DNA of 64,000 nucleotides, taken from Salinibacter grassmerensis (GTDB taxonomy: Bacteria; Bacteroidota; Rhodothermia; Rhodothermales; Salinibacteraceae). A model generated the notes under the pieces. That model had not been told where the DNA came from and did no database searches. It worked only from the letters and a program-made list of their open reading frames with translations. The position numbers were made by a program, and so were the translations under genes. Positions 1 to 64,000 of the stretch are shown in pieces. The stretch is taken from the NCBI RefSeq assembly GCF_947077765.1, contig NZ_CAMTTF010000007.1:62001-126000 (forward strand), given 5' to 3'. Position 1 is the stretch's first letter. Each line of letters starts with the position of its first letter.

Positions 1-1
1 G

Positions 2-1102
2 GTCGACCGTGCCGAGGAGCTGGCCCGCGAACGAGCGACGGAGCTCTACGACTGCGACTGGGTGAACGTGCAGCCCCACGCCGGGGCGCAGGCCAACTCT
101 GCGGTGTATCTGACCCTTCTCGATCCCGGGGATACCTTTCTGGGGCTCGACTTGTCGCATGGCGGCCACCTCACGCACGGCTCACCCGTCAACTTCTCCG
201 GCATCCTCTACGAGGCCGAGTACTACGGGGTAGAGAAGGAGACCGGCCGCATTGACATGAACAGGGTGCGCGACCGGGCGAAGGAGGTGCAGCCGAAGAT
301 GATCTCCATCGGGGCAAGCGCTTACCCGCGCGACTTCGACTACGAGGCCTTCCGCGAGATCGCCGACGAGGTGGGCGCATTCCTGTGGATGGACATGGCA
401 CACACGGCGGGGCTCATCGCGGGCGGAGTCCTGAACGACCCGATGCCGCACACCCACGTGGTGACCACCACGACCCACAAGACGCTCCGCGGCCCCCGCG
501 GCGGCATGATTCTCCTGGGCGACGACTACGAGAACCCGATGGGCAAGACGGCGCGCAAGAGCGGCCGTACGAAGATGATGAGCGAGCTGCTCGACTCGGC
601 CGTCTTCCCCGGCACGCAGGGCGGCCCGCTGATGCACGTGATCGCCGCGAAGGCCGTTGGCTTCAAGGAAGCCCTCCGGCCCTCGTTCGCCGAGTACACC
701 CAGCAGGTCGTCGACAACGCAAAGGCGATGGGGGCGGAGCTCCGAGAGCGAGGCTACGACCTCGTCTCCGACGGGACGGACAACCACCTCGTCCTCATCG
801 ACCTGCGCAACAAGGGACTCACCGGCAAGGAGGCCGAGCAGGCCCTCGAAGCGGCCGGCATCACGGCCAACAAGAACATGGTGCCGTTCGATGACAAGAG
901 CCCGTTCGTCACGAGCGGACTGCGTCTGGGAACGCCCGCGATGACCACCCGTGGCTTCGGGCCGGATGCGTTTGCTCACGTGGCAGAGATGATCGACCGG
1001 GTTCTCCAAAACCCTGAGGACGAGGACACGCGGGCGACGGTTGAGCGGGAGGTAAAGGCCCTCTGCGATCAGCACCCGCTGTACGACGTCGCCATGGCGT
1101 AG
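2..1102 (+). CDS. glyA: serine hydroxymethyltransferase, 5'-truncated by window edge
   Basis: PLP enzyme that interconverts serine and glycine with transfer of a one-carbon unit to tetrahydrofolate in the cytoplasm. The frame is open from base 2 ([15 protein letters not shown]...), so the true start lies before the window; 366 residues are visible, against about 415-430 in the family. Diagnostic segments are [11 protein letters not shown], the SHGGHLTHG loop, the [14 protein letters not shown] segment and the PLP-lysine motif [14 protein letters not shown]. The C-terminus ends normally at TAG. It is followed after about 90 bp by a phosphoribosyltransferase on the same strand. Confidence 0.97.
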
Positions 1103-1190
1103 GCGGGAACGACCCTGCGCGTCCGACGGTTCGAGATCCAGTACCAAATTCCCACACGAAATCGCCCGTTCCGTTCACCTGACGACTTGC

Positions 1191-1808
1191 GTGCGTCCCA
1201 TGCCGTCGATGGATCGCGGTACATTTAGCTCTTCCTCCCGAGCCGAGCTTATTGAAATCGGCCGCGAGCTCTACGAACAGGCCCTGGTGCGCCGGGAGGA
1301 CGAGCTGATCACCGATCCACGGGGGCAGCCAATCGGATGGCTCCTGGACACGCGCGTGCCGACGCTGGACGGGGATCTATTCACGGAGGTCGGGTCGGTG
1401 ATCGCCGAGCGGCTCCGGGAGCGGGACGCCCGGCAGGTGGTGGGATACGGGTTTGGGGCCCATCCCCTCGTCTGCAGCGTTCTGGCTGTGAGCGAGGGCG
1501 ACGAGTTCAAGGGCGGGCTCATCCGGGAAGAACGGAAGGAGCACGGGCGGCGTCGGCTCGTGGAGGGGCCCATCGACGCCGACCAGCCCGTCGTGATGGT
1601 GGACGACATCATTAACAGTGGCCGCAGTGCGTCCGAAGCCCTTCGCCTCGTGCGCAGTGCCGGGTTCGCGGTCGACGGGCTCCTGACGCTCTTCAACTTC
1701 ACGTGGAGCAACGGCCAGGACCGGATCGAGGCGGAGGGCCTCTGGGTCGACTCCCTGCTCGACCTCAACCTGCAGGAAGGCACCGGCAGCGGGTCCGACA
1801 GCGCATAG
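1191..1808 (+). CDS. orotate phosphoribosyltransferase-like PRTase
   Basis: Type I phosphoribosyltransferase. The PRPP-binding motif VVMVDDIINSGRSA lies at residues 134-147 and is preceded by a hydrophobic strand, with the flexible-loop region around residues 105-125. Overall layout, including the N-terminal SRAELIEIGRELYEQALV helix, resembles orotate phosphoribosyltransferase (UMP synthesis), but the orotate-specific residues cannot be confirmed by eye, so substrate is left open. GTG at 1191 is the longest start; in-frame ATGs at 1200 and 1209 are equally credible. The tail is Gly/Ser-rich and probably disordered. tatC follows on the same strand. Confidence 0.8.
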   Translation: MRPMPSMDRGTFSSSSRAELIEIGRELYEQALVRREDELITDPRGQPIGWLLDTRVPTLDGDLFTEVGSVIAERLRERDARQVVGYGFGAHPLVCSVLAVSEGDEFKGGLIREERKEHGRRRLVEGPIDADQPVVMVDDIINSGRSASEALRLVRSAGFAVDGLLTLFNFTWSNGQDRIEAEGLWVDSLLDLNLQEGTGSGSDSA

Positions 1809-1865
1809 AGAGGAGGCAACAACAGCTCAAGACGAACGCTTTCGCTGGATCGCAGTCACGGTCGT

Positions 1866-2726
1866 ATGCCCGAGGTTCCATCCTCACAGACGGACACGCC
1901 CGCCGGGGTGCAGGGGGACGGGGCCCCAGGCAACGGGGCGCCCCCGGACGAGAAAGGGGTCATGTCATTCCTGGACCACCTCGAAGAGCTGCGTTGGACC
2001 CTGATCAAGGCCGGAGCCGGCGTACTCGTTGCCATCGCAGCGTGTGCGTTCTTCAGCGAGTGGATCGTGGACCGTGTCCTGATCGGGCCCACACGGCCGG
2101 ATTTCTTCATGTACGACGTGCTGGCTCTGGAGCCGGAGAGCCTGGAGCTGCTCAACCGGACGATCACCGGTCAGTTTTTCGCGGACGTCGGGACCATCAT
2201 CGTCGTGGGGCTCATCACCGGGTCGCCGGTCGTGGTCTTTTATCTCTGGCGGTTTATCGAGCCGGCCCTCTACCCCAGCGAGAAGCAGGGCATGCGCTTC
2301 TCGGCGGTCTCTGCCACCTTCTTTTTTCTGCTCGGCGCGGGCTTCGGCTACCTCATCCTCACCCCACTGGCCCTCCAATTTTTTGCCCAGTACACCCTCT
2401 CGGAGCAGATTGTCAACCAGTTCGACATCATGACCTACTTCAGCATGGTGACGTTCTGGACGATGGGCACGGGGCTTCTTTTTGAGCTGCCGGTGATCGT
2501 GTATTTCCTGGCGAAGGTGGGCATCCTGACCCCGGAGGCGATGCGGACGTACCGGAAGTATGCGCTCATCGCGGTGCTCGGCGTGGCGGCATTCTTGACG
2601 CCGCCGGACCCGATCTCGCAGATCATCGTCGCCGTGCCGCTGCTGGGCCTGTACGAGCTGTCGATCTACGTGGCCAAATGGGTTGCGCGGGGCCGGGCCC
2701 AGGCGCTTGGCATGGCGGACGAGTAG
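1866..2726 (+). CDS. tatC: Sec-independent protein translocase TatC
   Basis: Polytopic core of the twin-arginine translocase, which moves folded proteins across the inner membrane. It has an N-terminal acidic/Gly extension of about 35 residues, then the hallmark SFLDHLEELRWTLIKA, about six hydrophobic segments, and the conserved FYLWRFIEPALYPSEK cytoplasmic loop. Length of 286 aa fits the family once the extension is allowed for. The ATG at 1866 has no clear Shine-Dalgarno. No tatA/tatB gene is visible nearby. An S41 protease follows 42 bp downstream, suggesting co-transcription. Confidence 0.96.
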   Translation: MPEVPSSQTDTPAGVQGDGAPGNGAPPDEKGVMSFLDHLEELRWTLIKAGAGVLVAIAACAFFSEWIVDRVLIGPTRPDFFMYDVLALEPESLELLNRTITGQFFADVGTIIVVGLITGSPVVVFYLWRFIEPALYPSEKQGMRFSAVSATFFFLLGAGFGYLILTPLALQFFAQYTLSEQIVNQFDIMTYFSMVTFWTMGTGLLFELPVIVYFLAKVGILTPEAMRTYRKYALIAVLGVAAFLTPPDPISQIIVAVPLLGLYELSIYVAKWVARGRAQALGMADE

Positions 2727-2768
2727 CGCTGTCGCGTTCTCCCGTATCAGTCCTCATCGGAGGCCCAC

Positions 2769-4427
2769 ATGCGTCTATCCCGCGCAAAGGTGTCGCTATT
2801 GGGGATGGCCCTCGCCGTGTCGATGGGCACTGGTGTGCTCGTCGGGTTCTGGGGACCGGACGACGACCTGTTCGAGCTCCGCAAGGGCCTCCGCATCTTC
2901 GGGGCCGTCTACGAGGAGGTGGTGACCGGGTACGTGGAGCCGGTGGACCCGGGGCACCTTGTGCGCGTGGGGGTCGACGCCATGCTGAACGAGCTGGACC
3001 CCTACACCACGTACGTCGACGAGTCGGAGAACGCGCGGATCGACATCATCACGGAAGGGCAGTACGGGGGCGTGGGGCTCGACGTGGGGCGCCGAAACGG
3101 CGACCTGACGGTGGTGTCGCCCGTTGCGGGCGCCGATGCGTATCAACAGGGGGTGCGAACGGGGGACGTGATTACTGAGGTGGCGGGCCAGCCCGCGGCC
3201 TCGCTGTCGGTCGAAGACGTAGAGGCACTGCTCCGCGGGCAGCCCGGGACCACCGTCCCCGTGACGGTGAAGCGAACGGGACGCGCTGATCCCCTAACTT
3301 TTTCGCTGACCCGAGAGCGGGTGGAGCTCCCGGACGTGACGTACCAGGGGCGTGTGGGGGCGGAGCGGGAGCTTGGGTACGTGAGGCTGGAGCGCTTTAC
3401 CCGCGACGCGCCGGGGGCTATGGAAGCGGCGCTCGATGAGCTTCGGGACACGGGGCCCCTCCAAGGGATTGTGCTCGACCTGCGGGACAACCCGGGTGGC
3501 CTGTTGCGGGCGGCCGTGCGGATCACGGCGCTCTTCGTGCCGCAGGGGACCGAGGTGGTTTCTACGCAGGGGCGCAGCGACGCCAAGACCAAATCGTACG
3601 CGACCGACCGCGTCCCCCTGTTGCCCGAGACGCCGGTGGTGGTCCTCGTGAACGGCCAGAGCGCCTCGGCGAGCGAGATCGTGGCGGGGGCCCTGCAAGA
3701 TCACGATCGGGGCGTGGTGATGGGCACGACGACGTACGGGAAGGGGCTCGTGCAGAACGTCCGATCCCTGCCCCACAACACCGCCCTCAAAATCACGACG
3801 GCCCAGTACTACACCCCGAGCGGCCGTACGATTCAGCGCCTCGACGCAACACAGCCGGACTCCGCGGCGGCAGTCCCGTCCCGGGTGCACGAGACGGCGG
3901 GAGGCCGGACCGTGCGCGATGGACACGGCATTCGTCCGGACGTGCAGGCGGCGTCCCCGTCCTTGAGTGCGCTGGAGCAGGCCCTGACGCGGCGGGGCGC
4001 CTTCTTCCGCTACGCCAACCACTACGCCGCCACCCACGACACGCTCGCCACTGGTTTTTCGGTCGACGAGTCCGACCTGGAGGCCTTCCGGGCGTGGCTC
4101 GACCGCGAGAACGTGGAGTATCCCCTCCGGGTGGAGCGGACCCTCGACTCCCTCCGCGCACATGTGGAGGCTAACAACTACGAGAGTCTTCGGGACGAGG
4201 CGGCGGCGCTGGACGCGGCGCTGGACGACACGAAAGCAGCGGCGTTCGAGCGACACGCCCCGGCCCTGATGCGTCATCTCAAGCGCGAAATTTTGGCCCG
4301 GTACGTCAGTGCCCGTCGCCGCATCGAGGCCCTGCTTCCGGCAGATGAGCAGGTGACAGCGGCGACGGATCTCCTCCACAACGCGAACCGCTACGAGCGG
4401 CTCTTGGCCCCGGAGGACGAGCAGTGA
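2769..4427 (+). CDS. S41 family carboxy-terminal processing peptidase with PDZ domain
   Basis: Secreted or periplasmic serine protease of the CtpA/Prc family. One N-terminal hydrophobic segment (about residues 10-27) acts as signal or anchor. A PDZ domain covers roughly residues 95-170 and the tail-specific protease domain roughly 200-380. The Ser/Lys dyad is visible as S300 in GQSASASEI and K325 in TTYGKG; the 25-residue spacing equals that of E. coli Prc. A helical, charged C-terminal region of about 150 residues has no assigned role. A GGAGG ribosome binding site (about 2759-2763) sits just before the ATG, which fixes the start. Confidence 0.95.
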   Translation: MRLSRAKVSLLGMALAVSMGTGVLVGFWGPDDDLFELRKGLRIFGAVYEEVVTGYVEPVDPGHLVRVGVDAMLNELDPYTTYVDESENARIDIITEGQYGGVGLDVGRRNGDLTVVSPVAGADAYQQGVRTGDVITEVAGQPAASLSVEDVEALLRGQPGTTVPVTVKRTGRADPLTFSLTRERVELPDVTYQGRVGAERELGYVRLERFTRDAPGAMEAALDELRDTGPLQGIVLDLRDNPGGLLRAAVRITALFVPQGTEVVSTQGRSDAKTKSYATDRVPLLPETPVVVLVNGQSASASEIVAGALQDHDRGVVMGTTTYGKGLVQNVRSLPHNTALKITTAQYYTPSGRTIQRLDATQPDSAAAVPSRVHETAGGRTVRDGHGIRPDVQAASPSLSALEQALTRRGAFFRYANHYAATHDTLATGFSVDESDLEAFRAWLDRENVEYPLRVERTLDSLRAHVEANNYESLRDEAAALDAALDDTKAAAFERHAPALMRHLKREILARYVSARRRIEALLPADEQVTAATDLLHNANRYERLLAPEDEQ

Positions 4428-4488
4428 CGGACGGAATACGAAGCGACGACCTGGCAGAGAGGCGAGCGGCATCCACTCGCGATCATCG

Positions 4489-5328
4489 ATGACCATCCTC
4501 CAGACCGTACTGCTGGGTATCGCGGGGCTCGGAGCCGGCCTGGTTGCTGGTCTCGTGGGCGTCGGAGGCGGAGTCATTTTCACGCCCGTCCTCTTCGTCG
4601 TGTACGGGATGCTGGGCGTCCCGGCGGGCGCCCGCACGCCCCTGACGGTGGGGACGGGGCTCTTCTGTACGGGACTGGTGGCGGGCACGAGCGCCGTCCA
4701 TCACGCCCGGCGCGGCGCGGTGCGGTGGCGCATGGCGCTGGGGGTGGGCCTGGCGAGTGTGGGGGTCGTGGGCACCGTCTCGCGATTCGTCGTCGTACAG
4801 CCCTGGTACGACGCGGCGACCTTTCGGGTGCTGTTCGCGGTCGTGCTGCTCGTCGTCGCGACTCGGATGGTACGGGGCTCAGCAGGAGGATCGTCGTCCG
4901 TGGACGCCAGTGAGGAAGAGGCCCCACACGGGTGGTGGGGGCACTGGATCGGAACCGGCACCGCGGCGGGGACAGTGGCGGCCGCCGTTGGGGTGGGGGG
5001 CGGCGTGGTCCTCGTGCCGGCCTACCATCGCTGGTCGGGGCATTCGATGCACCGATCGGTGGGTACGTCCAGTGCGACCATTGTCCTCATCTCGGGACTC
5101 AGTGCGATTGCGTACGTTGTGCTCGGGCTGGGGGAGGCCGGGCGCCCTGAGCTTGCGCTTGGCTACGTAGATGTTGGGACGGGCGTTCTGCTGGCCGGAC
5201 CGGCCGTGGTGGGGGCACAGGGCGGCGCTGCACTGGCGCACCGATTTGAGACGTGGGGGCTGCGGTGGAGCTTTGCCCTGACTGCGCTCGTCGTGGCGGG
5301 GCGGCTGGTATGGGGCGCTGTCGTTTGA
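4489..5328 (+). CDS. TauE/SafE family sulfite/anion permease
   Basis: Integral membrane protein of the sulfite exporter TauE/SafE (DUF81) family. The two internal halves each carry a Gly-rich motif: AGLVGVGGGVIFTPVL near the N-terminus and AAAVGVGGGVVLVPA in the second half, separated by an acidic loop (SSVDASEEEAPH). About eight membrane segments are predicted by eye. It lies about 60 bp after the S41 peptidase. The family exports sulfite, sulfoacetate or other organosulfur anions; the actual substrate cannot be read from the sequence. Confidence 0.9.
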   Translation: MTILQTVLLGIAGLGAGLVAGLVGVGGGVIFTPVLFVVYGMLGVPAGARTPLTVGTGLFCTGLVAGTSAVHHARRGAVRWRMALGVGLASVGVVGTVSRFVVVQPWYDAATFRVLFAVVLLVVATRMVRGSAGGSSSVDASEEEAPHGWWGHWIGTGTAAGTVAAAVGVGGGVVLVPAYHRWSGHSMHRSVGTSSATIVLISGLSAIAYVVLGLGEAGRPELALGYVDVGTGVLLAGPAVVGAQGGAALAHRFETWGLRWSFALTALVVAGRLVWGAVV

Positions 5329-5453
5329 GGGATGACTGGAGAGAGCAGCGGCGACGGCCCACCGATCTTCGCGTTCTAGAGATTTCTTTGCGCCCGGGAC
5401 AGGGGGGATGACCGGTCCCTGAGTTTGTTGATGCCTTCCTCCCATGACTGCCC

Positions 5454-6065
5454 ATGTCTCTCTATCAACGCTTTTTTGCGCACACGCTGGCCTGGGGCGA
5501 CGACGCCCAGGACCGCCTCTACGGCGACCACAAGCGCCGGCTCTTTGTGGACCTGGAGGGCACTGTGGTTGAGATCGGGCCGGGTACGGGCGTTAACCTG
5601 CCCTACCTTCCCGACAATGTCCGGTGGATTGGGCTGGAGCCCAATCCGCACATGCACGGGTACATCCGAAAGCAGCTGGAGACATGCGACCTCGACGCAG
5701 ACGTTCGTACCGACTCAGCACAAGACACGAGCCTGCCGGATGAGAGCGTGGACGCCGTCGTTAGCACGCTCGTCCTCTGCTCCGTCCCCGACGTGATGGA
5801 CACGCTGGCTGAACTTCGGCGTGTCCTGCGGCCCGGTGGGCGTCTCTTGTTTATCGAGCACGTCGCGGCGGAGCGGCACACGCCCCTCTGCTGGTTTCAG
5901 CAGGGGATTCGGCCCGTATGGCAGGCCGTGGCCGACGGGTGCCGTCCGGATCGCGATACCGGCGCGCAGCTCCGGCGCGCGGGATTCTCGACGGTCGAGA
6001 TTGAACGATTCGACGTCGGGGTCCCGCCGGTGTCTCCGCACATCGTCGGGACGGCGACGAAGTGA
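5454..6065 (+). CDS. class I SAM-dependent methyltransferase (METTL7/UbiE-like)
   Basis: Small Rossmann-fold methyltransferase of 203 aa. Motif I (VVEIGPGTGVNLPYL) is at about residues 41-55, the acidic motif II region is GLEPNPHMH, and the post-motif segment VVSTLVLCSVPDVMDTLAELRRVLRPGG is typical of UbiE/METTL7-like enzymes. The N-terminal LYQRFFAHTLAWGDD and the closing HIVGTATK match the METTL7-like layout. The acceptor is unknown; small-molecule thiols or lipids are candidates only from family knowledge. A Nudix gene follows 47 bp downstream. Confidence 0.88.
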   Translation: MSLYQRFFAHTLAWGDDAQDRLYGDHKRRLFVDLEGTVVEIGPGTGVNLPYLPDNVRWIGLEPNPHMHGYIRKQLETCDLDADVRTDSAQDTSLPDESVDAVVSTLVLCSVPDVMDTLAELRRVLRPGGRLLFIEHVAAERHTPLCWFQQGIRPVWQAVADGCRPDRDTGAQLRRAGFSTVEIERFDVGVPPVSPHIVGTATK

Positions 6066-6112
6066 GTCCGGGGGATGCTTCAGCGTTTGCCCATAGACCT
6101 AGTGTTTTGTCG

Positions 6113-6550
6113 ATGCCTACAGTCCATCTTCTTGCGCGTGCCGTCTTCCGGGAAGCCAACCACGTACTCGTCGTTCAGGCCGAGGGACAGCCGCACACGT
6201 TTCTTCCGGGCGGGCATCGGGAGCCGGGGGAGGGCCTGGAGGGATGTCTGCGTCGCGAGATCGACGAAGAACTGGGCGTGCGTGCTGAGGTGGGGCGCTA
6301 CCTGGGGGCCGTGGAGCACCAGTGGATGCGGGAAGGGGAGCGCCAGTACGAGATCAACCACTGCTACGCGGCCGCGAGCTCGGCGCTGACGGTCGACACG
6401 TCCCCGAAGGCCCAGGAGGGATACCTGTCGTTTGCCTGGGCCCCCGTCAACCAACTCGACCGCATCTCCCTGCAGCCGCCGCCCCTACGCGTCCTGCTGG
6501 CGGGGCCGGACGAGGGGGGCGCGCCGTGGTGGGCGTCCACTGTTCGTTGA
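6113..6550 (+). CDS. Nudix hydrolase
   Basis: Nucleoside-diphosphate-linked hydrolase of 145 aa. The complete Nudix box GHREPGEGLEGCLRREIDEELGV (G-x5-E-x7-REIDEELG) binds Mg2+. ATG at 6113 is chosen because the family fold starts directly after it (PTVHLLARAVF); a longer GTG frame opens at 6062 but overlaps the upstream methyltransferase stop. Substrate is not evident. A 10-bp perfect hairpin lies 35 bp after the stop. Confidence 0.9.
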   Translation: MPTVHLLARAVFREANHVLVVQAEGQPHTFLPGGHREPGEGLEGCLRREIDEELGVRAEVGRYLGAVEHQWMREGERQYEINHCYAAASSALTVDTSPKAQEGYLSFAWAPVNQLDRISLQPPPLRVLLAGPDEGGAPWWASTVR

Positions 6551-6584
6551 TTGTTGCGGGCCGCCAGGCCACTCGGGCCTCGCA

Positions 6585-6610
6585 GAGCGAGGACGAGAGT
6601 GTCCTCGCTC
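6585..6610 (+). terminator. hairpin after Nudix gene, possible terminator
   Basis: Perfect 10-bp stem, GAGCGAGGAC / GTCCTCGCTC, with a 6-nt loop. It has no good U-tract, so termination strength is uncertain; position just after the stop codon fits a terminator. Confidence 0.5.
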
Positions 6611-6707
6611 GAGTCGTTGTCGTGCATTCCCCGTTTCTTTAGAGGCAGATCGGCTGCAATCCAGGATCCCGCCCCGGTGGCGCGTGTATAGACCGTGCTT
6701 TGAAAAA

Positions 6708-6782
6708 GGGCCTGTAGCTCAGCCTGGATAGAGCATCGGCCTTCGGAGCCGAGTGTCGGGGGTTCGAATCCTCCCGGGCCCG
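6708..6782 (+). tRNA. tRNA-Arg (anticodon TCG)
   Basis: Cloverleaf folds by eye: acceptor GGGCCTG / CGGGCCC, D-arm GCTC...GAGC, anticodon stem TCGGC / GCCGA with loop CTTCGGA (anticodon TCG, reading CGA), and T-arm GGGGG-TTCGAAT-CCTCC. Discriminator base is G and the 3' CCA is not encoded. A U-rich hairpin follows immediately. Confidence 0.96.
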
Positions 6783-6795
6783 CCTTTTATGCTCG

Positions 6796-6829
6796 AACCC
6801 GCCTTCAGTGTCGCTGGAGGCGGGTTTTT
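6796..6829 (+). terminator. Rho-independent terminator of tRNA-Arg
   Basis: Stem AACCCGCC / GGCGGGTT with additional inner pairing (CAG/CTG), followed by a T run (TTTTT). It starts 13 nt after the tRNA 3' end, so it closes the tRNA transcript. Confidence 0.85.
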
Positions 6830-7128
6830 GTGCTAGCGCCCACAACGCGTCGCCAGTGTCGATGGCCCGGAGCACTTCTTTCGTTCCAGAAACGGCCTTC
6901 GCACGGGTAGACCAGACCGGGTGCGTGGGCCAATCGAGCTCTTGTAGAGTCGAGACCCGTCCCACAAGGACGAGCCGACCTCCTGCCCAGGCCACGAGCA
7001 GCATATCAAATCGATGTGGCAGCAGCACCCCCGGCCACCCCTGGAATTGGGTCGTCTTGGTTGAGGGGTTACGCTGACGAGTTTGCCGTACAGGACCTCG
7101 GTGGGGGCGCCCCCGACGCATCTCGTCT
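6830..7128. other. intergenic region, nothing recognised
   Basis: About 300 bp between the tRNA-Arg terminator and the stop codon of the minus-strand USP gene. A long minus-strand open frame crosses it, but that frame continues antisense through the terminator and tRNA and gives the familiar antisense-tRNA peptide, so it is not called as a gene. Confidence 0.5.
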
Positions 7129-8031
7129 CTAATCCGACGTCGGGAAATCGCGGGCCGCAAGCACCGGCCCGCTCGCCTCCCGAAGTACCTCCTCGGTGAC
7201 ACTCCCTAGCATTGCGCGCCGGACGCCCCGGAGACCGCGGGTGGCCATGACGATCAGATCGGTTTCGTGTGGGGCGCTTCGAAGAATGCTCGGCGCCGGC
7301 TCGCCCCGGTGCACGACATAGGACACCTCCAGGTCCCCCTCTGCGAGATTGCTGCCCCAGTCTTCGAGGGCCGCTTCCGCCTTCTCCTTCGTCTTGTGAC
7401 TCGTGACCGTCGGGGACTCTGGGCCGTAGACCGATGGGGTATCGGGCGTCTCGACGACGTGCACCAGCTTGAGGGGGGCCTCATAGATCGTCGCGAGACG
7501 ACCGGCCTGCTGCAGGGCGCCCTGCGATGGGTCTGAGAAATCGACCGGTGCCACGATCCGTTCGACGGAGGTGGCCGCCTCTTCGTCGTCGGGGGATTGC
7601 ACGGTAAAGACCGGGGTGGGAGCGGTCCGCAGTGTCTCCTCCGCCACGCTGCCGTAGAAGGCCCGCTCGACGCCTCGACGCCCATGGGTGCCCATCGCGA
7701 TCATGCCGACGTCCTTGCTCTCGGCGTACCGCACGAGGGCAGGGGCGACGGCGTCCGCCCGCTCGGCGTTGAACGTGAGACGGTCGTTGCCTGCGTCGAG
7801 GCTATGGGATGCGAGGACATCCTGGCAGCGCTTCCTAAATTCTTCTTCGAGCTTATAGGTCGGTACGGGCGACCGCGACTCCCGCTGAAAGGGGCCCTGT
7901 GGCACCTCCTGGACATGCATTAGGTGCAGTTGGACATCGGTTCGCCGGAGGAGACCGGCGCCGTAGGCGAGGGCCCGCTTCGAAGAGGGGGAGAAGTCGA
8001 AGGCGAGCAGAAGGTCGTGGAGTTCAAACAT
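7129..8031 (-). CDS. universal stress protein, tandem UspA domains
   Basis: Cytoplasmic stress protein of 300 aa made of two UspA folds. Each half ends with the ATP-binding signature G-x2-G-x9-G-S/T: GTHGRRGVERAFYGSVAEE in the first and ATRGLRGVRRAMLGSVTEE in the second. Each half begins with a hydrophobic strand followed by DFS (LLAFDFSPSSK, IVAPVDFSDPSQ). It lies 48 bp downstream of the lipobox methyltransferase. A second tandem USP is encoded at 35661. Function in salt or oxidative stress is family knowledge only. Confidence 0.94.
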   Translation of the reverse strand: MFELHDLLLAFDFSPSSKRALAYGAGLLRRTDVQLHLMHVQEVPQGPFQRESRSPVPTYKLEEEFRKRCQDVLASHSLDAGNDRLTFNAERADAVAPALVRYAESKDVGMIAMGTHGRRGVERAFYGSVAEETLRTAPTPVFTVQSPDDEEAATSVERIVAPVDFSDPSQGALQQAGRLATIYEAPLKLVHVVETPDTPSVYGPESPTVTSHKTKEKAEAALEDWGSNLAEGDLEVSYVVHRGEPAPSILRSAPHETDLIVMATRGLRGVRRAMLGSVTEEVLREASGPVLAARDFPTSD

Positions 8032-8079
8032 GAGACGGGGGAGAGGTTAGCGTATCGGCTTCCAGAGCATCGAAGTGAA

Positions 8080-8745
8080 CTATCGAGAGGATGTCGTCTC
8101 CGCTGCCTCTCGCAGATGGGAAGGAATCGTTTCGGGAATGGTCCAGCGGTATACCGTGTCGGTATCCACCGTGTCGGTGGCGTCCGGCTTCCACTCACCC
8201 ATGTCGAAGCCGTGAGAGACAATCGGCGTTCCGGGCTGTAGTTGCTCGAACAGCAGAGGACGAAGATCGAGGTTGACGTCGGGCAGGAGGTAAAGAGTGA
8301 CCGCCGTGGCCTCGTGCATATCGGCCCCGAACAGGTCCTTCTGCCGAAACTCCACGAGGTCTTGAACGCCCGCCTCCCGGGCGTTTGCTCGGGCCTCCGC
8401 GACTCGCTCCGGATCAATCTCGATCCCCACTCCGCGGCTGCCGTACTTCTTGGCCGCCCGGATCACAATGCGGCCGTCCCCACTGCCCAGATCGTATACC
8501 ACGTCGTTTGTGTCCACCTCTGCCATGGCCAGCATCTGGTCCACCACGGGCATCGGGGTGGGGGCGTAGGGGACGTCCGCGTCGAGGCGATCGCTCAGCG
8601 TGACGTCCAGAGGCTCGACCGTTGGGGAATCGACCTCGACCCGGGCTTTTGGGGCGGGAGGATCGGTCTCAGTGTCCTTGCAGCCGAGCAGCAGTCCCGT
8701 CGCACTCCCCAAAGCCACCCCGGCGAACAGGAGGACCGAACGCAT
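8080..8745 (-). CDS. SAM-dependent methyltransferase with lipoprotein-type N-terminus
   Basis: Class I methyltransferase domain: motif I VVYDLGSGDGRIVIRAAKK and acidic IEIDPERV, then TAVTLYLLPDVNLDLRPLL and a GFDMGEWKPD segment near the C-terminus. These resemble the FAM173/ATPSCKMT-like lysine methyltransferase group. The N-terminus is MRSVLLFAGVALGSATGLLLGC, a signal sequence ending in a lipobox (LLGC), which is odd for a SAM-using enzyme. ATG at 8745 is preferred over 8778 because the signal sequence starts there and a purine-rich stretch precedes it. The substrate is unknown. Confidence 0.85.
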   Translation of the reverse strand: MRSVLLFAGVALGSATGLLLGCKDTETDPPAPKARVEVDSPTVEPLDVTLSDRLDADVPYAPTPMPVVDQMLAMAEVDTNDVVYDLGSGDGRIVIRAAKKYGSRGVGIEIDPERVAEARANAREAGVQDLVEFRQKDLFGADMHEATAVTLYLLPDVNLDLRPLLFEQLQPGTPIVSHGFDMGEWKPDATDTVDTDTVYRWTIPETIPSHLREAAETTSSR

Positions 8746-8956
8746 TCGTCTCTTCAGCGGAGGCGCCAGAGCGGGCATCGCGGTCCGGGGAGCGCGCTGG
8801 TGGCCAGAAAAACGAAAGGGGCGTTCCAGAAATACTCTGCACGCGAACGGGAGGCGAGAGGGGGAGGTCCATCCGCCGCATGGACTCCGGGTGTGCGTTG
8901 GTGCCCGAGCGCATAGACGAGCAGGTCGCCATCACACCGCTCACGACAATGATGAC

Positions 8957-11878
8957 TCACGGGAAGGAGCTGCCGGGTGCTCCTCCCCCGGCAACACTGC
9001 CCGCCGTGTTGCGGAGACGGTTTCCGAAGCCACCCAGCGGGCCATCCTGACCCGAGTTTGGAATCTGGAGCCGGAGCAACTGGGACAGCTGCCCGCTCTT
9101 GACCTGGAGGCTGAAGCTGTATGACTGGCGCGACCCGAAGGGCACCCAGCTGAAGGACATCACCCAACACCGGCAGCGCCCGATGTCGCGGTTGAGGTTG
9201 ATGCTCGTGGTGGCCAGTTCGTTCCGGACAAAGTCGTAGCCCGTCCGCCCCTCCAAGGACCACCGCGGGGTGACGTCAAGGCTGAACTGGGTGTTGAGCG
9301 TTGCCGTCTGGCCCTCAACCTGCTTCCGCGGCTTGCGGAAGCTGTAGTTGAAGTCGAAGCTCAGCGTCCAGGGAATATCCGTGCCGAGGTAGCCCTGTTG
9401 AGGACGGGGCCCGGAGGTACTACCTTCCTGCCGAGAGCGGGAGCCGCCCGCCGAGCGGCCCTGCTCGGGGCGTCGTGGCCCGGGGCGGCCTGTGGTTCCT
9501 CTTCTGCCCGACTGCAGGCCCGGACGAGTGCCAACCCCGCTGCCGCCGCCGTCTCCATCGAACGAGCTGCTAAGGTTGAGGCTGAAGCGGGTAAGACGGA
9601 CCGGTGTGAGCGGGCTTTCTGCGAACATGTAGCGGTCGACGCGCCGGAGACGGCGGCCGTCGTCGCTCCCGGTAGGACGGAGTGCGTACGGGGAAAAAGT
9701 CATGGACGACCGGACGCTAAAGTCGCGGATCGAGGTGCGGGCCCGGAGGCCAATGTCACTGAGCTTGAAGGCGTCGGCCGTGAAGTTGTAGGAGGTATCC
9801 AGGTCGAAGTCCAGCAGCTTAATCTTCTCCTCGTCCGTCTCCCCGGTCGAGTCGACGCGTACCTGTTTCGTCTCGAGCTCGTTGTCGAGCCGAAAGCTCA
9901 AGGTGCGCTGCTCGTTGCTCCCGCGCACCCGGTTTCCGTTGAGAATGTCGTACCGGACGGGATCCCCGTCGTCGTTGAGCACAGGGTCTCCGTTCGCGTA
10001 GCGGAGCTGGCGTGTCCGCCCCCAAAAGGGCGCGTTGAAGTTGGGACTGTAGCTGAACGAGAGGGAGGGAGACACCCGGTGGCGAAGGCCCTGAAAAGGG
10101 CCAATCCCGATCGGGAAAAGGCCGTACAGCTCCGTGTTGACCGAGACGCCCGTTGAGAAGTCCCGCCGGGCGTAAAAGCCCTGAACCCGCCGTTCCTCCG
10201 TGGTACGGGTGGTGTCCTCTTCGGTCGTGTCGCGATCGACGACCTGGCGGAGGGTGCTGATGCGCCAGTCCGAGTTGTAGCGAAAATTGGGGCTGAGGCC
10301 GAGGTTATAGCGGTTGACCCGGAAGGAGGCACTCACCGGAATCTGGTGCGTCGCGCTAAAGTCGAACTGCTCATCATCGCCGGTGGCGGTCCGATACTTT
10401 TCCCGGTCTACGAGCGCCTCATACCAGGCGATGTCGGAAACCCGATCCGCCTCCAGGGAGTCCCCCTGCTCGCGGAGCTGATCGACGTCTCGCGGGGAGA
10501 AGGAGTAGCTGTTGTCGACCGACAGGTCGTAGGAGGTCGTGATCTTTTCGAACCACCGGTCGTCGCCCACCGCCTGTTCTACCTCAAAGGGCTTGAACGA
10601 GCGCTGCGAGAAGTTCAGGCTGGGGAGGGTCATGGACACCTCCCCGCTCTGAAGCTGCTGCCGCTGGTTGGCACTGAGGCTTAGGTTTTTTCCGCTTCCG
10701 GGCCAGCTTTTGCTGTAGCGCAGGTTCGACGAAATTTCCTGACTGACGGCGTCGTTGTAGTTGTTGCTGTTGCGGCGCGCGAAGTTCGTGGAGGTGGCCA
10801 GGTTAATGTCGCCGCGGATGGACGCGGTGGGGGAGAGGTCCTGGCTGTGTCGCCACTTGAGCTGCCCCCGGTGCCGGTTGGTGAAGTCGGGGTCCTCCTC
10901 CTCCCCAATTTGGGTGCGACGGTAGGTGAGGTCTACGCTCCCGTCGTAGTTGTACCGCTTGCTATACCGGAATATGGGGTTGATCTCGAAGCTCCCCTTC
11001 GACCAGACGCTGGCCTGAAGCTGCAGGTCCGTGTAGGCGTTCATCGCGAAGTACCAGCCCCAGTTGCGGAGAAAGAGCCCTTTTTCCCGGTCCTGGCCGT
11101 AGTTCGGCGCCAGGGGGCCGCTCCGGCGGCCCGACACGTTGGGCAAAAACCCGAACGGAAGCCACAAGGGGGTGGGGATGTCAAACAGGTACAGGTGAAT
11201 GGGGCCGGTGTAAACCCATTCCCCGTCCACCTTCATCTGATTCGAGCGCAGTGAGTAGGACGGGGTCTCGCCGGGGGGGCAGTCACAGGTCGTGTACCTG
11301 CCCTCCTGCACGAATAGGGTGCTGTCCTCGAAGACCTTTACGGCATCGCCCTGCACGTAGCCGTCCTGCTGCTGCGTGCGGGCCGTCACGACCCGGCCTC
11401 GTTTGGTGCGGAGGCTGTAGGAGAGGGTCTCTCCGGTGAACGACTGGCCGCCGCCCCGGCCGCCCCCCTGTTGGCCCCCGGACCGCTCAAACGTCGGGCG
11501 CGTCTGTGCGGTGTCGGAGGGGGAGCCGAATGCTTCGAGGACGCTCGTCTCGAGATTCATCTCGATGGTGCCCGCCTTCAGGGTCGCGCCCTGGTACGAC
11601 ATCTGCGCCTGTCCGTGGAGGGTTCCATGGTCCGTCGAGTCTCGGGGCGTGACGATGACCAGCGAGTCCGACGCGGCGAACTCCACGCCGGCAGCGTCCT
11701 CGGAGCCGGCAGTTGGACGGGCCGCCCCCGACGCGGACGGTCGTTGAGACTGGCGGGCCGAGTCGGGGACGGAGCGGCGGTTCTGGGCGGTGCTCGGACG
11801 GGCCAGGAGGACGAGCAGGAGCAGGGCCCCGAGCCCAACGGTCAATCGGTCCGGTCGGAAGGAGCGAAGCACAGTCAC
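8957..11878 (-). CDS. LptD-like outer-membrane LPS-assembly barrel
   Basis: 973-aa outer-membrane protein with a signal peptide ending PSTAQN (about residues 1-32). The N-terminal part (about 65-200) carries the OstA/LptA-like fold: DSLVIVTPRDSTDHGTLHGQAQMSYQG, GTIEMNLET, and GDAVKVFEDSTLFVQEGRYTTCDC. The barrel includes the conserved PIHLYLFDIPTPLWLPFGFLP segment and many aromatic-terminated strands, ending ...SGQLSQLLRLQIPNS. A Gly/Arg-rich low-complexity stretch (GRRGTTGRPGPRRPEQGR) lies around residues 800-840. The family inserts LPS into the outer leaflet. It is 84 bp downstream of the ROK kinase gene. Confidence 0.88.
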   Translation of the reverse strand: MTVLRSFRPDRLTVGLGALLLLVLLARPSTAQNRRSVPDSARQSQRPSASGAARPTAGSEDAAGVEFAASDSLVIVTPRDSTDHGTLHGQAQMSYQGATLKAGTIEMNLETSVLEAFGSPSDTAQTRPTFERSGGQQGGGRGGGQSFTGETLSYSLRTKRGRVVTARTQQQDGYVQGDAVKVFEDSTLFVQEGRYTTCDCPPGETPSYSLRSNQMKVDGEWVYTGPIHLYLFDIPTPLWLPFGFLPNVSGRRSGPLAPNYGQDREKGLFLRNWGWYFAMNAYTDLQLQASVWSKGSFEINPIFRYSKRYNYDGSVDLTYRRTQIGEEEDPDFTNRHRGQLKWRHSQDLSPTASIRGDINLATSTNFARRNSNNYNDAVSQEISSNLRYSKSWPGSGKNLSLSANQRQQLQSGEVSMTLPSLNFSQRSFKPFEVEQAVGDDRWFEKITTSYDLSVDNSYSFSPRDVDQLREQGDSLEADRVSDIAWYEALVDREKYRTATGDDEQFDFSATHQIPVSASFRVNRYNLGLSPNFRYNSDWRISTLRQVVDRDTTEEDTTRTTEERRVQGFYARRDFSTGVSVNTELYGLFPIGIGPFQGLRHRVSPSLSFSYSPNFNAPFWGRTRQLRYANGDPVLNDDGDPVRYDILNGNRVRGSNEQRTLSFRLDNELETKQVRVDSTGETDEEKIKLLDFDLDTSYNFTADAFKLSDIGLRARTSIRDFSVRSSMTFSPYALRPTGSDDGRRLRRVDRYMFAESPLTPVRLTRFSLNLSSSFDGDGGGSGVGTRPGLQSGRRGTTGRPGPRRPEQGRSAGGSRSRQEGSTSGPRPQQGYLGTDIPWTLSFDFNYSFRKPRKQVEGQTATLNTQFSLDVTPRWSLEGRTGYDFVRNELATTSINLNRDIGRCRCWVMSFSWVPFGSRQSYSFSLQVKSGQLSQLLRLQIPNSGQDGPLGGFGNRLRNTAGSVAGGGAPGSSFP

Positions 11879-11962
11879 CAGGCGGTGGGGTAGACACGAA
11901 TCGTCCCGCCCCGGAGAGCCGACACGCGAGTCGCGTGCAGCGGCGGATGTGCGGGCCGACGA

Positions 11963-12946
11963 CTATCGAGTTCCAACCTGGGCGTCCTTACCCTCAAAGG
12001 CGAGGCGGGCCGCCCCGAGAAGGCTGGCCTCGTTCCCGAGGTCTTCTCGGTGAATCTGGAGGTCGTCCCGAAGGCCCGGCGTGACAAAGCGGGGGAGGAC
12101 ATCGCGGGCAGGATCAAGGATGTAATCTCCGGCCGCAGAAACGCCCCCGCCCACCACAATGGTTCGAATGTCTAGAAGATTTACGGCGGAGCCGAGCACG
12201 CACCCGAGCTTGTGGCCGGCCCATGCCAGCATGTCCTGTGCAAACTCGTCGCCCTGCGTCGCCGCTTCGTGCAGAATGCGGGGCGACATTTGCTCCAGGT
12301 CGCCCCCCACGAGGTCCCGGACGCTGCTCTCGGGGTAGTTGATGATCCGGTCGCGGGCGTGACGGGTCAAGAACTTCTGGCCGAGGTATCCTTCGATGGC
12401 CCCACCCACGCCCGTGTTTGCGAACGGCCCTTCGTAGTCGACCGTCATGTGTCCGATCTCGCCCGCCCCGCCGGTGCTTCCCCGAAAGATTTTGTTCTGG
12501 TATATAATGCCCCCACCCACGCCGGTGCCGAGGGTGATCATGATGAACGAGTCGACGTGCCGGCCGGCCCCGTGGAAGGCAGACCCGAGGGCCGCCACGT
12601 TTGCGTCGTTCTCCACGATGACGGGGAGGGAGCTGTCCAATCGCGACTGGAGGGCCGAGCGTAGATTTACGGACTCCCAGCCTTCGATATTGGGGGGGTG
12701 AGACACCGTCGTGCGGTCCCAGTTCACGGCACCGGGCGCACCAATGCCAATGCCCGCCACGGCGTCCGACGGGGCCGCGTCGATCAGGTCCGCGACGAGG
12801 GCCGTAATCTGGGACTTGACGTGCTCGGGTCCCTTCTGGGCCTTCGTAGGGCGTTGGGTTTGTTCAAGCAGGCCCTCCTCGTGGTCGGCGAGGGCGGCCT
12901 TCAGGTTCGTCCCCCCAATGTCAACCCCAACGGCGTACGAGCTCAT
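11963..12946 (-). CDS. ROK family sugar kinase (glucokinase-like) without zinc cysteines
   Basis: Sugar kinase of the ROK family, 327 aa. Phosphate-binding VGVDIGGTNLKAAL is at about residues 7-20, then GIGAPGAVNW, ENDANVAALG (catalytic Asp) and GTGVGGGIIYQNKIFRG. After GEIGHMTV the family usually has the zinc motif CxCGxxGCxE; here it reads FANTGVGGAIE, so all the cysteines are replaced while the fold residues around them remain. Glucokinase activity is likely but not proven. It sits between ftsB and the LptD-like gene on the same strand. Confidence 0.9.
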   Translation of the reverse strand: MSSYAVGVDIGGTNLKAALADHEEGLLEQTQRPTKAQKGPEHVKSQITALVADLIDAAPSDAVAGIGIGAPGAVNWDRTTVSHPPNIEGWESVNLRSALQSRLDSSLPVIVENDANVAALGSAFHGAGRHVDSFIMITLGTGVGGGIIYQNKIFRGSTGGAGEIGHMTVDYEGPFANTGVGGAIEGYLGQKFLTRHARDRIINYPESSVRDLVGGDLEQMSPRILHEAATQGDEFAQDMLAWAGHKLGCVLGSAVNLLDIRTIVVGGGVSAAGDYILDPARDVLPRFVTPGLRDDLQIHREDLGNEASLLGAARLAFEGKDAQVGTR

Positions 12947-13034
12947 GCTAGTCCGTGGAGCGGATGATGGGCAACTGGGTGAGTCTTGAAGGATCAGAAG
13001 GCCCCTCGGTCGTCCGGCGCGGGGGCGTCACGTT

Positions 13035-13331
13035 TCACTCGCCGGGCTCGACGCGGTAGATGGTTTCGCCGGGTCGCTTCATGCCGTATTCCTCACGGGC
13101 GATCCGTTCCACGACACTATCCGACAAGGGGCGGTCGAGCTGAGAACGGAGGCGCTCGATCTTGGCACGGAGGTCGGTGTTCTCCTGGGTGGTAGCCTCC
13201 AGCTCCTGGTGCCAGCGGTATCGCTGCCAGAGGCTGTGGCTGTCGAAGAACGCGACCCAGATGAGCATGCCACCCACCAGGAGGCCGATTCCCCACCGCA
13301 CGCGACGACCGGAGAACGTGGAGTCGGGCAT
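13035..13331 (-). CDS. FtsB/DivIC family septum formation initiator
   Basis: 98-aa bitopic division protein. A short basic N-terminus precedes a membrane segment (about residues 12-28, WGIGLLVGGMLIWVAFF) and a coiled coil (about 40-68, ENTDLRAKIERLRSQLD). The closing IAREEYGMKRPGETIYRV is the family signature. It starts 15 bp after the enolase stop; the eno-ftsB pairing is also known in other bacteria. It would act with FtsL/FtsQ-type partners at the septum. Confidence 0.92.
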   Translation of the reverse strand: MPDSTFSGRRVRWGIGLLVGGMLIWVAFFDSHSLWQRYRWHQELEATTQENTDLRAKIERLRSQLDRPLSDSVVERIAREEYGMKRPGETIYRVEPGE

Positions 13332-13346
13332 GGGGGCCGAGGCCGC

Positions 13347-14720
<1,374 letters not shown>

Positions 14721-14833
14721 CTACGTGGTCGGCGTCCAGAACCACAAGACCGAATCAACAAGGGCGTTCAAAATCACTGGCTGTGCTCGCAGACGACCAG
14801 TATCCGGACGTGGGCCCAGTCCTCGCCCGCGAC

Positions 14834-14871
14834 AAAGAAAAGGGCCGACGGCCTCAATGGCGCGCCGGCCC
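14834..14871 (-). terminator. Rho-independent terminator of the envelope cluster
   Basis: Read on the minus strand, GGGCCGGCG pairs with CGTCGGCCC (9 bp, one G-U), followed by TTTTCTTT. It lies 26 bp past the stop of the TPR gene at 14897 and so ends the 20.1-14.9 kb minus-strand cluster. Confidence 0.85.
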
Positions 14872-14896
14872 GTTTGCTTCTCCAAAGGTATCCGAA

Positions 14897-16252
14897 TCAA
14901 CCCGACGAAGGGGCCGACCGGACGGAGGTCGACTCGCCGATCCACGAGTAGCATCCGTAGTCGATTGTGAACGACGCTCCGCTCTCCCAGTCCTCGCGGT
15001 AGAAGATGTCTTCCTTGGTCGGGAAGACCCCCCGGTACGTCTGAATCTTACTGTCCGCGACGGAGGAGATAGAAGAGTCGACCTCCTTGGCCTGCCGGTA
15101 CTTGTCCACGGCGGCCCAGTACACGGCCTTGTCGTTCCGGGCCATCTCGTTTCCACTGCACTGGTTCACAGCACTCGCGTACAGGTCCCCGATGGCAATG
15201 TAGGCTCGTCCAAAGCCGTCCTTCGTGTCGATGGCCTTCTGGTAGGCTTGGCGGGCCTGGGGGAACTGCTCCATCTTCTGGTAGGCTGTGCCTCGGTTGA
15301 AGTGATCCTCGGCCTTCAGCTCAGCCCCTTGCGTCTCCGCCCGCTTGTACGCCTGAAGCGCGGCCTCCGGCCGCCCGTCCTCGAGGCGCATCTGCGCGAT
15401 CTGCCGGACCGTCTCGGCCGACGGCTCCATCTTGATCAGCCGCTTCGAAAGCTTTGAGGCCTTCTGGACGTTGCCCTGCTGGTTGTACGCGTCGAAGAGC
15501 TCCGTGAGCAACTGGGTGCTATCCGGGCTCTGCTCAACCTGCTCCTCCAAATATGCGATCTTGGCCTGCGGGTTTTTGCCGAATACATCCTCACGGATCG
15601 AGCTAATCATCCCGGCCACCTCCTCGTCGTCGCCCCGCTTCGACTCAACGGTGTTGGCGAAGTCGAGGGCCTTCTGAAGGTCGTTGTTGTCGAGGTGCGA
15701 CCGCAGTACCTGCTGGATGTAGTAGGGGTCCAGCTCCTTCGGGGCAAGCTCAAAGGCCCGTCGGTAGTGTGTCGTCGGCGTGTCGAGCCCCTCAACCCCG
15801 TCCGGAAGAGACCCCTGATGCTTTTCAAGGAACCGCCCTTTGCGCCGCTCCCACTTGTACGGCGTATACTCGAGGCCGTACTGCTCGATGTTTTCCGAGG
15901 CGGAGGCCAGGTACGTCGCCGCGGTGTCTAGGTATGCCTTCCGGACGTCCTCCTCCGTAGCCTGCTCGGCGAGCCCTTCGTAGAGACGAATCACTCGGCG
16001 GTAGTTGTCGTCATCGCCGTCGGGGACGCCAGGGGCGTTGTCGAGGATCCAGAGCAAATCGCTCCGCGCGCTCTCGAAGTTGTCGTTCTTGTAATTCTCG
16101 TAGTAGAGGCTGTAGTGCATCAGCTTCTCCCGCTTGCTCGGCTCGCTGTCCTGGGCCGAGGCCGGCGGAACCGCTACAAAGAGGGCAAGCCCTGCGCAGA
16201 GAGCGCCGATGACGAAGGACTGTAATCGGAGAACGGGGGCAGATTGAAGCAT
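14897..16252 (-). CDS. exported tetratricopeptide-repeat protein
   Basis: 451-aa protein with a clear signal peptide (cleavage after PASAQ, about residue 34). The rest is helical with TPR-like pairs, for example PDSTQLLTELFDAYNQQGNVQKASKLSKRL, AEDHFNRGTAYQKMEQFPQARQAYQKAI and the following GRAYIAIGDLYASA. The C-terminal about 60 residues (VFPTKEDIFYREDW...) are not TPR. It is the last gene of the cluster that begins with the GT5-like gene. A periplasmic scaffold role in envelope assembly is inference. Confidence 0.82.
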   Translation of the reverse strand: MLQSAPVLRLQSFVIGALCAGLALFVAVPPASAQDSEPSKREKLMHYSLYYENYKNDNFESARSDLLWILDNAPGVPDGDDDNYRRVIRLYEGLAEQATEEDVRKAYLDTAATYLASASENIEQYGLEYTPYKWERRKGRFLEKHQGSLPDGVEGLDTPTTHYRRAFELAPKELDPYYIQQVLRSHLDNNDLQKALDFANTVESKRGDDEEVAGMISSIREDVFGKNPQAKIAYLEEQVEQSPDSTQLLTELFDAYNQQGNVQKASKLSKRLIKMEPSAETVRQIAQMRLEDGRPEAALQAYKRAETQGAELKAEDHFNRGTAYQKMEQFPQARQAYQKAIDTKDGFGRAYIAIGDLYASAVNQCSGNEMARNDKAVYWAAVDKYRQAKEVDSSISSVADSKIQTYRGVFPTKEDIFYREDWESGASFTIDYGCYSWIGESTSVRSAPSSG

Positions 16253-16386
16253 GTTGGGGGCAATTCTGTCCGATATTTTGAACAGGCTAGGGCTTTAGAC
16301 TAGACGTTCAGCGTTGAGTTTCAGTCAAGATGATCCCGTGGCGGGGCCTGTTCGGTGAGGGGATGTCCCGCGGATCCTGGCGTATC

Positions 16387-17730
16387 CTACCGGAGCTTGC
16401 GCCGCTGGAACCAACGTTCTCCGAAGTTCACGTGGAGGGAGACCCCGAAGAACCGGTCGCGGACGAGGGAGTTGGTGGTCGTCCCTCGCGTTCCGGCAAT
16501 CGTATTCAAGTCAATTCGCGTGCCAGAGAGGGAGGTGGGGAGACTGATGCCCGCGGTGATGCCAAGTTCATGGAGCGTCGTTTCTTGATCCGGGCGCACG
16601 TACATCTGCTCGGCGTATCCCCCAAAGCGGTAGGCCACCTGGGCAAAGTACCCAGACAACTGATCGTCGCCGGCAGGCACCACTTCGGCCCCCGTAGAGA
16701 GGCGCCATCGGTCCGCGAGGGTGCCCGTGCCGCCGGCCGGAAAGCGGGCCGGGGATCCCTCGGAGGCTCCGGTAGGGAAATCACTCGAAAAGGTGCTCCA
16801 GGGATCGAAGGCCCCGTCAAGGACGAACGTCCAGCGGGCGTTGGGCTGGTAAGAGAGTCCCAGGCGGCCTTTCCAGGGCAGCGTGACGTCTCCCCGCTCG
16901 GTGGACAGGGTGTCTCGGGCGAGATCCTCGTCGAGGGTACGGTACCGCTCGCCCGAGAGGTTGGCCGGAAGGGTTACGGAGGCCCCGACGGAGAAGGCGT
17001 CGTCCTCGGCGAACACGTCGGCCAGGGCGAGGTGGCCGCCAAGCGTACTGGTTAGGCCGGAGAGCTGCACGCCGTCGGAGACGATGGTGTTGCGGAGGGC
17101 TTGGGTGTTCGTCCACGTCGTGCGCCGCCGACGTTCGAGGGTGCCGAACAGGAGGTCGGCGGTGGCCCCAACGCTCAGCATGTCATTGACCCGGTACCCC
17201 AGCCCGCCCCGCAGTCGGTGAAGACCACCGGACCCGGAGAAAGAAGTCTCGTATCTTGCCTCCGCGTCCTGACGAGGACCAATTGGTTCTTGCCCCGTTC
17301 GGGTGGCGTTGTAGTTGGAGCGGGAATACGGCTGGAAGGAGACGCCGACGCCCAAGGAGCGCTGGTAGAGCGGGAAGTTGAACTGAAGGGCCTGTACGTT
17401 GCCGGAGCTGAGCCGCCCGGAGTTGCCCTGGCCGTCCTCCGCGTTGGTAGAGCGGTAGGCGGCGCTTCCGGACAGGCGGGTGAACACCTGGTCGCTCCAG
17501 AGGGCCGGGTTGGCGTCGGGATTGTAATTGAGGGAGCGAAGCGCGTAGCCGCCACCCCCCATCGCGTCGCTCTGAGACGAGGAAAACTCGACTAGAGTGC
17601 CCATCCCGAACCGGGAATAGATCGTGCCCTCGCCGTTGGACTGAGCGTGCGCGGCAGAGGTAGAACCCAGGAGGATGAAGGCGGCGCAGGCGCCCCAGGC
17701 GAGGAAGTGCGGGAGTCGTGGTATTCGCAT
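16387..17730 (-). CDS. outer-membrane beta-barrel protein, unknown role
   Basis: 447 aa from ATG 17730, chosen because MRIPRLPHFLAWGACAAFILLG...AHAQS is a complete signal peptide; a longer frame starts at 17775. The mature protein alternates polar and hydrophobic residues with frequent aromatic/Gly turns and starts YSRFGMGTLVEFSSSQSDAMGGGGYAL, a pattern seen in Bacteroidota PorV/FadL-like barrels. The last residues (SLHVNFGERWFQRRKLR) are compatible with a terminal strand. It is 48 bp downstream of the DUF4270-like lipoprotein gene. Confidence 0.75.
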   Translation of the reverse strand: MRIPRLPHFLAWGACAAFILLGSTSAAHAQSNGEGTIYSRFGMGTLVEFSSSQSDAMGGGGYALRSLNYNPDANPALWSDQVFTRLSGSAAYRSTNAEDGQGNSGRLSSGNVQALQFNFPLYQRSLGVGVSFQPYSRSNYNATRTGQEPIGPRQDAEARYETSFSGSGGLHRLRGGLGYRVNDMLSVGATADLLFGTLERRRRTTWTNTQALRNTIVSDGVQLSGLTSTLGGHLALADVFAEDDAFSVGASVTLPANLSGERYRTLDEDLARDTLSTERGDVTLPWKGRLGLSYQPNARWTFVLDGAFDPWSTFSSDFPTGASEGSPARFPAGGTGTLADRWRLSTGAEVVPAGDDQLSGYFAQVAYRFGGYAEQMYVRPDQETTLHELGITAGISLPTSLSGTRIDLNTIAGTRGTTTNSLVRDRFFGVSLHVNFGERWFQRRKLR

Positions 17731-17778
17731 GAGACCGTCGCGCAGTATACAGAGAAGAGGCCGAGCGGCAATCATCGT

Positions 17779-19128
17779 CTAGAGCGGCGTTACGGTCAGA
17801 GTGGCGCGGGGCGGGCCCGGCTCGGTCCCGTCGACGGGGACGAGGGCGGGCAGCGTAGTGGGCAGGCCGGGCTGAACGGTAGCGGCCCTGTTTACGGACG
17901 TATTTTCCCGATCGGCGACGGAGACGCGGAACGTGGTAAAGACGGGAGGCTGGCCATTGCGGACGCGCCGGAGCGACTGCTGAAAGGTGGGAGACGACAC
18001 GTTGTCCGGAACGAGGGCCGCCGCGGGGGCTGCGGAGGGAACCAGTGGGAGGGCGCAGGTCCTGTTCGCATCGGAAACCACCACGGAACGCACCGCGGAG
18101 CAGGAGGGAGCCCCCGAGGCGCGGGCGGCGACGATGCGGTAGCCCTGTGGCTGAGACCGCTCGAAGCCAGAAGAAGTCCCCAACGCGCTCGTGTCGTTCG
18201 GAACGAAAATCTCAGCCCGGTTCAGAGGAGCGCTCTCGAGAGAGTCGAGCGGATTTGTATCAAAGTCCCATTCCATCTCCAACCTCGTCCCGATGCCGTC
18301 CTGCACCAGTCGGTACCCGGGCGGTGGATCACCGGCACCAGTCTGTTCAATATGGGTAAAGGTCTTCAGGCCTGGGTAGTCGGCCGTGGTGGTGTCGCTG
18401 GAGGACACCGTTCGAAGACGCAGGGCGGCGGTCGACGAGGAGAAGCCCACGACGGCCTCGCTGTTCGGCATGACGATCCTAAAGCCGTGGAAGGCGTCCT
18501 CAAAGTCTGCCCCGTCATTTCCTGTGCTGCGCAGCGTCCCGATGTTCCCGCTGACCCAAGACTCTTGGAGCCGAATGGTCACCAGCGAGTCGGACGGATT
18601 GATTGTGGCCGTGTCCACAGACACCGGAGAGGGGTCGGCGTCGAAGATCGCCGTCGCTCGGGCGGAGTCCATCTCGGCCTCCGACGTCAGGTCGTACACT
18701 TCCACATCCATCGACTCAGTAGAGTAGCCGTGGAAGTAGTCCGTCGTCAGGCGCAGTTCGGCGGTTAGCGAGCTTGGATCGGCCGACGCAATTTCGGAGG
18801 GAAAGCTGCTCCGCCCCGCAAAGTCAACATATCCCTGTGTCTCCAGGACGCCCGTGCCTTCTGTCGGGTCGTTGACGCTCCCGACCAGGAACCGCCACGC
18901 ATCTTGGGATGGGGGACGCTCCCGGGCGTTGTCGCCCGTGACGGGGGCGGTCCGGGTCGTGTCCAGGGTAGGCGTCACGTCGAGGGTGACTGGATCTCCT
19001 CCCCGTAAGGGATCAGAGCCGACCCCCAACCCGACATCCGATGAGTCGCTGCAGGCGGTAAGCGAGACGAGCAAAGCGCCCCCGACGAGGAGCGCGGGGA
19101 GCCAGGAACGCTTCATAAACATCGGCAT
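17779..19128 (-). CDS. DUF4270-like lipoprotein
   Basis: 449 aa from ATG 19128; ATGs at 19122 and 19116 are alternatives. The signal MFMKRSWLPALLVGGALLVSLTAC ends in a lipobox. The mature start CSDSSDVGLGVGSDPL, the segment RFLVGSVNDPTEGTG and the long beta-rich body resemble DUF4270 lipoproteins of Bacteroidota. Its neighbour, a short glycogen-synthase-like gene, is the usual partner of DUF4270 in Flavobacteriia as I recall it, which strengthens the call. Function is unknown; an outer-membrane surface or assembly role is inference. Confidence 0.7.
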   Translation of the reverse strand: MPMFMKRSWLPALLVGGALLVSLTACSDSSDVGLGVGSDPLRGGDPVTLDVTPTLDTTRTAPVTGDNARERPPSQDAWRFLVGSVNDPTEGTGVLETQGYVDFAGRSSFPSEIASADPSSLTAELRLTTDYFHGYSTESMDVEVYDLTSEAEMDSARATAIFDADPSPVSVDTATINPSDSLVTIRLQESWVSGNIGTLRSTGNDGADFEDAFHGFRIVMPNSEAVVGFSSSTAALRLRTVSSSDTTTADYPGLKTFTHIEQTGAGDPPPGYRLVQDGIGTRLEMEWDFDTNPLDSLESAPLNRAEIFVPNDTSALGTSSGFERSQPQGYRIVAARASGAPSCSAVRSVVVSDANRTCALPLVPSAAPAAALVPDNVSSPTFQQSLRRVRNGQPPVFTTFRVSVADRENTSVNRAATVQPGLPTTLPALVPVDGTEPGPPRATLTVTPL

Positions 19129-19292
19129 TGCGAGCGGCGAGCGCCGGTTCGGTACGAAAGTCGGGGAGAGAGCCCCCTGGATGCACGACGTATTGACGTA
19201 GAACGTCCAGGGAGGTACAACACCATGGGGGAAGATCCGAGAGTGCGACGCCAAGAGCATGGATCCATCCCTGAATCGGGTCCCTGAATGCC

Positions 19293-19317
19293 GCCTAGAA
19301 GCAGGGTGTTTCTAGGC
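19293..19317 (-). terminator. hairpin after GT5-like gene
   Basis: Perfect 8-bp stem GCCTAGAA / TTCTAGGC with a 9-nt loop, 10 bp past the stop of the gene at 19327. It lacks a U-tract on the minus strand, so it may be an attenuator or processing site rather than a full terminator. Confidence 0.4.
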
Positions 19318-19326
19318 AGGCGAATG

Positions 19327-20118
19327 CTACGCAGGGACTTCACCGAGCATTTGATCGTAGAGCGCCACCGTTTGCTCGGTGCGCGGTTCAGTGTCGGCCT
19401 GAAATATCGAGACGTCCTCAGCCTGCGTGCCGTTCGCCAACGTTCCGTTCGGCGGAAGGATTGTGGCGTCCGCGTGGACGCGGCCGACCTCTGAGAGCGT
19501 CGCCCCGGCGTTGCCGTCGATTGGAAGGTCCATCGCGTCGGCAAACGAAGCCTGGAGGGTCGTTTCCGGCGCCTGCCCTCCGGGCGTGAAGACAGACTTC
19601 GTGCCGCCCAGCAGATCGTCGTCCGCGTAGGTGGTGGAGAGTAGCGTCGGAAGGAGTCCGCTGATCCACCCGAAGCCATGGACGAGGTCCGGGCCCCAGC
19701 GCAGTTCCCGCAGCGTCTCTAGCACGGAGCGATTAAAGAATAATGCCCGGTCTGCGTTGTCGTCGAAGGTGTTGCCATCGCCATCGGTCGCGCGTCCCGA
19801 TCGGCCGAAGTAGCCCTCGTGGTCCATGAAGTAGACCTGCAACTGCGCGTCCGGTACCGAAGCCACCTTCACGGAAACCGACTCGGTGTCCGCCCCCATC
19901 GGTACGTCTGTGTCGGAGAGACGAATGACCTCGTGGAGGCTGTGCTTTCGCTCGCTGATGTCCCCGTAGCAGGGCATCATGATTCGTACTTCGAAGTCCC
20001 CAGCTTTTTGCACCTGCTCGGGAAGCGACCGGGTAAGATTGGCGAGTGGTGAACGCTCAGTAAACGGAGCGAGCGCTTCGGCGACGTACAGGAGACGGTA
20101 TGAGGAGGCCATGTGCAT
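19327..20118 (-). CDS. short glycogen/starch synthase-like (GT5 N-terminal domain) protein
   Basis: 263 aa from ATG 20118 (ATG 20112 alternative). It matches the N-terminal half of GT5 enzymes: RLLYVAEALAPF, FEVRIMMPCYGDISERKHSLHEVIRLSD, VYFMDHEGYFGRSG, DNADRALFFNRSVLETL, PDLVHGFGWISGLLP. The ADP-glucose motif KTGGL is replaced by ERSPL, and the C-terminal GT-B domain is absent. This is the short Bacteroidota form often named glycogen synthase, so glycogen synthesis is doubtful. It begins the minus-strand cluster with the DUF4270-like lipoprotein. Confidence 0.82.
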   Translation of the reverse strand: MHMASSYRLLYVAEALAPFTERSPLANLTRSLPEQVQKAGDFEVRIMMPCYGDISERKHSLHEVIRLSDTDVPMGADTESVSVKVASVPDAQLQVYFMDHEGYFGRSGRATDGDGNTFDDNADRALFFNRSVLETLRELRWGPDLVHGFGWISGLLPTLLSTTYADDDLLGGTKSVFTPGGQAPETTLQASFADAMDLPIDGNAGATLSEVGRVHADATILPPNGTLANGTQAEDVSIFQADTEPRTEQTVALYDQMLGEVPA

Positions 20119-21223
20119 CGAGAAGTTTAGGAAGACAACGGTGGGTTCGAACGAAGTGCAGCTTGCCCGGGACGAATGCCGAGACGAGCGGCTCTCGTTC
20201 AATCGGTGGAGCGAGGTGCAGCCGGGACACCCTCAGGGGAGCGCAAGAACGAAGGGATGCATCGAAAGAAAAACCCCGGGTTGGAAGAGGAGACTGGCCC
20301 GAAAACTGCGACGGCCATGAATGCTCTGTATCTTAGTGCCGATTCACAGAGTCTGCGTCAGTGGATTCAGTAAGTCAATAGTGTATTTTTCGTAAAAGTA
20401 AACATATCGCTGTTTGCCTCGGAAATCAACTTCAAAAACTAGCGCCCCGAAGAAGTCGCGTCAAAAACGTGAAAAACTGAAATTGGTCAGGCACCGATTG
20501 GGGCCCCGAGGCTCAAAACGACCGTCTGCGTTCACCTCACACCAAAAACTTGTTCGTCTGGCGTGGGGGGGCTGCCTGAAGAACGGCATGGGAGCCGCGA
20601 GGGGGGCTCTCTTGATGTTTTCCACATCGAAAAGAACCTTTGACCGGTCGAAGCCCAAGTTCTCAGAGAAGCTCCGTCCGGCCCTTCGACGTCATGCCAA
20701 CACCCCTGTGCTCCCCTGGCCCTGTATTCCAGAGGAAAAGGTGCGCCGAGGGGCCGGACGGAGCCTCCCGCGGTTTACACTGGGCCATACAGTCACCAGC
20801 GCAAAGTGTGTACCAGCCACCACTACATCGACCAGCTGATCGGGAACGATGTTTAGTTGAGAAATTCGAGGGAATAGAACCTGCACGAAGCACAGACACC
20901 TAATAAAATGAGCACTGAGGCGGGGCCGAACGACCTGAAATCGGGTGGTCCCTTGTGACCGCTCGGCGCAATTCGCCGTGGGAGATTGGATAAGCCGAGT
21001 GTGCGGGCCGTGGAGCGGCCGGTTGGAGAAGAGCCGGCGGGGCGTCGTACCGACGGATCCACAGGGAAGAGGTCCTCTTCTTTCGGTGTATAAAAGAATG
21101 GTCCGCCAGCTGGCCGATGAGATGTGCCGCGGATTGGCTGGCAATTTCTTTGGGGTTGGTCGAAGAGGGCCGTATCTTTCTTAACTGATAGCTACCCCCA
21201 CGACGAGTCTTTTTTGCCGCCGT
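20119..21223. other. 1.1 kb intergenic region with AT-rich and structured segments
   Basis: Divergent spacer between the GT5-like gene (-) and the CcmA-like gene (+). Positions about 20320-20420 are clearly more AT-rich than the rest of the window and may hold promoters. An 18-bp inverted repeat lies at 20671-20764, a short GCCGGTT hairpin near 21020-21040, and a palindrome GAAGAGG-T-CCTCTTC around 21065-21080. None of the open frames in it looks like a protein. Signatures of tmRNA, RNase P RNA and SRP RNA were looked for and not seen. Confidence 0.5.
20671..20764. repeat. 18-bp inverted repeat forming a long hairpin
   Basis: Left arm 20671-20688 GCTCCGTCCGGCCCTTCG; right arm 20747-20764 is its reverse complement except for one position that forms a G-U pair. 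The loop is 58 nt and holds a CACC/GGTG pairing that could extend the structure. No gene ends next to it, so it is not an ordinary terminator. Confidence 0.75.
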
Positions 21224-21850
21224 ATGCCGACCCTTGCGGCCGAGCACGTCGGGCACCACTTTGGGCGCTTGTTGCTCTTCCGAAAGCTCTCAGTCACCCT
21301 GCACCCGGGGGAGACGCTGGCGGTGACCGGGGCCAATGGAGCAGGCAAGTCGACTCTTCTCCGCATCCTGGCCGGGCTGCTCACGCCCCGCACCGGCCGC
21401 GTGACGCTTACCATAAACGGAAACCCTGTGCCAGACGAGGAGCGTTCGCTTCGGGCCGGGCTCGTAGCCCCGGCCGTCGGCGTCTACGAAGAGCTCACGG
21501 CGCGAGAGACCCTTCGTTTTCTGTCGCGTGCGAGGGGGATACCGGATCCCGTGGCCCGGATCGACGAGGTGCTCGCTCAGGTCGGGCTTGCCAGTCGGGC
21601 CGACGACCGGGTGGGAACGTACTCTTCGGGCATGCGGCAGCGCGTGAAATACGCGGCCGCCCTGCTTACCACCCCCCCGCTCCTACTCCTCGACGAGCCC
21701 GCTGCGAATCTCGACGCGGCGGGGCGGGAGATGGTTGCGTCGATCACGGAGGCGTGGCGGGCACAGGGACGGCTCCTCGTCGTCGCGACGAACCGACCCG
21801 ATGAGGCGGAGCGGCACGACCGACAGCTCCGCATTGAGAACCACCGGTAG
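21224..21850 (+). CDS. ABC transporter ATPase, CcmA-like heme exporter subunit
   Basis: 208-aa ATP-binding subunit. Walker A GANGAGKST (about residues 36-44), signature YSSGMRQRVK and Walker B LLLLDEP, followed by the CcmA-like spacing ANLDAAGREM. The small size and ELTARETLRFLSRARG segment resemble CcmA of the cytochrome c maturation exporter CcmAB. No ccmB, ccmC or other maturation gene occurs in the window, so the permease partner must be elsewhere or the assignment is wrong; a generic ABC ATPase is the alternative. Confidence 0.85.
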   Translation: MPTLAAEHVGHHFGRLLLFRKLSVTLHPGETLAVTGANGAGKSTLLRILAGLLTPRTGRVTLTINGNPVPDEERSLRAGLVAPAVGVYEELTARETLRFLSRARGIPDPVARIDEVLAQVGLASRADDRVGTYSSGMRQRVKYAAALLTTPPLLLLDEPAANLDAAGREMVASITEAWRAQGRLLVVATNRPDEAERHDRQLRIENHR

Positions 21851-21918
21851 CGAAGGAGGCGTCCGTTGGGGCGCCCCTCCACGCGTTCTGTTTCTCCAAG
21901 TGTGTATTCCCTCCGGAC

Positions 21919-22293
21919 ATGGCCCACGACACGACCGAAATCTACGTACGGGATCTCTCCGAAGAGTCGGCCGCCGACTGGTTGGCGAGCGTCTTTGAGG
22001 ACTTGGACCAGGTGCAGGAGGCGCCAATCGTCACCTATGAGGGTCAGTACGACGGGGAGGCTGTTCCGGTCCAGATTACCGAGCGGGTGAAAAACGGGCC
22101 GTACACCAGCATCTGGTTCAACGCGCCCCGTCTGCCGTGGGACGGCATCCAAGAATGCGCCCGGGCCGCCCACGAGGTGCTCGGGGGCGAGGTGCTCTGC
22201 TACCTGAATCAGGCCAAAGAGCCGTGGCGCATGCTGCGGATGGAGGAGGGGGAGATGGAGCGGGTGGACGAGCGCACCCTGGACGACTTTTAA
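21919..22293 (+). CDS. small acidic protein of unknown function
   Basis: 124-aa acidic soluble protein with no recognised domain. It has alternating strands and helices (TEIYVRDLSEESAADWLASVF, GEAVPVQITERVKNGPYTSIWFNAPRLPW) and a Trp-rich centre. ATG at 21919 follows the CcmA-like gene by 68 bp. The stop codon shares TTAA with the stop of the convergent DUF4097-like gene, so the two genes overlap by 4 bp. Gene-like codon use and position make it real. Confidence 0.75.
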   Translation: MAHDTTEIYVRDLSEESAADWLASVFEDLDQVQEAPIVTYEGQYDGEAVPVQITERVKNGPYTSIWFNAPRLPWDGIQECARAAHEVLGGEVLCYLNQAKEPWRMLRMEEGEMERVDERTLDDF

Positions 22294-23150
22294 CGCTGCT
22301 CGGAGCCTTCGTACGCCTCAAGAGGGCGCACCGTGACGGCCTCAGGAGGGGCATCGAGGGTGAGCGTCGGCCCGCCGCCGTTGAAGGCGCGGCCCTCATC
22401 TTCCGTTGAAGGGGAGCCGAAGGCCTCATCGATAGTGAGGTCGGTGCTGTCGAGGTCCGTCCGGAGCACGAACCCGGTCTTCGCGGGCAAAGAGAAGCGC
22501 AGCGTGCCCGAGTGGGTCTCCGCCGTACTCGACGCGGAAAAGTCCTCGAAGGCGACGGATGCGTTCCCGGAATGGGTATCCAGCGCGACTCCCCCGCGAA
22601 TGCCGGTCGCAGTGATACGTCCCTCGTGCGTTCCCAAGTTGAGCATGCCGTCGGTCGAGTCGACCACCACGACGCCCTCGTGGGTATTGATCTCCACGTT
22701 GGCCTCCACGTCAGAGACGTCGATGGTGGAGGCATAGTCGTCAATCTCTAACGTGGCCGTTTTCGGCATCGTGACGTGGTAGCGGGCGGCCAAATTGCCT
22801 CCCCCGCTCGGAGAGATGCGGAGGAGCCCCGGAATGCGAATCGACCAAGAGGTGCCGTCCTGGTCGATCGAGACGCCTTGATCGGTCCGACGGACGATGG
22901 CGTTCGACACCACCATCGAGTCTTCGCTACTTGCCGGGGCAATCCTGTAGGCGACTTGGTCGCGTTCCCACGTCGTGACGGTGATGCTTCCTTTGTAGGT
23001 GTCGTCGATCTCAACAGCCCCGTCGGGGGCGAGGCGGATTGTGTCTTGTACGGGGTCCAGAGATGAAGACTGTCCGGCAGCACCTGTGACGCCGACGAGG
23101 CCGAGCATGAGCCCGAAGACGGCGCTCCATAGAACGACGGGGGGAGACAT
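22290..23150 (-). CDS. exported DUF4097-like beta-repeat protein (copy A)
   Basis: 286 aa from ATG 23150, which starts a signal peptide (MSPPVVLWSAVFGLM...GAAGQ). The mature part has short beta-repeat units spaced about 20 residues, such as INTHEGVVVVDSTDG, LGTHEGRITATGI, LDTHSGNASVAF and AETHSGTLRFSL, typical of DUF4097 putative adhesin folds. It is a paralogue of the next gene upstream; both share TVTTWERDxVxY near the N-terminus. The gap between them is 96 bp. Role unknown. Confidence 0.8.
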   Translation of the reverse strand: MSPPVVLWSAVFGLMLGLVGVTGAAGQSSSLDPVQDTIRLAPDGAVEIDDTYKGSITVTTWERDQVAYRIAPASSEDSMVVSNAIVRRTDQGVSIDQDGTSWSIRIPGLLRISPSGGGNLAARYHVTMPKTATLEIDDYASTIDVSDVEANVEINTHEGVVVVDSTDGMLNLGTHEGRITATGIRGGVALDTHSGNASVAFEDFSASSTAETHSGTLRFSLPAKTGFVLRTDLDSTDLTIDEAFGSPSTEDEGRAFNGGGPTLTLDAPPEAVTVRPLEAYEGSEQR

Positions 23151-23246
23151 GACGAGGCGAAGTTGACGGATTGGCTCTTGTCTTACCCTACCCAACAGAC
23201 GACACCCACGCAACCGGTTTTGAGCACCCTGTCTCCCGGGCCGAAA

Positions 23247-24221
23247 CTACCGGGCACGGAGGGCGAAGTCTCCATCGTCGGCCTCGAGGTACAGTTCGGG
23301 CCCGCCCCCGTTGACGTCGCCCCGGTAGTTGGGCTCGTCCTCCTCTCCGATCCGGATCGCGGAGAGGTCAAAATCAGAGCTCAGATCCACGTCGTCGTCG
23401 AAGTCGGTGTTGAGGTCGAATCCTGAGGTGGGAGGAATAGTGAGGGTCGCGTTGCCATCGTGGGTGTCGATCTGCACATCGTCGGTCATTGCTGCGAACG
23501 ACGCGGAGACCGTGCCGTCGTGTGCATCGAACCGAAGGCTGCCATCCAGTTCCTCGACGGCGAGGTCCCCCTCGTGGGTGTCCACCGACAGGCGGCCGGT
23601 GATGTTGCGGAGATCCATGCGCCCCTCGTGGGTATCGAGCGTGACGTCGCCGTTCTGGTTCGTGATAGCAATCGAGCTCTCGTGACTGTCGATTGCAACC
23701 GCACCGCTCTGGTCGGCGATGGTGATCGAGCCCTCGTGCGTGTCGATTCGGAGCTCCCCTGAGAGGCCGGTCACCTCGATGGTCGACTCGTGATCGTCGA
23801 GGCTGAGGGCCGCAGACCGCGGCATTTTGATCGTGTAGTGGACGGCCGGCATGTCGATGCCGCCCCACCGAAACCCGTCCTCGTCGAAGCCGAAGACCGT
23901 CGATTCGTCGTCCCCGTCCTCATGGTCTGTAGCGATCCGGAACCGATCGCCGCCTGTGCGGGTCCGGATCGTCACCTTCTCGGCGTCGGGGTCCTCGTCG
24001 GTCGGCATAATCTCGGCCTCGTACCGCACGCGGTCGCGCTCCCAGGTGGTGACGGTGATGGTGCCCTCATGGTTACCGACGGTGACCTCCCCGTCGGCGG
24101 CGAGGGGCACCGCGTCACCCACGGTGCGGGCCGGGTCTTGCGCGACGACGGAGGGGGCCGCAACCAGGATGAGGATGGTGGCGGCGAGCAGGAGGCGAAG
24201 AGCGGGTGCGGATCGGAGCAT
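23247..24221 (-). CDS. exported DUF4097-like beta-repeat protein (copy B)
   Basis: 324 aa from ATG 24221, where the signal peptide MLRSAPALRLLLAATILI...VVAQ begins; the open frame extends further but lacks sense there. The repeat core reads IDTHEGSITIAD, IDSHESSIAITN, LDTHEGRMDLRN, VDTHEGDLAVEE, FDAHDGTVSASF, IDTHDGNATLTI: at least six units in register, implying a regular beta-solenoid. It is more repetitive and longer than copy A downstream. Tandem duplication followed by divergence is the simplest history. Confidence 0.82.
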   Translation of the reverse strand: MLRSAPALRLLLAATILILVAAPSVVAQDPARTVGDAVPLAADGEVTVGNHEGTITVTTWERDRVRYEAEIMPTDEDPDAEKVTIRTRTGGDRFRIATDHEDGDDESTVFGFDEDGFRWGGIDMPAVHYTIKMPRSAALSLDDHESTIEVTGLSGELRIDTHEGSITIADQSGAVAIDSHESSIAITNQNGDVTLDTHEGRMDLRNITGRLSVDTHEGDLAVEELDGSLRFDAHDGTVSASFAAMTDDVQIDTHDGNATLTIPPTSGFDLNTDFDDDVDLSSDFDLSAIRIGEEDEPNYRGDVNGGGPELYLEADDGDFALRAR

Positions 24222-24655
24222 GAGAGGCAGAAGCGTTGCGAAACAGGTCTCGGAAGGACCCGCAAAAGACCGCGGGGGCATCCTACCAGACAGGGGCATC
24301 CGCCAATCCGTTGCACCCGTCTCCGATTGATCCGCAGTGGGCCAGGGAGCAGCCGTGTTTGTGGTGCCAGTTCTTCTCGCGGGAGGCGGCGAGAGCGCGA
24401 TCCGACTTCGGGTCTGGACGGAGGCCGTGCCTCCCCTCGCAGACGTATGCTTCCCGCGAGGGCGACGACTTATACACCACACGGATACTGTGGGGCACCC
24501 GTAGACGAGAGCTACATGTTGCGTAGCACAGAGAGGGCACCGCCGTGTGAAACCCCGGCCCTCGTCCCAGTGCCTGCCCGTCACACGCTGGCCTCCCAAG
24601 AACGCCGGGTGCAAAGTACCCTGTTCTCAGGACGACCGCGCGGCGGACCCGAGAG
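24222..24655. other. intergenic region, possible small Cys/His-rich ORF
   Basis: 434 bp between DUF4097 copy B and lipA, both minus strand. It should hold the copy B promoter. A GTG-initiated minus-strand frame (24283-24540, 85 aa) contains CxxxC-like and HHKHGCSLAHCG elements and GC-rich third positions, but has no recognised family and no clear ribosome binding site; it is not called as a gene. Confidence 0.3.
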
Positions 24656-25654
24656 TTATACGTGCTCCTCAGCGTGATAGGACGAACGCGTCAGCGGACT
24701 GCTTTCGACGTGCTCGATGCCCTTGTCTTCCCCGACCTCCTTATACCACTCGAATACCTCGGGCTCGACCCACTCCTCGACGGGGAGGTGATGGTCGGTC
24801 GGCTGCATGTACTGGCCGATTGTCATCACGTCGAGGCCAATCTCGACGAAGTCATCCATGATCTCCAGCACCTCTTCTTTCGACTCGCCGAGGCCCACCA
24901 TGATGCCACTCTTCGTGCGCAGGTTTTCCTCCTTGGCCCACCGGAGGACCTTCAGAGAGCGCTCGTAATTGGCCTGAGGACGGACACGGCGGTAAAGGCT
25001 GGGCACCGTCTCCACATTGTGGTTGAAGATGTCCGGCTCCGCCTCAAAGACCGTCTCACAGGGATCCCGCATGCCGCGAAAGTCGGGCGTGAGGACCTCG
25101 CAGGTAGCGCCTTGGTTGTGGATGCGCTCGATGACCTCCGCAAAGATGGGCGCGCCCCCGTCCTCCCGCTCATCCCGGTTTACGCTGGTAATGACGGCGT
25201 GCTCGAGGTCCATCTTGCCGACGGCGTCGGCCACGCGGCGCGGCTCGTCCCAGTCGAGGCCGTCCTGCGGCTGTCCCGTCTTAACGGCGCAGAAGCCGCA
25301 GGAGCGGGTGCACACGTCGCCCAGGATCATGAAGGTCGCCGTGCCGCGGCTCCAGCACTCCCCCATGTTGGGGCAGTTGGCGCTCTCGCAGACCGTGTGC
25401 AGGTCGTGGTCGTCCACGGTCTCGCGGACCTCTTTGTACGATTCGCCCTGCGGGAGGGATACGCGGAGCCATTCCGGGCGCTCGCCCCGTTTGTTTTTGT
25501 TCGTGTTCTCGACGACGGGCAGTTCGACGAACCCGGGATCGCCGTCGCCCGACGGGCCAATGGGGTCGGGTTCTACGGCTCCCAAGTCCGTTTCGCCGGG
25601 CATCGTAGGCTGGCTCTCGGAGGTCTCCGGATCGCGGGTCTCGGTGGTGGACAT
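24656..25654 (-). CDS. lipA: lipoyl synthase
   Basis: Radical SAM enzyme that inserts sulfur into octanoylated lipoyl domains. The auxiliary cluster motif CESANCPNMGECW and radical SAM motif CTRSCGFC are both intact, followed by VITSVNRDEREDGG, HNVETVPSLYRRVRPQANYERSL and MVGLGESKEEV. The N-terminus carries an acidic extension of about 55 residues (TETRDPETSESQPTMPGETDLG...). A lipoyl-bearing acyltransferase that needs this enzyme is encoded at 49781. Confidence 0.97.
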   Translation of the reverse strand: MSTTETRDPETSESQPTMPGETDLGAVEPDPIGPSGDGDPGFVELPVVENTNKNKRGERPEWLRVSLPQGESYKEVRETVDDHDLHTVCESANCPNMGECWSRGTATFMILGDVCTRSCGFCAVKTGQPQDGLDWDEPRRVADAVGKMDLEHAVITSVNRDEREDGGAPIFAEVIERIHNQGATCEVLTPDFRGMRDPCETVFEAEPDIFNHNVETVPSLYRRVRPQANYERSLKVLRWAKEENLRTKSGIMVGLGESKEEVLEIMDDFVEIGLDVMTIGQYMQPTDHHLPVEEWVEPEVFEWYKEVGEDKGIEHVESSPLTRSSYHAEEHV

Positions 25655-25902
25655 ACGCAGGAGAGAAAGATCAGTTAGCCGGCCATGCGGCCAGGCAAGT
25701 GGCCTGTTGGCACCGGCATGAGAACATGGGAGAAGGAATACGTGGGGCCATGCTGCCCGTTCCTCCCTCGGGGGCGACCAGGCGGGCGGCGATTGCCCCT
25801 GGCAGACGGATAACAGAGACGTAGACTTTGGTGAGAAAAAGAGAGATAGGCAAAAAATGAACGAAGGAAAGGGCGACCGGCTGGGCCGGACGAGAGCGGT
25901 GG

Positions 25903-26457
25903 TCAGTCGCAGGCGCTGTCGAGATCCGAGCGCAGCAGGCCAAAGTAGCGCACATCCACCAGGGTGCCGTCTTTCTCGCGGTGCTTGCGCAGGCGGCCCT
26001 CCTGCGTGAACCCGGCCTTCTGCAGAACCCGGGCCGACGCTTCGTTCCAGTCGAAGACCTCTGCCGTGATCCGCACCACGTCCAGCTTCGCAAAGGCGTA
26101 GTCGACGTACCGCGCAACTGCCTTGGTCATCAGGCCCCGTCCCCAGTAGGGCTTCGCGAGCCAGTAGCCGATCCGGGCGCGGTGAGAGGCCCCGACGTTG
26201 AGGTCATCGGCGCCCACCACGCCGACGAGTTGTCCGTCGGCCCGGCGAAGAGCGAAGGTTGTCTCTTTGGGCTGTTCGGCCCGGTGCTGGATCCGGCCCT
26301 CAATCCAGGCGTCGGCGTCGTCTTTGGTGTAGGGCCACGGGATGTAGAGGGTGTTCTTCCAGATCTCTTTCTCCTGCAGGTGCCTGACCACCGCCGCCCT
26401 GTCCCGCCGCTCCACGCTGGAGAGGACGAAGTCGTCATCGAGGGCCAGTTCGTTCAT
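25903..26457 (-). CDS. GNAT family N-acetyltransferase (RimJ/RimL type)
   Basis: 184 aa from ATG 26457. Acetyl-CoA binding segment IGYWLAKPYWGRGLMTKAVARYVDYAF, followed by RITAEVFDWNEASARVLQKAGFTQEGRLRKHREKDG and DVRYFGLLRSD, typical of RimJ-like ribosomal or small-molecule acetyltransferases. The longer open frame to 26685 is rejected because the fold starts at MNELALDDDFVLSSV. The substrate is unknown. It is divergent from the amidohydrolase gene with 255 bp between. Confidence 0.88.
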   Translation of the reverse strand: MNELALDDDFVLSSVERRDRAAVVRHLQEKEIWKNTLYIPWPYTKDDADAWIEGRIQHRAEQPKETTFALRRADGQLVGVVGADDLNVGASHRARIGYWLAKPYWGRGLMTKAVARYVDYAFAKLDVVRITAEVFDWNEASARVLQKAGFTQEGRLRKHREKDGTLVDVRYFGLLRSDLDSACD

Positions 26458-26712
26458 GAGCGCGGGTCTTTGCGAGAAACGATGTGCTTTGTGAGACGCG
26501 AATAGGACGCCCGTGCTCCGCGAGTTCCACGTCGGCCACGAACACCACGTCGCACGGTGGCACCGGGGCTGGTTGGGAAACGGAGGCCCCGTGGCGGAGG
26601 TGCAAGGCCTGCGTGCCTTGACAAGGTGTCCCGGAGTCGCGAGACTGTGAAGGCCGCTCCGAGGTCGGGACGGAGACCCTTCCAACCTTATTGACTGACC
26701 CGCTGCTGCCCC

Positions 26713-28428
26713 ATGTCCCTCCGACTAACTGCTCTTTTCGTTGCCCTTGCCCTGGTGGGCTGTTCGTCCCCACCGACGGCCGACCTGGTTTTGACGAACG
26801 GAACCGTCGCCACGCTTGATGACGAGCACGGGCGGGTCGAGGCGCTGGCGGCCGCGGGCGACACCCTCTTGGCCGTTGGCAGCGCCGAGGAGATTGACGC
26901 CTACGTGGGAGGCGACACGCGCGTCGTCGACCTCGGAGGGCGGCTTGCCGTTCCGGGCTTCATCGAAGGACACGGGCACTATATGGGCATGGGGAAGGCA
27001 CAGATGCAACTCGATCTTCTGGGCACCTCATCGTGGGGGCTGATCGTGTCGAAGGTGGACTCCTCCGCCGACGAGGCGGCCTCCGGGGCATGGGTGGAGG
27101 GGCGAGGGTGGCACCAAGAAAAGTGGACCTCGACCCCCGAGCGGATGGTGCGCGGTTTTCCGACGAATGCGCGGCTGAACGAGGTGGCGCCCGACACCCC
27201 GGTGTACCTGACCCACGCCAGCGGCCACGCGGCCATTGCCAACGACGCGGCCCTAGAGGCGGCGGGGATTGGGCCGAATACGCCCGACCCGGAGGGGGGC
27301 ACCATCGTGCGGGACGCGCAGGGGCGGGCCACCGGTGTGCTCCTCGAAACGGCGGAGGGACGGGTGCAGGAGGTCCTCAACGCGTCGCGGAGTGACATGA
27401 GCCCGGAGCAACGCCGCGCCCGCCGTGAGCGACAGGTGCGGCTTGCCGCCGAGGAGGCACTCGCCAACGGCGTGACGAGTTTCCAGGACCAGGGGGCGTC
27501 CTTCGAGACCATCCGTCTATACCGCGAGATGGCCGAGCGCGGGGCCCTGGACATTCGGATGTACGCGATGGTCTCGCAGCGCGAGGTCACGCGCGAAACC
27601 CAGGATCGCCTCGCGGAGGTGCGGGCAATCGGGGCCGCCGATCAGCACCTCACCGTGCGGTCCATCGGGGAGGTGACGGTCGACGGGGCCCTCGGTTCGC
27701 GTAGCGCCTGGATGCTGGAGCCGTACGACGACGCCCCCAACGACACGGGCATCAACGTGACGCCGATGGAGCGCGTGCGAGAAATCGCCGAGATCGGGCT
27801 CGAAGAGGACTACCAAATCGCGGTCCACGCCATTGGGGATCGTGCGAATCGAGAGACGCTCGACCTGTACGCGTCGCTGTTTGAGGCGGCCGAGGGAAGC
27901 GGGGCGGAGCGTCGCTGGCGTGTCGAGCACGCCCAGCATCTTCATCCGGACGATATTTCTCGCTTCGCAGACCTCGGCGTCATGGCCTCCATGCAGGCCA
28001 TCCACGCCTGCTCCGATGCGCCGTACAACTACCAGCGCCTCGGGGCCCAGCGGGTGAACCAGGGGGCCTACGTCTGGAATACGTTATGGGAGGATGGGGC
28101 CGTGGTGGGCAACGGCACCGACGTTCCCGTCGAAAAGATCAATCCCCTCGCGAGTCTTCACTGCACTGTGGCCCGTCAGGTCCCGGGCAGCGACACGACG
28201 TTCACCCCCGAAGAGGCCCTCACACGTCGCCAGGCGCTCAAGTCCTACACCATCAACAACGCCCGTATGGCGTTCGAGGAGGACATGAAGGGCACTCTCA
28301 CGCCCGGGAAACTGGCCGACGTGACGGTGCTGTCCCAAAACATCCTCACAGGCCCGGCGGAGCGCCTCCAAGAGGCGACGGTCGACTACACCATCGTCGG
28401 GGGGGACGTAGCTTACGCCAACGAGTGA
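26713..28428 (+). CDS. YtcJ-like amidohydrolase, predicted lipoprotein
   Basis: 571-aa metal-dependent hydrolase of the Amidohydro_3 group. The signal MSLRLTALFVALALVGC ends in a lipobox. Metal-site motifs: EGHGHYMGMG (in place of the usual SHxH), HASGHAAIANDAALEAAG, AVHAIGDRANRETLDLY, RVEHAQHLHPDD and GNGTDVPVEKINPL. The C-terminal KSYTINNARMAFEEDMKGTLTPGKLADVTVL closes the composite beta-sandwich. The substrate is not evident. The lysine aminotransferase gene starts 82 bp downstream. Confidence 0.92.
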   Translation: MSLRLTALFVALALVGCSSPPTADLVLTNGTVATLDDEHGRVEALAAAGDTLLAVGSAEEIDAYVGGDTRVVDLGGRLAVPGFIEGHGHYMGMGKAQMQLDLLGTSSWGLIVSKVDSSADEAASGAWVEGRGWHQEKWTSTPERMVRGFPTNARLNEVAPDTPVYLTHASGHAAIANDAALEAAGIGPNTPDPEGGTIVRDAQGRATGVLLETAEGRVQEVLNASRSDMSPEQRRARRERQVRLAAEEALANGVTSFQDQGASFETIRLYREMAERGALDIRMYAMVSQREVTRETQDRLAEVRAIGAADQHLTVRSIGEVTVDGALGSRSAWMLEPYDDAPNDTGINVTPMERVREIAEIGLEEDYQIAVHAIGDRANRETLDLYASLFEAAEGSGAERRWRVEHAQHLHPDDISRFADLGVMASMQAIHACSDAPYNYQRLGAQRVNQGAYVWNTLWEDGAVVGNGTDVPVEKINPLASLHCTVARQVPGSDTTFTPEEALTRRQALKSYTINNARMAFEEDMKGTLTPGKLADVTVLSQNILTGPAERLQEATVDYTIVGGDVAYANE

Positions 28429-28510
28429 CGATCTCGGACGGAGGGAAACGTCCGGACGACTGGCGAATTTCTACATTCCACTTGGTCGTTTTCACGAATC
28501 CCTCTTCTTT

Positions 28511-29899
28511 ATGGAAGCGGTTTCCCCAAACTCGGTTCGTCCTGCTGAGGTCAAAGAGCTTCTGTCCGAGCACATGCTGACGAAGGGCATGATGCCCATG
28601 GTGCTCGACATGGAGGCGAGCCAGGGCGTTCGGCTGCACGACGAGAAAAGCGGCCGCTCGCTCATTGACCTGTTCGGCTTTTACGCCTCGAACCCCCTGG
28701 GGATGAACCATCCCAAAATGGGGGGAGACGAGGCGTTCATGGAGCGGTTGGTGGACGCGGCCCTCAACAAGGTGACCAACTCCGACGTCATGACCGGGCA
28801 CATGGCGCGGTTCGTCGACACTTTCGACCGGGTGGGCATTCCGGACTACCTGCCGTACACGTTCTTTATCTCCGGCGGGGCCCTGGCCGTAGAGAATGCG
28901 CTGAAGACCGCTTTTGACTGGAAGGTGCGCAAGAATCACCAGAAGGGGTATCGCCGCGAGGTGGGCCACCAGGTGCTGCACCTGGATCAGGCCTTCCACG
29001 GGCGCACGGGGTATACCATGTCCCTCACGAACACGGCCGACCCGCGGAAGACGATGTACTTTCCGAAGTTTGACTGGCCCCGCATCACGAATCCGAAGGT
29101 CCACTTCCCGCTCGACGCCGACGAGCAGGAGCGCGTGCGGGCCCACGAGGAGGAGGCCCTTCGACAGGCCAAGCGCCACTTCCACGAGCGCGAGGACCAG
29201 ATTGCCGCCGTCATCCTGGAGCCAATTCAAGGGGAGGGGGGCGACAACCACTTCCGGCCCTCATTCCTGAAGGAGCTGAAGGCCCTGGCCCACGAGAACG
29301 ACACCCTGCTCGTGTTCGACGAGGTGCAGAGCGGGGTCGGCATCACGGGCGAGTTCTGGGCGCACCAGGCCCTCGGCGTAAAGCCCGACATCATGGCGTT
29401 TGGCAAGAAGTCGCAGGTCTGCGGCATCCTGGCGGGGCGCAAGCTCGACGAGGTGGACGACCATGTCTTTGAGACCCCCAGCCGCATCAACTCCACGTGG
29501 GGGGGCAACATCGTGGACATGGTGCGCTTCGACCGCATTCTCGAAATCATGGAGGAGGATCAGCTCGTGGACCACGCGGGACGGGTGGGGACGCACCTCC
29601 AGCACCGGCTGCACGAGTTGGCGGAGGAGTTTCCGGCCGTGTCCAACGTGCGGGGCGAGGGCCTCATGACGGCCTTCACGCTTCCGAGCACGGAGTACCG
29701 CGACCACGTGGCCCAGAAAACGTACGAGGAGGGCGCCATCATTCTCGGGTGCGGCGACCGGTCCATCCGCTTCCGCACGCCGCTCACCATTACGGAGGAT
29801 GAGGTCGACGAGGGGATGGCCTGCATCCGGCAGGCCCTGGAGATGATGGCGACGGAGCACGGCCCACACGCCGACGGGACACGGTCTCACGCCCAGTAG
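28511..29899 (+). CDS. lat: L-lysine 6-aminotransferase
   Basis: Class III PLP aminotransferase, 462 aa, that transfers the epsilon-amino group of lysine to 2-oxoglutarate, giving allysine/piperideine-6-carboxylate. Specific features: FISGGALAVENALKTAFDWK, QAFHGRTGY, EPIQGEGGDNHF, FDEVQSGVG and AFGKKSQVCG with the PLP lysine at K300, the same position as in M. tuberculosis Lat. The product can lead to 2-aminoadipate or pipecolate, the latter a compatible solute in some bacteria; that link is inference here. Confidence 0.93.
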   Translation: MEAVSPNSVRPAEVKELLSEHMLTKGMMPMVLDMEASQGVRLHDEKSGRSLIDLFGFYASNPLGMNHPKMGGDEAFMERLVDAALNKVTNSDVMTGHMARFVDTFDRVGIPDYLPYTFFISGGALAVENALKTAFDWKVRKNHQKGYRREVGHQVLHLDQAFHGRTGYTMSLTNTADPRKTMYFPKFDWPRITNPKVHFPLDADEQERVRAHEEEALRQAKRHFHEREDQIAAVILEPIQGEGGDNHFRPSFLKELKALAHENDTLLVFDEVQSGVGITGEFWAHQALGVKPDIMAFGKKSQVCGILAGRKLDEVDDHVFETPSRINSTWGGNIVDMVRFDRILEIMEEDQLVDHAGRVGTHLQHRLHELAEEFPAVSNVRGEGLMTAFTLPSTEYRDHVAQKTYEEGAIILGCGDRSIRFRTPLTITEDEVDEGMACIRQALEMMATEHGPHADGTRSHAQ

Positions 29900-29967
29900 G
29901 GCGCTTTGGGGCCGGGCACGCCGGGACAAAATCGCTGGCCCGGCGTCCTGGCAGGCCCCGACAGAGG

Positions 29968-31686
29968 TTACTCCTCGCGCTCGCCGGCAGCCATCAGCTC
30001 ACGGGCACTCTCGAGGGCGGCGTCGGTGATGTCCTCGCCGCTGATGAGAGAGGCGACCTGCGTGGCCTGCTCATCCTCGTCGAGCCGGTGGAGCGTGGTG
30101 CGCGTGGTGCCGTCCTCCACGACCTTCTCCACCTTGAAGTGGGAGTCCCCGAGGGCGGCGATCTGGGGCAGGTGCGTGATCGTGACGATCTGGTGGTAGC
30201 GGGCAAGGTCGTGCATGCTCTCGCCCACGCGACGGGCCATGTTGCCGGAGATGCCCACGTCGATCTCGTCGAACACGAGGATGGGGAGCCGCTCGCTCTT
30301 TGCGAGGATCGTCTTGAGGGCGAGCATGATGCGGCTGATCTCGCCGCCGGAGGCCACCTCGGCGAGGGGCAGGGGCGACACGCCGACGTTGGTGGAAATG
30401 AAGAACTCGACCTGGTCCACGCCTCTCTGGAACGCCTGGTAGCTGGCGTCTGCGTCGTCGGGCTGGATCCATCCGTCGGGGTCCTCCTTTCGGGTGAAGC
30501 GCACCTCGAACTGGCTGTTGGGCATCCCGAGCGTGGCCAGTTCGTCGAGAATGGCGTCTTCGATGCGGGTGGCCACCTCGCGGCGTTTTTGGGAGAGGCG
30601 CTGTGCCACGTCCGTCAGGTCCGTCTTTGCCTCTTCGATCTGCGCGTCGAGGCGCTCAATATTGCCCTCAAAGTCCTGAGCCAACTCGTACTTCTCGCCG
30701 ATCTCCTGCCGGTGCTCCAGAACGGCCTCCAGGCTGCCCCCGTACTTCCGCTTCAGCTTCTCGAGCTCCGTGGTGCGCTCCCGAATTTCCTGCAGGCGCT
30801 CTGGGTCGAACTCGACGTGGGCGTTGTAGTCCTGTAGGAAGTTGGCCAGCTCGCTGACGATGATGCGGGCCGACTCGACCTCGTCGACGTGGTCCTCAAA
30901 CGCGTCGTCGATGCGGGCGAGGTCCTGCAGGTCGTTGCGCGAGATCACGAGCTGATCGTGGAGGGCATCCTCGCTTTCGAAGAGGCGCTCGTACAGCTCC
31001 TTCGTGGAGGCGTAGAGGTGCTCGGCGTTTTCGAGCACGCGCTGTTCGGCCCGCAGTTCGTCCTCCTCGCCGGGCTGCGGGTCGACGGCGTCAATCTCCT
31101 CGATCTGAAACTCGTAGAGCTCCTTCTGCTGACGCAGTTCCCGCTCGCGGGCGGCCAGCGCCTCGCGCTCCTTGACGAGCTCGGCCACCCGGCTCCGCCT
31201 TTCCTGATAACTCTCGACGAGCCCGCTCAGCCCGCCGAAGCTGTCGAGCAGGCGGAGGTGGGTCTCGGTGTGGAGGAGGCTCTGGTGCTCGTGCTGCCCG
31301 TGGAGGTCGATCAACTCGCCGGCCACTGCCCGCATTACGTCGAGCGTGGCCGGGGTGTCGTTCACGAAGCCGCGGCTGCCCCGATCCGTGATGCGGCGGC
31401 GCAGGATGACACGGGGGAGGGGGCCGGTGGGGATCTCGTTTTCCCTGAGGACGGCCCGGATGCGCTCGGTGTCCGCGTCGTCGAAGATGCCCTCCACGAC
31501 CGCCTTCGAGGTGCCCTCCCGCACCACGTCGGTGTTTGCCCGCTCGCCTAGAATCATGCGCAGCGCCCCGATCAGGATCGACTTGCCGGCCCCCGTGGCC
31601 CCGGTGATGATGTTCAGCCCGCTCTCGAACTCCATCTCCAGCTCCTTGATCAGGGCATAGTCCTGAACGGACAACGACTGCAGCAT
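29968..31686 (-). CDS. recN: DNA repair protein RecN
   Basis: SMC-like ATPase of double-strand break repair, 572 aa. Walker A GATGAGKS is at residues 29-36 after MLQSLSVQDYALIKELEMEF. The middle (about 160-370) is coiled coil rich in Glu/Arg. The C-terminal head has VASGGEISRIMLALKTILA (signature) and LPILVFDEIDVGISG (Walker B), then MARRVGESMHDLARYHQIVTITHLPQIAA. Full length with usual order. It is 140 bp downstream of secA on the same strand. Confidence 0.97.
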   Translation of the reverse strand: MLQSLSVQDYALIKELEMEFESGLNIITGATGAGKSILIGALRMILGERANTDVVREGTSKAVVEGIFDDADTERIRAVLRENEIPTGPLPRVILRRRITDRGSRGFVNDTPATLDVMRAVAGELIDLHGQHEHQSLLHTETHLRLLDSFGGLSGLVESYQERRSRVAELVKEREALAARERELRQQKELYEFQIEEIDAVDPQPGEEDELRAEQRVLENAEHLYASTKELYERLFESEDALHDQLVISRNDLQDLARIDDAFEDHVDEVESARIIVSELANFLQDYNAHVEFDPERLQEIRERTTELEKLKRKYGGSLEAVLEHRQEIGEKYELAQDFEGNIERLDAQIEEAKTDLTDVAQRLSQKRREVATRIEDAILDELATLGMPNSQFEVRFTRKEDPDGWIQPDDADASYQAFQRGVDQVEFFISTNVGVSPLPLAEVASGGEISRIMLALKTILAKSERLPILVFDEIDVGISGNMARRVGESMHDLARYHQIVTITHLPQIAALGDSHFKVEKVVEDGTTRTTLHRLDEDEQATQVASLISGEDITDAALESARELMAAGEREE

Positions 31687-31826
31687 GGCGGAATGTGGCT
31701 TTCAAGTTACGGATTGAAGACTGCGCCGGGGACAAAGCCCGAACGCCCGTCCTCAATCTGTAATCTTCAGTGGAAGAGGGATCGCCCGGCCGAAGCACGG
31801 CCATCGTCCGTGACGAGACGGCCGGA

Positions 31827-34800
31827 TCAAGACACCAGGGACCAGCCGCCCTGGCTGATCTTCTTCTTGGCGTACTTCCACTTCATTTCCGTGGTCTCGC
31901 CGTTGGCGTTGTTGCGGACGGTCACGTACTCGTTGCGGCCCGGCTCGTCGGCCACGGTCACCGGCTGCTTTTCGTCGACGGTGGGGTCGCGCTCGGCGGC
32001 CTCGCCCTCCTGTCCGCCGCCCTCTCCGTCGGTGTCGATGCTGTAGTCGGGCTGGGCGGAGTCGTGCTGGGTTTGGGCGTTGCGCTGGCTGAGGCGACGC
32101 CGCGGGCCCTGGCCTTCCGTCTGCACCTCGTCGTCGACCACCGGCCCGGCCCGGAAGACGATGGAGACGACCTCCTGGCCAATCTCGGCCATCATGTCGG
32201 AGAAGAGGTCGAACGCCTCCATCTTGTACTCGACGACCGGGTCCTTGCGCCCGAACGAGCGGAGGCCGATGCCCTCCTTCAGCTCGTCGAGCTCGCGCAG
32301 GTGGTCGGTCCACTTCTCGTCGATCGTCTGGAGCATGGCGGTGCGCTCCAGGGCCTCGTTGATCTCCTGCCCGTTCGTCTCGAGGGCCTCGTCCACGTCC
32401 GCGACGGCCCGGATCGCATCCTGGCCGTCGGTGAAGTCGACGAATACCTGCTCGATCATGTCGTCGCCGCGCTCCTGATTCAGGTCGCGTAGTGTCTGGT
32501 AGAACGGCTGGGCAATGTTGGAACGCTTCTGCCGGTAGTAGTCGGTGGCCACGTCGTAGACATGCTCCACGACGCCGTCCTCCCCGAGCTGGACGAACTT
32601 CTCCCGGTCCATCTCCAGGTCGAAGGCGAGGGTGCGGAGGAGGTCCTCCCGCAGGCCCGCGATGTTGCCCTGCCCGTAGTGCCGCCCCACGAGGGCCTCG
32701 ATGTACTCGTGAAGCATGTTGAGGACCTGGCCGTGGAACCGCTCGCCCGTGAGGGCCTCGCGGCGGCGCTTGTAGATGACCTCGCGCTGGGAGTTGAGCA
32801 CATCGTCGTACTCCAGCTGGCGCTTCCGGATGGCGAAGTTGTTCTGCTCCACCTTCGACTGCGCCCGCTTGATGCTTTTGTTGATCCACGGGTGCGTGAT
32901 GACCTCGCCCTCCTCGATGCCCATGCTGTCCATGACCTTCGCCACCCGGTCCGAGCCGAAGAGGCGCATCAGGTCGTCCTCGAGAGAGACGTAGAACTGG
33001 CTCTCGCCGGGGTCGCCCTGGCGCCCGGCGCGGCCGCGCAGCTGAAGATCAATGCGACGGCTTTCGTGGCGCTCCGAGCCCAAAATGGCCAGCCCGCCAA
33101 GCTCGCGCACCTCATCGGTAATCTGAATGTCGGTCCCGCGCCCCGCCATGTTCGTCGCGATCGTGACGGAGCCCTTCTGCCCGGCCTCGGCCACGATTTG
33201 GGCCTCCTCCTTGGCCTGGTCCTGCTTGGCGTTGAGAACGTTGTGGGGGATGCCTTCCTGCTTGAGGGTGCGGCTGATCGTCTCCGACACCTCCACCGAC
33301 GCCGAGCCCACGAGCACCGGCTGGCCGCGCTTGTTGTACTCCTTTACCTTCTCGACGATGGCGTTGTACTTCTCCCGCTTCGTCTGGAAGACGAGGTCGT
33401 CCTTGTCATCACGCCGCACCGGCTCGTGGGTGGGGACGACCACTACGTCCAGGTCGTAGATTTCGTTGAACTCCTCGGCCTCCGTCTCCGCCGTGCCGGT
33501 CATGCCGGACAGCTTGTCGTACATGCGGAAGTAGTTCTGGAGCGTGACCGAGGCGTAGGTCTGCGTGGCGTTCTGAATTTCGACCTCCTCCTTCGCCTCC
33601 AGCGCCTCGTGAAGGCCCTCCGAGTAGCGGCGTCCCTCCATGACGCGTCCGGTGTGCTCGTCGACGATCTGTACCTTGCCCTCCTGCACGATGTACTCGG
33701 TGTCGCGCTCGTACAGGGTGAACGCCTTCAGAAGCTGCTCGATGGCGTGGACGCGCTCGGCCCGCTCCGAGTACGTGTTGTAGATCTCACGCTTCGTCTC
33801 CTGGAGCTCCTTTTCCAGCTCCCGCTTGTCGTCCATGTACTGGTTCTCGCGCTTCTCCTGCGACAGGTCGCCCTTCTCCTGGAGCGCCTCCTCCAGTTCG
33901 TCGACCTTTTCCTGGTACTCGTTCTCAACCTCGGCAATCTTGTCGCCGACGACGGGCAGGACAAACATGTCCTCCGACTCGTCCATGATTTTGGCGATGT
34001 ACTCCTGGCCCTTCTCCGTCATCTCCACGGTCTGCTTTTTCTCGTCGACCGAGAAGTAGAGCTCCTCGTCGACGAACGGCATGCGCTTGGCGTTCTCCTG
34101 CAGGTAGAAGTTTTCGGTCTTCTGCCGCAGGCGCTCCATGCCGGGCTCGTTGAGGAGCTTCTGGAGCTGGCTGTTCTTGGGGTAGCCGCGGGAGGCGCGG
34201 AAGAGGGCGAGTCCCGCCTCGTCTTCCAGTTCCTGCGCCCGTCGCGAGTCGCCCTCGTCCTCGGCTGCCTCTTTCTCCTCCAGCAGCTCGCGCGTCTCCT
34301 TCACAAACGACCGCACGAGGCGGCGCTGGGCCTCCACGAGCTGCTCCACCGGGTCGCGCAGCTCCCGGTACTCGTCGTTCTCCTGGTCGGGCACCGGGCC
34401 GCTAATGATGAGCGGCGTGCGGGCCTCGTCGATCAGAACCGAGTCGATCTCGTCAATGATGGCGTAGTGGTGGCCCCGCTGCATCAACTGCTCGGGGCGC
34501 ACGACGAACGAGTTGTCCCGCAGGTAGTCGAAGCCGATCTCGTTGTTGGTGCCGTACGTAATGTCGGCCTCGTACGCCTCACTGCGGCCCTCCGTGTGCG
34601 GGTCGTAGCGGTTGACGCAGTCGACCGTGAGGCCGTGAAATTCGTAGATGGGCCCCATCCACTCGGTGTCCCGTTCGGCGAGGTAGTCGTTCACCGTCAC
34701 GAGCTGGCAGCCCCGGCCCGTCAGGGCATTGAGGTAAAGGGGCATCACGGCGGCCAGCGTCTTCCCTTCGCCGGTCTTCATCTCCGCGATCCGGCCCTGG

Positions 34801-35309
34801 TGAAGCACGATGGCCCCCAGGATCTGTACGTCATAGGGTACCATGTCCCACTCAATCTTCGAGCCGCCGGCCATCCACGTCTCGCCGAGCATGCGGCGGC
34901 ACGTCTCTTTCACGACGGCGAACGCCTTGGGGAGCAGCTCCCACAGCTTGTCCTCGACGAGGTCCTGCCACTCCTCCTCCAGCTCGTCGAACTCGTCGTA
35001 CAGGGCGTCCCGCTCTTCGAGGGAGAGGGGCTCGCCCTCCATCTCGGTCACCTGGCCGTCCCCGCCCACGGGGCCCTCCAGTCCAGGGGCCCGCTTCAGC
35101 TTCTCGCGAATCTCGTCCTGCCGCGTTTCAATGTCGGCCACGGCCTCCTGAATCTCCGTCCGAAACGAATCGGTCTTGGCGCGGAGCTCGTCGTCCGTGA
35201 GGTCCTGTAGCTCCTCGTAGTGGTCGTTGATCTCCTCGACGATGGGCCAGAGCTTATTGAGCTCCCGCTCATTCGGGTCGCCGAACAGATTTTTGATCCA
35301 TTCAAACAT
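31827..35309 (-). CDS. secA: preprotein translocase ATPase SecA, enlarged form
   Basis: 1160 aa, against about 840-900 in Proteobacteria. Walker A AEMKTGEGKTLAA is at about residues 176-188, then VTVNDYLAERDTEWMGPIYEF, YGTNNEIGFDYLRDN, AIIDEIDSVLIDEARTPL, VGSASVEVSETIS, TNMAGRGTDI and LRGRAGRQGDPGES. Extra length comes from an acidic N-terminal insertion (about 58-120) and long charged coiled-coil segments in the preprotein-binding region. The cysteine zinc-binding tail is absent; the protein ends in KYAKKKISQGGWSLVS. Such forms occur in Bacteroidota. Confidence 0.98.
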   Translation of the reverse strand: MFEWIKNLFGDPNERELNKLWPIVEEINDHYEELQDLTDDELRAKTDSFRTEIQEAVADIETRQDEIREKLKRAPGLEGPVGGDGQVTEMEGEPLSLEERDALYDEFDELEEEWQDLVEDKLWELLPKAFAVVKETCRRMLGETWMAGGSKIEWDMVPYDVQILGAIVLHQGRIAEMKTGEGKTLAAVMPLYLNALTGRGCQLVTVNDYLAERDTEWMGPIYEFHGLTVDCVNRYDPHTEGRSEAYEADITYGTNNEIGFDYLRDNSFVVRPEQLMQRGHHYAIIDEIDSVLIDEARTPLIISGPVPDQENDEYRELRDPVEQLVEAQRRLVRSFVKETRELLEEKEAAEDEGDSRRAQELEDEAGLALFRASRGYPKNSQLQKLLNEPGMERLRQKTENFYLQENAKRMPFVDEELYFSVDEKKQTVEMTEKGQEYIAKIMDESEDMFVLPVVGDKIAEVENEYQEKVDELEEALQEKGDLSQEKRENQYMDDKRELEKELQETKREIYNTYSERAERVHAIEQLLKAFTLYERDTEYIVQEGKVQIVDEHTGRVMEGRRYSEGLHEALEAKEEVEIQNATQTYASVTLQNYFRMYDKLSGMTGTAETEAEEFNEIYDLDVVVVPTHEPVRRDDKDDLVFQTKREKYNAIVEKVKEYNKRGQPVLVGSASVEVSETISRTLKQEGIPHNVLNAKQDQAKEEAQIVAEAGQKGSVTIATNMAGRGTDIQITDEVRELGGLAILGSERHESRRIDLQLRGRAGRQGDPGESQFYVSLEDDLMRLFGSDRVAKVMDSMGIEEGEVITHPWINKSIKRAQSKVEQNNFAIRKRQLEYDDVLNSQREVIYKRRREALTGERFHGQVLNMLHEYIEALVGRHYGQGNIAGLREDLLRTLAFDLEMDREKFVQLGEDGVVEHVYDVATDYYRQKRSNIAQPFYQTLRDLNQERGDDMIEQVFVDFTDGQDAIRAVADVDEALETNGQEINEALERTAMLQTIDEKWTDHLRELDELKEGIGLRSFGRKDPVVEYKMEAFDLFSDMMAEIGQEVVSIVFRAGPVVDDEVQTEGQGPRRRLSQRNAQTQHDSAQPDYSIDTDGEGGGQEGEAAERDPTVDEKQPVTVADEPGRNEYVTVRNNANGETTEMKWKYAKKKISQGGWSLVS

Positions 35310-35660
35310 ATGTGCGAAGAGGGCGCGTGCCTGGGAAGAGAGACGACGAGTGGCATGCTCCAGCGGCGGCGTCCGCTGCGCCGGCGCCGCCCGAGTGAGG
35401 GGCGGCGACGAGATACATCACGGTTGTCACGGAAGGCGCCGGGTTGCGTTCCCGCTCGATTCGATGCGTGCGCCCAGGGTCCTTGGAGAGACCGGGGGCC
35501 AGAAGGCCTGCCGCGGGGCTGCGATGGAATGGCCCCCGAACCCAACGGGCCCTGGGGGGTTTCTAAAGACGCGGATGAAAAACGTCCGTCTATGAAAAGC
35601 GGAAAACGCTACCGGCCTCCGAAGAAGGCCCCCGAGCTCGTCCCCTGCATCCGCTAGGTC
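35310..35660. other. divergent spacer between secA and USP, no gene seen
   Basis: 351 bp that should contain the secA promoter (minus) and the promoter of the downstream USP gene (plus). Open frames in it are shadows of high GC content. No RNA gene or convincing motif recognised. Confidence 0.5.
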
Positions 35661-36563
35661 ATGACCGGCGTCAACCGAATTCTGGTGCCCCACGACTTCA
35701 CGCCCGCTTCGGCCCGGGTGCTGCCGCACGCCTTTGCCCTCGCCGCAAAGATGAAGGCGCGGTTCTACGTGCTTCACGTCACCGATCGGTCCGACGCCCC
35801 CTATCCGGCCCGAGACCTGCCGGCCGTCCGGAAGAAACTGCGACGGGCCGGGGTGGCCTCGGCGGAAGCCCTGCACGCGGTCCCCATTGAGGGACGGTCC
35901 CGCAAAGATGGCGGGGTGGCGGAGACCATTTGCCAGTTCGCCGACGAGGAGGAGATCGACCTGATCGCCCTCGGGACGCGCGGCCGGGAAGGGGCTCGTC
36001 GCTTTCTCCTCGGGAGCGTGGGGGAGACGGTCATTCGTCGTGCCGAACGCCCGGTGCTCGCCCTGCGTGGGGAGGGGGCCGGCGCTCCGCCCGTGCCCGG
36101 AACGCTGGACCGCATCCTCGTGCCCGTGGACTTTTCGGAGCATGCGCAGGAGGCCAGCCGCACCGCGGCGGAGTGGGCCCGCTTCTTCGACGCACAGGTG
36201 GACTTGTTGCACGTCGTGACGGGCCGTTCGGCGCCGCCCCCCGAACAGGCATCGTCCGTTCCGAACGAGGAGCACGCTGGTTCCGAGAAAAAGGCCCGCC
36301 AGGCACTGGCGACGATGGGCCGGGAGTTGGGGGCGCTGGGCGTCTCGGTGGCGGTTCACGCCCGGACCGGCGCGGCCGCGCCCATGATCACTGAATTCGT
36401 TGAGGCCGAGGAGACGGACTTCATTGTCATGTCCCCCCGGGGCCGGACGGGGCTGAAGCGGTTCCTGCTTGGCAGTGTGGCGGAGGCCGTGATCCGGCAC
36501 GTGCCCTGTCCCGTGCTCACGGTGCGGACGTACGGCCGGTCCATCCGGGCGCTCGCCGACTGA
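35661..36563 (+). CDS. universal stress protein, tandem UspA domains (second copy)
   Basis: 300-aa paralogue of the USP at 7129-8031. Each half opens with a strand and DF (ILVPHDFTPASARVL, ILVPVDFSEHAQEAS) and ends with the ATP-binding signature (GTRGREGARRFLLGSVGETVI; SPRGRTGLKRFLLGSVAEAVI). It stands alone between secA and the recombinase. An ATG at 35661 fits the domain start exactly. Expression under stress is family knowledge. Confidence 0.93.
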   Translation: MTGVNRILVPHDFTPASARVLPHAFALAAKMKARFYVLHVTDRSDAPYPARDLPAVRKKLRRAGVASAEALHAVPIEGRSRKDGGVAETICQFADEEEIDLIALGTRGREGARRFLLGSVGETVIRRAERPVLALRGEGAGAPPVPGTLDRILVPVDFSEHAQEASRTAAEWARFFDAQVDLLHVVTGRSAPPPEQASSVPNEEHAGSEKKARQALATMGRELGALGVSVAVHARTGAAAPMITEFVEAEETDFIVMSPRGRTGLKRFLLGSVAEAVIRHVPCPVLTVRTYGRSIRALAD

Positions 36564-36570
36564 GCAGCAC

Positions 36571-36591
36571 AGCGTGCCTTCCGGGCACGCT
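36571..36591. terminator. hairpin between convergent genes
   Basis: 8-bp stem AGCGTGCC / GGCACGCT with a 5-nt loop, just after the USP stop and before the recombinase stop. No U-tract on either side, so weak evidence for termination. Confidence 0.4.
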
Positions 36592-36629
36592 CAAAGCCGA
36601 CTCCTCCTCGTGTCCGGGCCCACACGCCG

Positions 36630-37577
36630 CTACACGTCTAGCTCTTCCAGCTCTTCGGGGTCGCGCTTGAGGAGACCTTGCTTCTTGTAGTAGATCATGG
36701 TCGTGTCCAGGGTGCCGTGACGCATGCGCTCCTTCACCTCTTCGAGCGGCATGCCGTCGTTGAGCCAGAGGAGGGCCGCTGTGTGGGTGAGGCTGTGCGG
36801 CGTGACCCCCTTGCGCTTGATTCCGGCCTCCTTGAGGTAGCCGTTGATGCGGCTCCGCACCGACCGGGTTTTGAGCCGCTTCCCCTTCGACCGGTGACCG
36901 TGAGACACAAACAGTGGATCCTCGGGGTGCACGTCCGTCCGGGTGTCCAGGTACGCCTCCACGGCCTCCAGAACAGGCGGGTCGAGCGGCGCCTCCTGGT
37001 CCTTTACCTCGCGCCCCTTGCCCTGCACGCGAAGCACCGGGCCCATAAGGGTGTGCTCTAGGTCTTCTACGTCGGCCCGTACGATTTCAATCTCGCTGAG
37101 GCCGGCGTAGAGCATGAGCGAGACAATCGCGTGGTCGCGCTTGTCGATCTGGGTTGCGTCGTCCACGACCTCCTCCAGCTTCTCGATGTCGGACTCTGTG
37201 AGCACGGAGCGGGAGTGCGTCTCGGGCCGCCGGTTGCCCTTGACGCCCGTGGCCGGGTTTTCGGTCAGGTCGCCGATGTCGGTAAGGTACTGGCAGAAGC
37301 GCCGCAGGGCCGTGAGGTACGTGGATACGGACACCTGGCTTAGGTCGCGGTCCTCCATGAGGTAGCGCTTGTACTCGCGCACGCCGTCCTCGGTGAACCG
37401 GAAGTTGTTCTGCTGGACGAACCACTTCTCAAATGAGTTCAGCGAGCGGCGGTACGTGCCCACTGTCTCGTCACTTTTTTCCTCTAGGTAGTCGTCCTGG
37501 AAGGCCTGGAGATGGTCGCGCAATTCTCGGAGGGAGAGCTCGAGCTCCGGACTGGGGGAAGGGGCGTCGTCGGGCAT
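36630..37577 (-). CDS. Xer-like tyrosine recombinase lacking both catalytic arginines
   Basis: 315 aa from ATG 37577; a longer start at 37610 is possible. The N-terminal core-binding SAM-like domain (about 18-105: ETVGTYRRSLNSFEKWF, SVSTYLTALRRFCQYL) and the C-terminal catalytic domain (about 125-300) are complete. Compared with XerD, GLR becomes GLS (S161), HxLRH becomes HSLTH (H261, T264), while K187 (GKG), H287 (MRHGTLDTT) and Tyr296 (MIYYK) are kept. Two of the canonical catalytic residues are therefore missing. No dif-like or tRNA attachment site was found next to it. Confidence 0.85.
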   Translation of the reverse strand: MPDDAPSPSPELELSLRELRDHLQAFQDDYLEEKSDETVGTYRRSLNSFEKWFVQQNNFRFTEDGVREYKRYLMEDRDLSQVSVSTYLTALRRFCQYLTDIGDLTENPATGVKGNRRPETHSRSVLTESDIEKLEEVVDDATQIDKRDHAIVSLMLYAGLSEIEIVRADVEDLEHTLMGPVLRVQGKGREVKDQEAPLDPPVLEAVEAYLDTRTDVHPEDPLFVSHGHRSKGKRLKTRSVRSRINGYLKEAGIKRKGVTPHSLTHTAALLWLNDGMPLEEVKERMRHGTLDTTMIYYKKQGLLKRDPEELEELDV

Positions 37578-37940
37578 GGGCAACAGGAGAGAGTCAAGGA
37601 GGAGCCGCATTGTTTAATCAACGGCCCACGCCGGACGGTGTCAATAACGGAAGCCCACCGAATGCTCTTCTGGGCGGGTCTGGGCAGGGGGCGTCGTCTA
37701 CCAGCCCGGTAAGATTTGAACGTCGAAGTCCCAGCCCTTGCCCGGGTGCTGAAGGGAAAAGACGCTCGTTGGGTCCATCACCGCAAATCCGTAGAGAAGC
37801 AAAGAAACGATTGAACGTGGACGAGAGGCCTGCTGTACTGAAAGTGGGAAACAAAAAGGCACGATTTGAAAGTCCGTCGTCTTGCGCTATCTTCATCGGC
37901 TGGATCTCGAGAACGCCTACACGTCGCGTCTGTCCGTGCT
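37578..37940. other. divergent spacer, no gene seen
   Basis: About 360 bp between the recombinase and exchanger genes, locally richer in A/T than the genes (around 37780-37880). Likely holds promoters for both. A GATTTGAAC string on the plus strand recalls an antisense tRNA T-loop, but no T-stem forms around it. Confidence 0.4.
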
Positions 37941-39005
37941 ATGGCCTCTTTTCTTCTCGTTGCGGGAGTCGTATTGTTGGTGGTAGGGGCCGAAGGATTC
38001 GTGCGGGGCGCGTCGCGGCTGGCAACCGGGCTGGGCATCTCGCCGCTCGTAGTGGGGCTTACGGTTGTGGCGCTGGGGACGAGTGCTCCGGAGGGGGCGG
38101 TAAGCGTGGGGGCGAGCCTAAAGGGACAGCCCGAAATGGCGCTGGGCAATGTGGTGGGAAGTAACATCTTCAACGTTCTTTTGACCCTCGGCCTCACGGC
38201 GCTCCTTACGCCTCTCGCCGTGTCGTCCCGTCTCGTGCGGCTGGACGTGCCCCTGGGCATCGGGGCCGCGACGGGGGTGCTGCTCCTTGCGATGGACGGA
38301 ACCATCGGGCGCGTCGACGGCCTCGCCCTGATTGGGGGACTCGTGGCCTACACGAGTCTGCTCCTCTACGAAGTGCGCGCAGGTCCGGAGGCGGACACGG
38401 GGCAACAGCCGGGGACGGAACAGTCGAAGGCGCCACGCTGGGTTTGGAGCGGGGGACTGATCCTCGGGGGCCTCGTTCTCCTCGTGCTCGGCGCTCGATG
38501 GATTGTAACGGGGGCGGTGGACCTCGCCCAGCGGCTCGGGGTGAGTGAGCTCGTGATCGGCCTTACCATCGTGGCCGGGGGGACGTCCCTCCCCGAATTG
38601 GCCACCTCAGTGCTGGCTGGAATCCGGGGACGGCGAGAGATGGCCGTGGGCAACGTGTTGGGCAGCAATCTGATCAACCTTCTCGCTGTGCTTAGCTTCT
38701 CGGCCCTCGTGGCGCCCAGTGGGGTGCCCGTCCCCCCGTCGGTCCTGTGGTTCGATCTCCCCGTCATGATTGCGACGGCCGTGGCCTGCCTGCCCATTTT
38801 CTTCACCGGACAGGTGGTGGCCCGGTGGGAGGGGGCACTCTTCCTCGGCTACTACGGGGCGTACATGGGGTATCTCCTCCTCGCCGCAACGCAGCACGAT
38901 GCGCTGTCCGCATTCAGTACGGTGATGTGGGGCTTTGTCTTTCCCCTGACGGCGCTGACCTTGCTCGGGGCGTCCATCCGAGAGTGGTGGAGCAAGGGCC
39001 AATAA
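37941..39005 (+). CDS. Na+/Ca2+-type exchanger of the CaCA family (YrbG-like)
   Basis: 354 aa from ATG 37941, where MASFLLVAGVVLLVVGAEGF starts the first membrane segment. The two alpha repeats are clear: GLTVVALGTSAPEGAVSVGASLKGQ...GNVVGSNIFNVL and GLTIVAGGTSLPELATSVLAGIRGR...GNVLGSNLINLL, separated by a short acidic loop. About ten membrane segments. The family exchanges Ca2+ against Na+ (or H+/K+). It opens the plus-strand run of ion-related genes. Confidence 0.93.
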   Translation: MASFLLVAGVVLLVVGAEGFVRGASRLATGLGISPLVVGLTVVALGTSAPEGAVSVGASLKGQPEMALGNVVGSNIFNVLLTLGLTALLTPLAVSSRLVRLDVPLGIGAATGVLLLAMDGTIGRVDGLALIGGLVAYTSLLLYEVRAGPEADTGQQPGTEQSKAPRWVWSGGLILGGLVLLVLGARWIVTGAVDLAQRLGVSELVIGLTIVAGGTSLPELATSVLAGIRGRREMAVGNVLGSNLINLLAVLSFSALVAPSGVPVPPSVLWFDLPVMIATAVACLPIFFTGQVVARWEGALFLGYYGAYMGYLLLAATQHDALSAFSTVMWGFVFPLTALTLLGASIREWWSKGQ

Positions 39006-39092
39006 CAATACGGGCATCCACGCTTGAGAATCCTTCAGGCAGTCCCCCCGTTGATCTCTGCAAGCATTTTGTCTTCGCCAGCCGGTGTCCGC

Positions 39093-40175
<1,083 letters not shown>

Positions 40176-40292
40176 GGGCACATTGCTTACTCTCCGCCTC
40201 GCCGCGTGAAGACCAGGCCCGCTCGTCATGCGACGTGTCACGCGGTATGAGGCTTCAGAACACACTTCTTTCCGCACCACTCCTTCTTGCTG

Positions 40293-40865
40293 ATGCCTTC
40301 TGCTGACCCTGCCGACCCGGCTGTGTACGAGCGCGGGGACGCCCTCAACGAAATTCTACCGGCCCAGTCAACCGGCGACGGTGGTCCGGCCCCCACGTCG
40401 TCGGGGGACGCCGCCGAGGACTCACGAATGTACGACCTCTCGGAGCAAGAGTACTGGGAGTGGCTCGCGGCGCTGATTCAGGAGGGAAGCGAACTGGACG
40501 AGCACGTCGACGATCTCCTCGAAGCGATCTACGATCTTGAACCGGCCTTCTACAGCCGGGGCGGGCGGCGACAGCTTCAGGAGCGCCTCCGCCAGCTTCA
40601 CGAGGTGCGTACTTCCGTGCGGGCGTTCGAACAGGACGTGGAGCAGCTCTCGTTCGTCTTCGCCAAAACCGATACGGTCGAAACCAGTGGGGCGGACAAC
40701 GCCGATCACGTTCTGGCGAGCATCAAGCGGACGTACGACCGCGCCTACGACCTTTGTCTCTACAAACTTGACCGCATCAGTGACGGCTGGATTACGGCCA
40801 CCAATCTCCTGATCAGCCTGACCATTCTCATCGTCACCATCCTTTTCTGGTTGGAGTTTCGGTAG
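40293..40865 (+). CDS. tail-anchored acidic protein of unknown function
   Basis: 190 aa from ATG 40293 (TTG at 40287 also possible). The N-terminus is acidic and disordered; residues about 55-155 are helical (EQEYWEWLAALIQEGSELDEHVDDLLEAIYDLEPAF, RRQLQERLRQLHEVRTSVRAFEQDVEQLSFVF). One hydrophobic segment closes the protein (ITATNLLISLTILIVTILFWLEF), so it is probably anchored by its C-terminus with the body in the cytoplasm. It precedes the degenerate ATPase-like gene by 74 bp. Confidence 0.65.
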   Translation: MPSADPADPAVYERGDALNEILPAQSTGDGGPAPTSSGDAAEDSRMYDLSEQEYWEWLAALIQEGSELDEHVDDLLEAIYDLEPAFYSRGGRRQLQERLRQLHEVRTSVRAFEQDVEQLSFVFAKTDTVETSGADNADHVLASIKRTYDRAYDLCLYKLDRISDGWITATNLLISLTILIVTILFWLEFR

Positions 40866-40939
40866 CGGCACGGCCTCGGGGCACCGTCGTCGATATTCCT
40901 TCTTCGTTTTGGGTTTTGCAGGCTTAGTGCGCAGGTGTC

Positions 40940-42178
40940 ATGGCTGATGGTTCCACCTCGGAGGACGAGTCGATCTGGGCGTACGTGCCGCCCGGCGAGG
41001 CGCACGGGCCGGAGCCGCCTGCCCAAGAGAAGCTCTACACGGGACTGTCGGCCGTGCGGGCCGCCGTGACGCAGCTGCGGGCCTGGATGGCTGGGGATGC
41101 CTCGGCCGTGTCGGGGCCGCCTGGTGCCGACGAGGCCCTGGAGGCGGGCGCGCCCCTCTCCGACGCGCTCCGTGATCAGGTGGCGCCGTCCCCGGACTGG
41201 CGCGACGCAGTGAAGGCGCTGGACGACGTGATAGATTCCGACTCGGAGGCCGGAGCGCCCCTCCTGGTGCACGAGGCGGGCCATCACGACGCGCCGTCCA
41301 TCGTAGAAGCATGGGGGGCGCGCACGGGCGCGACGGTCATGGATCCCCCGGCGCGCGATCGTCTGGCGGAAGAGGACGGGGCCGCGTGGGTGGCTGCACA
41401 GCGGAGCGGGAAGACGCCCTGGGTCCTGCCCCGTCTGGAACGCTGGTGGCTGCGCACGCCGGACGGCGTGGCCTTCGTGCGATCGCTCCTGGACGCCTGG
41501 GCAGAGGGCACGCTGGGACGAGGCGTGATTGGGGTCGACCGGCACGCCTGGAGGTATTTGCGGCACGTGTGGCCGGGTCAGGCGCGTCGTCGAGTGACCC
41601 TGCGCCCGCCATCGGGCGAGGCCCTGGCACGCTGGTTCTGGAGGCTGGCCCGCCAGGGCGGGGCGCCCGAGGGGACGGTCGAAGAACAGGACGGCGGGGG
41701 GCGCGTGCTCCCGAGGCCCGAGTGGAACTCCGGGCGGGCGACGAGCCCGGAGGACGAGACGACGGTGTCCACCTTCCTGCAGTCGCTGGCGGCGCACAGC
41801 GATGGGAATCCCGGGGTGGCGTGGGCCCTCTGGCGGCGGAGCCTGCAGGCACCCGGCCCGGAGGCGTCCGCCGCGACGATGGCTACGGTCCCGCCCTGGC
41901 CGGCACTTGATCGCCCCGGGCGCCCGGACGCCCCTGAGGGCTCGGACCTTCTTCTCCTACATGCTCTGGTGCTACACGGTGGACTCCCCGATGCCGTCCT
42001 CGCCCACGTGACACCGGTGGAGCGCTACGAGCGCCGCGAGCGGCTGCGAACGCTTCACCGCGAGGGGCTTCTCACAAAGGCCGACGGGGCCTGGCAGGTG
42101 ACGGCCGCCGGGTATCCCGTCGCCTGTGCTCTGCTCCGCGACGAGGCGTACCTTTCCGACCGACCGGACGTCCGGTAG
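40940..42178 (+). CDS. unknown protein, possible degenerate P-loop plus winged helix
   Basis: 412 aa, very acidic, no recognised family. Residues about 108-140 (GAPLLVHEAGHHDAPSIVEAWGARTGATVMDPPA) have the strand-loop-helix layout of a Walker A region but without GxGKS/T. PWVLPRLERWWLRTPDGVAFVRSLLDAW and VIGVDRHAWRYLRHVW then resemble Walker B and sensor strands of AAA/STAND-like folds. The C-terminal 75 residues (LHALVLHGGLPDAVL...TLHREGLLTKADGAWQVTAAG) look like a winged helix. It is followed after 47 bp by an MscS gene, suggesting a functional link. Confidence 0.65.
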   Translation: MADGSTSEDESIWAYVPPGEAHGPEPPAQEKLYTGLSAVRAAVTQLRAWMAGDASAVSGPPGADEALEAGAPLSDALRDQVAPSPDWRDAVKALDDVIDSDSEAGAPLLVHEAGHHDAPSIVEAWGARTGATVMDPPARDRLAEEDGAAWVAAQRSGKTPWVLPRLERWWLRTPDGVAFVRSLLDAWAEGTLGRGVIGVDRHAWRYLRHVWPGQARRRVTLRPPSGEALARWFWRLARQGGAPEGTVEEQDGGGRVLPRPEWNSGRATSPEDETTVSTFLQSLAAHSDGNPGVAWALWRRSLQAPGPEASAATMATVPPWPALDRPGRPDAPEGSDLLLLHALVLHGGLPDAVLAHVTPVERYERRERLRTLHREGLLTKADGAWQVTAAGYPVACALLRDEAYLSDRPDVR

Positions 42179-42225
42179 GCGAGGGCCAACTGTCATACTT
42201 GTTTCTCAGTGGGAGTCTTCTCGTA

Positions 42226-43020
42226 ATGGCCGGGACAACAGACATACTGCGAAGGATTCAGGTCGAGGGCCTGCTGGTGGTCGCGGCCATCTTGGGGGGC
42301 GCCGTGGTGCTCACGCTGATGGTGCAGCGCTATGGCCCACGGCTTGCGGAGCAGGTGCCCGGGCGCTACCGGCTCTCGGTCCTGGCCCTGGTGCCGCTGC
42401 TGCGCCTCGTGATTATTGCGGGGGCCCTCGCGCTCATTATCCCACAACTGATTGAACCGACCTTCGAGAATCTGGTCGCCGTTCTGGGGACGGTGGGCGT
42501 GGCGCTCGGGTTTGCGCTCAAGGAGTACGTGAGCAGCCTGATCGCGGGCATCGTCGTCGTTTACGAAGGGGCGTACCGTCCGGGCGACTGGGTGGAGGTG
42601 GACGGCGAGTACGGGGAGGTCCGGTCCGTCGGCATGCGCGCGATGGAGATGGTGACGCCCGACGACACGGTCGTTGTCGTGCCGCACCAGGCCTTGTGGA
42701 CCAACCCTATCCACAACGCCAACGACGGGACGCAGGACCTGCAGTGCGTAACGGACTTCTACCTCGACCCCAAGCACGACGGCCAACAGGTGCGGGCCCT
42801 CCTACACGACGTGGCCCTCACGAGTCCCTACCTACAGATTGAGCGTCCCGTCGACGTCGTCGCGACGGAGCGGCCCTGGGGGACGCACTATCGCCTGAAG
42901 GCGTATCCGGTGGATCCCCGTGACCAGTTTCGCTTCACGACCGACCTGACGGTGCGGGGAAAAGCAGCGCTGCGGGAGGCGGAGGTCTCGCCGGCCCAGG
43001 TTCGGGGCCTTGTCGAGTGA
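42226..43020 (+). CDS. MscS family mechanosensitive channel (first copy)
   Basis: 264 aa from ATG 42226; a TTG at 42199 is a less likely start. Two N-terminal membrane segments precede the pore helix region (FENLVAVLGTVGVALGFALKEYVSSLIAGIVVVYEG), then the beta domain YRPGDWVEVDGEYGEVRSVGMRAMEMVTPDDTVVVVPHQAL with the Asn-Pro turn. The cytoplasmic cage domain follows to the end. It releases solutes on hypo-osmotic shock. It is the last of three closely spaced plus-strand genes with two unknown partners. Confidence 0.9.
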   Translation: MAGTTDILRRIQVEGLLVVAAILGGAVVLTLMVQRYGPRLAEQVPGRYRLSVLALVPLLRLVIIAGALALIIPQLIEPTFENLVAVLGTVGVALGFALKEYVSSLIAGIVVVYEGAYRPGDWVEVDGEYGEVRSVGMRAMEMVTPDDTVVVVPHQALWTNPIHNANDGTQDLQCVTDFYLDPKHDGQQVRALLHDVALTSPYLQIERPVDVVATERPWGTHYRLKAYPVDPRDQFRFTTDLTVRGKAALREAEVSPAQVRGLVE

Positions 43021-43177
43021 CGGCGGAACGAAGCGCAAGCGGCCCACCTGCCCGTCCGGGCCGCAAGGTCGCGGGGAACAAGGGCCTCGCCGAAGAAAAG
43101 ATACACACCGGTCCCACACCCTTTGAGGGACGGTCGGCCACTCGTCCATTCTGTTTTATTACTGGTGACACTCCACT

Positions 43178-44251
43178 ATGACGTCGTTTGCTACCGTCTT
43201 GAGACGATCTGCTCTGGGACTTGCTGCGCTGCTTATCGGGCTGGGGGCTCATCCGGCAGCCGCCCAGTCGCCTGGAGGAGCCGGGGTTACGGTTGGGGCC
43301 GGCGATGCCCTCCGCGTGGGCGGCCTCGTGCAGGCGGATGCCTACCTGGGACGGGAGGCCGGTCCCAACGACGGCTTCCGGGCCCGAAGTGCGCGGCTTC
43401 GGCTCGGGGGACAGGCCGAAGGGCTCTCGTACGTCGTGCAGACCGACTTCACGTCGTCGAGCCGTGAAGCGCCGAGCTCACTTCTTGACGCGTTTGTCCA
43501 GGTCCCGCTTGCCAACCGGCTCCGGCTTCGTGGAGGACTCTTCAAAACGCCGTACAGCGCCGAATTTCTGGCGCCGCGTCCCCGCATCCGATTCGCCGAG
43601 CGGGCCCGTGTGGTCAACGCCCTCGCCCCGAACCGACAGGCCGGGGTTCAGCTCACGGGAGACCTGACGGCCGAGGCGAGTGATGCACAGGTAACGGCCA
43701 CCCTCGGGGCCTTCAACGGCACGCGAGGCCTCAGCACGAACGACAACGAGAACCTTCTCTACCTAGGGCGCCTGACCGGGAGCGCGCCCCTCGGACCCGG
43801 CACGCTCGACGTGGGGGCGAGCGGAGGCTACAGCATCGACGGCCAAGTGTCGATTCCAAATACGCTTCCGAACACCGTGTCCACGTTCACGGGCACCCGT
43901 GCTCTCTTCCAGGCCGACGCCCAGTACGAGACCGACCGGTGGCTGCTGGCCGGGGCCCTTCACGCGGCCGACCTGGAGTACGACGACGAGGACCCCGCCA
44001 CCGGAATAAATTCCCAGTCTCCCTTCGGCTACTACGCGACGGCCGGGCTGAATGTCGCCGATGGGCATCAAGTGCTCGCGCGACTGGAGGGCTACGACCC
44101 CGATTCGGCCGGGCGGACTCCGGACGACCAATTTGTGCTCGGATACAACTACGACGCCTCGTCGGTCTTGCGGGTGGTGGTGAACTATAAGGCGTCGACC
44201 GAGGACGTGGCCGACGGCTTCTTCACGGGGCGACTGCAGGTGGCCTTCTAG
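43178..44251 (+). CDS. phosphate-selective porin-like (OprP/OprO) outer-membrane protein
   Basis: 357-aa barrel with signal peptide ending HPAAAQ (about residue 30). Mature start is a strand with GGLVQADAYLGREAGPNDGFRARSARLRLGGQAEGLSYVVQTDF, the typical OprP/OprO-like opening, then DAFVQVPLANRLRLRGGLFKTPYSAEFL. The C-terminus ends in an aromatic (QVAF), as outer-membrane porins do. Anion or phosphate selectivity is family knowledge. A strong bidirectional terminator follows. Confidence 0.85.
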   Translation: MTSFATVLRRSALGLAALLIGLGAHPAAAQSPGGAGVTVGAGDALRVGGLVQADAYLGREAGPNDGFRARSARLRLGGQAEGLSYVVQTDFTSSSREAPSSLLDAFVQVPLANRLRLRGGLFKTPYSAEFLAPRPRIRFAERARVVNALAPNRQAGVQLTGDLTAEASDAQVTATLGAFNGTRGLSTNDNENLLYLGRLTGSAPLGPGTLDVGASGGYSIDGQVSIPNTLPNTVSTFTGTRALFQADAQYETDRWLLAGALHAADLEYDDEDPATGINSQSPFGYYATAGLNVADGHQVLARLEGYDPDSAGRTPDDQFVLGYNYDASSVLRVVVNYKASTEDVADGFFTGRLQVAF

Positions 44252-44289
44252 GCCGAAAACACGAATCCGAACGCCTCGCACTCACAAAC

Positions 44290-44353
44290 AATGGGGGCAT
44301 CGGCCGGCGCCGAACAGCGCGACGGGCCGATGTCCCCATTGGTTCGTTTTATC
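44290..44353. terminator. strong bidirectional terminator between convergent genes
   Basis: 16-bp stem, left arm 44290-44305 AATGGGGGCATCGGCC and right arm 44325-44340, complementary with one G-U pair; loop of 19 nt. On the plus strand TTCGTTTT follows; on the minus strand GTTTGTG follows. It separates the porin from the minus-strand barrel gene. Confidence 0.85.
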
Positions 44354-44404
44354 TTGGAGGAGCGGAAGGAAACGTGCTTGAGGGACTTGTCCCCGCCGTA
44401 TCTG

Positions 44405-45145
44405 CTAGAAACGGTGGGCCAGGCCGAGGCCGGCGAAGAACGCGCTCCGGTTCTCGTCCACCTGGAGCCCGGTGTTGACGTCCAGCTGGGTGTCCGGGCT
44501 CGACAGGAGGGTCAGGCCCGCCTCCACGTAGTTTTGGTTCAGGCCTGTGGAGTAGAAGCCGGCGTAGCCGACGTACCCACCCACGCGGTCCGCAACGTCG
44601 AAGCTCAGGGTCGGAATGAAGAGGTACGACGGATCCGCGTCGCCGCCGTAGGGGACTGAGGTGCCGGCGTTGACCGAGAGGCCGAGGCCCTCCCCGAGGG
44701 CGCCGTTGAAGGCAAGCGCCAGTGTTTGAGACACACGGTCGTTCTCGAATGCGCCCGATCCGGTGGGAAAGTCCCAGGTGCTGACCACGCTGAGTGCAGA
44801 CAGAGACGACTGGACGAGACGGAGCTTCCCGCCGACGCTCGTGCCGGTATACTCAGTATCGGGGGCGTCAAGCGCAGCGGAGCCCACCCCGCCCCGCAGT
44901 TCCAGAATGTCGGCCACGCCATAGCGCAGCAGCAGCTGCCCGAGCTCGGCGTTGGTGCCAAAGTCATCGTTGGCCGCAGCGGCCCCGAGCTCAGCCTGGA
45001 AGGTGCCGGGCGCGACCGTCGCCGTGCCGTCCCCGAACCCGGGACGATCCGCGGAGATCTGCCCCGTCGCGGACGAGGGGGCCATCAGAACAACGGCGAA
45101 AGGGAGGAACAGGGCGAGAGCAATGCGTATCGAAGTGCTTTTCAT
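44405..45145 (-). CDS. outer-membrane transporter-like barrel
   Basis: 246 aa from ATG 45145, with signal peptide MKSTSIRIALALFLPFAVVLMAPSSATGQ. The mature protein begins ISADRPGFGDGTATVAPGTFQAELG, the pattern of the MetA-pathway/phenol-degradation-like transporter barrels, and ends FFAGLGLAHRF. Strands alternate with short acidic turns. Substrate unknown. The longer frame to 45193 is rejected on the signal peptide. Divergent spacing to the MscS gene is not present: both are minus strand, 63 bp apart. Confidence 0.8.
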   Translation of the reverse strand: MKSTSIRIALALFLPFAVVLMAPSSATGQISADRPGFGDGTATVAPGTFQAELGAAAANDDFGTNAELGQLLLRYGVADILELRGGVGSAALDAPDTEYTGTSVGGKLRLVQSSLSALSVVSTWDFPTGSGAFENDRVSQTLALAFNGALGEGLGLSVNAGTSVPYGGDADPSYLFIPTLSFDVADRVGGYVGYAGFYSTGLNQNYVEAGLTLLSSPDTQLDVNTGLQVDENRSAFFAGLGLAHRF

Positions 45146-45208
45146 GCGTCGGAGAGGGACGTGTGCGAAAGAAAACGAATGAGCATGGACCAATAAGAAC
45201 CACCGAGA

Positions 45209-46087
45209 CTAGGTCGGTTCCGGGTTAGAAGTGGAGGGGGACGAGTCGCCCTCATCGCCCGCCTGCTGCACCGGAAACGGGGTCGTCTCGCTGCCGGTGT
45301 AGAGGGTCCGGTGGGGAAATGGAATCTCGATGTCGTGCTCGTCGAAGGCGTCTTTGATCTCGACCGGGATGCTGTTCCGGAGGTCGAGAAAATTCTCGGT
45401 CTTGGCCCACACGCGGAACTGATAGTTCATCGACGAGTCGGCAAATCCGTCGAAGAGGACGCTGGGAGTGGGCTCCTCCAGGCACAGCGGATTGCGGTCG
45501 GCCACCTCCATCAGTACGTCCCGCACCGCCCGCAGGTCCTCTTTGTAGGCGACGCCGATCTGCAGGTCGATTCGCCGGATGGAGAAGCGGCGCAGGTTGG
45601 TCACCTCCGACTTGATCATCGTCTCGTTCGGAATCCGGACGAACAGATTGTCGAAGGTACGAAGCTTGACCGAAAGGAGGTCGACCGACAGCACCTCGCC
45701 GGTGGTGCCGTTCACGCGGATGACGTCGCCGACCGAAAACGGGCGCTCGCCCAGCAGAAAGAGGCCGCTGATGACGTTGGAGGCCGACGTCTGGGAGGCA
45801 AACCCAAGCGCGACGGTCAGGATGCCGGCCGCCCCGAGCAGCACGCTCAGGTCGAACCCGAGCTCCATGAGGGCCGAGGCCGTGAACAGCCCGGCAATGC
45901 CGTAAAACGCGCCCCGCCGGATGATCATGGCGCGTTGGGCGTCCTCCTCCGCGAAGAGGCGAGCGAGACCGTTCCCGGCCAGGCGGCCTAGCGCAAGGCC
46001 GGCGAGTACTTTTACGAGGGCCTTGAGGGCGTTTGCGGCCTGCGGACTCGTTACGTAGTCGACGGCAAGGGTCCACCACTGCTCCAT
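45209..46087 (-). CDS. MscS family mechanosensitive channel (second copy)
   Basis: 292 aa, three membrane segments with pore helix VLLGAAGILTVALGFASQTSASNVISGLFLLGERPFSVGDVIRVNGTTGEV, more canonical than the first copy. Then LRTFDNLFVRIPNETMIKSEVTNLRRFSIRRI and the C-terminal alpha/beta cage domain. The tail is acidic and Ser/Thr-rich (GDEGDSSPSTSNPEPT). The DUF432-like gene lies 40 bp upstream on the same strand. Confidence 0.94.
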   Translation of the reverse strand: MEQWWTLAVDYVTSPQAANALKALVKVLAGLALGRLAGNGLARLFAEEDAQRAMIIRRGAFYGIAGLFTASALMELGFDLSVLLGAAGILTVALGFASQTSASNVISGLFLLGERPFSVGDVIRVNGTTGEVLSVDLLSVKLRTFDNLFVRIPNETMIKSEVTNLRRFSIRRIDLQIGVAYKEDLRAVRDVLMEVADRNPLCLEEPTPSVLFDGFADSSMNYQFRVWAKTENFLDLRNSIPVEIKDAFDEHDIEIPFPHRTLYTGSETTPFPVQQAGDEGDSSPSTSNPEPT

Positions 46088-46127
46088 GGGACGATTCGGT
46101 TGGAAAAGAGAGAGCTGCGGGGAGGCG

Positions 46128-46988
46128 TTACGGGGCGAAGAGCGTGCCCACGGCGCTGAACGTGCTTGTGAAGAGTCCCTTCTTCGTGTGCTCGCGAGGC
46201 TCCCGCAGGAGCTCGGCCTCGTCGGCGTCGCTGGGGGGACCGCTCCGCACCTGTACGTCGGCCCCGCTCTGATTCGTTGAGTGCGTCATCGTGACGGCCG
46301 GGGTCCAGAGTTGGTGAGTCGGGGTCGTGTAGAGGGCGAGGTGCTGAACCGGCAACTGGACCCGCTCCAGGGCCAACGCGTCCGGGGCGTTGTTTTGAAT
46401 CTGAAGCGGGGTGACCGCCCGGTGAAAGCGACGAGGCAGGCGGTTGAGGCGGAGCCGCCCGGCGGTGCGCGTCGCGTAGCAGAACTCGCCGTCGGTGGTA
46501 GAGGCCCCAAACCATGTGTCGGACATGCGAAAGGACGGCATCTCCTGCAGTTGGCGCCCCGAGTCCGGAAGCAGGATCCGAATCCAGAGGGCTGTGCTCA
46601 GGTAAAGGGTCACTGACTCCCTCGGGGGGACGTACAGCGGATGTTCGGGGCGCGAAACGACCGGGCGGTCGGCCAGGGCCGGTTGCAGTGCGATGCGTGG
46701 CTCCGCGTCCTTGAAGCCGTAGCGGTTGGTGTGGAGGGCCTCGTCGTCCCTATCGAGAACAGGCGCCATCTCCTCCCTCGAAAGGGACGTCGTGACGCCG
46801 CTCCGGTTGGTCAGCGGATCTGCGGCCTCGTCGTTGGGCGAGGGCTGGTGAATGACCCGCCACTCGCGGTCTGTGCGGTAGAGCCAGAGCGTCGACGGGC
46901 CGACGGCCCATCGTCCGCCGGTGTGCACGTCGAGGGAGACTGTGCCCCACCACGGCGTCGGGTCCGCGTCGGGCTCGGAGGGCTCCAT
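46128..46988 (-). CDS. DUF432-like protein
   Basis: 286 aa, soluble, no signal peptide. Segments match my memory of DUF432: GRWAVGPSTLWLYRTDREWRVIHQ near the N-terminus, RPEHPLYVPPRESVTLYLSTALWIRIL, MSDTWFGASTTDGEFCYATRTAGRLRL and PLQIQNNAPDALALERVQLPVQHLALY. DUF432 genes are often beside MscS genes in other prokaryotes, and this one is 40 bp upstream of an MscS gene. Function is unknown; regulation of the channel is inference. Confidence 0.6.
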   Translation of the reverse strand: MEPSEPDADPTPWWGTVSLDVHTGGRWAVGPSTLWLYRTDREWRVIHQPSPNDEAADPLTNRSGVTTSLSREEMAPVLDRDDEALHTNRYGFKDAEPRIALQPALADRPVVSRPEHPLYVPPRESVTLYLSTALWIRILLPDSGRQLQEMPSFRMSDTWFGASTTDGEFCYATRTAGRLRLNRLPRRFHRAVTPLQIQNNAPDALALERVQLPVQHLALYTTPTHQLWTPAVTMTHSTNQSGADVQVRSGPPSDADEAELLREPREHTKKGLFTSTFSAVGTLFAP

Positions 46989-47287
46989 GGTTTAGGGGAA
47001 GGGTTGCGAGAAGAGCAGGGCGCCCCACGAAACCAGAGGGCTCTTTCGAAAACGCACGCCCCAAAGTAAGGGTGAAGTTGTCTTTGAACAACTAGGGCGG
47101 CAGCTCTGGCGCGGCAACCGCACAGCCATGCAGCGCACGCGAGGCCGCGAGGCATGAGCCCCAGATTCTCTGTAAAATCGAGAGGATTCCGGGAGGCGTG
47201 GCCCCGGTGGTTGTGTCTCTGGGGACGGCTCCTCACTATGTGTGTATCCGTGCTCAAAATACTCACCCCGCCCCAGCTTCTCCACTC
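46989..47287. other. divergent spacer, no gene seen
   Basis: About 300 bp between the DUF432-like gene and the SLC13 permease. It should contain both promoters; AT content is raised around 47040-47200. The permease start could lie within it (open frame begins 47198). Confidence 0.4.
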
Positions 47288-49120
47288 GTGGTTTCGCTCC
47301 TTCTTGCTCAGGCGGCGCCCGTCTTTACCCCAGACATGTTCGTCGTGTTGGGGCTCATCGCCGTCGTGCTCGTCCTGTTCATCACGGAAGCCATCCCGAT
47401 CGACATGACTGCCCTCGGGGTCATCGTGGCGGTCGTGCTGTTGGAGCCGTGGACGGGCGTAGGGCCGACAGACGGCATATCGGGCTTTGCGAGCCCGGCC
47501 ACCGTCACGGTGCTGGCGATGTTCGTGCTCAGTGAGGGCGTCCGGCGCACAGGGGTGCTTCGGCGGATTGGAAACTGGATCGTGGACTGGGCGAAGGGGA
47601 GCTTTTACAAGCAGTACGGAGCGCTGGTCGGGCTCTCCGGTACCACCGCGGGCGTCATCAACAACACCCCCGTCGTGGCGATGATGATTCCGATGGCGAT
47701 CAACATTGCCCGGAAGACGAAGATGTCGCCGTCGAAACTGTTGATGCCCATCTCCTTCGCGTCGATGCTGGGCGGAATGCTTACGGTCATCGGGACCTCC
47801 ACCTCCATCCTGGCGAGCGACGTGAGCGCGCGCCTGATTGGGCATCCGTTTTCGATGTTTGAGTTTACGGCGCTGGGGGCGATCGTGCTGGCAACGGGCG
47901 TCGTGTACCTGATGGCAGTGGGGCACCGGCTGTTGCCGGAGCGCATCAGGCCGGAGGAGGACCTGACCGACGAGTTTGAGATGAGCGGCTACCTGACGGA
48001 GGTCGTGGTGACGGAGGAATCTCCCCTGGTCGGGGTTGCGGTCCGGCAGGCACTAGCCGCGTTGGACCTCGACATCGACGTCATGCAGATGCGCCGCGAT
48101 GGGGAGGCGTTTGCCGCCCCGCTCGGGCCCAAGCAATTCCGCGCGGGCGACGTGCTCCTGCTGCGGACGAGTCGCGATTCGCTGGTGGAGCTGATGCAGG
48201 CCCAGAAACTGGAGCCGGTGGTGCATACGAAGATCACGCAGGATGACGTTGAGATCGAGCAGCAGAAGGAGGTGCTCATCGAGGTGGTGTTGCTGTCGGA
48301 CAATCCGCTCCTCGGTGAGACGCTACGGTCGGTCCGGTTTGCGCAGCAGTACGACGCGCTGGTGCTCGCCATTCGGCGGCACGGGAAACTGCTCTACGAC
48401 GAGATCGACGCGATGCCATTGCGTGGGGGCGACACGCTGCTCGTCCAGGCCTCGGTTCCCGCCGTCGAACAATTCGAGCGGAACCGAACCTTCGTGGTCG
48501 TGCAGGACGACGAGGAGACGTCTTTTCGGAGTGAGAAGCTCCCGCTTGCCCTCGGCATTGTGGGGCTGGTGGTGGGGCTTGCGGCCCTGGAGGTGATGCC
48601 CATCCTCGTCTCGGCCCTGGGCGGAGTCGTGGCCATGGTGGCCACGGGCTGCGTGCGGCCCACCGAAGTGTACGAGGCGGTAGACTGGAGCGTGATCGTG
48701 CTCCTGGCCGGCCTCATTCCGCTGGGGATGGCCATGGAGCGGTCCGGCACCGCGGGGTACCTAGCCCACGGGGTGACGGCCGTGTCGGAGGGAATTCCCG
48801 CCTTCGCGCTGCTGCTCGTCTTCTACGTCTTCACCAGCCTCGTCACCCAACTGATCAGCAACAATGCCAGCGTCATTCTGATGATTCCGATGGCCGTGGA
48901 GGCGGCCCAGCTGACGGGGGCGGATCCGTTTTCGTTCGTCCTCGCGGTGACGTTCGCCGCGAGCGGGGCCTTGCTCACCCCGATCGGCTACCAGACCAAC
49001 CTGATGGTGTACGGGCCGGGCGGGTACCGCTTTACCGACTTCCTGCGGATGGGGGCGCCGCTGCAGGTGCTGCTCGCCATTGTCACCTGCGGGGGCATCT
49101 GGCTGCTGTGGGGGGTGTAG
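47288..49120 (+). CDS. SLC13-type permease with two RCK_C (TrkA-C) domains
   Basis: 610 aa from GTG 47288; GTG 47198 and ATG 47336 are alternatives. N-terminal membrane block with ITEAIPIDMTALGVIVAVVLLEPW and the NNTPVVAMMIP signature, then two cytoplasmic TrkA-C domains (about residues 232-300 and 320-395: ESPLVGVAVRQALAALDLDIDVMQMRRDG; NPLLGETLRSVRFAQQYDALVLAIRRHG), then a second block with SNNASVILMIPMAVEAA and TPIGYQTNLMVYGPGGY. The family carries sulfate, dicarboxylates or other anions with Na+; the substrate is unknown. Confidence 0.92.
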   Translation: MVSLLLAQAAPVFTPDMFVVLGLIAVVLVLFITEAIPIDMTALGVIVAVVLLEPWTGVGPTDGISGFASPATVTVLAMFVLSEGVRRTGVLRRIGNWIVDWAKGSFYKQYGALVGLSGTTAGVINNTPVVAMMIPMAINIARKTKMSPSKLLMPISFASMLGGMLTVIGTSTSILASDVSARLIGHPFSMFEFTALGAIVLATGVVYLMAVGHRLLPERIRPEEDLTDEFEMSGYLTEVVVTEESPLVGVAVRQALAALDLDIDVMQMRRDGEAFAAPLGPKQFRAGDVLLLRTSRDSLVELMQAQKLEPVVHTKITQDDVEIEQQKEVLIEVVLLSDNPLLGETLRSVRFAQQYDALVLAIRRHGKLLYDEIDAMPLRGGDTLLVQASVPAVEQFERNRTFVVVQDDEETSFRSEKLPLALGIVGLVVGLAALEVMPILVSALGGVVAMVATGCVRPTEVYEAVDWSVIVLLAGLIPLGMAMERSGTAGYLAHGVTAVSEGIPAFALLLVFYVFTSLVTQLISNNASVILMIPMAVEAAQLTGADPFSFVLAVTFAASGALLTPIGYQTNLMVYGPGGYRFTDFLRMGAPLQVLLAIVTCGGIWLLWGV

Positions 49121-49246
49121 GGGCGGAGGTCAACCTTTTACCTCTCCCAGGCCCGCCGCTCTCCACCCGATTCGGGGCCCATCTGCCGATCGCACTGGCC
49201 GCCTCGTGTAGTTGGAGGTGTTCTGAACCACCTTCCGTTGGCCGCC

Positions 49247-49729
49247 CTATGCAGAATCCGCCTCGCTGGGCTCCGGAAGATCGGACGTGCAATGAGGACA
49301 ACGGGTGGCCTGGACTGGCACGTCGGAGACGCAGTGCGGGCACTTCTTGATCGTCTTCGGGGGCGACGGCCCTTCGTCGGGCTCGCGCAGCTGGTTGATG
49401 TAGCGGACCAGCAGAAAGACCGCGAACGAGACGATCAGAAAGCTGACCACCGCGTTGATGAACGTCCCAACGTTGACCGTGACGGCCCCGGCGTCTTGGG
49501 CCGCCTGCAGGGTGGTGTACGGGGCCCCGGGCGTCCCCTCCCGAAGAACGAAGAACAAGTTTGCAAAGTCGATGCCCCCGGTCAGTAGGCCGAGCGACGG
49601 CGTAAGGATGTCCTTGACGAGGGATTGCACGACCGTCCCGAATGCCCCGCCGATGATGATGCCCACGGCCATGTCGATGACGTTGCCGCGGATCGCAAAC
49701 TTCTTGTACTCCTCGAGCATGGGCGGCAC
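49247..49729 (-). CDS. mscL: large-conductance mechanosensitive channel with C-terminal zinc ribbon
   Basis: 160 aa. Typical MscL: MLEEYKKFAIRGNVIDMAVGIIIGGAFGTVVQSLVKDIL, a periplasmic loop and a second membrane segment (about 90-110). The cytoplasmic end carries CPHC at 130-133 and CPHC at 144-147, a zinc-ribbon-like extension present in a subset of MscL proteins. ATG at 49720 is an alternative start. It relieves strong hypo-osmotic stress. It is convergent with the SLC13 permease. Confidence 0.96.
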   Translation of the reverse strand: MPPMLEEYKKFAIRGNVIDMAVGIIIGGAFGTVVQSLVKDILTPSLGLLTGGIDFANLFFVLREGTPGAPYTTLQAAQDAGAVTVNVGTFINAVVSFLIVSFAVFLLVRYINQLREPDEGPSPPKTIKKCPHCVSDVPVQATRCPHCTSDLPEPSEADSA

Positions 49730-49780
49730 GATGCAAGGACGGGACGGCGCGACCGATCTGAGCGGAACGGGCGTGCTCCG

Positions 49781-51601
49781 TTAGAACAGGTCTGCGTCCG
49801 CGGAAAAGGATTCCAGTTCCGTGACCACGCGTTGCAGGAAGCTGGATCCCATGGCGCCGTCGATGATGCGGTGGTCGTAGCTGAGGGAGAGATACATCAT
49901 GTGGCGCACGGAGATGGCGTCGCCGAGGCCGTCGTTCTCCACGACGACGGGCCGCTTCTGGATGGCCCCGGTGGCGAGGATGCCCACCTGGGGCTGGTTG
50001 ATGATGGGCGTGCCCATCAGGGAGCCGAGCGAGCCGATGTTGGTGACGGTGAAGGTGCCGCCCTGCAGTTCATCGGGCTGAAGCTCTTTGTTGCGGGCAC
50101 GATCGGCCATGCTTGCCGCCTTGCGGGCCAGTCCCGACACGTTGTAGTCCCCCGCGTTCCGGATGACCGGAGCGAGGAGGCCCTTGTTGCCGATGGCCAC
50201 GGCGATGCCGACGTGAAAGTCGTGCTTGATGACAATCTTGTCGCCCTCCACGCTCGCGTTGAGCAGGGGATGGTCGCGAAGCGCCTCCACCGCGGCCTTC
50301 ACGAAGAAGGGCGTGTAGGTGAGCTTCACGCCCTCGCGCTCCAGAAAGGCCTCCTTGTTGGCCTCTCGGAGCTGGACGAGGCCCGTCACGTCGGCCTCGG
50401 CGAAGGAGGTCACGTGGGCGGACGTGGCTTTCGACCGCACCATGTGTTCGGCGGTCATCTTGCGCATCCGGTCCATGGGCTGCACCTCGATGCGGTCGCC
50501 GTACTGCTGGCGCAGCTCCTCGTCGCTCGGGCCTTCGTCGACCGTGTAGTCGCCGCGGGCGGGCGGGGTCTCATCCGCACGACTGGGGCGCGGCGGCCGC
50601 TCGGGAGCGGTCGTGGGGGCTGCGGGCGCCTCCTCGCGTTCCTCGAGGTACGCAAGCACGTCCTCCTTTGTCACGCGACCGCTCCGGCCGGAGCCCTCCA
50701 GGGATTCCAGCTCGCTCATGTGAAGGCCTTCCTCCTTCGCGATTGAGCGCACGAGGGGCGAGTAAAATCGCCCATCGTCGCCGCGGCGCTTGATTGTCTC
50801 TTCGGGTGCGCGCTGCGGTTCGTCGGTGCTGGGCACCGCGCCGTCGCCGGACGGCGGCGTGGAGGGCAGTTCCGCCTCATCGGTTCCGGGGGCGGCCTCC
50901 TGCATCTCGTCGGGCTCGTCGGACGCGGGGGGCTCCACCGCCCCGGCTTCCGCCTCCGAGGCCAAGAGGGCGACGACCGTGCCGACCTCGACGGTTTCTC
51001 CCTCGTCGACGAGCTTCTCGGTGAGCACCCCTTCGGCGGGGGAGGGCACCTCCGTGTCCACTTTGTCGGTGCCAATCTCCAGGAGGATCTCGTCGATGAC
51101 CACCTCCTCGCCGATGTCCTTGTACCAGGCGACGACGGTGCCCTCGGTAATGCTTTCGCCCATCTTGGGCATCACGACCTCGACCTCGTCGCCGGAGGGG
51201 GCCGGAGAGGGGGCTTCTTCCGAGCCCGTCTTCGGAGCGGTCTCTCCGTCTTCCTCCTCAGCGACCGCCGTGGAGGCGCCGGTCTCCGCCCCGGCCGCCT
51301 CTTCTTCGGCCGGTGCCTCGGCGGGGGGCTCGTCGCTGGCGTCCACCTCGGCGGCCTCCGTCTCGGTGTCTAGCGTCGCAATGATGGTTCCAACCTCCAC
51401 CGTGTCGCCTTCCTCGACGAGCGTCTCCGTAAGCACGCCGCCCTTGGGGGAGGGCACCTCCGTATCGACCTTGTCGGTCCCGATCTCAAGCAGAATCTCG
51501 TCCTGCTCCACCTCGTCGCCGGGCTGCTTGTGCCAGGCAATGACGGTGCCTTCGGTGATGCTTTCGCCCATCTTGGGCATTTCAACGTCAACTTGTGCCA
51601 T
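49781..51601 (-). CDS. 2-oxoacid dehydrogenase E2 (dihydrolipoamide acyltransferase), two lipoyl domains
   Basis: 606 aa. Lipoyl domains at about 1-80 and 138-215 with lipoylated lysines K44 and K180 (EIGTDKVDTEVPSP in both), joined by acidic Ala/Pro/Glu linkers. The peripheral subunit-binding domain is at about 280-318 (SPLVRSIAKEEGLHMSELESLEGSGRSGRVTKEDVLAYL). The catalytic domain ends with DHRIIDGAMG (H577, D581). Two near-identical lipoyl domains favour a 2-oxoglutarate or branched-chain E2 (SucB/BkdB-like), which sequence alone cannot decide. No E1/E3 gene is adjacent; lipA at 24656 would modify it. Confidence 0.93.
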   Translation of the reverse strand: MAQVDVEMPKMGESITEGTVIAWHKQPGDEVEQDEILLEIGTDKVDTEVPSPKGGVLTETLVEEGDTVEVGTIIATLDTETEAAEVDASDEPPAEAPAEEEAAGAETGASTAVAEEEDGETAPKTGSEEAPSPAPSGDEVEVVMPKMGESITEGTVVAWYKDIGEEVVIDEILLEIGTDKVDTEVPSPAEGVLTEKLVDEGETVEVGTVVALLASEAEAGAVEPPASDEPDEMQEAAPGTDEAELPSTPPSGDGAVPSTDEPQRAPEETIKRRGDDGRFYSPLVRSIAKEEGLHMSELESLEGSGRSGRVTKEDVLAYLEEREEAPAAPTTAPERPPRPSRADETPPARGDYTVDEGPSDEELRQQYGDRIEVQPMDRMRKMTAEHMVRSKATSAHVTSFAEADVTGLVQLREANKEAFLEREGVKLTYTPFFVKAAVEALRDHPLLNASVEGDKIVIKHDFHVGIAVAIGNKGLLAPVIRNAGDYNVSGLARKAASMADRARNKELQPDELQGGTFTVTNIGSLGSLMGTPIINQPQVGILATGAIQKRPVVVENDGLGDAISVRHMMYLSLSYDHRIIDGAMGSSFLQRVVTELESFSADADLF

Positions 51602-51959
51602 GATTTCGGTCGTGTGCCGTGCAGTGAGAATGTGTGGGGGCGGTCAGGGGAGACGCCGCATGGAAGGACTTCCAATGTAGGGAATGAGGCCCACGAATCA
51701 AATAGTGGGACGGTTCTGGGGTATGTGGAAAATGGGAGGGCACGGAAAGAAACGATGGCAAAAAACGGAAGAATCAGTGCTGTCGGTTGCGTTCTTCGTC
51801 GCCAGCAAAGATCCTAAGAAGCGTTACTGCCGTACAGCATTGTCCGTATGTTCGGGGTGCAAGCATCGCGCTTCCGTGTCTGTCGTGGGGCCTCCGGACG
51901 TGGTCCAGAGGCTTAGCCCTTAGCCTTGTTCGAAAACCGATCACAGTCTCTCTTTTGTC
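51602..51959. other. divergent promoter region, no gene seen
   Basis: 358 bp between the E2 gene (-) and the pyrophosphatase gene (+). Locally A-rich around 51740-51780. No RNA gene, riboswitch or conserved motif recognised. Confidence 0.5.
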
Positions 51960-54089
<2,130 letters not shown>

Positions 54090-54117
54090 TGCGCCCTTGC
54101 ATTCTGCATCCTGTCAT

Positions 54118-54159
54118 TCCCCCGACCGGGCCCTGTCGCTTGGTCGGGGGATTCTATTT
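54118..54159 (+). terminator. Rho-independent terminator of hppA
   Basis: 10-bp stem TCCCCCGACC / GGTCGGGGGA with a 14-nt loop, followed by TTCTATTT, 29 bp after the hppA stop. Confidence 0.85.
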
Positions 54160-54181
54160 GGGACCCGCGTCGAAGGGGGCG

Positions 54182-54748
54182 TCAGTTGAAGCGATTCATC
54201 GCCGTGTCCAGGTCATCCCGGGCCGCCGTGAGGATGGCGTCTTCAGCGTCCTCGCGGGCCGACCGGGCCGCCGGCCGCTGCTCGTCGGTAAAGGAGGAGA
54301 GGACATAGTCGGACTGGCGCCCCTCCGGAAAGTCGTCGCCGATGCCAATCCGAAGGCGGGGGAATTCGGTGGTGCCGAGCCGCTGGGCCACATGGGCAAG
54401 GCCGTTGTGTCCCCCGCTGCTGCCCGCAGGGCGGAGCCGGATGGTGCCGATCGGAAGGTGCAGGTCGTCGACGATGACGAGGAGCCGGTCGAGGGAAAGG
54501 TCGTAGTGGTCCTGCAGGCCCGCGACGGCGTCGCCGCTCCGGTTCATGTAGGTGAGAGGCACGGCCAGCCCGATCTTCTGATCGACGTACCGGCCCCAGC
54601 CGACGAGCGCGTCGGACTGGTGCTGGAGCGAGATGTCGAGGCGGCCGGATAGCCCGTCGATGACCCGATGGCCTACGTTGTGGCGTGTGTCTTCGTACTC
54701 GGCGCCTGGATTGCCGAGGCCGATGGCGAGAAGGGAGGGGGTAGACAT
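54182..54748 (-). CDS. pth: peptidyl-tRNA hydrolase
   Basis: 188 aa. Catalytic region GLGNPGAEYEDTRHNVGHRVI (N13, H23), then VPLTYMNRSGDAVAGL, VDDLHLPIGTIRLRPAGSSGGHNGLAHVAQRLGT and FPRLRIGIGDDFPEG, all as in Pth. It cleaves peptidyl-tRNA that falls off the ribosome. It is the gene after rplY, as in many bacteria, but a terminator separates the two. Confidence 0.97.
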   Translation of the reverse strand: MSTPSLLAIGLGNPGAEYEDTRHNVGHRVIDGLSGRLDISLQHQSDALVGWGRYVDQKIGLAVPLTYMNRSGDAVAGLQDHYDLSLDRLLVIVDDLHLPIGTIRLRPAGSSGGHNGLAHVAQRLGTTEFPRLRIGIGDDFPEGRQSDYVLSSFTDEQRPAARSAREDAEDAILTAARDDLDTAMNRFN

Positions 54749-54770
54749 GCGGTCTGAGGGAGGTGGGGAG

Positions 54771-54806
54771 ACAAATAGAAAAGGGCGACCGGAGTCGGCC
54801 GCCCTT
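54771..54806 (-). terminator. Rho-independent terminator of rplY
   Basis: On the minus strand AAGGGCGGCC pairs with GGTCGCCCTT (10 bp, one G-U) and is followed by TTCTATTTGT. It lies between rplY and pth, 45 bp after the rplY stop. Confidence 0.85.
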
Positions 54807-54850
54807 CTGGGGAGTCAAATGGAGGGACGTCGGCGCGCAGCCGATCGCTC

Positions 54851-55546
54851 TTACTGATACTCTTCTTCGGCGCCGCCCTCGCCCGCTTCGTCTTCGCCTT
54901 CGGCGGCCTCGCCTTCTTCCGTGTCGACGGCCTCGCCCTCCTCGGCAATTTCCTCCTCGGTGAGCTCTTCCTCCTCTTCTTCGGCCTCGGTCGTGGGTGC
55001 GGTCTCGATCTGCGGCGCTACCACTGTGACGAGCGTCTGGTCCCTCGACGTTTTGATCTCGTAGTCGGTCTCAAGGTCGTAGACGTGTAGCGAGTTGCCG
55101 ATGGCAAGCTCGCTGATGTCGACCTCGATCTGAGAGGGAATGTTCTCGGGCAGCACCGAGATCGTAAGCTCACGGGCAATCTGCTGGGTGTCGCCGCCGT
55201 TCTGCTGGCCGACCGGAATTCCGGTGTAGTTCAGCGGCACCGTCAGCGTGACCTCGTCGCCCTCTTCGAGCGCCTGAAAGTCGGCGTGCAGGGGACGGTC
55301 GGTGAGCGGGTGCAGGTCGTAGTCCTTCAAGATGCAGTTCCACGTGTCCCCGTTCATCTCTACCTGGGCCACCGGGGCCGAGCGCCGGTAGATCAGCTTG
55401 TTGAGAGCGGCAATCGGAATCTGCAGCGGCGTCGACTCGACGGTACGCCCGTACAGGATGCACGGGACGCGGTTGTCGTTGCGGATTTCGCGGGCGGCCT
55501 TCGAGCCGGTCTCGCGCGGCTGGGCTTCGATGACGGGGGCGTCCAT
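54851..55546 (-). CDS. rplY: 50S ribosomal protein L25/general stress protein CTC
   Basis: 231 aa from ATG 55546 ([33 protein letters not shown]). L25 5S-rRNA-binding domain at about 1-90, followed by the CTC beta domain ([54 protein letters not shown]). The tail of about 40 residues is almost pure Glu/Ala, as is common in halophile proteins. Longer frame to 55633 is rejected. It precedes pth. Confidence 0.96.
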
Positions 55547-55769
55547 GACGGAAAGACGGTCCGGTGAAAAGGGTGACAGCAACCGGGACAGATGACCGGT
55601 CACCTCTCTATGCAGAATACATACTAGATCCACCCCCTCGTTTGGTTCCGGGAAGGCCGGGCCGATTCAAGCAAAATAGACGCTGGGGCAGGGGGGCGCC
55701 TCGGTGCGTCCAGGGGCATCCCGTGAACGAGCCCCCGGCGTCCTCCTCCTCGCAGGACCGAGGTCACCG

Positions 55770-56717
55770 CTACTCGGCAAAGAGCGTGGAGACCGAGCGG
55801 TCGGTGTAGATGTGGCGGATGGCCTTGGCGAACAGGTTCGAGACGCTCACCACCTCGATGCAGTCGGACGGGCGCTTGAGGGGCACCGTGTCGGTGATGA
55901 TGAGCCGCTCGAGGGGGGAGCTCTCAATTCGGTCGTAGGCCGGGCCGGAGAGAAGGCCGTGCGTACAGGCCGCCATGATTTTTAGGGCACCATGGTCTTT
56001 GAGCGCCTTCGCGGCGCGGGTCAGGGTGCCGGCGGTGTCGACGATGTCGTCGATGATGAGTACGTCTTTGCCCTCCACATCCCCGATGACGTTCATTACC
56101 CGCGCTTCGTTCTGACGGGGGCGGCGCTTGTCGATGAGGGCCAGGTCCACGCCCAGACGCTGTGCGTAGGCACGGGCCATCTTGAGGCCGCCCACGTCCG
56201 GGGCCAGCACGACGAAGTCGTCGAGGTCAAACTGACGGACGTGGTCGGTCAGGACGGTAGAGCCGTACAAGTGGTCCACCGGCACGTCGAAGAAGCCCTG
56301 GATCTGAGCGGCGTGAAGCTCCATGGTCAGGATGCGGTCCACGCCGGCAGAGGTGAGCATGTTGGCCATGAGCTTGGCCGCGATGGAGACGCGCGGCTGG
56401 TCCTTGCGCTCCTGTCGGGCATAGCCAAAGTAGGGAATCACGGCCGTCACGCGTTCGGCCGAGGCCCGCTTGGCGGCGTCAATCAGAAGGAGCAGCTCCA
56501 TCCAGTTGTCCGCCTTCGGATGGGTGCTCTGGATAATGAACAAATCCGCCCCCCGGATGGACTCCTCAAACCGCACGTAGATTTCGCCGTCCGCAAAGTC
56601 GCGGATGCTGAGATCCCCGAGGGTGGTGCCGTACGCTTCGGCAATCTTGTTGGCGAGGGCCGGGTTGGAACGGCCCCCAAAGATGGCAACGCGGTGTTCA
56701 TTGCTCGACGCACGCAT
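55770..56717 (-). CDS. prs: ribose-phosphate pyrophosphokinase (PRPP synthetase)
   Basis: 315 aa from ATG 56717. ATP/ribose-5-P motifs: IFGGRSNPALANKIAEAYG, FADGEIYVRFEESIRGADLFIIQST, YFGYARQERKDQPRVSIAAKLMANM, MELHAAQIQGFFDVPVDHLYG and the PRPP loop LIIDDIVDTAGTLTRAAKAL. Makes PRPP for the phosphoribosyltransferase of the type at 1191 and for nucleotide synthesis. tRNA-Gln lies 49 bp upstream on the same strand. Confidence 0.98.
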   Translation of the reverse strand: MRASSNEHRVAIFGGRSNPALANKIAEAYGTTLGDLSIRDFADGEIYVRFEESIRGADLFIIQSTHPKADNWMELLLLIDAAKRASAERVTAVIPYFGYARQERKDQPRVSIAAKLMANMLTSAGVDRILTMELHAAQIQGFFDVPVDHLYGSTVLTDHVRQFDLDDFVVLAPDVGGLKMARAYAQRLGVDLALIDKRRPRQNEARVMNVIGDVEGKDVLIIDDIVDTAGTLTRAAKALKDHGALKIMAACTHGLLSGPAYDRIESSPLERLIITDTVPLKRPSDCIEVVSVSNLFAKAIRHIYTDRSVSTLFAE

Positions 56718-56766
56718 GAGGGGACGGGGCACCGGGGCGGCAGCGGTCAAGAAGACAAAGATACGG

Positions 56767-56837
56767 TTGCCCGGGGTGGATTCGAACCACCACTAACGGC
56801 TCCAAAGGCCGCTGTCCTGCCATTAGACCACCGGGCA
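56767..56837 (-). tRNA. tRNA-Gln (anticodon TTG)
   Basis: Acceptor TGCCCGG / CCGGGCA, D-arm region GGTCTAATGGCAGGAC, anticodon stem GCGGC / GCCGT (one G-U) with loop CTTTGGA (anticodon TTG), T-arm with GTTCGAATCC. Discriminator A; no encoded CCA. 71 nt. Confidence 0.95.
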
Positions 56838-56983
56838 ATGCGGGGCACGTGGCTTTTTCTCTTCACTCCTCCCGTAGGGTAGAAAACAACAGGGAATGAA
56901 TCAACGAGCCAACGGGGGTGCAGTTCATGAAGAGGGGCTGAGAAGTGAGGCTCACGGTGGAGGCGGTCCCCAAGAACGCGCCG

Positions 56984-58267
56984 TTAGGTCCAGGCGCGAA
57001 GCTCAGTGAGCTCCTCCGCTATGGGAGCGACCTGGTCGGGCGCTAGCGTGCCCCGATCGGTGAGCAGGCCGCCCGTAAGGAGGGCGGGAGGGGTGGTGTC
57101 GAACCGAGGCGCCCGCACCGCTACGTCCAGAGACCCGTCGTACACGGTTCGATCCGCGGCGGACTCGTCGGACGTATCGTCGTCCACCGAGATTTTATCG
57201 ATCGCGCACGCGGCGTACACAGGCACCTCGGCGTGATGGGCCGCGAGGGCAGCCCCGTACGTCCCTGCCTTGTTCACCACCGCGCCCGAAGGCTGTACCG
57301 TATCCGCCCCCACGAGTACGGCGTCGATGGCGCCCTTCTGCAGGCGACGAGCGACGGCGGCGTCGGGGAGGAGCGTCACGTCGAGGCCGGCTCTGGTGAG
57401 GCGTTCGGCGACGCCCACGCCCTCCTCTCCAGGTGCCGAGACGGCCACGCTGACGGTGGGCGACGGATCGGCGCTCTGGAGGGCCGACAGAACGGTGCCG
57501 GAGCGGGACAGGGTGAGCACATGGGCTCCGCCTACCTGTGCGGCCGCGGTCTCGGCCGCCGCCGCGTCGGCCGCCAGGGCGTTCTGGATGGCCTCGTGGG
57601 CGTTGGTTTCGACCGCATCAGGAGGGAGCTCCGGGAGGCTCGCGTGCATGGCGCGATGAAGCCGGTTTACCAGCGCCGCCATTGACGGCCGGGCATCCAG
57701 CAGGCGATGGGCGATGCCGATCAGGCGCCCCCGAGCATCCTCAATCGTGCCGGCCTCGGACTGGGCGAGCATGCCGGCCCGGTCGCGCAGCACCTCCAGG
57801 GCTCGAATTGAGAGATAGGCCGACCCGTGCGTCGTGTCGTTCGTGATGCCGAGGATGGACGGTGCCACGCGGCGGTACGAGGTCCAAAGGTCCGGCACCG
57901 TATCGCGCCGCAACAGTGCGGTGGGAGAGACCCACTCGACCTCCTCGGTCTCCCAGTTCGTCTGGATCGATCGGGCGTCGACGTCGAACAGGAACGGGTG
58001 GACCCGCCAGCGCGTCCCGTGGTCGTCATCCTCGACCGTGAACGCCGATCCCTGCCGTTGGGGATGAACGTCGGCGTCACGCAGGCCCGTTTCCTCCTCG
58101 ACCTCTCGCAGCGCGGACGCCGGCGGATCATCATCTTCAATATGCCCGGTGACGGCGCCCCACTGGCCGGGATACGAGTCAACATTTTCGCTGCGGTGAA
58201 GAAGCAGCACCTCGCCTCGGTGCCGGAGAAAAACGGTGACGACGGGTGTCGGGTCGGCGTCGGGCAT
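56984..58267 (-). CDS. Nudix domain fused to eIF-2B alpha-like domain
   Basis: 427 aa from ATG 58267. Residues about 8-140 are a Nudix domain with box GHIEDDDPPASALREVEEETGL (R54, E55, E57-E59, G61); it is one residue shorter than consensus and has Asp for the first Glu. Residues about 150-427 are an eIF-2B alpha/ribose-1,5-bisphosphate isomerase-like fold: RPSMAALVNRLHRAM, VLTLSRSGTVLSAL, VLVGADTVQPSGAVVNKAGTYGAALAA. The fused architecture is, as I recall, found in haloarchaea. The substrate is unknown; a phosphosugar isomerase role is inference. Confidence 0.9.
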   Translation of the reverse strand: MPDADPTPVVTVFLRHRGEVLLLHRSENVDSYPGQWGAVTGHIEDDDPPASALREVEEETGLRDADVHPQRQGSAFTVEDDDHGTRWRVHPFLFDVDARSIQTNWETEEVEWVSPTALLRRDTVPDLWTSYRRVAPSILGITNDTTHGSAYLSIRALEVLRDRAGMLAQSEAGTIEDARGRLIGIAHRLLDARPSMAALVNRLHRAMHASLPELPPDAVETNAHEAIQNALAADAAAAETAAAQVGGAHVLTLSRSGTVLSALQSADPSPTVSVAVSAPGEEGVGVAERLTRAGLDVTLLPDAAVARRLQKGAIDAVLVGADTVQPSGAVVNKAGTYGAALAAHHAEVPVYAACAIDKISVDDDTSDESAADRTVYDGSLDVAVRAPRFDTTPPALLTGGLLTDRGTLAPDQVAPIAEELTELRAWT

Positions 58268-58425
58268 GGGACGAAAGCCAAAACACGTGCAAGAAAACAA
58301 CACGGCGAGATCACTGCCTGGCACGCGCCCCGTCGTTGAGCGATCCGTCCGTGTAGGCAGACGGTTGGAAATTTTGCGTCCGATTGCTACTATAGGAGTA
58401 GTAATAGATAGATGCCTCTGTCGTC

Positions 58426-59850
58426 ATGTCAAGCTTCCACGGTCGTCTTTGGCTCCTGCTGGCCTGTGCTTTGGTCGGCGCCGGGTGTGTTACGTCGTTT
58501 CCCCGCCACACTGGAGGGACGTCGCCGGAGCGCGTCGTCTCGACGCCCGACTCGACCCGCCCGACGTCGGTTGAGCGGGACACGACGCGCCGTCCCCTCG
58601 GTAGCGCCGGACCGATGCATGCCCTGCGCGCCGCCTACATGGATGGAGCCTACGACGCGGTGGCCCGTCGCATCCGCAGCCGACGACACAACGACTCGCT
58701 CCGCACGTCCGAATCGCAAGAGCTCCACGTCCTGCTCGGACGGGCCGAACAGGCACGAGGACGGCACGCGGCTGCCATTGACGCCCTACGCACGGCCCGA
58801 CGGGTCGCCGAGGAGGAAGGGCGGTCCACAGCGGTGATTGACCGGGCCCTCGGGGACAGCTACACTGCGCTGTACCGGTGGCCAGAGGCCGCGTCGGCGT
58901 TCGAGCGTGTGCTCGATGCGCATCCCGACGACCGGGCGGTTCGGCAGGCTCTCGCGGAGACATACCGGCGCTCTCGAGAGTGGGCGGAGGCGCGGGCTCA
59001 GTACGCACAATTGGTGCGTGCCGACTCCTCAAACGGGCAGTGGTGGGCGCGCCTCGGGCAGTGTACCCTTGAGCTCAACCAAGCAGAGCAGGCGCGGCGC
59101 CACTTCAGGGAGGCCCACCGGCGAGTGCCACAGTCCGCAGAGGTGGCGCTGTCCCTCAGCCGGCTGCACCGCGCAGATGGGCATCCCGAAGCAGCCCGGC
59201 GCGTCGTGGACACCACCTTGACTTACCAGTCGGGGGATCCCCGACTGTGGCGCCGCCGAGCCGACCTCGCATTTGAGCGTGACGATCTCAAGGAGGCGCG
59301 TCGTGCGTACGTCCGGACGCTGGCCACGGGCGACTCGTCGGCGACGGTGTACCGGCGGATTGGCCTCGTCGACGTGCGCCGCCGGCGGTATGCCCAGGCC
59401 CTCCCGTTCCTCCGGCGGTCCCTGCGGCGCGACTCCAGTCACGTCCGTACGCCCCTTTATCTGGGCGTTACGTACCTGCGGCTCGACAGCCTGCACCGGG
59501 CGGGCATGTACCTTCAAAATACCATCGACCAGGAAGCGAAGGGCCCGATTACGAAAGCCCTGGAGCACCAAGGGGCCCTGTACAGTCGGCGTGGAAACGT
59601 GTCCGCCGCGATCGAGGCCTACAAAACGGCCCTCCGACTACGACCCGGGCGGACGGAGCTCTACTTCCGCCTCGCGACGGTCTACGACGAGCACTACAGG
59701 GACAAGGCCCCTGCCGCCCGTTACTACCGCCGATTTCTCCAGGCCCACGAGGGGACACTTCCTGAGCTGCGCCGATGCGCCACGTCTCGTCTCGATGCCC
59801 TTCGCCCCACCCTCCACATGCAGCAGGGCCCCGCGTCGTCGAACGAGTAA
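58426..59850 (+). CDS. TPR-repeat lipoprotein
   Basis: 474 aa. Signal FHGRLWLLLACALVGAGC with lipobox (VGAGC). From about residue 60 the protein is TPR-like: AAIDALRTARRVAEEEGRST, GDSYTALYRWPEAASAFERVLDAHPDD, ETYRRSREWAEARAQYAQLVRADSSN, GQCTLELNQAEQARRHFREAHRRVPQS, EHQGALYSRRGNVSAAIEAYKTAL. More than eight units, consistent with a periplasmic or outer-membrane scaffold. No specific pathway recognised. The small barrel gene starts 170 bp downstream. Confidence 0.85.
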   Translation: MSSFHGRLWLLLACALVGAGCVTSFPRHTGGTSPERVVSTPDSTRPTSVERDTTRRPLGSAGPMHALRAAYMDGAYDAVARRIRSRRHNDSLRTSESQELHVLLGRAEQARGRHAAAIDALRTARRVAEEEGRSTAVIDRALGDSYTALYRWPEAASAFERVLDAHPDDRAVRQALAETYRRSREWAEARAQYAQLVRADSSNGQWWARLGQCTLELNQAEQARRHFREAHRRVPQSAEVALSLSRLHRADGHPEAARRVVDTTLTYQSGDPRLWRRRADLAFERDDLKEARRAYVRTLATGDSSATVYRRIGLVDVRRRRYAQALPFLRRSLRRDSSHVRTPLYLGVTYLRLDSLHRAGMYLQNTIDQEAKGPITKALEHQGALYSRRGNVSAAIEAYKTALRLRPGRTELYFRLATVYDEHYRDKAPAARYYRRFLQAHEGTLPELRRCATSRLDALRPTLHMQQGPASSNE

Positions 59851-60020
59851 ATGCGGGGATCTAGCCGAGGCGGGCCGTGTTAGAAGGTCGTGCGAAGCGG
59901 ACGACATTCAGAGACAGCAGGGTGGGGGTGGACAAGCGCTTCGCCTGCCCGGGCCGCCCAAAGTATGTCCATTTGATCCTCCGAAGGGCTTCTCCCCCAC
60001 GCAATCGATCTTCCGGCTCC

Positions 60021-60641
60021 ATGCGACGGACCGCTGCGCTTCTCATTGTTCTCGGCCTCGTTCTCAGCACCCGCGTGTCGGCCCAGCCGGCGGTCTCCGT
60101 TCGCGGAAACGTAGGGGCGGCGTTCTTTCAGTCGCCCGAGGGCCTGAATACGGTTCTGAATTCCGGGGTGGACCTGGGACTTGAAGCAGGGTTGGAAGTG
60201 TACAGTGGATTAGAGGTCGTCTTGCAGGGAAGTTACGACCGGTTTACTCAAAATGGCGATACCTACGCGCTCTTACCGAATACAAACGTTTCGGTAGAAG
60301 AAGAGATAGAAGGCGGAGCCCTAAACGTCTTGAACGGAACGGTCGGTCTGCGCTATACCCTCCGAAATCAGAGCGATGCCCATCCGTACGTGGCAGGGGG
60401 AATAGGGGTATACCAGACCATGCTCGCCGAGACACGGGGCTCTCAAGACGAAAAGCTTCAGTCGGAACTAGCGACCACCGAGAGAGGATTTCACGTGGCG
60501 ATCGGGTCCAACTTTCGAATCGACGAGACCTACGGGGTTTTCTTTGAGCCGCGGTACGTCGTTGTGAATACAGAAGACTCGGATCTCCAGACAGGAATTC
60601 GTTACGTCACCGTTCGGTTGGGAGTAGACGTGCAGTTCTGA
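60021..60641 (+). CDS. small outer-membrane beta-barrel protein
   Basis: 206 aa from ATG 60021, signal peptide MRRTAALLIVLGLVLSTRVSAQ. Body is an OmpA/OmpW-like eight-strand pattern: SVRGNVGAAFFQSPEGLN, GLEAGLEVYSGLEVVLQGSYDRF, GTVGLRYTLRN...PYVAGGIGVYQ, YVTVRLGVDVQF with aromatic end. Its middle part (about 60240-60350) is noticeably more AT-rich than neighbouring genes, hinting at transfer or relaxed selection. Ligand unknown. Confidence 0.8.
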   Translation: MRRTAALLIVLGLVLSTRVSAQPAVSVRGNVGAAFFQSPEGLNTVLNSGVDLGLEAGLEVYSGLEVVLQGSYDRFTQNGDTYALLPNTNVSVEEEIEGGALNVLNGTVGLRYTLRNQSDAHPYVAGGIGVYQTMLAETRGSQDEKLQSELATTERGFHVAIGSNFRIDETYGVFFEPRYVVVNTEDSDLQTGIRYVTVRLGVDVQF

Positions 60642-60707
60642 TCCGCTAGGAACAACAGAGACGACGCTGAAGAAGATCTGCGTGAAGAAAGCAAATATCC
60701 ATGTGGC

Positions 60708-61013
60708 CTACGCGGCCGCCGTGGCGTTCACGGCTTCAACTCGCTTTACCTTTGGCACCGACCGCTTGAGAGCCTGCTCGATGCCTGCACGTAGCGTCAT
60801 GGTGCTCATGGGGCACGATCCGCAGGCCCCCAGCAGCTCAAGCTCCACGACGTAGTCGGAGGTCACGTTCAACAGCCGGACCGACCCTCCGTCCGCCATG
60901 AGGTAGGGACGGATCGTGTCGAGGGCGTCCTCAATGTTGTCGCGCAGCTCCGGGTCGATGTGAGGGGGCGACCCGTCTTCGGTATCGGGAGACGAAGGCA
61001 CGTCATCGGACAT
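60708..61013 (-). CDS. NifU-like (NFU) iron-sulfur scaffold protein
   Basis: 101 aa. The NifU C-terminal domain signature is DGGSVRLLNVTSDYVVELELLGACGSCPMSTMTLRAGIEQAL with C64 and C67, which bind a transferable Fe-S cluster. An acidic, Pro-rich N-terminus of about 20 residues precedes it. It lies 146 bp downstream of mrp on the same strand; Nfu and Mrp both act in Fe-S cluster delivery. Confidence 0.95.
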   Translation of the reverse strand: MSDDVPSSPDTEDGSPPHIDPELRDNIEDALDTIRPYLMADGGSVRLLNVTSDYVVELELLGACGSCPMSTMTLRAGIEQALKRSVPKVKRVEAVNATAAA

Positions 61014-61159
61014 AAGGCGTCAAGGCGATTGCATGGGGGCAGCGTGAACCCGGACGTCGTGATTCTTCAACACCTAACGGATGGGACGCGGGTGCGTTCG
61101 GAAAATTTGTGGAGTGAGACCTCTTTTGCCACTGTTCCGGGTCGGTGGCCAGGCGGCCC

Positions 61160-62284
61160 TTACTCGTAGAGAATCTCAATCTTCTGGGTCGGATCGTCCT
61201 CGGCGTTGCGGAGGGCAACCTGCTCGGTAAGCTGATCGGCGATCTCGGCGAACGCCTGGGTAGAGGCACTGTCTGGGGCGGACCGCACGATGGGGGTGCC
61301 TTGGTCGCTGCTCTCGCGGATCTCTTGCTGAATGGGCACCTCTCCGAGGAACGGCACGTCGAGTTCCTGGGCCAGCTCCTGGGCCCCCGCCCGGCCGAAG
61401 AGATAGTACTTGCGGTCCGGCTGGTCGGGGGGCGAGAAGTACGCCATATTCTCGACCATGCCCACGACGGGCACGTTCACGTTGTCGAACATGGCCTTAC
61501 CCTTCCGCGCGTCGGCGAGGGCGAGGTCTTGCGGCGTCGAGACGACGACGGCCCCGGTGAGGGGAATGGTCTGGACGATGGTGAGCTGGACGTCACCGGT
61601 TCCGGGAGGAAGGTCGAGGATCATGTACTCAATGTCCCCCCAGTCCACGTCACCGAGGAACTGGCGCACGGCCTTCGTGACCATCGGCCCGCGCCAGACG
61701 ACCGCCTGGTCGGGGTCGACCATGAAGCCCATCGACAGGGTTTTGATGCCGTGCTTCTCGAGCGGGACCATCTTGCGCTCGTCGTTCACGCGCGGCTTTT
61801 CGCCCTCCATGCCCATCATTTTGGGAATCGAGGGACCGTAGATGTCGGTGTCCACGAGCGCCACCTCGTATCCCTGTTCGGAGAGGGACATCGCCAGGTT
61901 GACGGCGACGGTGCTCTTGCCCACACCGCCCTTCCCGCTGGCCACGGCAATTGTGTTTTGCACGCCGTCTTCGCCGCTCGTCTGCTGCTTCTCTCCTCCC
62001 TGATCGCCCACCATTAGGTCGTCCCCCAGCGGGATCATCTCACTGTCCACCTCTACGTCTACCGACAACTCACGGCTCACCTCCTCGTGCAGCAGGCGCT
62101 GGCAGGCCTCTTCGACCTGATTGGCGAAGGGCCCGTCCGGATCCTTCACGACGACGGTAAACGAGACATGCCCGTCCTCGATTGTGAGATCCTTCACCAT
62201 ATCGAGCCGGATGATGTCCTTGTCCTCCTTCGGGTGCTTGATCTGTCGGAGGACATCCAAGATGTCTTCGCGGGCGGCGGGCAT
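61160..62284 (-). CDS. Mrp/ApbC family Fe-S cluster carrier ATPase
   Basis: 374 aa from ATG 62284. N-terminal MIP18/DUF59-like domain (about 1-85), acidic linker, then the deviant Walker A SGKGGVGKS at about 116-124, VDTDIYGPSIPKMMG, YMILDLPPGTGDVQLTIVQTIPLTGAVVVSTPQDLALADARKG and VGMVENMAYF. The CxxC that many Mrp proteins carry after this point is replaced by PPDQPDRKYYLF, so cluster ligation may differ. An nfu-type gene is adjacent. Confidence 0.95.
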   Translation of the reverse strand: MPAAREDILDVLRQIKHPKEDKDIIRLDMVKDLTIEDGHVSFTVVVKDPDGPFANQVEEACQRLLHEEVSRELSVDVEVDSEMIPLGDDLMVGDQGGEKQQTSGEDGVQNTIAVASGKGGVGKSTVAVNLAMSLSEQGYEVALVDTDIYGPSIPKMMGMEGEKPRVNDERKMVPLEKHGIKTLSMGFMVDPDQAVVWRGPMVTKAVRQFLGDVDWGDIEYMILDLPPGTGDVQLTIVQTIPLTGAVVVSTPQDLALADARKGKAMFDNVNVPVVGMVENMAYFSPPDQPDRKYYLFGRAGAQELAQELDVPFLGEVPIQQEIRESSDQGTPIVRSAPDSASTQAFAEIADQLTEQVALRNAEDDPTQKIEILYE

Positions 62285-62527
62285 AGGATGGGGAAGCAAT
62301 GGGACAGCATATCAAGGCGATACACCCCACCACAGGAACGGGTGGATGTTCCTCTCAGCGCCGGAGATTCCTGCCGAATTACCTCATCTTGCAACACCGG
62401 ATTGTCCCTGCTAGCGGCGCTGAGAAGGAAGAGTTGAGGAGGAACACGCCTCGTGGTCGCGGATCCTGAATGGAAAGCAAGGGGTCCGTTGGAGACGAGG
62501 ATCCCGTTGGAGAAGTGACGACGCCGA

Positions 62528-63490
62528 CTAGGACGGGGAGGTCGGAGCCGAGGCCAGGAGGCGGAGGGCCAGGCCGTGACGCAGTTCGTAGGGACTCACG
62601 CGAAGATCCTCTAGCTCGTAGTGAGCCAGGACGCGATCAAGGAGAATCACGCCCATCGGAAAAACATCAGCCCGATTCTCCATGGCTTTCGGGTGCAGCC
62701 TGAGGATCTCGTCGACAGACCGCCTGAGGAGGCGCTCGCGCCAGCGGCGCACGTCCTCCCGAACGAGCACGAACCCGTCGCCGTGCAGCGCGTCCCAGGT
62801 GCTATGGGGGCCCGCGTGGACGAGGGCCAGGGCGGTGGCGGTGCCGGCCGTGCCGATGAGCGCAGGGGCATCCCCCAGCGCGAGGGGGTGAGCCGCGAGG
62901 GCCTCGTCGACGATCTGCTCGGCCGTCTCGACGGCGTCGCGGGACGGGGGCTGCGATGCGAAGCAGCGCTCGGTCAGGCGCACGCACCCGACATCGAGGC
63001 TGGCGTGATCCCGGATGGCGTCGGCGGGCGATGAGTGGAGCTGTGTCGGGTGCGTGCCGGCGACGAGTTCAGTGGACCCGCCGCCCACATCGACGACCAG
63101 GCACGGTCCCGAATGGTCGTCGAACGCTGCGCAGGCCGCCGCAAAGCTCCACGTTGCCTCTTCGGCCCCGGAGAGAAGATCGACGGTCAGCCCCAGGTCG
63201 TCCCGCACCGACGCGAGAACGGCATCCCGGTTCGTCGCGTCGCGGAGGGCACTCGTGCCGGCGGCCGAGAGCCGATCCACATCGTACGCCCGGGCCACTC
63301 GGAGATGGTCGCGCAGTGCATCGACGAGACGCTCCCGCGCCTCCAGTCCAATGCGGCCCCGGGCATCCACCCCTTCCCCCAGCCGCACGAACCGCTCGGC
63401 CGTGTGGAGGCGGCGCAGCTCCGTCTCGTCCCGCTCGGCGACGAGGAGTTGGGCCGTGTTCGTACCGATGTCGATCGTAGCGAGGCGCAT
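62528..63490 (-). CDS. Ppx/GppA family exopolyphosphatase/pppGpp phosphatase
   Basis: 320 aa from ATG 63490 (MRLATIDIGTNTAQLLVAERDE). ASKHA-fold motifs: phosphate 1 DIGTNTAQLL, SAAGTSALRDATNRDAVL, and phosphate 2 CLVVDVGGGSTELVAG. At about 320 aa it is the short form with only the two catalytic domains and no C-terminal HD region. It hydrolyses polyphosphate or pppGpp. It starts 5 bp after the prmA stop, so the two are probably co-transcribed. Confidence 0.92.
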   Translation of the reverse strand: MRLATIDIGTNTAQLLVAERDETELRRLHTAERFVRLGEGVDARGRIGLEARERLVDALRDHLRVARAYDVDRLSAAGTSALRDATNRDAVLASVRDDLGLTVDLLSGAEEATWSFAAACAAFDDHSGPCLVVDVGGGSTELVAGTHPTQLHSSPADAIRDHASLDVGCVRLTERCFASQPPSRDAVETAEQIVDEALAAHPLALGDAPALIGTAGTATALALVHAGPHSTWDALHGDGFVLVREDVRRWRERLLRRSVDEILRLHPKAMENRADVFPMGVILLDRVLAHYELEDLRVSPYELRHGLALRLLASAPTSPS

Positions 63491-63495
63491 GGGCG

Positions 63496-64000
63496 TCAGG
63501 CGGATGGAGAACGAGAGAATCGACCGGCCCACCACCCATCTTCCGTAATCTCTGCGTCGGGGTGAAGGCCGTGGGACGCGACCGCGTCGAGGAAGCCGTC
63601 GCGGTGCGACTGGAGAATGCCGGAGAGGAGGAGGGAGGCGTCGGGGGCAAGGTGGGCGGCGAGGGCCGGCATTAACTCTAGCAGGACGCGTCGCGTGATG
63701 TTTGCAGCCACGAGGTCGTAGCGGGAGGCCGGTGCGGCCTCCACGGATCCTTCCTGCACAGTCACACAGTCGGTCCCTACGTTCCGGCGGACATTCTCAC
63801 GGGCATTGCGCACCGCGTTGGAATTGGGGTCCACCCCCAGCGCCGTGTCGGCACCGGCGCGACAGGCCGCGATGGCGAGCACGCCGGTCCCGGTGCCCAC
63901 GTCGAGCACGCGATCGCCGCGGGCGAGGGTGTCGGCCAAGAGCCGCAGGGCCAGCCGCGTGGTGGCGTGGTGCCCCGTGCCGAAGCTCATTTCGGGATCG
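63496..64000 (-). CDS. prmA: ribosomal protein L11 methyltransferase, truncated by window edge
   Basis: The C-terminal two thirds of PrmA. The frame runs off the window upstream of [21 protein letters not shown], the PrmA signature. SAM motif [35 protein letters not shown] and [17 protein letters not shown] (NITR in place of NPPY-like) follow, then [20 protein letters not shown]. It trimethylates L11. The Ppx/GppA gene follows closely. Confidence 0.95.

Follow-up and report, generated by a model that had tools for sequence, protein, structure and literature searches.

A tyrosine recombinase without catalytic arginines proposed as a polar replication-fork terminator in Salinibacter and other Rhodothermales

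The window analysed in this study, a 64,000-nucleotide stretch of Salinibacter grassmerensis DNA, carries on its minus strand a gene (family A; positions 36630 to 37610, ATG at 37610) for a 326-amino-acid Xer-like tyrosine recombinase that is predicted to be catalytically dead and that we propose to be a terminator protein. A conserved methionine lies at position 37577 (Met12) and is found in 12 of 13 aligned close relatives, window included. Serine occupies the position of the catalytic Arg-I (Ser172, codon 37095-37097; GLS for GLR) and threonine that of Arg-II (Thr275, codon 36786-36788; HSLTH for HxLRH). Lys198, His272, His298 and, at the nucleophile position, Tyr307 (codon 36690-36692) are retained. 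An earlier note on this DNA had pointed out each of these replaced and retained residues, numbering them S161, K187, H261, T264, H287 and Y296 (here S172, K198, H272, T275, H298 and Y307). Its observation holds and in fact understated the case, the replacements being family-wide in 105 orthologues.

The complete fold described in the same note is borne out by a Pfam Phage_integrase match (PF00589, 77.9 bits against a cut-off of 27.1; SAM_1 also matched) and by a structure search with a predicted model (pLDDT 70), in which XerH (5jjv) aligned over 276 residues at Z 17.0 and an rmsd of 3.5. With a core-binding and a catalytic domain, the protein has the fold of the tyrosine recombinase superfamily; the Arg-I and Arg-II that characterize active members are replaced at S172 and T275. 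Its scores against the NCBIfam equivalogs lie below the cut-offs for both XerC (133.1 bits, cut-off 335.15) and XerD (111.9 bits, cut-off 329.6). Neither Tus (PF05472) nor RTP (PF02334) is among the five Pfam families that it matched at E values up to 1, in a scan of this protein alone. The predicted model, which has several stretches with pLDDT below 50, is too poor to place another arginine in the active site, and none was shown to fill it. As a separate observation, chain 14 of PDB entry 9i5v (RaiA, 401 residues) has an XerC-like N-terminal part in which the second catalytic position is an arginine, and so represents a ribosome-associated protein that bears a recombinase-like domain. The lead towards ribosome hibernation offered by this chain was dropped, the match being distant and the motif at the second arginine reading HVLRH.

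Replacement of the arginines was followed in an alignment of 105 orthologue rows, drawn from 106 matched genomes of the class (G179 was left out). Position 172 is never arginine (S in 87 rows, T in 7, A in 6, G in 3, N in 2), and position 275 is threonine in 94 rows (V in 4, S in 3, R in 2, C in 1, a gap in 1). The lysine is kept in 99 rows, the two histidines in 90 and 88, and the tyrosine in 80. Once the 14 rows of family f3 and both rows of family f21 are set aside, T275, K198, H272, Arg178 and several other arginines are found in all of the remaining 89 rows, R295 and R297 are likewise invariant, and Tyr307 stands at 88%. Serine replaces the tyrosine in nine of the 105 rows, among them six of the seven f12 rows and one row each of f2 and f6, with the rest of the domain kept. 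Loss of both arginines is a trait of the family and not a chance event. In family f3 nearly the whole active site is gone, the exception being G159, an assembly with 8% contamination. These f3 loci (L120, L122-L124 and L127-L136) retain the gene without the active site and without the promoter motif and terminus words described below; the f3 protein may have another role or recognize another word.

Of 244 genomes of the class, 106 have an orthologue (E up to 1e-25): 104 of the 114 Rhodothermales genomes and two from f21, a family of the same class outside the order. Within the genus, 12 of 13 genomes have one (E up to 1e-10). Comparison of the window gene with its counterpart in Salinibacter ruber, a member of the Rhodothermales (G005, which we take to be strain DSM 13855), gave a dN/dS of 0.085 overall and 0.041 for the catalytic domain (Nei-Gojobori). 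For the same pair of genomes the values were 0.072 for SecA, 0.061 for the active type-B xer gene and 0.159 for the degenerate type-C xer gene. Ratios of 0.05 to 0.12 were obtained against all 11 genus relatives compared, in each case with a lower value for the catalytic than for the N-terminal domain. The neighbourhood also recurs across families, with an E2 gene upstream in 70 of 99 loci, secA downstream in 47 of 99 and, further out, genes for L25, Pth, a pyrophosphatase-type pump and RecN. These neighbours were named by reading the sequence and not by library search, and many of the loci are too short to show any; at the window locus the E2 gene is not adjacent. The wide distribution, the low dN/dS and the recurring neighbours together indicate a chromosomal gene that has been kept and not a pseudogene. 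The earlier note, which had argued from the complete fold and the open frame that this is no simple pseudogene, is supported here. It had also named relatives with both arginines, together with relaxed selection, as findings that would speak against its reading; Arg-I occurs in 0 of 105 rows, and the dN/dS is that of a constrained gene.

Upstream of the start codon, at positions 37637-37650 on the minus strand, lies the element CCGTTATTGACACC, a proposed autoregulatory site that covers a -35-like TTGACA (37639-37644). The window has a single copy of its 9-mer CCGTTATTG. A possible -10-like TTGATT lies 17 nt downstream of TTGACA (37616-37621, minus strand), where f11 promoters have TATTAT; a consensus promoter scan did not report this hexamer. 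The common form of the element, CCGTTATTGACA, likewise overlaps the -35-like TTGACA. Its core, CCGTTAT, precedes the gene in 75 of 103 loci (105 loci less two with too short an upstream region), on the coding strand bar one extra copy, and is present in 2.9% of shuffled sequences. Control promoters from the same loci practically lack it (secA 0 of 46, E2 1 of 52, recN 0 of 15). The core is absent from all 14 typical f3 rows and both f21 rows, and from 12 of the 87 other upstream regions; six of these belong to f1, two to f12, one to f9 and the remaining three to f14, where no region has it. At 43-44 bp downstream of the first copy, seven f13 genomes carry a second, in which TTGC (all seven) or TTGCA (five) stands in place of TTGACA. 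The exact 13-mer TCCGTTATTGACA gave 36 matches in 113 genomes, 28 of them within 210 bp upstream of the gene, against 5 for the reversed word. A regulon was looked for and discarded: only 8 exact 13-mers lie away from the gene, compared with the 5 reversed matches, so there is none at this stringency. The position of the motif suggests that the gene is autoregulated.

A related word is found elsewhere in these chromosomes. Nine of the 17 CCGTTATTG matches in the window's genome continue into CAA (the reversed 9-mer has 8 matches), and the corresponding sister word, CCGTTATTGCAA, occurs 516 times in 113 genomes of the order as opposed to 23 times reversed. The two words differ at the 3′ end, the promoter word ending in GACA and the terminus word in GCAA. 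Exact CCGTTATTGCAA copies number 8.7 to 10.5 per genome in seven families (f4, f5, f8-f11 and f14), 6.5 in f1, 6.2 in f12 and 5 in the one f7 genome; f13, f15, f6 and f2 keep the protein and average 1 to 2.2. The 16 f3 genomes have 8 sites, against 4 copies of the reversed word. The two f21 genomes, in which the protein is present, have 9, eight of them on contigs along which the strand switches once. In 39 genomes picked from families f16-f20, which are without the protein, 33 sites were counted (0.85 each) and 11 reversed words. Sites are also present in G011, G160 and G199, where the gene was not found, perhaps because of gaps in the assemblies.

The listed sites cluster and switch strand at the xer locus. 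On 16 listed contigs with a type-B or type-C xer gene, all 105 sites point toward xer, and 83 lie within 100 kb of it (median distance 27 kb). G180 and the genome that holds the window are among those represented. An f3 contig that has only one site and a broken type-B match was not counted, and in draft genomes the sites are scattered over contigs. The family A gene itself is usually not beside the sites, the exception being the f14 genome G237, where it is 2 kb from the first of three. The same terminus word is found in genomes with type-C xer only, with type-B xer only, and with XerC and XerD. None of these proteins can therefore be the common binder, and of the Xer-type proteins seen, the window family alone is shared by all three kinds of genome.

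The S. ruber chromosome was used to place the sites relative to the terminus. The GC skew switches sign between stretches that begin at 1,853,001 and 1,873,001, and the cumulative skew (400 kb analysed) peaks at 1,870,843, between the innermost sites at 1,858,675 (plus strand) and 1,880,309 (minus strand), which have one mismatch each. Allowing up to one mismatch gives 12 sites, 11 of which point inward and one outward. Every word 9 to 12 bases long in the 400 kb was also ranked by observed over expected counts, requiring at least 5 inward and 0 outward copies. Words containing TTATTGC came top at each length, with GTTATTGCAA found 9 times inward and never outward (0.06 expected). The xer genes are located at 1.8738-1.8761 Mb, with dif-like palindromes at 1,873,733 and 1,873,767. 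Skew was tested in one further genome, G161, where at 225-kb sampling it is consistent with sites around the terminus. Separately, the G161 samples from 1.125 to 1.368 Mb show positive GC skew within the negative-skew arm, which suggests a large inversion.

Palindromes of this kind, defined as ATAA, 6-8 bases and TTAT with at least 7 of 11 arm matches, were found in 10 of 14 loci around xer, against a mean of 0.5 and a maximum of 3 in shuffled sequences. Two have perfect 11-bp arms, one beside a type-C gene in G242 and one beside a type-B gene in G237, with a different sequence for each type. The ATAA/TTAT requirement is taken from the dif site of E. coli. The TTAT common to the terminus word and the dif-like arms was set aside as evidence because the scan demanded ATAA and TTAT, so that the likeness is partly built in; palindromy beyond TTAT is not.

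XerD scored above the curated cut-off in 114 of 238 genomes of the class and in none within the Rhodothermales. The order's other xer genes are of two types, B (matched in 43 of 114 genomes) and C (62 of 114). The RKHRHY set is intact in all nine type-B rows and in five of eight type-C rows, the three exceptions all belonging to the genus Salinibacter. The Rhodothermales seem to do without a canonical XerD and to rely on a single-recombinase module of either type B or type C, in most cases with a dif-like palindrome next to it (L216 in G242, L228 in G237, L218 in G005 and L230 in G000, C3:75000-85000). In the cases seen with both types present they are adjacent, and the type-C gene of Salinibacter is degenerate, as if type B had replaced it. 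In a phylogenetic tree the window family, type B, type C, XerC and XerD form one clade each, with the window family outside XerC and XerD. Adding three plasmid recombinases, after removal of seven rows from the first tree and with one plasmid row on a long branch, caused the window family to join them with support of 98/97, which points to an active plasmid-type recombinase as its likeliest ancestor. On the plasmid side we also observed that pSMQ-316 and two Flavobacterium plasmids have the related recombinase gene near a gene for a DnaB-like helicase. In one Flavobacterium plasmid (L410), a single copy of GTTATTGCAA lies at position 3557, between these two genes.

We consider it probable that the protein is a polar replication-fork terminator, an arginine-less clamp that acts on asymmetric sites flanking dif and is autoregulated. 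On balance, we also favour the wider view that the Rhodothermales and f21 possess a third, independently evolved fork trap, in which a plasmid-derived recombinase deprived of its chemistry serves as a one-way clamp on single Xer-like half-sites. Under this model, an active plasmid-type tyrosine recombinase would have lost both phosphate-activating arginines and come to hold, uncut, a single asymmetric half-site of the Xer-like type (consensus about TCCGTTATTGCAA). Some ten of these would flank dif and read toward it. A fork bound for dif would meet the 5′ (CCG) side of a site and pass, whereas a fork that had run beyond the terminus would meet the 3′ (GCAA) side and be stopped, so that the trap would hold fork fusion near dif. 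The protein would limit its own supply through the variant site CCGTTATTGACA over its own promoter. The sequences themselves show that the arginines are lost while the gene is under purifying selection, that its promoter carries the motif, how many sites there are, which way they point and that they lie at the terminus, and that dif-like palindromes accompany xer. From these features we infer that the protein binds the sites, arrests forks and represses itself, and which side of the site blocks.

Published fork traps, according to excerpts of one account, consist of ter sites that are not palindromic, are oriented toward dif and arrest forks that come from dif (PMC6549158); excerpts of another place a ter site in the promoters of tus and rtp (PMC10331603). 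Here, too, there are several non-palindromic sites, pointing at xer and its dif-like palindromes, and in the two genomes tested by skew they lie around the replication terminus. A site in the terminator's promoter may have its counterpart in the CCGTTAT core, with the difference at the 3′ end of the word; that one protein uses both words is something we infer, since they end in GACA and GCAA. In both S. ruber and G161 the gene is oriented head-on to the fork, as judged from skew and gene strands. The supposed blocking side of the promoter site would therefore face the fork, and the model requires this site to be a variant that does not block. Several families fit less well. The gene persists in f3 without sites and would thus have another function there; f21 has sites and no promoter motif; f14, f12, f9 and f1 have sites together with some loci lacking CCGTTAT; f13, f15, f6 and f2 have the protein but few exact sites; and the 39 genomes without the protein hold three times as many sites as reversed words.

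The foremost alternative, which we regard as unlikely, is that the protein binds the polar sites without stopping forks and instead orients FtsK or organizes the terminus, in the manner of KOPS or MatP. Strictly polar sites flanking xer genes with dif-like palindromes do resemble FtsK-orienting words. However, FtsK-orienting octamers are far commoner than the roughly ten copies of this terminus-crowded 12-mer, and MatP recognizes palindromic sites. Moreover, a binder with a site in its own promoter is the pattern described for Tus and RTP in the excerpted literature.

It is more doubtful still that the protein is an autoregulated transcription factor and nothing else, with a different protein at the terminus sites and some other cause for the likeness of the words. 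The differing 3′ ends would fit this explanation, as would the terminus sites of f14 and f21, which have no CCGTTAT at the gene, and the precedent of MrpR, a dead tyrosine recombinase able to repress (PMC10516654, in part). It is harder to reconcile with the secondary promoter copies of f13, all seven of which have TTGC and five TTGCA, or with the family's standing as the only Xer-type protein seen to be shared by the type-B, type-C and XerC/XerD genomes that have the same terminus word. Among the three guesses of the earlier note, a DNA-binding regulator came nearest: the promoter motif suggests autoregulation, but the larger body of evidence concerns polar sites at the terminus.

The note's other two guesses, a silent partner of an active Xer at dif and a recombinase with altered chemistry, now appear very improbable. 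Both could draw on the lysine, histidines and tyrosine kept in most rows. A partner, however, would have to work with either of two active xer types, whose dif-like sites have different arms; the narrower idea of a partner dedicated to one particular Xer was rejected, the family being found with type B only, type C only and XerC/XerD, alongside the same terminus word. Altered chemistry is disfavoured by the replacement of the tyrosine in several lineages (the serines of f12, f2 and f6) and by the erasure of the active site in f3. That the gene is a decaying, functionless copy has next to no probability: the lost arginines and the erased f3 site might suggest decay, but it is already contradicted by the selection data in 11 relatives, by presence in nearly the whole order and by neighbours conserved across families.

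No report on replication termination in Salinibacter, and none on a terminator derived from a recombinase, was seen among the titles and openings of abstracts listed by a literature search in which subscription journals and preprints were mostly not represented; the excerpted text of PMC3025954 does not name Salinibacter. As of 2019, fork traps of two unrelated kinds were on record, confined to four clades (PMC6549158, excerpts), and their purpose is still debated (PMC10331603, excerpts). If the proposal is correct, a third trap, built from a site-specific recombinase, extends across most of an order, which would mean that such traps evolve repeatedly and would again indicate plasmid genes as one source of them. 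Binding without cutting would then be the wanted property and would explain the strong selection on a recombinase without arginines. Salinibacter ruber would provide a culturable organism for tests.

The arrangement resembles Tus/Ter of enterobacteria, which, in the excerpted accounts, combines several non-palindromic sites toward dif with a site in the promoter of the terminator gene, and for which a plasmid origin has been proposed (PMC6549158, PMC10331603). It differs in the protein family (no Tus Pfam match at E up to 1), in the word and in the location of the gene, usually away from the sites. RTP/Ter of Bacillus, in the descriptions excerpted, likewise has polar sites around the terminus and autoregulation (the latter proposed here), but RTP belongs to another Pfam family and acts as a dimer on paired half-sites, whereas the word considered here is single, asymmetric and about 12-13 bp long. 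The plasmid recombinases of Streptococcus thermophilus pSMQ-316, Staphylococcus and Flavobacterium are the family's best plasmid matches, at no more than 36% identity; unlike the window protein, they have intact catalytic residues (RKHRHY) in the three examined of 1215 matching records. XerH/difH and XerS/difSL are single recombinases encoded beside their dif (PMC5357621, in part), as type-B and type-C xer apparently are; XerH and XerS are active enzymes, whereas the window protein is predicted to be inactive and has a word of its own. TnsF of Tn6022, as portrayed in excerpts, has an inactivated tyrosine recombinase domain for site-specific DNA recognition and an active ancestor-like relative (PMC10293859), but it is a transposon target selector with zinc fingers and a partial catalytic domain. 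MrpR (YopR), the master repressor of SPbeta, also has the tyrosine recombinase fold without recombination: its catalytic Arg and His are changed to Ser, Val and Asn, the lysine and tyrosine are kept, and it binds repeated DNA elements (PMC10516654, excerpts). It matched in the structure search at Z 10.2-10.6 and an rmsd of about 17, such Z values being common to the whole fold. MrpR is a phage repressor of prophage genes, unlike the chromosomal gene described here with its sites around the chromosome terminus. To the extent that the excerpted accounts allow, MrpR and TnsF show that recombinases lacking these residues can act as DNA-binding proteins.
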